Shown here one piece after another: positions 1-23,302 of a stretch of 23,302 nt of DNA. Source of the stretch: a virus; the IMG/VR virus record IMGVR_UViG_3300042891_000295, positions 1 to 23,302 of that record; one strand, written 5' to 3'. A program made the position numbers and the translations under genes. A model generated the notes under the pieces. The model did no database searches. It saw nothing but the letters and a program-made list of their open reading frames with translations, and had not been told where the DNA came from. The number at the start of each line of letters is the position of its first letter. Position 1 is the first letter of the stretch.

Positions 1-64
1 TGTCTTGAACATGATCTTGTGGACCAGGCCAGTGTGCTTCAACTAAGGGATTATTCCAGTACAT
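1..64 (-). CDS. N-terminal start of a minus-strand gene cut by the left edge
   Basis: An ATG at 64 opens a reading frame that stays open to the window edge and encodes 21 residues beginning MYWNNPLVEAHWPGP. The peptide looks protein-like (W, P, H rich) and the gene would be divergent from the plus-strand gene starting at 88. An AGGAG lies at 83-87 on the minus strand, but about 18 bases upstream of this ATG, which is too far for an ideal ribosome site. I do not recognise the product. The short length visible makes this a tentative call. Confidence 0.35.
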   Translation of the reverse strand, partial: MYWNNPLVEAHWPGPQDHVQD

Positions 65-87
65 AGATCTACTTAGTAAATACTCCT

Positions 88-1047
88 GTGAACTATGCTG
101 AATTAATTGCTTGCACTTTTCAACAGTTGGGCATAGACCTTATAGCCGAATACAACTGTTTCCAACCTCCTTACAACTCACACTCTGGATGGCCTTTGCG
201 GTTGCCTGACGTTGAATTTGGTCCACGCACCTTGGTATTACTACACTTTCAAGATTTTGTTACTCCGGGGCTGGCAGAAATAGCACAAGTTGAAGCACAC
301 TATGGTCAGTATGCTAATCAGGTAGTGATAACGTATTGGAGCCATGGTCTAGACCAGTTGTACTCTGGACCCGTCAATCTCATCGAATTTAGCAATCACA
401 ATCTAGCAACCTGCCAATCAATTGCCAAAAGACAATCAGAGTGGCTGCCATACTTCGATCAACTGCGCACTATGTCGTGGCAATGTTTGAATGGTCGTGA
501 ATGCGCACACCGCCAGCGAGTGGCTGATGTTCTTCAAACGTGGCCCAATGGTGTGTTAAGTTATGGCAATCAAATTGCATTACCTGAGTGGGCGTATTCA
601 ACATATAGTGGCACAGAAAACGATGAAAACTTTGTGCGACTATCACCATTGTATTCTCAATGTGCTGTGAACATTGTGACAGAAACACAATATGATGCCA
701 GACCAGGCATAGTTACTGAAAAAACTTTACAAGCAATGATTGCTGGACAGGTGCCTGTTGTGATTGGGCATCCAGGCATTGTGCAAGATTGTCAAGAACT
801 AGGATTTGATATGTTTGAAGATTTAGTAGACTTATCATATGACTGGTTGCCAAATGACCAACGAGCCGAGGCTGCCTTAGAACTCAATCGAGAGTTAATA
901 CTAGGCAATTGTGATCTCACACCATATCAACAACGATTAAAACGTCAGCAAAATTTTGTTCTTGATGCGTACCCTAAATGGATACGAGCAAACTTTGTGC
1001 GTCAAGCACAATCATGTGCGACTCAAAAAGGTCAACCACTTTTCTAG
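88..1047 (+). CDS. GT10-like glycosyltransferase family protein, paralogue 1 of 3
   Basis: This 319-residue protein is the only convincing plus-strand gene here. It shares three blocks with the proteins at 9997-11034 and 13055-14056: a CLN-x(6)-R block near residues 133-142, NIVTET at 195-200 followed by VTEKTLQAMIAGQVPVV at 209-225, and GFDMFEDLVD at 239-248. The VTEK...AG.VPV pattern resembles the donor-binding C-terminal part of GT10 (fucosyltransferase-like) GT-B enzymes, so a sugar transferase is inferred rather than shown. The likely start is GTG at 88, since a TAG lies in frame at 64-66, and no clear ribosome site precedes it. The 3' end overlaps the convergent gene by 36 bases. The enzyme's acceptor is unknown. 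Confidence 0.6.
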   Translation: MNYAELIACTFQQLGIDLIAEYNCFQPPYNSHSGWPLRLPDVEFGPRTLVLLHFQDFVTPGLAEIAQVEAHYGQYANQVVITYWSHGLDQLYSGPVNLIEFSNHNLATCQSIAKRQSEWLPYFDQLRTMSWQCLNGRECAHRQRVADVLQTWPNGVLSYGNQIALPEWAYSTYSGTENDENFVRLSPLYSQCAVNIVTETQYDARPGIVTEKTLQAMIAGQVPVVIGHPGIVQDCQELGFDMFEDLVDLSYDWLPNDQRAEAALELNRELILGNCDLTPYQQRLKRQQNFVLDAYPKWIRANFVRQAQSCATQKGQPLF

Positions 1048-1377
1048 ATCGCCGTACATGGCCAACATCATTGCTTGTTTGCTACCAAACAAAACGATCT
1101 GCGGGTTTTTGCCAATCTTGATATAGTAAGGGCAATCTAATTTTTTATCTAAAATTAGCAGATGTCTAGCAATAGCACTCAAGTTGGTCGGAACAGCAAA
1201 CCAATATGTTTCTAAATCACAAGTACCAATGGCCATGAATCCAGCATTGGTTAGTCTAAATCCTCCGCCATCTCTAAAATTCATCCACCATGCCTTGCAA
1301 GCTTCATCATAGGTCAGTCGATCATCTTCAGGAAGACCTGCCAATATGTATTCAGTAATTTGTTGTTTAGTTAGCAT
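1012..1377 (-). CDS. Conserved phage protein of unknown function (121 aa)
   Basis: A soluble 121-residue protein with no signal peptide or membrane segment. It has a short helical start, then a WWMNFRDGGGFRLTNAGF stretch (residues about 30-47) and a C-terminal segment with CPYYI and a FGSKQAMMLAMYGDLE block near residues 97-112. The look is that of small conserved proteins found in T4-like phages of aquatic bacteria, but I cannot name a function. It begins just inside the end of the upstream gene (overlap of about 11 bases), so it is probably translationally coupled. Its 3' end overlaps the plus-strand gene ending at 1047. Confidence 0.7.
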   Translation of the reverse strand: MLTKQQITEYILAGLPEDDRLTYDEACKAWWMNFRDGGGFRLTNAGFMAIGTCDLETYWFAVPTNLSAIARHLLILDKKLDCPYYIKIGKNPQIVLFGSKQAMMLAMYGDLEKWLTFLSRT

Positions 1378-1663
1378 TGGGGTACACAGTGTCCCCAGAC
1401 TTTAAAAGCACCACTGAAAACTTTGTGGTCTGAAACTGTGTGTTAAGTTTGCGAGCTAGATTTTTAGCATGCCCAGGATTAGAAAAACTTACTTTTTTGT
1501 ACTTGGGTCCAGGATACTGGGTCAGCATGTTTGAAGTTTTTAAGTTGATCGGTTTGTTGTCGTAAAAAACTGCCCACACGCCTTCCGAGGCCAATACTTG
1601 CTCGGTCTTGTAGGTTTGTTTGTTGGTGATTTCAATTAGCACCTGTGGCTTAGGTCTTGACAT
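1367..1663 (-). CDS. Small phage protein of unknown function (98 aa)
   Basis: The gene encodes a basic, beta-rich-looking protein of 98 residues starting MSRPKPQVLIEITNK. A GGAG ribosome site lies eight bases before the ATG, which fixes the start. A T4-late-promoter-like octamer lies immediately upstream (1680-1687). The 3' end overlaps the next gene. No catalytic motif is visible and no family is recognised. Confidence 0.65.
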   Translation of the reverse strand: MSRPKPQVLIEITNKQTYKTEQVLASEGVWAVFYDNKPINLKTSNMLTQYPGPKYKKVSFSNPGHAKNLARKLNTQFQTTKFSVVLLKSGDTVYPNAN

Positions 1664-1679
1664 AGATAAACTCCATGTT

Positions 1680-1687
1680 TATTTATC
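1680..1687 (-). promoter_or_regulatory. Possible T4-type late promoter octamer
   Basis: The minus strand reads GATAAATA here, one base away from the TATAAATA late-promoter box that T4 gp55 recognises. It sits in one of the few gaps between genes (1664-1694), just upstream of the 98-residue gene and its ribosome site. An AT-rich octamer with one mismatch can occur by chance, so this stays a weak call. Confidence 0.25.
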
Positions 1688-1694
1688 CCAATAA

Positions 1695-1907
1695 CTATGT
1701 AGATTTGAAACTGCCACCTGACAAAACCACCTCAATTGGCTCATTTACAGAGGTCTGTTGTTGGCGTGATTGCTCTAGTGCCAACAACAGTTTGGTTATA
1801 TCACCATGCAAGTCCTTGGCATCACGCATGGGCATAACAAGATCTTTTTGGCCGCGGCTTTCTGCTGCCTTGATTGAGTCAATAAACCGATTGATGTGCA
1901 AACTCAT
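1695..1907 (-). CDS. Small conserved phage protein (70 aa)
   Basis: A 70-residue, mostly helical protein starting MSLHINRFIDSIKAAESRG, with charged residues spaced as in an amphipathic helix and the segment DAKDLHGDITKLLLALEQ near residues 29-46. Its ATG overlaps the stop of the MazG-like gene in an ATGA arrangement, which argues for translational coupling and for the start chosen. I recognise the style of small helical proteins conserved in T4-like marine phages but no function. Confidence 0.65.
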   Translation of the reverse strand: MSLHINRFIDSIKAAESRGQKDLVMPMRDAKDLHGDITKLLLALEQSRQQQTSVNEPIEVVLSGGSFKST

Positions 1908-2257
1908 CGCAGGTATTGTTTCAAGTTAGGTGGCTGCCATCCTTCAGGTTTGAGAATTTTGCCATCTTCTCTACGCAACACAACACCAGTTCCTGCATCT
2001 ATTTTGGCCATGTTTGAGCCATGCACTTCTTTCCAGGCACCTTCTGTGTCTACGCCAATTGAGTGCAATGCACCAATGGTCACAACTAGAATGTCAATTA
2101 GTGCATCAACATCATCTTCTCTAGTGGTCGAATCTTCTAATTCTTGTACTTCTTCTTTGATAAGAGTGTAATATAATTTATACTGTTCGACGTTTTCAAT
2201 ACCAGTAGTTTGGCCTGATGCCAACATAAACATTTGGTGGTCTTTAAATGGATTCAT
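1904..2257 (-). CDS. MazG-like nucleotide pyrophosphohydrolase
   Basis: All-alpha NTP pyrophosphohydrolase superfamily (MazG / phosphoribosyl-ATP pyrophosphohydrolase type), 117 residues. Visible signatures are the metal-binding KEEVQELED at residues 34-42 and the second acidic helix with D51 and D55 (VDALIDILVVTIGALHSIG). The C-terminal W-x-EVH-x-SNM-x-K block is typical of phage members. Such enzymes hydrolyse nucleoside triphosphates or alarmones; in phages they are thought to sanitise nucleotide pools or tune host physiology. Here it overlaps both neighbours by a few bases within the replication/nucleotide string. The exact substrate cannot be told from sequence. Confidence 0.8.
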   Translation of the reverse strand: MNPFKDHQMFMLASGQTTGIENVEQYKLYYTLIKEEVQELEDSTTREDDVDALIDILVVTIGALHSIGVDTEGAWKEVHGSNMAKIDAGTGVVLRREDGKILKPEGWQPPNLKQYLR

Positions 2258-2687
2258 TTGCTTGTTCCTTTGTGTAAAATGGTCCTTGATACTTATATCG
2301 TTCTAGTGCGATCAATTTGGGATTACGCACAACTTTCCATGCACGATGTTGTTTTACTGTGTACCAACCGGCTGCAAACCACGACTTGGAATTTTCTTGT
2401 TTGGTAAACAGTGGCAATTTTAACCGCACGTTCCACAATCCGTTGTGGGCCTTGCACCCAGTTTCGTATCCATGCACTGAGTCATTTGGCGTTGCTGTGA
2501 CTGTTTCGGGAGGTTCAAATGTGATGTCGATCACTTCTCTAACCATGGGCATGGTTTTGTAATTGGATATTTGATTTTGTATTTTTACAACATACCCATC
2601 TGCACTGGCTTCAATGTTGCCAATCTTTTGATTGTTTTGTTTGAGAATCCAGTATTGGTTGTCAATTACTGGTTTTGCTACGATCAT
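2244..2687 (-). CDS. Conserved phage protein of unknown function (147 aa)
   Basis: A soluble protein of 147 residues. Distinct features are a beta-rich N-terminal half and a C-terminal block with GLWNVRLKLPLFTKQ (about residues 83-97), an aromatic and basic stretch, and ALERYKYQGPFYTKEQA near the end. This domain style occurs in small proteins of T4-like aquatic phages. It starts with an ATGA-type overlap with the exonuclease gene and ends inside the MazG gene, so it is probably coupled to both. No catalytic residues are evident, and the basic surface might suit nucleic-acid binding, which is a guess. Confidence 0.65.
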   Translation of the reverse strand: MIVAKPVIDNQYWILKQNNQKIGNIEASADGYVVKIQNQISNYKTMPMVREVIDITFEPPETVTATPNDSVHGYETGCKAHNGLWNVRLKLPLFTKQENSKSWFAAGWYTVKQHRAWKVVRNPKLIALERYKYQGPFYTKEQANESI

Positions 2688-3718
2688 TTTAAGACTCCTT
2701 GATATGTTTGATTCAGCCAGCGACCAATTGGTTCAGCTTGGTCACTCAACTTGGTAAGTTCATACTTGCCGCAAAATTTAAGAAAGTGTGCGCCCACCAT
2801 GCCCGTGTCTTTGTTACTGACTTGTTCACAAATCACAGCGTCCACAACATCTTTCACTGCTTGTGGTTGTGCTGTGAGATCGATCAGCGTGACATTGCGT
2901 TCGTAATCTGTCAGCACCTTGTGTTCAACTTGTTCATGGTCAGACCAACGTTGCAACATGAGATTGTTCCAAGAATAGCCTTTCTTGTCTCGATCCTCAA
3001 AGGCTTCTGTAAGTCCCACTTGATTCTTGGTGCCTTTCACACGCACACCTGGATAAGCCGAAAACACATTGTCGCCAGGATCGCCACGCATGCACTTCAA
3101 GAACAATACCCATTTCTGATAATCAGTCGGAGCCACAAAGCTCCGGTCAGCTTTGCCTACTTTGATCTTTGAATTGCTTTCGATTGTAAAACTCAATTGG
3201 TTACCTTTGGCATCTGTTACGCCATCAACACTGAACAGGTGATCGTTTATACCGTTGTATAATTGACAATTGGGTGCAACCAACTGAACGAAGTCTGAAT
3301 CACTGCTGACAATAATATGTTCATCTTGGGGGTGTAATGCAATCCAGCGGCCTATGATATCGTCCGCTTCTGCTGTTGCGCAACGAATTACGCTACAATT
3401 TGTTTTCTCAGACAAGTATTTAGTCAGCTCATCATAGGTTTCCCAAAACAACTTGTCCTCTTCTGCTTCAGTTTCACTCATGGCACCGCGGGCCACAGCA
3501 CGATTGGCTTTGTAGGGTTTGTAGTGGTCCTTGCGCCAACTGCGTCCCTCCAGTGCGAAAACCACGTGATCCACACCAAAACGTCTAGCTACCTTGTTGG
3601 CGCTCATCATGGTCAAGTGTAACGCAAAGCCCAATTTGGTCCATGTATCGCTGGCCCTGTGTGCTGAGTGTCGGGCACGGAAAAACATGTTGGCAGTATC
3701 AATCAGTAGATATTTCAT
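2684..3718 (-). CDS. T4 RNase H-like 5'-3' exonuclease / flap endonuclease
   Basis: The 344-residue protein has the acidic metal-binding pattern of the PIN/FEN superfamily: D7 in the first strand (LLIDTAN), AEADD at 116-120, SSDSDF at 138-143 and GDPGDNV at 212-218, the last marking the helix-hairpin-helix region. Such enzymes remove RNA primers and 5' flaps during lagging-strand synthesis; the T4 homologue is rnh. Length is slightly above T4 RNase H (about 305). The start overlaps the preceding SGNH-like gene by 20 bases. Position in the same string as other replication genes supports the role. Whether it acts mainly as RNase H or as a flap nuclease cannot be told. Confidence 0.85.
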   Translation of the reverse strand: MKYLLIDTANMFFRARHSAHRASDTWTKLGFALHLTMMSANKVARRFGVDHVVFALEGRSWRKDHYKPYKANRAVARGAMSETEAEEDKLFWETYDELTKYLSEKTNCSVIRCATAEADDIIGRWIALHPQDEHIIVSSDSDFVQLVAPNCQLYNGINDHLFSVDGVTDAKGNQLSFTIESNSKIKVGKADRSFVAPTDYQKWVLFLKCMRGDPGDNVFSAYPGVRVKGTKNQVGLTEAFEDRDKKGYSWNNLMLQRWSDHEQVEHKVLTDYERNVTLIDLTAQPQAVKDVVDAVICEQVSNKDTGMVGAHFLKFCGKYELTKLSDQAEPIGRWLNQTYQGVLK

Positions 3719-4427
3719 TAGGGCGGTCCAGAAGTTTGTGTTGTTTCATGTATTGTAACACATATTTGGACCAAAAGCTATGGCCGTTGGCTCCAAAGTG
3801 ATAACTTTTGGGATTCACGTGTTCGAATCCGTTGTTTTTTAATACAGCGTTCCAACTGTGTTCTCTTGAGTAAGGTTGGATATAGTGATTTTGCCAATCT
3901 CTTTGATTTGGTATGTCATTGAATGTGCTGTTGCCACTGTAGAACAAATGCCGCACATTGAGATCCTTTAGTCGGCAGTGTAGATGCCATATTTTGTTGT
4001 GCCATTCATTTGTTTTTTGAGCCCAATCCACATCCACAATATACTGACGATATCTAAATTCAAGCTCTGGTGGCACCATATCTACTCCACTAGCGTTTAC
4101 TTGATAGTATTGGCCTTCATGCACCCATTCTTCTCGTTCCCAAGTGGTCCATTGAATCACCATCACAGTATTATACAAACGATCGTAGTTTTTTTGCATC
4201 CAATCTGTGGTGGTACGCAATATACGATCATTGCTGGCTGCTGTTTCGGCATCACAGTAAAATTCAGTGTTGAGCATTCGGCTCAGATGCCGCCCCCAAC
4301 TGGCTTCCAAGTTGATTGGATGAGGCCTGCGGTCAATGCCATACCGTCCATCATCCACAGCAAAACAATCAGGCACCACTGCTTCGGCAGCCGCTGTATG
4401 GCTGCAACCATTCACGTACAATATCAT
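3699..4427 (-). CDS. SGNH-hydrolase-like protein, copy A
   Basis: A 242-residue protein whose N-terminus reads ILYVNGCSHTAA, placing S9 where SGNH/GDSL hydrolases carry the catalytic serine. An ASND near 64-67 could be block II, WTTWER at 93-98 a block III-like strand end, and SYHFGANGHSFWSKYV (H210, H216) the block V histidine. The second SGNH-like gene at 12325-13065 has the same order of blocks. The family includes esterases and O-acetyl hydrolases or transferases acting on glycans, so an O-acyl change of a surface or phage glycan is plausible but unproven. It starts with an ATGA overlap with the cytidylyltransferase gene. Confidence 0.55.
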   Translation of the reverse strand: MILYVNGCSHTAAAEAVVPDCFAVDDGRYGIDRRPHPINLEASWGRHLSRMLNTEFYCDAETAASNDRILRTTTDWMQKNYDRLYNTVMVIQWTTWEREEWVHEGQYYQVNASGVDMVPPELEFRYRQYIVDVDWAQKTNEWHNKIWHLHCRLKDLNVRHLFYSGNSTFNDIPNQRDWQNHYIQPYSREHSWNAVLKNNGFEHVNPKSYHFGANGHSFWSKYVLQYMKQHKLLDRPNEISTD

Positions 4428-4900
4428 CGCTTGAGCAATACTTTTTCTGTTTCGGCTGCCACCACACGCTTGCGCAAACTTGAACTTGAGAACGAGTGAT
4501 CTCTGCCGTTGAACACAATCTCAATGCCACGATTATAACACTCATCACGACCGGTAAAGTCTTTGTCACAATACTCTACACCCAGCACCCGAACATCCAA
4601 GGGCAGGATCAATAGAAGGTCACAGAGATCCTGTTCGGTTTGGTACACAACAACTTCATCAACGTAACGGCATGCAGCCAGCTGTATCTGTCTCTCCACA
4701 ATACTTTGTATCGGATGATTCTTAGTCTCAGGCCTATCGATAGTTGGATCTGTTTGGAGCCCACAGATGAGGTAGTCGCAGTGATTCTTTGCTTCAGAAA
4801 GCATGGCGATGTGGCCTGCGTGGAGCATGTCAAAGGTTGAGAAAGTGATGCCAATTTTTTTACCTTCTGATTTGAGTTGTTTGATGTGATTGAATATCAT
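4424..4900 (-). CDS. Cytidylyltransferase-like nucleotidyltransferase
   Basis: The 158-residue protein belongs to the HxGH nucleotidyltransferase superfamily. HAGH at residues 27-30 lies in GITFSTFDMLHAGH, and SSSSLRKRV at 138-146 is the ISTTxLxxRI-like second signature. The closest functional types are glycerol-3-phosphate cytidylyltransferase (TagD) and the RfaE/HldE C-terminal domain, which activate a phosphorylated polyol or sugar with CTP or ATP. Together with GalE, the aminotransferase and the glycosyltransferases in this window it may supply an activated building block. It is flanked by ATGA overlaps on both sides. The substrate is not predictable. Confidence 0.78.
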   Translation of the reverse strand: MIFNHIKQLKSEGKKIGITFSTFDMLHAGHIAMLSEAKNHCDYLICGLQTDPTIDRPETKNHPIQSIVERQIQLAACRYVDEVVVYQTEQDLCDLLLILPLDVRVLGVEYCDKDFTGRDECYNRGIEIVFNGRDHSFSSSSLRKRVVAAETEKVLLKR

Positions 4901-5295
4901 CCTATTTCGCTTCTTCCATCTCCAAGATCACGCTTCTGCACATACATGCCAGAGTTTTTAATTGCTTGTTCTTGTTCCCATGTTTCCATCACAACATGTC
5001 GGCAAATATTTTGGAACCACCGATCCACAATCTCGCCATCGGAGTCTGTGGGCTTCATCATGTAGCCGGCCTTGACCAAGCGAGCCACAAAAATTTCATT
5101 CCAGTCTAGTTCAAATGCACCTTGATGCAGGTTGTTGAGATCCACATCCATGCTGAGCACAGCCACATATGGTTCGCCTTTTTCTGTGGCTATTTGTTTT
5201 GCAGTTTTTTCTGGCGGTTCTACTGCCTTGACTTTAGCAACTTTTTCTGCCACAGGTTGCGGCTTCTTTGCTTTTTTCTTAAACCATTCAAACAT
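4897..5295 (-). CDS. Conserved phage protein with lysine/proline-rich N-terminus (132 aa)
   Basis: I place the start at the ATG at 5295 (MFEWFKKKAKK), because AGGAG lies nine bases upstream of it; a longer open frame reaching 5427 would run into the QueE gene and is not needed. After a basic and proline-rich linker (about residues 6-35) comes a globular part containing TAKQIATEKGEPYVAVLSMD and ending in YVQKRDLGDGRSEIG. The ending is of the sort conserved in T4-like aquatic phages. Function is unknown. The stop overlaps the next start in ATGA fashion. Confidence 0.7.
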   Translation of the reverse strand: MFEWFKKKAKKPQPVAEKVAKVKAVEPPEKTAKQIATEKGEPYVAVLSMDVDLNNLHQGAFELDWNEIFVARLVKAGYMMKPTDSDGEIVDRWFQNICRHVVMETWEQEQAIKNSGMYVQKRDLGDGRSEIG

Positions 5296-5327
5296 ATCCA
5301 ATACTCCTAACATTGCGTCTGGTGTAA

Positions 5328-6200
5328 TCATTTGCCCCAACCATTGCCCCAAAGATCCACATGCAATCTTGGGCTGTAGTTGTAGCCACGCTCCAAGGCC
5401 CAGTTGGCCACATTCACTCGGTTGCATTCGTATGGAGTGACCACACCGCCTTGCGGCATCACATAGGTAATACCACGAAAGCCTGCCTCACGATATGCAG
5501 CCACAGCACGATCCACTTCTTCAAAGTGTGCTTCACTGTCAACAACAAACTTCAAATACACTGTGCCGTTGCTTTGATAGTCTGCTATGATCTCTGGCCG
5601 GATGGCATCCGACCACAATTCACCCGATGCCGACAGCTTGGGACTTACTGAGAAAGTAATTTCTCGTGTGGGAATAGCACCTATGTCAGGCTGCCTCCAC
5701 TTGTGCAAAAAGTCTTTGAACTTGGGTTGTAGCGTTTGAGTGCCATTGGTTTCAAATGTGATGTTCTTCAAATCACTCATGGCGTCTTGGCTCAGCAGTT
5801 CTTTGTAACCACGCTGCCAACCCAGCAGTGGTTCGCCACCTGTGATCACAAGATGCACATCATTACCGTTGTCTTGTTGCCAGCGATGGTTGGGCGTGAG
5901 TGCAAGCATCTTTTCAATCAGCTCGTCATGTGCGAGTGTATGACTTAGGTCTTTGAATGCAGGATGCCAACTGGCATACGAGTCGCATCCTGTGTTAACA
6001 AGAGGAAGCTCTTCAAAAGTCTTGTAGAGATGGATTGATTTGGCCACTTCATCCGCATCAGTGCTCTTATGGCCGGGAGCGCAGCCAAATCCCGCGCATG
6101 TAAAGTTGCAACCGAAGGTTCGTAAGAACACAGAAGGAACTCCAACAAATCGTCCTTCGCCCTGTGCAGAATAAAATAGTTCACTGATTTTTAGTTTCAT
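5328..6200 (-). CDS. queE: QueE, 7-carboxy-7-deazaguanine synthase (radical SAM)
   Basis: QueE turns 6-carboxy-tetrahydropterin into 7-carboxy-7-deazaguanine (CDG) using a 4Fe-4S cluster and S-adenosylmethionine. Evidence is the N-terminal ELFYSAQGEG, the cysteine loop beginning C31-N-F-T-C35, GGEP at 121-124, FETNGT near 149-154, SVSPKLS at 184-190, and the C-terminal SPRLHVDLWGNGWG. Length (290 aa) is above many bacterial QueEs (about 210-245). The third cluster cysteine is not at the usual CxxxCxxC spacing: C40 (CxxxCx4C) and C72 are the candidates. The ATG has no ribosome site and lies five bases after a TATAAT box, so translation may be leaderless. With FolE and QueD it makes a three-step CDG pathway. 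Confidence 0.9.
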   Translation of the reverse strand: MKLKISELFYSAQGEGRFVGVPSVFLRTFGCNFTCAGFGCAPGHKSTDADEVAKSIHLYKTFEELPLVNTGCDSYASWHPAFKDLSHTLAHDELIEKMLALTPNHRWQQDNGNDVHLVITGGEPLLGWQRGYKELLSQDAMSDLKNITFETNGTQTLQPKFKDFLHKWRQPDIGAIPTREITFSVSPKLSASGELWSDAIRPEIIADYQSNGTVYLKFVVDSEAHFEEVDRAVAAYREAGFRGITYVMPQGGVVTPYECNRVNVANWALERGYNYSPRLHVDLWGNGWGK

Positions 6201-6205
6201 AACGT

Positions 6206-6214
6206 ATTATAACA
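6206..6214 (-). promoter_or_regulatory. Extended -10 promoter of queE
   Basis: The minus strand reads TGTTATAAT (TGn plus a perfect TATAAT), the same extended -10 form as the promoters before queD and the clamp gene. No good -35 is seen at 16-18 bases (TTGGAC at 16 is the best, three of six matches). Only five bases separate the box from the queE ATG, which places the expected transcript start at or within a base or two of that ATG. The promoter sits in the 21-base gap after the glycosyltransferase/methyltransferase gene. Confidence 0.55.
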
Positions 6215-6221
6215 CAAAATA

Positions 6222-7766
6222 TTAAAAGTCCAAAGCTAAATGGCTACCTTTTCTGGTATACACAGATTGGGCTTCGGCCGACCAAGCGTTATATAACTCA
6301 TCATCTACCACACGACAATGTTCTTCTGGTGAAGCATCTCTACCAACCCAGATTGGATGATAGTCGGGCCAATTGGCCACAATGAATCTTCCGTGGAATT
6401 GACTTTTTATTGCTTGCCACACTGGCTCAAATGCCTCGGCTGGAATATGCTCTAAACTTTCAACCATAAGAATGGTGTCAAAACTGGATAGATCCAAATC
6501 TGCCAATGCCAATTGAATTGGTTTATTAACAGGTATTGCTGGCACAAACTCTTTGTCAAAGTAGTGATAGCCGGTGGCCTGATACCACTTGACAGCTTCG
6601 GGTCCTAACTCCACACTGACTACGTCTATGCCCATGTGCTTGAGTACGTTTGCCACTTCGCCACGACCGCCGCCAATTTCTAACACACGCTTGGGAGTTC
6701 TACGACTTTTGTCTTTTAGGAAATTCATTTGAGCATGCACTAGGCTTTGATTTGCACTTTCGGCACGACCGTTAACATCGTGATCAAATACTTCTTGAAA
6801 TTGTTCTACCAGTTCGTCCCAACTAATGCCATGAGCATAACATAACGCCGCCAAGGCATCACCAAATTTTAAACTTTTACTCTTCCAACTTTGTATACCA
6901 TCAGCTTTGGTAAAGTAATTGAAATCATATAGCGACTTAGATTCGCCATTACTATCCAATGTAAACTGTTTCATTTGCTGATTGATATCGTTGGTCTTGA
7001 GTTTTTCCCAAGGGTCTTGTTTGCCTACCTTAACACGTTCCCAAAAATCGATGCTAATACCTTGGTCAAGCATATACCTAGCAAGTTGTTCAGTTTCCTC
7101 TATGCGGTTTTGTATGACCTGTAGATTGTGAAAATCTCTAGGATCTGAAGGATTGCCTTCGTACATTATTCTAGCTTTGTAAGTGCTGTCATTGTTGTTG
7201 CCAGTCAAGTCCTGTCGATCATGTGTGGCCCAAACAGGAATACGTTCATAGACATCGAGTTTATATGCAATTTGGCTCAACCAAGCATCATTCATTTGGT
7301 GCTGGCTAAGATGCCCTAACGTAGTATACCAGGCCTTGGGCACAATAGGAAAGATGCTGTAAGGATGATCATTGTGAGTGTGAACACTTAACAACTTAAA
7401 TTGTCCAGTATAACTAGCAATCACAGTATCCCACCCTTGGGTTTCCATCACAGCATCATCGTTCCAAAAGAAGAACCAATCAGCATCAGCATTGTCTGCC
7501 AATTTGTTGATGTATTGATTGAGGCGACCGTAGCCAAGTGGATCAAATGTCAATGCACTATATTCAACGTCTGTGGTATCCAACCAAGGTTGAATGACAT
7601 CTGTAAAATGCTTAATACCTGTGGCATCATCATTGTCAAGACCAAGTATCAACTGGATCTTGCTGGGAGTGTCAGCAAGACCAATTAACGTTTTTAAACT
7701 GCGTTCCAACATTTCTGTTCGACCGCGAGTGGGCAATAATATTGCTATATCAAACTCTGAACTCAT
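6222..7766 (-). CDS. GT-A glycosyltransferase fused to a SAM methyltransferase
   Basis: The 514-residue protein has two catalytic domains. Residues about 1-200 look like a GT-A (GT2-like) sugar transferase: start with IAILLPTRGRTEML, LGLDNDD at 41-47 and a DxD-like WNDDA at 101-105. A helical middle region (about 210-350) follows. Residues about 358-510 are a Rossmann methyltransferase with motif I VLEIGGGRGE at 361-370, an acidic end of strand 2 (VSVELG) and a VESLEHIP block near 443-450. A fusion of this sort could transfer a sugar and cap it by methylation. The start follows the YhhQ stop with no gap. The acceptor (glycan, protein or modified base) is unknown. Confidence 0.72.
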   Translation of the reverse strand: MSSEFDIAILLPTRGRTEMLERSLKTLIGLADTPSKIQLILGLDNDDATGIKHFTDVIQPWLDTTDVEYSALTFDPLGYGRLNQYINKLADNADADWFFFWNDDAVMETQGWDTVIASYTGQFKLLSVHTHNDHPYSIFPIVPKAWYTTLGHLSQHQMNDAWLSQIAYKLDVYERIPVWATHDRQDLTGNNNDSTYKARIMYEGNPSDPRDFHNLQVIQNRIEETEQLARYMLDQGISIDFWERVKVGKQDPWEKLKTNDINQQMKQFTLDSNGESKSLYDFNYFTKADGIQSWKSKSLKFGDALAALCYAHGISWDELVEQFQEVFDHDVNGRAESANQSLVHAQMNFLKDKSRRTPKRVLEIGGGRGEVANVLKHMGIDVVSVELGPEAVKWYQATGYHYFDKEFVPAIPVNKPIQLALADLDLSSFDTILMVESLEHIPAEAFEPVWQAIKSQFHGRFIVANWPDYHPIWVGRDASPEEHCRVVDDELYNAWSAEAQSVYTRKGSHLALDF

Positions 7767-8384
7767 TTAGGTCCCTTGGTTGTCTAGTTTCTTTTGCAAG
7801 TGACTCAACAAAAATCCATAAGCAGGCAGAATAACCAACAGGCTTACAATGACTTTGCTGATTGAATTGTTGGTTGCAACAATGTGCCAGTTAGCAGCCA
7901 TGAACTCGTTTGCGCCGCCAGCAAAGGCAGTAAAGAAGAACACATAGGTATCAAAGAATGTGCTCACAATTGAACTTAGCGCAGGAGCAATCCACCAAGT
8001 GGCATACTTCTCACGAATGTATTGGAACACGTACACATCCAACAAGTTGCTCACAAAGTATGCAACACCCGAACCAAGACCAATGCGGAAGGCCACTGAG
8101 TCAGGAGCACCGCCCAGTTTGACCACTGCCATTGACACAATGATAGCAGGAATGAATGCCAATGCAATCACGGCGCGACCAGTTTGTTTGCCTAACATTC
8201 GCACAGTCAAGTCGGTCAACACAACCACTAGTGGGAATGTAAACGCAGCCGCTGCCAATGGTGCACCAAACACGGAGAATTTGAATTGCACAATATAGTT
8301 GCTGATAGCAATAATAATGATATGTGCCAGCATGAGCTTGTAGGCCAATGCGCGGTCAACACCATTTAAGATTCGATCTAACAT
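7767..8384 (-). CDS. yhhQ: YhhQ-family queuosine precursor transporter
   Basis: A 205-residue inner-membrane protein with about six hydrophobic segments. Signs of the VUT/YhhQ family are the segment FTFPLVVVLTDLTVRMLGKQTGR (residues about 48-70; the T-D-L...GK...R pattern), the repeated small-residue helices and SSIVSTFFDTYVFFFTAF around residues 137-154, where family members have S/T-x-x-D-T. YhhQ imports preQ0 and preQ1, the free bases from which queuosine is made. Its place directly after queD, 17 bases away and under the same promoter, and in the same genome as DpdA, argues that the phage scavenges a 7-deazaguanine precursor as well as making one. An AAGGAA ribosome site precedes the ATG. 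Confidence 0.85.
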   Translation of the reverse strand: MLDRILNGVDRALAYKLMLAHIIIIAISNYIVQFKFSVFGAPLAAAAFTFPLVVVLTDLTVRMLGKQTGRAVIALAFIPAIIVSMAVVKLGGAPDSVAFRIGLGSGVAYFVSNLLDVYVFQYIREKYATWWIAPALSSIVSTFFDTYVFFFTAFAGGANEFMAANWHIVATNNSISKVIVSLLVILPAYGFLLSHLQKKLDNQGT

Positions 8385-8401
8385 GATTTTTCCTTTTTAT
8401 A

Positions 8402-8908
8402 TTAAACGAATAGATCTTCCATCCACTCGCGATGGCCTTCTCTAAAAGCCATATTGCTCTGTGTTTCGCGCACTTCCACACGATAGCACCAGAGACGCTC
8501 TGCTTCACCCGGTCCCCACAGGTCCGGTATGTAAACACCGTTCACATACTTGTACAGCATGTCTGCTAGGCCTTCACAGCCTAAGCGTGGCAGGATTGTG
8601 AGTTTGGCCATTTTCTTCTCTTGCAAGAGCTTGTATGTTTCCAGCTCTGGGTCATCTGCGGATACTAGTAAGGTATGATCAAATTGATCTTCTAATGTCT
8701 TTTTAAGTTCTTTAAGACCGCCGTAGTCAGCAGCCCAGTTGCGCACATCCAACGTGTCTGTGCCAAAGTAGAACTTCATTGAAAAACTGTATCCGTGAAT
8801 TAGATTGCAGTGGCTGTCAGCACGCCATTGTCGGTATGCGCAGGGAAAAGCATCATGATACTCTTTAGTGCTGGTGTACTTGTATTGTACTGGTTGATTT
8901 GTTGCCAT
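8402..8908 (-). CDS. queD: QueD-like 6-carboxy-tetrahydropterin synthase (variant metal site)
   Basis: A T-fold protein of the 6-pyruvoyl-tetrahydropterin synthase family, 168 residues, expected to convert dihydroneopterin triphosphate to 6-carboxy-tetrahydropterin. The order matches QueD: FPCAYR (21-26), C34 followed by HGY at 38-40, DYGGLKELK around 61-69, DHTLLV at 77-82, CEGLADMLYKYV near 111-122 and EVRET at 145-149. Odd points are HGY in place of the zinc-binding HGH, and FPCAY where bacterial QueD has an AAH; H18 might replace the first ligand. An AGGAGG six bases before the ATG and a strong promoter just upstream mark it as well expressed and the first gene of its transcript. Confidence 0.85.
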   Translation of the reverse strand: MATNQPVQYKYTSTKEYHDAFPCAYRQWRADSHCNLIHGYSFSMKFYFGTDTLDVRNWAADYGGLKELKKTLEDQFDHTLLVSADDPELETYKLLQEKKMAKLTILPRLGCEGLADMLYKYVNGVYIPDLWGPGEAERLWCYRVEVRETQSNMAFREGHREWMEDLFV

Positions 8909-8923
8909 ATTGTCCTCCTATGT

Positions 8924-8952
8924 ATTATAGCATAGGCAGCAGAGTTTGTAAA
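8924..8952 (-). promoter_or_regulatory. Strong sigma70-like promoter before queD
   Basis: On the minus strand TTTACA (8947-8952) is followed after exactly 17 bases by TATAAT (8924-8929), and the -10 is extended by TGC. The AGGAGG ribosome site and the queD ATG follow directly. This is near-consensus for the host housekeeping sigma factor and would drive queD, yhhQ and the fusion gene. It sits in one of the few true gaps (8909-8988). Confidence 0.8.
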
Positions 8953-8988
8953 GCGGGATGATGCCGGACAGGCCGCTGAAAAGAATAC

Positions 8989-9384
8989 TTATGCAGGCTT
9001 TTGATAGCCTGCTGTTTTATAGTTGGCTTGCCCAGCAATAACACCACGCACACCACCTACAGGATCGGCACAGTCGCCCACACGGCGTGGTATCAAATGC
9101 ACATGTGGGTACATCACAGTTTGTCCTGCTTCTCGACCCATGTTGATGCCAATGTTAAATGCCGCACATTCGCCATTGGCTACCATTCTACGACCATGCC
9201 GCATGGCTGATTCAACACATTCCATGATTACATTATCGGTATTGTACTGTGGCACAAACAACAGATGACCAGGTGTAACAGGATAACGGTCACGAAACAC
9301 AGCCACGTGAAAGTCTGACAGTTCTTCCACACGATCATCCCAGGGTGCAATATCTTGCTGATATGCAATTTCTAAATCAGTCAT
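8989..9384 (-). CDS. HIT-family nucleotide hydrolase
   Basis: A 131-residue histidine-triad protein. The N-terminal part holds DRYPVTPGHLLFVPQ (about 32-46), the middle AFNIGINMGREAGQTVMYPHVHLIPR (about 75-100). The catalytic middle histidine corresponds to H94 and the third to H96, while the first triad position is a tyrosine (Y92). HIT enzymes hydrolyse dinucleoside polyphosphates or nucleoside phosphoramidates; a nucleotide-pool or alarmone role is likely. The ATG overlaps the end of the RMF-like gene. It ends the transcript that starts at folE; the next promoter follows in the gap. Confidence 0.82.
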   Translation of the reverse strand: MTDLEIAYQQDIAPWDDRVEELSDFHVAVFRDRYPVTPGHLLFVPQYNTDNVIMECVESAMRHGRRMVANGECAAFNIGINMGREAGQTVMYPHVHLIPRRVGDCADPVGGVRGVIAGQANYKTAGYQKPA

Positions 9385-9547
9385 CCTGCTCTTCTACCGC
9401 GTTGTCGTATCCACGTTGGAAGTCGTCAGCGTCGGCTTCGGCATCTTCCAGTTTCAAATACGGGTTATTGCATTTTTCGCCGGCCTTGGCCTGCTCGTAG
9501 CCTTGTTGATAAGGCGCTTGTTCGTAAGGGGTAATTTTCTTGGCCAT
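9377..9547 (-). CDS. RMF-like small protein (56 aa)
   Basis: This short gene begins with an ATG sharing bases with the stop of the upstream gene (TAATG) and ends overlapping the HIT start, so it is fully packed into the operon. The peptide has two GY repeats: YQQGYEQAKAGEKCNNPY (residues 13-30) and DFQRGYDNAVEE (residues 42-53). The pattern G-Y-x-x-A-x-x-G...NPY...GY-x-x-A is that of ribosome modulation factor (RMF) and CrpP-like small proteins. RMF dimerises and silences 70S ribosomes; a phage version could tune host translation. The match is to a short pattern, so this remains a moderate call. It is acidic, unlike basic RMF, which argues against simple ribosome binding. Confidence 0.6.
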   Translation of the reverse strand: MAKKITPYEQAPYQQGYEQAKAGEKCNNPYLKLEDAEADADDFQRGYDNAVEEQDD

Positions 9548-9876
9548 TAGTCTGCTCTTTCAATTTCAGTTGCTTCGCGAACCAGTACCAACAGTTCGTC
9601 TACAGTGTCAACAATGATCTTGGAAGTTTTCCAGTTGTCTTCGTCGTCTCTACCGCCCACTTCAATCATGTAGCCATTGTCATACATGTTGATGGTGAAG
9701 TTTTCGTTAACTTTGACCAGCTTGTCGCTGAGTCGGTTAACTGCCCCTGGGGTCTTTACTTTTACTTTTGATTTTGCCATTTGATTTTCCTCTGTGGTTA
9801 ATGCTTCAAATTCTTCTTTTAACGCCTCGAGTGCGTCTGAGTCTGCTTTAGACATCTTGGGTCTTTTTTTTCCCAT
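9547..9876 (-). CDS. Small phage protein with two possible starts (109 or 77 aa)
   Basis: From the ATG at 9876 (GGAGG eight bases upstream) the frame encodes 109 residues. An in-frame ATG at 9780 has its own GAGGAAAA ribosome site and starts MAKSKVKVKTPGAV, the style of start that this type of phage protein usually shows. The first 32 residues are acidic and basic, helical, and may be an extension. The conserved-looking core includes NENFTINMYDNGYMIEVGGRDDEDNW. No function is recognised. The stop overlaps the next gene start. Confidence 0.65.
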   Translation of the reverse strand: MGKKRPKMSKADSDALEALKEEFEALTTEENQMAKSKVKVKTPGAVNRLSDKLVKVNENFTINMYDNGYMIEVGGRDDEDNWKTSKIIVDTVDELLVLVREATEIERAD

Positions 9877-9990
9877 TTAAATTTCCTCCAGGTGGTATTG
9901 GGAATAGGGATAGTTGGTCTGCAACCATTCCAACAATCCTTCTTCTGCTGGCAACTGAATGTTGCCAGATCGATCTGTAATAATTGTCAT
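9877..9990 (-). CDS. Very small gene (37 aa) in the folE transcript
   Basis: An ATG at 9990, seven bases after the end of the GT10-like gene, opens a 37-codon frame (starts MTIITDRSGNIQLPAEEG) ending one base before the next start. It fills the gap exactly and carries the ribosome site of the next gene at its end. The upstream AAGG is only a weak ribosome site. The peptide contains a plausible amphipathic helix (EEGLLEWLQ) but matches nothing I know. Its neat fit between neighbours is the main support. Confidence 0.45.
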   Translation of the reverse strand: MTIITDRSGNIQLPAEEGLLEWLQTNYPYSQYHLEEI

Positions 9991-9996
9991 TGTGAT

Positions 9997-11034
9997 TTAG
10001 CCTTGAAAAAGTCCTGCCATGCCTACACCAGGCCTGGGTGGGCTCATTGTACGAATACCCTTGAATTGGTAAGGATCAATCTTGGGCATGCGCTTCATGA
10101 TAGTATCTCTAAATTGATCACTGTGAAAATATTGTTTGTTGCGTTCTACTCTATCTTGTACATGCCGGTAAATGTCAAGGATAGTGCCCGAATCAATCCA
10201 GCTTTTAACAAAATTGGCAATCTGCTCCAGTCTAAGATTTTCGTCGGTTTGATTGTCCCATGCACGCCACGGAACAAGATCTTCAAACATATCAAATCCA
10301 ATATCAACATGGAATTGATTCACTCCTGCATTACAGATCATAATTGGTATTTGTCGTGCTATAAAAGGTTTGCAAGATTTTTCTGTGAGTGATGGAAATT
10401 GTGTTTGTGTTTCTGTAACAATGTTCACAGCATACTGATCATATACTGGATGTTCTACCCCGGTATCATTTATAGGAGTGACGCCATCTGGGTCAAAACC
10501 ATCACCGGGCAATCTACCAGTTTGCCAAGGCAAGTCATCTGTAATAGGCACAGTAAGACACATGCGATCTGAATAATCTTTCATCAAATGATAAAACTTG
10601 ACTCTATGAGTACGGCCGCCTCTATTCAAACACATGACTCCGTGTGTTTTTGTTCCAAGGGCGTCAAACCTATCTCTGTACATTTGACTGAAATTATTGC
10701 GATGACTATACATGTACATCCAAATTGGAAAATAATGTATATTGGGCGCCGACTGACTATACCACTCATTGTACATTGAAGTCAGAGTAGTCATGTTACA
10801 CAATTCATCAGGAATCTGGTGCGGCGGAAAACTATTCTGTGACAGATCAACCACAACATTTTTACAAGAATGCACATCTAATAATTTTATTATTCTTTCG
10901 CCACTATATCTCCAAGTAGACTCATCAAACTCGCATGCCCAAATATCTAAATCAGATATAACTACTATATCTTGATAAAACCATTGCGATAGATATGGTT
11001 TAAGTGCATCGGCTCCATGAATATTATAAATCAT
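9997..11034 (-). CDS. GT10-like glycosyltransferase family protein, paralogue 2 of 3
   Basis: A 345-residue protein sharing with its two paralogues the CLNRGGRTHR block (135-144), NIVTET (204-209), LTEKSCKPFIARQIP (216-230) and GFDMFEDLV (246-254). The N-terminal half is aromatic-rich and different between paralogues, as expected if it recognises distinct acceptors. The C-terminal pattern resembles the donor site of GT10-type GT-B enzymes, so transferase activity is inferred. Its ATG overlaps the folE stop (ATGA), so it is cotranslated with the first gene of the deazaguanine pathway. A link to that pathway is possible but only by position. Confidence 0.6.
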   Translation of the reverse strand: MIYNIHGADALKPYLSQWFYQDIVVISDLDIWACEFDESTWRYSGERIIKLLDVHSCKNVVVDLSQNSFPPHQIPDELCNMTTLTSMYNEWYSQSAPNIHYFPIWMYMYSHRNNFSQMYRDRFDALGTKTHGVMCLNRGGRTHRVKFYHLMKDYSDRMCLTVPITDDLPWQTGRLPGDGFDPDGVTPINDTGVEHPVYDQYAVNIVTETQTQFPSLTEKSCKPFIARQIPIMICNAGVNQFHVDIGFDMFEDLVPWRAWDNQTDENLRLEQIANFVKSWIDSGTILDIYRHVQDRVERNKQYFHSDQFRDTIMKRMPKIDPYQFKGIRTMSPPRPGVGMAGLFQG

Positions 11035-11723
11035 CGTGGTGCAAAGTCCTGCTGTAGTTTGATGTTGTCAAAGAACTCTTTCTTCACGCTTTGGTCTGTT
11101 TTAAAAGCACCATGTAATACCGTTGTTTGGGTGAGACTAGAGTGAGCCATGATACCGCGATTCTCACAACAACCATGGGTAGCTTGTATATAAACTGCGA
11201 CATCCGTGGACCCGGTCGCGAATTCAATTTCGCGAGCAATATCCATACATAGCTCTTCTTGGAGAGTGCCTCGACGGGCACACCATTGCGCAATCCTGGT
11301 ATACTTGGATAAACCAATAAGTTTGGGGCCAGCAATGATTCCAATATAAGCCACACCCGTAACAGGCTGGTGATGATGCGAACACATGCTCTTAAGCTCC
11401 GAACGCACCACCAACATACCTTCGTATGCTCCGTCCGTATCGTTCGGGAAAGCTGTAGCATTAGGACTCTCCTCATACCTGCCAGCCATAATTTCATCGA
11501 AGTACATTTTGGCAAGACGTTTTGCGGTACCTTTTGAGTTTGGATCATTTTCCCTGTCGATTAATAGTACATCAAGCACTTGTTCAAATGCTTGAGTGGC
11601 TTCTGTGATTAAATGTTCTCGATCTGATTCGGCAATGTATTCGCTGATATTGTCCCCGGCCCAGAATCTCTTGCCGTCTGCCTTCATGCGTTCGCGAAGG
11701 GCTTGTGATAGGTTTTTTTCCAA
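11031..11723 (-). CDS. folE: FolE, GTP cyclohydrolase I
   Basis: GTP cyclohydrolase I (type IA) opens GTP to dihydroneopterin triphosphate, the entry step to both folate and 7-deazaguanines. The 230-residue protein has the zinc ligands C114 (in MCSHHH, 113-118) and C185 or C186 (HGCCENRG, 183-190), the substrate-site block KSMCSHHHQPVTGVAYIGI, and GTAKRLAKMYFDEI at 65-78. Length is normal for the family. The likely start is TTG at 11723, since GGAG lies about nine bases before it and the next ATG is at residue 13. A near-perfect promoter stands in the gap before it. In this genome the product most probably feeds QueD, QueE and DpdA. Confidence 0.92.
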   Translation of the reverse strand: MEKNLSQALRERMKADGKRFWAGDNISEYIAESDREHLITEATQAFEQVLDVLLIDRENDPNSKGTAKRLAKMYFDEIMAGRYEESPNATAFPNDTDGAYEGMLVVRSELKSMCSHHHQPVTGVAYIGIIAGPKLIGLSKYTRIAQWCARRGTLQEELCMDIAREIEFATGSTDVAVYIQATHGCCENRGIMAHSSLTQTTVLHGAFKTDQSVKKEFFDNIKLQQDFAPR

Positions 11724-11764
11724 TTGTTATTCTCCGAGTTATAGACGTGGATGTCTATTTGTTA

Positions 11765-11793
11765 ATTGTATTATATTTAGACCGTGGTGTCAA
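11765..11793 (-). promoter_or_regulatory. Strong sigma70-like promoter before folE
   Basis: The minus strand has a perfect TTGACA -35 (11788-11793), a 17-base spacer and TACAAT (11765-11770), five of six to consensus. The -35 overlaps the last codons of the preceding oxygenase-like gene; the folE ribosome site and TTG start follow about 40 bases downstream. An overlapping TATAAT three bases from the TACAAT would give too short a spacer (12). It should drive folE and the following genes up to HIT. Confidence 0.78.
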
Positions 11794-12332
11794 GACTGTT
11801 TGAGAAAACCAGATACCTGAAGGGTATACTTGTCTTGCATGCCTGCATTAGTAGACAGATGTAAGATTTTGCTATCCCAAATGAATCCATCTCCAGCCGA
11901 CCAATCTGAACTGGTATGAATTTTTTCATCTTCATCTACATATTGTATAAACTGACCCAGTTTATAATCTTCAAGGTAGATGTTGGCTCGCACTTTGGGT
12001 TCTGTACGATCTGGATATCGCTGGTTGATTTGATAGAATGTATCTCTATGATATGGAACCGTACACCCTGGTGGTTGTAGAATACTGCTAACAGTAACTA
12101 CTTCAATACCCAGTTTGTTACCTAGATCTTCGTAGTCAATTTGATCTGCGGTCCACCACAGTTGATGTATGATGGTGTTTTCAAAACAATAAGTTTTAGG
12201 AAAGCCACCAAATTTTTCATGTATATCATTTATTTCGTATACTTGGTGTTTGATGCAACTGCCAGAATGCACACTGTAATCAGCATTCAAAAACACTAAA
12301 AAATCAAAATCAAGATGAGCAATTTTAAACAT
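11790..12332 (-). CDS. 2OG-Fe(II) oxygenase-like protein
   Basis: A 180-residue cupin-type protein. VPYHRD (H95, D97) fits the HxD metal motif and the distal histidine is H158 in WDSKILHLSTNAG; the expected 2-oxoglutarate-binding residue would lie in KYTLQVSGF (K168), a lysine instead of the usual arginine. RANIYLEDYKLGQF and WSAGDGFIWDS are the strand patterns seen in such enzymes. Substrates of phage members include bases, sugars and peptides. It closes the sugar-gene block just upstream of folE. Its start overlaps the SGNH-like gene by eight bases. The fold call is moderate and the substrate unknown. Confidence 0.55.
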   Translation of the reverse strand: MFKIAHLDFDFLVFLNADYSVHSGSCIKHQVYEINDIHEKFGGFPKTYCFENTIIHQLWWTADQIDYEDLGNKLGIEVVTVSSILQPPGCTVPYHRDTFYQINQRYPDRTEPKVRANIYLEDYKLGQFIQYVDEDEKIHTSSDWSAGDGFIWDSKILHLSTNAGMQDKYTLQVSGFLKQS

Positions 12333-13065
12333 AGTTTCTTTCAGCTAACCAAGGCATAATAATTTGATTTACAAATTGCTCATGTTGCTCTGGCCTTGGA
12401 TGAAAATTATTTACACCTGGAATAGGACAGTTTGCTTTTACCCAATCATGCTCGTTATCTACAGGCAAAAATTTTGTCCAATCTACCTGTTCCCATAACC
12501 AAGAAACATTTTTATTGTCTTTGGTGTGCGGGCTTAATGTGGTAGTATAGTTAGTAGTCATAAAATAATCAATATTATTTAGTTTGAGATAATTTTGCAA
12601 TGCTACAACATGTTCTAGGGTGTAAATTTGACTGGCAACTTCGTTATAGTAATGTCTATACCACGCGGCATTGTGATCATGTTTCCAATGCGGGTTTAGT
12701 ATAACCCATCCCCCAGGGGCATCATCGGCCACACGGGTTGGATTTTCTATCCATCCATCAATGTTGGTTGTAAATTGTATTGGCTGTTCAAAGTAAAATT
12801 CAAATCTATCTCGTCCAGTCCACATAATTCCCACAAGAATGTCTTCTGGCCGGTGCGTTTTTAGTAGTTCATGTAACCGATATTGCACTCTACGAACAAT
12901 CAATCCATTACCTTGACTGCCCATGGCTTCGCTGTAGTGTTCAGCTCCGGGCAGTTGTTCTCTAAGATAGATAGGCCATGTTTTATTATCGTTGTTGCCA
13001 TGTACATCATAATTGATACATTCACTGAAACTGCATCCGCTAGTGACTAAAATTTTAGTTTTCAT
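12325..13065 (-). CDS. SGNH-hydrolase-like protein, copy B
   Basis: A 246-residue protein with the same plan as the one at 3699-4427: GCSFS at residues 10-14 (S12 as nucleophile), a GNG near 52-54, a WTGRDRFEF strand near 82-90, and FHPRPEQH at about 221-228 with the block V histidine. The start is taken at the ATG at 13065 with AAGGA just upstream; a TTG codon directly before is less likely. The gene lies in the sugar block between the GT10-like and the oxygenase-like genes, which fits an acyl-transfer or deacylation step on a glycan. Identity between the two copies is low apart from these blocks. Confidence 0.52.
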   Translation of the reverse strand: MKTKILVTSGCSFSECINYDVHGNNDNKTWPIYLREQLPGAEHYSEAMGSQGNGLIVRRVQYRLHELLKTHRPEDILVGIMWTGRDRFEFYFEQPIQFTTNIDGWIENPTRVADDAPGGWVILNPHWKHDHNAAWYRHYYNEVASQIYTLEHVVALQNYLKLNNIDYFMTTNYTTTLSPHTKDNKNVSWLWEQVDWTKFLPVDNEHDWVKANCPIPGVNNFHPRPEQHEQFVNQIIMPWLAERNYV

Positions 13066-14056
13066 CAAAATCCTTGATTGCTGTGTTATATATTGTTTGA
13101 ACTTGTTCGGCTTGTGTTTTTACCAATTCAAAGTTTTGATTCAATCTGTCCAGCAACGATCTTCTTAACTGTTGACATTGATCAAGGGTTAATTGTTGAT
13201 CTAATTGTTTTACCTGTTGTGCCACAGATGCAAAACGTGTGTGCTCGTCTGGTATAGTGTCATAGCTGTGATCCACAATATCGTCAAACAAGTCAAACCC
13301 TAACTTGCGTACTTGTGCTACCAACCCAGGCACAGCAAACCATAAGGGTATTTGTCTAAGACCAAATGCTTTGAAAGTTTTTTCGGTAATAAAATGACTT
13401 CTCCAAACTCCTGGATCAGTTTGACTGCTGCTTTCGACCACCAAGTTAAATGCACAACTATGGAATATTGAATTGGTTTGATCGTGTTCAGGCATGTAGT
13501 TATTTTTTCGATCAACAATTCCGTCAATCAACAGCGGCAATTGCATGCCTGGCAGTATGTTTTTGTATTCATCAAGCCCGGTAGCACCCATTGATCCAAA
13601 ACTAATTCTAACATCGCAACCGGTATCTAACACTAACTTTGCCACCAACGCACGACTGGCACTAGGGCGCCGAATCAAACACAAAAATTTTTGATCAACA
13701 AAGTCATTGTAGTTAACTGACAAAATTTTTTCAAACCAGCCCATATGATTTGTCATATAGTTTGGTATGCAAATAGATCGATAATCTAATGTATCCGCAT
13801 CTACGCAAGCATTAAAAATTACTAGTATATTTTTAGCAGGAACAGACCGTAGATAATCTATCAATGGCTTGGCCACAAGCTCACATTGACCTTCGCCTCT
13901 AAAGTCCACTACTATTTTGTTGTTTTTGATGTCGTTGATCTCATGATCACAACGTGCCATATCATGTGCAATTCTACTAGGAACGTCTATCGATGCATTA
14001 AAATGTAATGCACCATAATGCAATACTCCCGGTGTTATTGGTTGTATGGGTCTCAA
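13055..14056 (-). CDS. GT10-like glycosyltransferase family protein, paralogue 3 of 3
   Basis: A 333-residue protein with CLIRRPSASR at 126-135, FNLVVESS at 203-210, FITEKTFKAFGLRQIPLWF at 222-240 and GFDLFDDIVDHSYD at 253-266, the same blocks in the same order as in the other two. The ITEKTFKA...RQIPLW part is the clearest GT10-like signature of the three. The first codon is probably TTG at 14056, overlapping the stop of the aminotransferase gene; the exact start is uncertain, since another in-frame TTG follows at residue 12 with GGGAG just before it. It belongs to the sugar block with GalE, DegT and GT4 genes. Confidence 0.6.
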   Translation of the reverse strand: MRPIQPITPGVLHYGALHFNASIDVPSRIAHDMARCDHEINDIKNNKIVVDFRGEGQCELVAKPLIDYLRSVPAKNILVIFNACVDADTLDYRSICIPNYMTNHMGWFEKILSVNYNDFVDQKFLCLIRRPSASRALVAKLVLDTGCDVRISFGSMGATGLDEYKNILPGMQLPLLIDGIVDRKNNYMPEHDQTNSIFHSCAFNLVVESSSQTDPGVWRSHFITEKTFKAFGLRQIPLWFAVPGLVAQVRKLGFDLFDDIVDHSYDTIPDEHTRFASVAQQVKQLDQQLTLDQCQQLRRSLLDRLNQNFELVKTQAEQVQTIYNTAIKDFDEN

Positions 14057-14649
14057 TCTACAATCTCAATTTCTCTAAGATCAGGGTATGCCACATATAC
14101 AGGCTTGGGGTTGTGTTCCTTGACACCTTGTAGCAATGCCACACCTTGCACTGCATCTTCGATACTGGGCTTGTAATGATATCCCACGTGGAAAGTCTTT
14201 TGGTCCTGCCAAGGTGCCACAGTCAAGTCTCTGCCATCATAGCGTTGGCGCAATATGGTTTCATATGCTTTTTTATCATCCAACAAAATAGCACCACCAT
14301 GACCAATGTGCAAAGGCTTGGTATGCCCAAAACTCAAGCACTGCATGGTACCTGAACGATACATGTCTTTTTCTAATCTGCGAGCACTATCCCAAATTCT
14401 AGTATAAGTGAATTCATATTCACCTTCCCAGTGTTGCCATTCGGTGTCGTGATACACATAGTGAATACCCAACTTGTGCATGGTCATAGGAATGCTCAAG
14501 TAAGTGTAAGGTGTAAACTTACAGGCTCGCACTCGATCATATCGCAAACACATTTCGATAGCATGTGTACAGCAATCAGTCATGACTGCATAAGGTGCTC
14601 CTGTGAACTCTGCTAGTTCTTTTTCAAACTTTAAAATCTTATCAAACAT
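14053..14649 (-). CDS. Short DegT/DnrJ/EryC1-type sugar aminotransferase
   Basis: Members of this PLP-dependent family add an amino group to keto sugars and are usually about 370 residues. Here only 198 are present: the N-terminal helix with FEKELAEFTGAPYAVMTD, an Asp87 in WDSARR equivalent to the cofactor-binding aspartate, and K111 in SFGHTKPLHIGHGGAI, the Schiff-base lysine. The C-terminal domain is replaced by a short tail ending with REIEIVD. The core can bind PLP, so this may be a compact phage form rather than a broken gene. Both ends overlap neighbours within the sugar block (GalE upstream, GT10-like downstream), which argues that it is intact. Confidence 0.72.
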   Translation of the reverse strand: MFDKILKFEKELAEFTGAPYAVMTDCCTHAIEMCLRYDRVRACKFTPYTYLSIPMTMHKLGIHYVYHDTEWQHWEGEYEFTYTRIWDSARRLEKDMYRSGTMQCLSFGHTKPLHIGHGGAILLDDKKAYETILRQRYDGRDLTVAPWQDQKTFHVGYHYKPSIEDAVQGVALLQGVKEHNPKPVYVAYPDLREIEIVD

Positions 14650-15589
14650 ACCAATTCCAAGCGTCTCGAATCATATCGTCTAGATTATAGTGACGCCAGG
14701 CACCTGCAACCATGTCAAATTTGGCAGGGCTTGCTGTCAGCTCTGGAGGATCACCTGCTCGTCGAGCCTCTGTGCCAATGTCGGGCATTTTACCAACAAT
14801 AGTTTTTGCATGATCTATTACTTGCCTGACACTTGTGCCTTGATTTGATCCAAGGTTATAGACCCCTGCAGGAATTTTATGATCCAATGCCAAGGCGTGA
14901 GCCCTTGCGATATCAGCCACATGCACATAATCACGCACACAAGTTCCATCGGTCGTAGGGTAATCGTCACCGTATATTCTAAACTGTCCATTGTCTCTTG
15001 CGGCCTCTAAAAACCTAGCAATCAAGTGTGTGGCACCTGGCTCTTGCCCGTGTCTGCCTTGGGGATCAGCACCACAGGCATTGAAGTAGCGGAAACTAAC
15101 ATAGTCAAGACCGTATGCCTGATGATAACTTTCCAGCATCATGTCAATCATCAGTTTGCTTTCGCCATATGGACTGACAGGTTCTTTAGGATCCACTTCG
15201 TGTATGGGATTCATGATAGGCTCACCATATGTGGCAGCACTAGAGCTAAAGACAAATTTGCAACGAGGCATGCTGTTCTTGACAATGTCCAACAGCTTCA
15301 GCGTCTTGGCCACGTTGTTGTTGTAGTATTCGCTAGGATTTTTCACACTAGGACCCACAAGGCTGGTGCCAGCACAGTGAATGATAGCGTCAGGTTGTTT
15401 GGCAATGATCCAACTTAGTGCCACATCACTTGCAAAGTCCTGATACAAGAATCCATTGGGCACACCACGCAGATGTGCAGGAGGATCTCTACGGTCAATA
15501 CCATACACTTCGTGCCCGGCATCTTTCAATGTGAGCATGGTCTGTCCACCAATATATCCGGCTGAGCCGGTCACAATTACAACACTCAT
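14642..15589 (-). CDS. galE: UDP-glucose 4-epimerase-like protein (GalE family)
   Basis: Extended short-chain dehydrogenase/reductase with NAD-binding GSAGYIGG at 8-15, the catalytic Ser in FSSSAATYG (about 114-122) and Y141-x3-K145 in SPYGESKLM. RYFNACGADPQGRHGQ (168-182) and a C-terminal region with NLGSNQGTSVRQVI are typical of GalE. At 315 residues it is slightly shorter than bacterial GalE (about 338). It would interconvert UDP-glucose and UDP-galactose or the N-acetyl forms, giving donors for the glycosyltransferases nearby. ATGA overlaps link it to the genes on both sides. The specific UDP-sugar cannot be assigned. Confidence 0.85.
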   Translation of the reverse strand: MSVVIVTGSAGYIGGQTMLTLKDAGHEVYGIDRRDPPAHLRGVPNGFLYQDFASDVALSWIIAKQPDAIIHCAGTSLVGPSVKNPSEYYNNNVAKTLKLLDIVKNSMPRCKFVFSSSAATYGEPIMNPIHEVDPKEPVSPYGESKLMIDMMLESYHQAYGLDYVSFRYFNACGADPQGRHGQEPGATHLIARFLEAARDNGQFRIYGDDYPTTDGTCVRDYVHVADIARAHALALDHKIPAGVYNLGSNQGTSVRQVIDHAKTIVGKMPDIGTEARRAGDPPELTASPAKFDMVAGAWRHYNLDDMIRDAWNWYV

Positions 15590-15789
15590 TCAACTTCCTT
15601 GAACAATGGCACATTTTCACTCAGCATCCTAATAAACTCTAAGTTAGTTGGGAATGTGTCTAGTGCGCCTTTGTGGGTTGTGAGATTAATTTTAATGTTT
15701 TCTACCAGGTACGATCCTGTTTCTAGGCCATACCAAAACGTTTCTGTAGCACCTTGCTCTATTTGATTTTTAAAATGTTCGCTAATCAT
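15586..15789 (-). CDS. Small protein between glycosyltransferase and GalE (67 aa)
   Basis: A 67-residue acidic protein beginning MISEHFKNQIEQGATETFWYGLE. It starts with an ATGA overlap with the glycosyltransferase gene and ends with another one into galE, so it is real and translationally coupled. No motif, membrane segment or signal peptide is visible and I do not recognise it. Confidence 0.6.
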   Translation of the reverse strand: MISEHFKNQIEQGATETFWYGLETGSYLVENIKINLTTHKGALDTFPTNLEFIRMLSENVPLFKEVE

Positions 15790-17000
15790 TCTTCAATCTT
15801 TACAACTTGATATTTTTCGTGAGCAGCGTGGTCACGATATCGGTTGCCCGCTCTATTCCACTGCTCGCCCATACCACTAATAATATCAACAACACGGTCC
15901 ACAGTGCCATTGTTCCAGTTGCTGATAAGTCCCATGTTGTGGTGCGGTTCTCGTAGAAGCATTTGCATCTTGTGATAAGCGTCATCTATGCTCCAGGGAA
16001 TATACAGTCTATTGGGATCGTTCGCGAAGGTTTCAGGAAAACTGCGATACGCTGGATATAGCACATTGCATCCAAGAGTATCGGCCTCCGATACGGTGTT
16101 TGAAACCCAATCTTGTAAAGCACAATTAAACAACACACGAGTATTGTTGAGATGAGCATAGTATTCATTCTTGCTTATGTTGTCATAGATCCGGAGTTTG
16201 CCTTCTGCCTCCATACGGCGGGCACGTTCAACATACTCAGGATTATTGGATCGTAGAGGTCCACCTGAGTATATGGCAAATTCACAAGGTTCGCTGGTGA
16301 GCTCGCTATACATTTCAATAAGGTCCATGAAGAAGCCAGGTTGTTTTTCCTGATCAAAACGGGCTGCGAAACCCACCCTCCGCGGACGGCTATCAAATAG
16401 CTTGATATTCTCTGCCCCCCCAATGCGGCCAAGAACTTCTTCTTTTCCAAATGCAAGGCCGGAAATGTTGTAGATTGGAGCAGTCCATCCAGCAATCCGC
16501 ATGTGCGCGACCATTTCTTCATTGGTTGCCAATACTGCACCCCCCGAGAAAGCCACCATTTCATTGACCATTTGTTCATACAAGTTCATCCACTTTGCCA
16601 TACCCCAAACATGCACAAAGTCATCAGGGTCAATGGCCTGCGCCAAACAACGAACATAAATTTTAGGACACTGTTCTTGTGGAATCTGATTCATGATATA
16701 ACCAAGACTTTCAAAGCCTGGTTGAAACATGTCTTCAAAATAGATCACATCGTTGCCAGTAACATCGCCGTTCTTCATCATCTGAACCAAGTTCATCATT
16801 TGGCTCATGGCAAAGAAACTGCGTCCGTGTGCGTCCAACACTTGCCCCACAGAGATAGCCTGTGTGTTGTCAATAGTGGTGCCGGGCACATACACAACAT
16901 CCAGTCCTCGACGGTCAAACACACGTCGGTTCCATTCTGTTAGTTGTAAGGTATAACGGGCTTCATAACTTTCCAAGCCCATGTAGAATAGTTTTCTCAT
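15786..17000 (-). CDS. GT4-like (GT-B) glycosyltransferase
   Basis: The start at 17000 (MRKLFYMGLESYEARY) overlaps the stop of the previous gene in a TAATG arrangement, which I prefer over the longer frame from 17039; this leaves 404 residues. The C-terminal half carries RRVGFAARFDQEKQP, a GT4-like start of the donor-binding domain, a SGGPL loop and a terminal part with EADTLGCNVLYPAYRSFPE where the nucleotide-sugar-binding E-x7-E region is expected (only the first glutamate and a later E are clear). The N-terminal half is variable, as usual for acceptor recognition. It opens the sugar block. Donor and acceptor are unknown. Confidence 0.75.
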   Translation of the reverse strand: MRKLFYMGLESYEARYTLQLTEWNRRVFDRRGLDVVYVPGTTIDNTQAISVGQVLDAHGRSFFAMSQMMNLVQMMKNGDVTGNDVIYFEDMFQPGFESLGYIMNQIPQEQCPKIYVRCLAQAIDPDDFVHVWGMAKWMNLYEQMVNEMVAFSGGAVLATNEEMVAHMRIAGWTAPIYNISGLAFGKEEVLGRIGGAENIKLFDSRPRRVGFAARFDQEKQPGFFMDLIEMYSELTSEPCEFAIYSGGPLRSNNPEYVERARRMEAEGKLRIYDNISKNEYYAHLNNTRVLFNCALQDWVSNTVSEADTLGCNVLYPAYRSFPETFANDPNRLYIPWSIDDAYHKMQMLLREPHHNMGLISNWNNGTVDRVVDIISGMGEQWNRAGNRYRDHAAHEKYQVVKIEE

Positions 17001-17221
17001 TAGAATCTTCCGGCGAAGCGACGAGTATCTTCGTCCCACATGTTCTTGGCATTCTTGCCTTGTGAATATTTGTTATACTGTTGCCAAGCATAACTCTTGA
17101 AGTTGTACAAATCAGCCTCGTTGTAGCGATAGCCATAGTCTTGGCAGAATTCCAAGAGTTTTTCCAAGTCGTCTTGGATCTCAATCACACGGGGGTTAGA
17201 TTTGAAAGTAATTTTTGCCAT
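17000..17221 (-). CDS. Small conserved phage protein (73 aa)
   Basis: A 73-residue protein starting MAKITFKSNPRVIEIQDDLEK, with an aromatic-rich middle (YGYRYNEADLYNFKSYAW). The AGGAAAA ribosome site before the ATG and the TAATG overlap with the glycosyltransferase gene support it. The layout is of a small protein conserved in T4-like aquatic phages. Function is unknown; the aromatic, Y/N-rich segment could bind nucleic acid or another protein, but nothing specific points there. Confidence 0.7.
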   Translation of the reverse strand: MAKITFKSNPRVIEIQDDLEKLLEFCQDYGYRYNEADLYNFKSYAWQQYNKYSQGKNAKNMWDEDTRRFAGRF

Positions 17222-17233
17222 TTTGTTTTCCTA

Positions 17234-17677
17234 TTAGATAGCAATGTTGATATTGGGGCGGTGAGTTTCATATTTAATAAGGGCTCCGTTTTCACCATCT
17301 TCGGAGACCTCAATCCAGACTGCACGTCCGGGATATCTTGCGGCGATTTCTAAATACAAATCGTCTGCCATCATTTCACATGACTTGTAATCAAGTTGGA
17401 TGACTCCGTCTTGATAGAGTTTTTGGAGCCAGCGTTTGAACTGGATGAATTCGATGTCCCTGTCATCGTGGAACACATCAATCCACACCCGGAAGTGGAA
17501 GATATGACGGTGAGGAGCACTAAGGAAACTAACGTCATACTCATCACCCGTCGCAAGGGCTGGATCTGTTGCGGCTGCGGGATAGCAGTGGATTCCTTCT
17601 TTTTGGAAGGTGACCCAGATTCGTCTCTGAGCTTCATGTTTGATTCTTTCAATTTGTTCACGTTCAATTTGATTCAT
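17234..17677 (-). CDS. QueD-like T-fold protein, divergent (147 aa)
   Basis: I do not recognise a named family, but the order of features resembles the T-fold of QueD: H30 in EGIHCYPAA, then SAPHRHIFHFRVWIDV (H56, H58, H61) where QueD has its HGH plus beta strand, an acidic-to-aromatic DIEFIQFKRWLQKLY where QueD has V-DF-x-x-LK, a helix SCEMMADDLYLEIAARYP (99-116) where QueD has T-S/C-E-x-LA, and WIEVSEDGENGALIKYE (121-137) where QueD has V-x-ET. It lacks the LDHxxLN catalytic motif (LDY instead), so a QueD reaction is unlikely; it could be a structural partner or a binding protein for a pterin or deazapurine. GGAG precedes the ATG and the start overlaps the nuclease-like gene. Confidence 0.45.
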   Translation of the reverse strand: MNQIEREQIERIKHEAQRRIWVTFQKEGIHCYPAAATDPALATGDEYDVSFLSAPHRHIFHFRVWIDVFHDDRDIEFIQFKRWLQKLYQDGVIQLDYKSCEMMADDLYLEIAARYPGRAVWIEVSEDGENGALIKYETHRPNINIAI

Positions 17678-18237
17678 AGTTCATCTCCACTATATAGTCT
17701 GTCATATTGCTTGCTTCTCATTGCCATGCTTTCGAGCACAGCCATTTTATTTTTAAATATTCTAAATTTGTAACTGGTTTTACCACGCTGTCGTTCAAAA
17801 AAACAATAGTCATTGCCTCGGATATAGTCACTTTGACTGCCGGCAGCCAGTTGTTGTCGGCATGTTTCATATCCTTCTTTAAAAATTGCTTGTATTTTAG
17901 GATGTGCAAAATCATACACAGCAGTACTTACTACAACTTTATCTTTGGTAATCACTCTAAATTGTTGTTGCAGTTTTTCAAAAATTATACTGTCTAAATA
18001 GGATTTTGAAATAATATCTGTAGGAAGCATTGCACCTACAGTGTGATGAGATACTGCATCTTTGTCACGAGATTTAATTTCAAGACTGTACATAGGAACA
18101 TCTGCACCAGCACCACGCAAGTCCGTGGGCCATCCTTCGTGTTGCATGTACTCTTCAATATATCTACCTGCAACACCATTGATATTGGTTGGAACAGATT
18201 GCCCAAGCAATGAAGTTTTTATATTTGTAATCTTCAT
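17674..18237 (-). CDS. Possible PD-(D/E)XK-type nuclease
   Basis: The 187-residue protein carries a plausible restriction-endonuclease-like core: helix GVAGRYIEEYMQHEGWP (21-37), then D46 in GADVPM, E53 and K55 in YSLEIKSRDKDAVSHH. The spacing D-x6-E-x-K, the upstream glutamate helix (E28, E29) and the following loop with histidines fit the PD-(D/E)XK superfamily. The rest (LQQQFRVITKDKVVVSTAVYDF and a C-terminal basic tail) is of no known family. It starts with an ATGA overlap two genes downstream of dpdA. A role in host-DNA breakdown or in recombination is possible; this is inference from a motif only. Confidence 0.5.
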   Translation of the reverse strand: MKITNIKTSLLGQSVPTNINGVAGRYIEEYMQHEGWPTDLRGAGADVPMYSLEIKSRDKDAVSHHTVGAMLPTDIISKSYLDSIIFEKLQQQFRVITKDKVVVSTAVYDFAHPKIQAIFKEGYETCRQQLAAGSQSDYIRGNDYCFFERQRGKTSYKFRIFKNKMAVLESMAMRSKQYDRLYSGDEL

Positions 18238-18767
18238 TTAATTACTTCATCCTTTGTGTATTGGTCCCAACTGGTAAATGTCTTTCTATCCAACAAATCG
18301 TGCAGGCTATGACACCATACCCCGGGATTGGTTGCTTTAAAATCTTTGTCGTCTAATTTAATTGTGGCGTTGTAACCTAACAGTTTGACATAAGGCAGTT
18401 TTACAGATATCATAGGAACAAACTGTGCCTGTTCACACAAGCTACCTTCGCATAATCCTTCCACAGCACTTACATCAAGATCCAAGGTACACCAGTATCC
18501 TCGATCCAACCACGGTTGAATCATCTGTTCCCAGGCAGTCCATACTCCAGCATCGTTCATAGTGGGGTTTGGAAAACTTTGATTGGCACCAAAGTAGATG
18601 TGTGTGATCGGCAGCTTTGATCGTGCATCAATCTCGCCACGCTTCCAATCTATTGCTTCGTTAGTTTGTAATCCTACCACAAACAATGTGCGGCGGCCGA
18701 CAGCAGGGCTGGCTTCAACTTCTGTGCCTACAAAGAAATTGGTATCTTCGTGTCCGGGTCTGTTCAT
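18234..18767 (-). CDS. Unknown protein coupled to DpdA (177 aa)
   Basis: A soluble 177-residue protein, rich in cysteine and tryptophan, starting MNRPGHEDTNFFVGTEVEASP. Features are THIYFGANQSFPNP near 54-67, GYWCTLDLDVSAVEGLCEGSLCEQ near 90-113, and NPGVWCHSLHDLLDRKTF near 147-164. The alternating strand/helix look (VVGLQ, HIYFGA, CTLDLDV, MISVKLPY) suggests an alpha/beta fold, perhaps half a barrel, but there is no motif I can assign. Its ATG overlaps the dpdA stop (ATGA), the closest possible link to DNA base exchange. Proteins of this look occur in T4-like aquatic phages; the function is open. Confidence 0.7.
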   Translation of the reverse strand: MNRPGHEDTNFFVGTEVEASPAVGRRTLFVVGLQTNEAIDWKRGEIDARSKLPITHIYFGANQSFPNPTMNDAGVWTAWEQMIQPWLDRGYWCTLDLDVSAVEGLCEGSLCEQAQFVPMISVKLPYVKLLGYNATIKLDDKDFKATNPGVWCHSLHDLLDRKTFTSWDQYTKDEVIK

Positions 18768-20329
18768 TTGATTTGCTCGCTTTCAAGCAGTTGTAATGCT
18801 TCTAATTGTAACTGGTCTTCAGGTTCTGTGTCAACTTCTGGTTGTTCAAAAGAGAACAGTACATTGAATTGTGTACGAGCATTTTTGGTTTTCTTACCTT
18901 TGAATCCTCGTGTGCCCACAATCTCCATCCAATAGCTATCATATTGTTCAATAATGTCTTCGGCAGTTTGTCTATCTGGTGCAGCAAAGATTGCTTCCAC
19001 AATGTCTTCAAACCGGGCATAGTCACCTGTGCTTCGACGCATCATTGCAGGATATTCTCCAGTATCAAACCGTCGATTGGCTTCTTGCACAGCAGTCAAG
19101 TGCATCCAAACATTATGACCCATCAGCAAGGCGTAAGAGAACGAATCCCAAGATGTCTTGCCTTCTTTGCCAATCTTATTTAGGTCGCCGGGCTTGTAAA
19201 CACAAATATCTTTCATCTTGAACAAGTCGCTCAGTGGACTATCTTCCCAACGTGGATAGATACCATCTGCTACTACGCCAGTTGACCACTTGCGTGTATC
19301 TGTTGAATACTTTTTATCATCAGCCGACGGAGCCATGCGATACGACCACTTGGAGTCGTGTTCGAACACATTTTCAAAATACACCTGCCCATTGGCTGTG
19401 GCAAGGAATGGGCTGGCACAATCAAAACTAATAGTGAAAGCCGGATTAACGTATTTTCTAACTGCTCTTTGAATCACAGTCAGTAACACAGCCCATTCTA
19501 ACTTTGATGTACCCAAGAAGTGCATCCAATCATGAATGCCTTCTTGCAACAAATTGTCATAACGCAAGGCCACTAGGCGTCTAAGCACCAAGTGGACGTC
19601 ACACATGTTCTGTCCGCCCATTGACCAACCGTCAAAGTGTGTGTCTGGATACTTAACAGGATCACAGTATTCCTTCATGGTGTCATACCATTGGTCTGCA
19701 CTGCCATGATTGTCGCCTTGCAAGACATTTAGAATCCTGGTGCCACCATGGCGAATGCCTTTACGGTGCTTCATAAAGTATTCGTTGTTGAACTTGGTAG
19801 CATCTACTGCTTCTTGCAGTGTGGAGATTTGACAGGCCTGGCTGGCTTTCTTGTCATGGATGACCCAAGTTGGAATATCGAGGGTCATACAGTAATCAGA
19901 CACATTGTCCAACCAGTTGAGCACTAACTCGCGTTTCTTTTGAGCCTTAGCACAACCTGAGTTGGCTTTCCAGTCACCTTCCCACAAGCCTTTAGCAATC
20001 TGGAAACCGCCCGAATCTCCCAAGAGAAATGTGCCCGGTTCACGATTCCGTACCATGTCTTCGGACCAATCTTGCTTGTTAAGATCAAGGTTAGCATGGC
20101 CTCCAGACGCAAGTGACCAACGATAGGGGAATAAAGCCTTAGTGGAGTTGAGCCAATTAAGCTGTTCCATATCAGTAAGGCCTTGCGGAAATCGTGCAGG
20201 ATCCACATAGTGCTCATTCCTTTGCTTGCCTATGAATGTGGCATAGAATCCGCTGATGGCCGGCAGAAAGACTGCCCATTTACTAAGTCCATTGCTATCG
20301 AGTTGGTTATTTGTTAAGTGGTCTTGCAT
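18764..20329 (-). CDS. dpdA: DpdA-like DNA guanine transglycosylase
   Basis: DpdA proteins are relatives of tRNA-guanine transglycosylase (TGT) that exchange guanine for a 7-deazaguanine in DNA. The 521-residue protein keeps the TGT plan: GDSGGF at 104-109 (D105, equivalent to the base-recognising aspartate), VLQGD at 202-206 (TGT VQGG), WSMGG at 235-239 (TGT G-GLA loop), and SFDCASP at 301-307 (D303, the nucleophile). A GHNVWMHL at 404-411 replaces the TGT HN-L region. The zinc cysteines (CxCxxC) of tRNA TGT are missing and the C-terminal tail is different, which fits the phage DNA-acting branch. The ribosome site before the ATG at 20329 is weak (AAAAGA). Confidence 0.85.
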   Translation of the reverse strand: MQDHLTNNQLDSNGLSKWAVFLPAISGFYATFIGKQRNEHYVDPARFPQGLTDMEQLNWLNSTKALFPYRWSLASGGHANLDLNKQDWSEDMVRNREPGTFLLGDSGGFQIAKGLWEGDWKANSGCAKAQKKRELVLNWLDNVSDYCMTLDIPTWVIHDKKASQACQISTLQEAVDATKFNNEYFMKHRKGIRHGGTRILNVLQGDNHGSADQWYDTMKEYCDPVKYPDTHFDGWSMGGQNMCDVHLVLRRLVALRYDNLLQEGIHDWMHFLGTSKLEWAVLLTVIQRAVRKYVNPAFTISFDCASPFLATANGQVYFENVFEHDSKWSYRMAPSADDKKYSTDTRKWSTGVVADGIYPRWEDSPLSDLFKMKDICVYKPGDLNKIGKEGKTSWDSFSYALLMGHNVWMHLTAVQEANRRFDTGEYPAMMRRSTGDYARFEDIVEAIFAAPDRQTAEDIIEQYDSYWMEIVGTRGFKGKKTKNARTQFNVLFSFEQPEVDTEPEDQLQLEALQLLESEQIK

Positions 20330-20507
20330 TTTTCTTTTCTGCCCATAGTTTTTTTCTTGCCTCGGACATCTTCTTTCGTGTTTCTTCGGACATTACGCGA
20401 CCTTTAAGTTTGGCACTAATCTTTGCTTTTTGATCTTCAGTGTTTGCTTTGCCCTTATGAGAAGCACTCATCTTGGCACGAGTTTCGTCACTTGCGATAT
20501 TAGCATA
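20307..20507 (-). pseudogene. Remnant of a homing endonuclease: NUMOD3 repeats
   Basis: Directly after the clamp stop codon and in the same frame the DNA still encodes SDETRAKMSASHKGK, then NTEDQKAKISAKLKGR, then MSEETRKKMSEARKKLW and a stop at 20307-20309. These are three NUMOD3-type repeats, the DNA-binding modules found at the C-terminus of GIY-YIG and HNH homing endonucleases. No nuclease domain is left. A 54-codon frame from the ATG at 20471 could be translated, but it has no ribosome site and overlaps the dpdA start by 23 bases. I read it as the tail of a decayed homing gene between the clamp and dpdA. It fills the only gap of about 180 bases here. Confidence 0.6.
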
Positions 20508-21230
20508 TTACTTGCTTTGTGCTGGTAAGATGTAGTTGTAAACAGCAATGCCTGAATCTACTGTGATCTTGGCAGCACCATCATCACTGATACGCACAGT
20601 TTTATCACCTGTGAGCGCCAAGATACTCATGACTTGTTGAGCAGGCCACGACCAAGCACGTTTCAATTGGCCATTCACACCAGGATGGAACACAAAATTG
20701 CCAGCGTGTGTGGAATGGTCACCAAAGAAAAACTTCAAGTCGCCGTTTTCAGTCTTGGCTTGGAAATGCGGTTCCTCGGCATTAGCTTGCGCTTGCATGC
20801 GTAGTCGTTGAATAGCAGCCACAGTGGGTGCAAATTCAATGTGCCAGTTAACACCTTTAAACTTGGGTGTTTTGAGTTTTTCAGTCACAATGGCTTCGGC
20901 CATGAACCGATAGTTGTTTTTAAAATCGCCTGTGGCATTTTCAAAATTGATGCCATCTGGTTCGCCACCTGCACGACGACTCAAGCTAAGTTTTGCATTG
21001 TCTTTGTATTCTTGTAGGTTCAACAAGATTTTGAGTTTGCTCAAGTTAGGCATGCCAAATGTGCCCACAAAGTCTGGATGTGGATTTTTAAATTCACCTT
21101 CCACAACCACACTCATGTCTTCTGCCAAGCCCACAATTTGCGTGGCTTTGTCATCGCCTACGATCTTGATCAAGTCAATGCAGCCAAGATCATGTGTGTG
21201 TTGTACCAAGTCTAATAGATAATCTCTCAT
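20508..21230 (-). CDS. Sliding clamp-like DNA polymerase accessory protein (gp45 type)
   Basis: A 240-residue protein near the polymerase gene, slightly longer than T4 gp45 (228). The repeated beta-strand/helix pattern of clamps is visible: GTFGMPNLSKLKILLNLQEY (about 56-75), a second-domain start IEFAPTVAAIQRLRMQAQ (about 131-148), and the C-terminal AKITVDSGIAVYNYILPAQ, the strand pattern that closes such clamps. A clamp tethers DNA polymerase and, in T4, late transcription. Family identity is weakly conserved, so the call rests on pattern and position. It has its own promoter and an AGGAGAG ribosome site, and it is followed by a homing-endonuclease remnant. Confidence 0.65.
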   Translation of the reverse strand: MRDYLLDLVQHTHDLGCIDLIKIVGDDKATQIVGLAEDMSVVVEGEFKNPHPDFVGTFGMPNLSKLKILLNLQEYKDNAKLSLSRRAGGEPDGINFENATGDFKNNYRFMAEAIVTEKLKTPKFKGVNWHIEFAPTVAAIQRLRMQAQANAEEPHFQAKTENGDLKFFFGDHSTHAGNFVFHPGVNGQLKRAWSWPAQQVMSILALTGDKTVRISDDGAAKITVDSGIAVYNYILPAQSK

Positions 21231-21250
21231 GTTTCTCTCCTATGTGTTTG

Positions 21251-21279
21251 ATTATAACAGATATATTTAGAATTTGCAA
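21251..21279 (-). promoter_or_regulatory. Promoter before the clamp gene
   Basis: On the minus strand TTGCAA (21274-21279) and TATAAT (21251-21256) are 17 bases apart and the -10 is extended by TGT. The ribosome site AGGAGAG and the ATG follow. It shares the TGn-TATAAT form with the queD and queE promoters, so the clamp and the modification genes may be switched on together. It sits in the gap 21231-21282 after the methyltransferase-like gene. Confidence 0.72.
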
Positions 21280-21282
21280 TCA

Positions 21283-22221
21283 TTATCGACGAATTACTCT
21301 CGCCAAAACTTGACCGCCACGTAAACTACGAATCTCTCCGGGCTTACGCATTTCAAACCAAGCAATGTCACCGGTTCCGGTACATTGATTGATAATTTTA
21401 TAGCCAAGATTTCGGGCTATTGTTTGTATTCGACTGCCTGGTGTATAACACATCCAAGCATTTTCTACTGCACCGACCCCGTACCAGTTGTCACATTCAT
21501 TGTAGGTAAAAATTAATGCACCACCGGGTCGAAGTTTTTGATAGATCTCTATAAGAAACCGTTCAATGATCTCAATTGGTTTCCAGTTAAAATAATTGTA
21601 AGCAAACACCAGGCCAAATTGATTGGTTGGTATGGCTGCAAGAATTTCTTGATCTTTCCAGTCATTGATCACATAAGGTCTCAATCGACGTTGGTATTCT
21701 TGTGTGAATGGACGCATGGCAGCATTGAGCAATTCTTGGTTGTGATCCACAAGATATAATGGATCCATTGGTACCATGTCTTCAACAAAAGTTTCTTGTC
21801 TTGAACCAAGCACCATGCCTGGAAGTCGCCAATCAGTATAAGTTTTAATTACATTCCGCAACCGCTCGTAGTCATTGAACTCAATAGATAGTTTGCGATT
21901 GATCAAATGTTCTACTGTTTCAAAGCACATTTCTTGCTCATACCGCTTCCAGCTTTCTGCGTAATACTCAGGCGCTAGGCGATCAACATCGTTTTTCAAC
22001 TGTTGTTTTAGAGTTTGCAGTGATTGATCAAATTTAGAAATAGAATGCTTGACTTCCGCCAGTCGTTCATCTAACTCTGCGGTTGTGGAATGATACTGTA
22101 CGTCTCGATTTTTTACAGCATGTAAGATATCATCCAACTTATCAGTTATGTTGCCATAAGCAGGATCCATGTTAGAACTTTCTAACATATTCAAATATGC
22201 AACAACTTGGCTCAGTTTCAT
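21283..22221 (-). CDS. Coiled-coil / methyltransferase-like protein
   Basis: The start at 22221 (MKLSQVVAYLNMLE) overlaps the polymerase stop in ATGA form and is preferred over a longer frame from 22281; this gives 312 residues. Residues about 40-80 are a heptad-like coiled coil (LDERLAEVKHSISKFDQSLQTLKQQL). The C-terminal part resembles a class I SAM-dependent methyltransferase: DPLYLVDHN in place of motif I to II, FGLVFAYNYFNW as motif IV and LRPGGALIFTYNE (near residues 230-243) as the post-motif strand. The SAM glycine loop is not clear, so the enzyme could be inactive or bind SAM differently. Its position beside the polymerase is of note. Confidence 0.55.
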   Translation of the reverse strand: MKLSQVVAYLNMLESSNMDPAYGNITDKLDDILHAVKNRDVQYHSTTAELDERLAEVKHSISKFDQSLQTLKQQLKNDVDRLAPEYYAESWKRYEQEMCFETVEHLINRKLSIEFNDYERLRNVIKTYTDWRLPGMVLGSRQETFVEDMVPMDPLYLVDHNQELLNAAMRPFTQEYQRRLRPYVINDWKDQEILAAIPTNQFGLVFAYNYFNWKPIEIIERFLIEIYQKLRPGGALIFTYNECDNWYGVGAVENAWMCYTPGSRIQTIARNLGYKIINQCTGTGDIAWFEMRKPGEIRSLRGGQVLARVIRR

Positions 22222-23302
22222 TCGAATGAGAATAGTGATGTAAAAGTATTTTCTGTGTTGGTAGCTGACGCGAGATCCCATTCCAACACACCCAGTAAGT
22301 TGTCAACCTTTTGATCCACAACAGTTGCTTCCATTAACGAGTCATCAAACGGTAGTTCTATAAACCATTGTGGTAATCGTTGCTCATCAGTAGGGTATCC
22401 AATTGACGTCCACCCCAAGGCGTTTGACTTGAGTTTACACACAATAGTTTTCATGCCATCAACAATCTGCATGCTATAGTTGTCTGAATTCATTCTGCGC
22501 ATGTTGTTCCAGTTAATAGCAGCCCGCACATGACCTGGCATGTTGGCTTTTCCCAGACGTGCTTCTTCTGCCGCATACTTGGTCAAGTTGTTCACACGCT
22601 TGGGCGACCCTTTTTCCCAGCCTGGCCGCTCTTTGAATTCATACTTGAATTCTCTAATGCGTTCAATAATCTCATCTCGTTGTGTACCTGCTAGTACTCT
22701 ATTTAGAATTTCTAGCAAGAAGTCTTGAATTACTTTGGGTGTGTCACTGCGCTTCAAGTCCAAGCCCATGGCCTTGGTCTTGCCAATCTTGCCATCTACA
22801 TCCAGTCGCTTGCCTTCCAAGTCAATGATGTTTACAGCATAACGTTTCTTGGTAATGAACAAACTGCGGTCAGCAACCAGTTCGCGACCTGCCTTGATTA
22901 GTGAGCCCATGTCTCTTGGGCAGTGAAATGCCTGTTCCATAAAGCCCGGAAAGCTCTCATTCACTTGATCAGCAATTGAGTCATACAGTTGGATGCAAGT
23001 TTCTTTTGACCATTCCATGCGCCCTTCTGCAACTTCTTTTTCCAAGATGGGCCATGCAGAAAAATAGCATGAGTCTGTGTCACCATAGATGATGGCCTTG
23101 CCTGTGTGATCATATTCGCCTGTGATACACTCGTTGATATGAGCATCCATGTGCTTGGCAATTGATCTGCCTGCCAGCGTAGTGGACTGCCCAATGCGCT
23201 TGTCAAAGAATCTACAGCCTGGATTTAGAATAGCACCATACAAACTGTTCAAGTTAATCTTCTTGACCAATTGACGCTTGTCCCAGAACGCAATCTCTTT
23301 AT
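22218..23302 (-). CDS. Family B DNA polymerase, C-terminal part (gp43-like), cut by the right edge
   Basis: The frame continues beyond the window, so only about 361 C-terminal residues are seen. KKINLNSLYGA is motif B (Kx3NSxYG) of the palm/fingers and YGDTDSCYF is motif C with the catalytic aspartates. ITKKRYAVNI is the KKRY motif downstream of it. The C-terminal thumb follows, and the tail TSLFSFE resembles the short hydrophobic clamp-binding ends of T4-type polymerases. This is the replicative polymerase of a T4-like phage, and the clamp gene nearby fits. The stop overlaps the next start. Confidence 0.93.
   Translation of the reverse strand, partial: KEIAFWDKRQLVKKINLNSLYGAILNPGCRFFDKRIGQSTTLAGRSIAKHMDAHINECITGEYDHTGKAIIYGDTDSCYFSAWPILEKEVAEGRMEWSKETCIQLYDSIADQVNESFPGFMEQAFHCPRDMGSLIKAGRELVADRSLFITKKRYAVNIIDLEGKRLDVDGKIGKTKAMGLDLKRSDTPKVIQDFLLEILNRVLAGTQRDEIIERIREFKYEFKERPGWEKGSPKRVNNLTKYAAEEARLGKANMPGHVRAAINWNNMRRMNSDNYSMQIVDGMKTIVCKLKSNALGWTSIGYPTDEQRLPQWFIELPFDDSLMEATVVDQKVDNLLGVLEWDLASATNTENTFTSLFSFE

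Follow-up and report, generated by a model that had tools for sequence, protein, structure and literature searches.

Genetic context of the T-fold gene

The window analyzed here, the whole 23,302-nucleotide stretch of IMG/VR virus record IMGVR_UViG_3300042891_000295, carries 7-deazaguanine genes on its minus strand. FolE, QueD and QueE convert GTP to 7-carboxy-7-deazaguanine (CDG), which is normally consumed by QueC. The window encodes FolE, the GTP cyclohydrolase I of the first step to CDG (11031–11723; PF01227, E = 3.6e-39), a QueD proper in which HGY stands for HGH (8402–8908; PF01242, E = 3.6e-16), and a QueE-like radical SAM protein, the enzyme that makes CDG (5328–6200; phrog_2076, E = 2.8e-51). 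A QueT/YhhQ-like deazaguanine precursor transporter can be found at 7767–8384, with a TIGR00697 match above the cut-off (101 bits) and an NF008406 match below it (E = 2.1e-48). The QueC profile had no match in the 23-kb record, which is likely a fragment, such that absence there means little. The one PDB sequence match of the window QueD, 7v0f, is titled as a QueD2 paralog. Genes for sugar or group transfer can also be seen near the module (4424–4900, 6222–7766 and 14642–15589), where an HldE-like nucleotidyltransferase, a methyltransferase-domain protein and an NAD-dependent epimerase are encoded.

Also on the minus strand is an ORF with an ATG start that encodes a 147-aa protein of the QueD superfamily (17234–17677; phrog_17812), a candidate CDG-processing, DpdL-like enzyme, which we refer to as the T-fold protein. 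A sequence-only reading of the window had placed this ORF, with H30, H56, H58, H61 and E123-V-S-E126-D127-G128, exactly where we find it, and had described it as coupled to dpdA, which the gene order bears out. The minus-strand string begins with a DpdA-like transglycosylase gene (20329–18764) and runs through genes for a 177-aa protein (18767–18234) and a 187-aa protein (18237–17674) to the T-fold gene (17677–17234), which shares four bases with this 5′ neighbour. Downstream in the same string are a 73-aa ORF (17221–17000) and then the gene of a GT-B (family 4-like) glycosyltransferase (17039–15786), which often accompanies the T-fold gene. Among 80 window-like loci, kept from the at least 599 IMG/VR stretches in which relatives of the T-fold protein occur, relatives of the DpdA-like protein are present in 76, of the 177-aa protein in 79 and of the 73-aa ORF in 69, while the overlapping 187-aa ORF has relatives in nine and is not core.

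The DpdA-like protein carries a DSGGFQ motif and is linked by profile (E = 1.5e-6) to a family whose Xanthomonas phage X1 member is annotated as a queuine tRNA-ribosyltransferase. It had no Pfam TGT match, a PDB profile search found nothing, and the profile of the 9g, Bipper and Roos DpdA proteins showed no link to it. The 177-aa protein had no PHROG or Pfam match, and its AlphaFold2 model is weak (pLDDT 66.5) and gave no match in a fold search. Relatives of it were found in 13 phage records, every one of them belonging to the 27 that carry the T-fold gene.

Spread of the T-fold family

The only strong PHROGs match of the 147-aa protein is phrog_17812 (E = 3.8e-35), an unnamed family of unknown function. 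No match was found in Pfam (none to PF01242 at E-values up to 10), NCBIfam or PADLOC, and the homologue in phage Bakedbeans gave a weak, partial PF01242 match (E = 0.15). Matches to the family were found in 27 of 50,697 phage records, which comprise 11 Pseudomonas phages of the PA5oct group, five Cellulophaga phages, two ACP17 entries and nine single phages. The T-fold ORF is a real and widespread phage gene family.

For named phages, 12 of the 27 records were sampled, one per lineage, and the other 15 belong to three groups already sampled. Gene contexts were counted in 166 loci (148 from IMG/VR and 18 from genomes) with flanks of up to 8 kb and close relatives kept in. Two viral scans queried with the phiST and D479 copies returned no relative. 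Apparent fusions in the named phages were uninformative: the N-terminus of the MA9V-3 protein is endonuclease-like, and that of the Bakedbeans protein had no convincing match.

Predicted fold and active-site residues

An AlphaFold2 model built from 33 sequences (mean pLDDT 89.6, pTM 0.79) has strands at residues 19–30 and 56–67, helices at 74–87 and 100–114, and strands at 120–126 and 130–136, which is the T-fold order and corresponds to the beta-beta-alpha-alpha-beta-beta topology. The whole 147-aa model is a single T-fold unit and lacks a further domain that could take ATP. Its nearest structures are a PTPS and E. coli QueD: the top Foldseek matches in the PDB were Pyrococcus horikoshii PTPS 2dj6 (E = 1.7e-4) and E. 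coli QueD 4ntk (E = 3.0e-4). VIA-align gave Z-scores of 12.3 for 2dtt and 11.5 for E. coli QueD 4ntm (rmsd 2.3 over 110 residues), compared with at most 9.9 for dihydroneopterin aldolases and 9.4 for QueF-like proteins, in a list beyond which other families may also match. A sequence profile built from 22 members, without recourse to the model, also placed 2dj6 first (E = 0.012). The PTPS homologue PH0634 of P. horikoshii (2dj6, 2dtt) is accordingly the closest solved structure by profile, Foldseek and VIA, at approximately 19% identity; we know of no deazaguanine DNA context for it.

Residue conservation was assessed in 57 homologues of less than 85% identity, thinned from 180 matches. H30, L52, H56, H58, R73, E76, E101 and E126 are invariant in all 57, C100 occurs in 56 of them, and R118 in each of the 51 with a residue in that column. 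A profile alignment with three canonical QueD proteins (E = 2.2e-5, probability 76.5, 109 columns) pairs H30 with the first metal histidine of QueD, H56 and H58 with its HGH motif, E101 with the PTxE glutamate and E126 with the terminal glutamate. The canonical proteins gave this full alignment, while a phage-type QueD profile aligned over the C-terminal half only. Model and profile alignment thus agree on the divergent QueD-like T-fold that the sequence-only reading had proposed; a model lacking this fold, which would have spoken against the proposal, was not obtained.

In QueD, the terminal glutamate anchors the pterin ring, and the catalytic cysteine of the E. coli enzyme lies in a C-x3-H spacing, which is also visible in the QueD proteins compared here. 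The T-fold family resembles QueD (PF01242, COG0720; 4ntk/4ntm) in its fold, in the three histidines at metal ligand positions (H...HxH), in the PTxE-like glutamate and in the C-terminal glutamate, kept as E126. It differs from QueD in having no Pfam match, in newly conserved R73, E76 and C100, and in the loss of catalytic residues: the position four before H56, where QueD has its cysteine, is Leu52 in 57 of 57 homologues, and the Asp-His dyad of the LDH motif, recognized earlier as missing, is LDY at 95–97 in the window protein and is not conserved across the family. Of the histidine pattern put forward from the sequence, H30, H56 and H58 hold throughout the 57 homologues and H61 is not conserved. 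With leucine in place of the cysteine and without a conserved LDH motif, the QueD reaction is unlikely. Judged from these sequence comparisons, the family has kept the metal- and ring-binding parts of QueD, lost its chemistry and fixed a new set of residues. QueF and QueF-L (nitrile reductase and archaeosine synthase) are likewise T-fold enzymes that act on 7-deazaguanines, but their structural match is weaker than that of QueD, with which the metal histidines of the T-fold family align.

Deazaguanine pathway genes in carriers

When the 12 named phages were searched over their full records, FolE and QueE (phrog_2076) were found in 11 each and QueD (PF01242) in 10. QueC (PF06508) exceeded the cut-off in a single phage, Vibrio phage D479; a match in X1 was set aside as it lay below the cut-off and is annotated as an NAD synthase. 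No QueC was found in any of the 166 loci, counted with their close relatives and within flanks of up to 8 kb. It follows that the named phages make CDG, mostly without its usual consumer. Among five known deazaguanine phages used as controls, QueC was present in four (all except Bipper) and the T-fold family in none. A passage of Hutinet et al. (2019; PMC6884629) describes phage groups of 25 and 40 members that carry FolE, QueD, QueE and QueC, and names Bipper as missing QueC only. For PA5oct, a deazaguanine synthesis and incorporation system is reported in a passage (PMC7824862) in which details of T-fold and glycosyltransferase genes are absent.

DpdA-like genes of four profile types can be found in 149 of the 166 loci, and in 10 of the 17 loci without a match the sequence breaks off no more than 3.6 kb upstream of the domain. 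Types near the T-fold gene include that of the window, phrog_10773 in ACP17, X1 and ZZ01, phrog_20335 close to the phiST copy (DpdA-like by eye only), and phrog_887 (queuine tRNA-ribosyltransferase), which overlaps the T-fold copy of Faecalibacterium phage Roos. The Pfam TGT model matched in none of the 12 named phages and, since DpdA-like genes are present, is too narrow for them. The pairing of one small gene with DpdA genes of various types favours a small-molecule step common to them. These contexts, with FolE, QueD and QueE present, QueC nearly always absent and DpdA close by, fit the earlier suggestion that the protein may handle CDG.

Two phages count against a CDG-processing enzyme. 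Roos has the T-fold gene, DpdA and QueT and no FolE, QueD or QueE match, so that CDG there would have to be derived from the host. D479 has a QueC-like gene (phrog_1550; L162, 3708–4514) in addition to the T-fold gene. The QueT/YhhQ-like gene of Roos (L093, 11216–11887) lies beside the T-fold gene and DpdA, and the QueC-like gene of D479 adjoins a nicotinamide phosphoribosyltransferase gene.

Glycosyltransferase and alcohol dehydrogenase partners

The glycosyltransferase gene occurs in 155 of the 166 loci, and together with DpdA in 142. In the three IMG/VR sets it is on the strand of the T-fold gene in every locus that has it, and lies within 500 bases of the T-fold gene in 38 of 80, 27 of 42 and 22 of 26 loci; with named phages included, it is downstream in 152 loci and upstream in eight. 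The family has weak GT-B matches in Pfam, with the ZZ01 copy, 64% identical to that of the window, above the cut-off, and its closest PDB profile match is a putative glycosyltransferase (E = 0.0016). The window protein (15786–17039) has an E-x-x-x-x-RYT motif near its N-terminus. Phosso-type glycosyltransferases were found in 20 phage records; 16 of these belong to the 27 T-fold records, and the other four are partial matches.

Five of the 12 named phages have the glycosyltransferase and seven have no match in their flanks; the Phosso search likewise lists none of phiST, RHph_I1_18, Bakedbeans, Ahp1_CNU, D479, MA9V-3 and Roos. The T-fold step can therefore stand alone. Of the 166 loci, 21 have another partner upstream of the T-fold gene, an alcohol dehydrogenase (ADH)-like gene (PF08240, ADH_N; for example, L099, 6396–7283, and L165, 5876–6775). 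The best viral structural match, the 459-aa A0A6J5LEZ6 (43% identity over the aligned part), bears the name "alcohol dehydrogenase, N-terminal" and seems to be a fusion with the T-fold domain.

Carriers beyond phages

A scan of GTDB genomes identified 18 T-fold loci, mostly with the same phage-like gene set. Four Magnetospirillum loci (L171–L174), one of them from M. aberrantis SpK, have the order glycosyltransferase, T-fold gene, DpdA, small ORF and QueD, and the gene ends overlap in L171, the sole copy inspected in full. This chromosomal cassette may be an island for DNA modification, whether bacterial or mobile. By eye, a recombinase-like ORF can be seen near the L171 copy.

Two related archaeal contigs (Methanoperedenaceae and Methanosarcinales) carry QueE and FolE, with the T-fold gene approximately 2.5 kb further on. 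In L178 (3762–9307), QueD and, after the T-fold gene, a methyltransferase-like ORF were recognized by eye. The window type of DpdA was absent from both archaeal genomes, and none of the other DpdA types was recognized at the loci, to which that check was confined. Archaeal copies without a recognized DpdA nearby point to a small-molecule substrate, and the locus (L178, L179) is perhaps a 7-deazaguanine small-molecule pathway. All five cellular genomes tested have QueC elsewhere, which makes the absence of QueC a phage trait and not one common to every carrier.

Proposed function

On balance, we favour a role for the T-fold protein as a zinc-type enzyme descended from the QueD superfamily that acts one step further along the same pathway, once CDG is made, and decarboxylates CDG to 7-deazaguanine for DpdA, a reading that we hold to be somewhat better than an even prospect. 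FolE, QueD and QueE would supply CDG from GTP. E126 would bind CDG by its 2-amino-4-oxo (guanine-like) edge, in the way that QueD secures its pterin, and H30, H56 and H58 would hold a metal, with the carboxylate of CDG near the metal and R73. The residues R73, E76, C100 and E101 may together provide carboxylate holding and proton supply, and C100/E101 or E76 could protonate C7 prior to the loss of CO2. Release of CO2 would leave 7-deazaguanine, which DpdA would then exchange for guanine in DNA. We infer these steps from residue conservation and from the metal-dependent decarboxylation of aromatic acids, which is known chemistry. A glycosyltransferase partner would be unneeded for plain 7-deazaguanine, and its frequency counts against the decarboxylase.

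That partner is the basis of another reading, in which the T-fold enzyme turns CDG into an acceptor for the glycosyltransferase and phage DNA bears glycosylated 7-deazaguanine, for instance as a C-glycoside at a freed, electron-rich C7 or as an O-glycoside on a hydroxyl made by the ADH-like protein. The same-strand linkage on either side of the T-fold gene, the frequent co-occurrence with DpdA, the 16 of 20 Phosso-type phage records, and the ADH_N protein together with A0A6J5LEZ6 all speak for it. However, the glycosyltransferase is missing from the flanks of seven of the 12 named phages, many of the 166 loci are close relatives, and the sugar could be destined for another base or for a surface sugar. 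No glycosylated deazaguanine in DNA appeared in the titles and abstract openings searched, a literature that most subscription papers lie outside. We regard glycosylation of the base as a minority prospect, and give the same limited odds to a module that would insert sugar-bearing 7-deazaguanine into DNA by means of the T-fold enzyme, DpdA and a GT-B enzyme dedicated to the purpose.

The remaining readings are less probable. A second pterin enzyme, whether a back-up 6-carboxytetrahydropterin synthase, a PTPS-III or a dihydroneopterin aldolase-like protein, would be in keeping with the QueD fold, the shared metal and ring-anchor positions and the dihydroneopterin aldolase matches, but it is improbable given that QueD proper is present in the window and in 10 of 12 phages, that the catalytic Cys and Asp-His are lost, and that the gene linkage is to DpdA and deazaguanine genes. 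Replacement of QueC, with an amide or nitrile made from CDG, would suit the 11 of 12 phages without QueC over the cut-off; QueC, according to a passage of PMC13329287, requires ATP, for which the single T-fold unit has no domain, and we consider this very unlikely. A non-catalytic protein that binds a deazaguanine base and hands it over to DpdA would match the proximity of several divergent DpdA-like subtypes, yet strictly conserved metal ligands, Arg, Glu and Cys, and archaeal copies without a recognized DpdA nearby, leave it doubtful, slightly more so than the pterin enzyme.

Relation to DpdL and significance

Cui et al. reportedly described, in 2023, 2′-deoxy-7-deazaguanine in phage DNA and a predicted CDG decarboxylase named DpdL. 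The T-fold family (phrog_17812) is probably this DpdL and would then already have a name; among the literature matches listed for the word DpdL there was no deazaguanine paper, and the letters were used in unrelated senses. The role ascribed to DpdL, as a CDG decarboxylase in phages with DpdA, fits the presence of FolE, QueD, QueE and DpdA without QueC seen here. DpdA accompanied by CDG-making genes and no QueC is what we found, with the exceptions of D479, which has a QueC-like gene, and Roos, which has no FolE, QueD or QueE. The T-fold family was seen here beside glycosyltransferase and ADH-like genes as well, and in bacterial and archaeal genomes. In kind, the T-fold protein is ordinary, a QueD-derived pathway enzyme. 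New here are the linkage to the glycosyltransferase in 155 of 166 loci, the Magnetospirillum cassettes and the archaeal QueD-QueE-FolE locus.

Members of the T-fold family abound in viral metagenomes, although their function is annotated as unknown. Placement of the enzyme after QueE would explain how the deazaguanine base is completed in CDG-making phages without QueC. The decarboxylase reading names the exact residues to mutate, and a single purified protein would be enough to approach its chemistry. From the glycosyltransferase partner one may suspect a DNA modification for which perhaps nobody has looked: if it exists, decarboxylation would free a nucleophilic C7 for the sugar, or an oxidoreductase would make the hydroxyl for it. 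Such a pathway would represent a class of purine-based DNA hypermodification spread across diverse phages, carried also as a small cassette in Magnetospirillum genomes.
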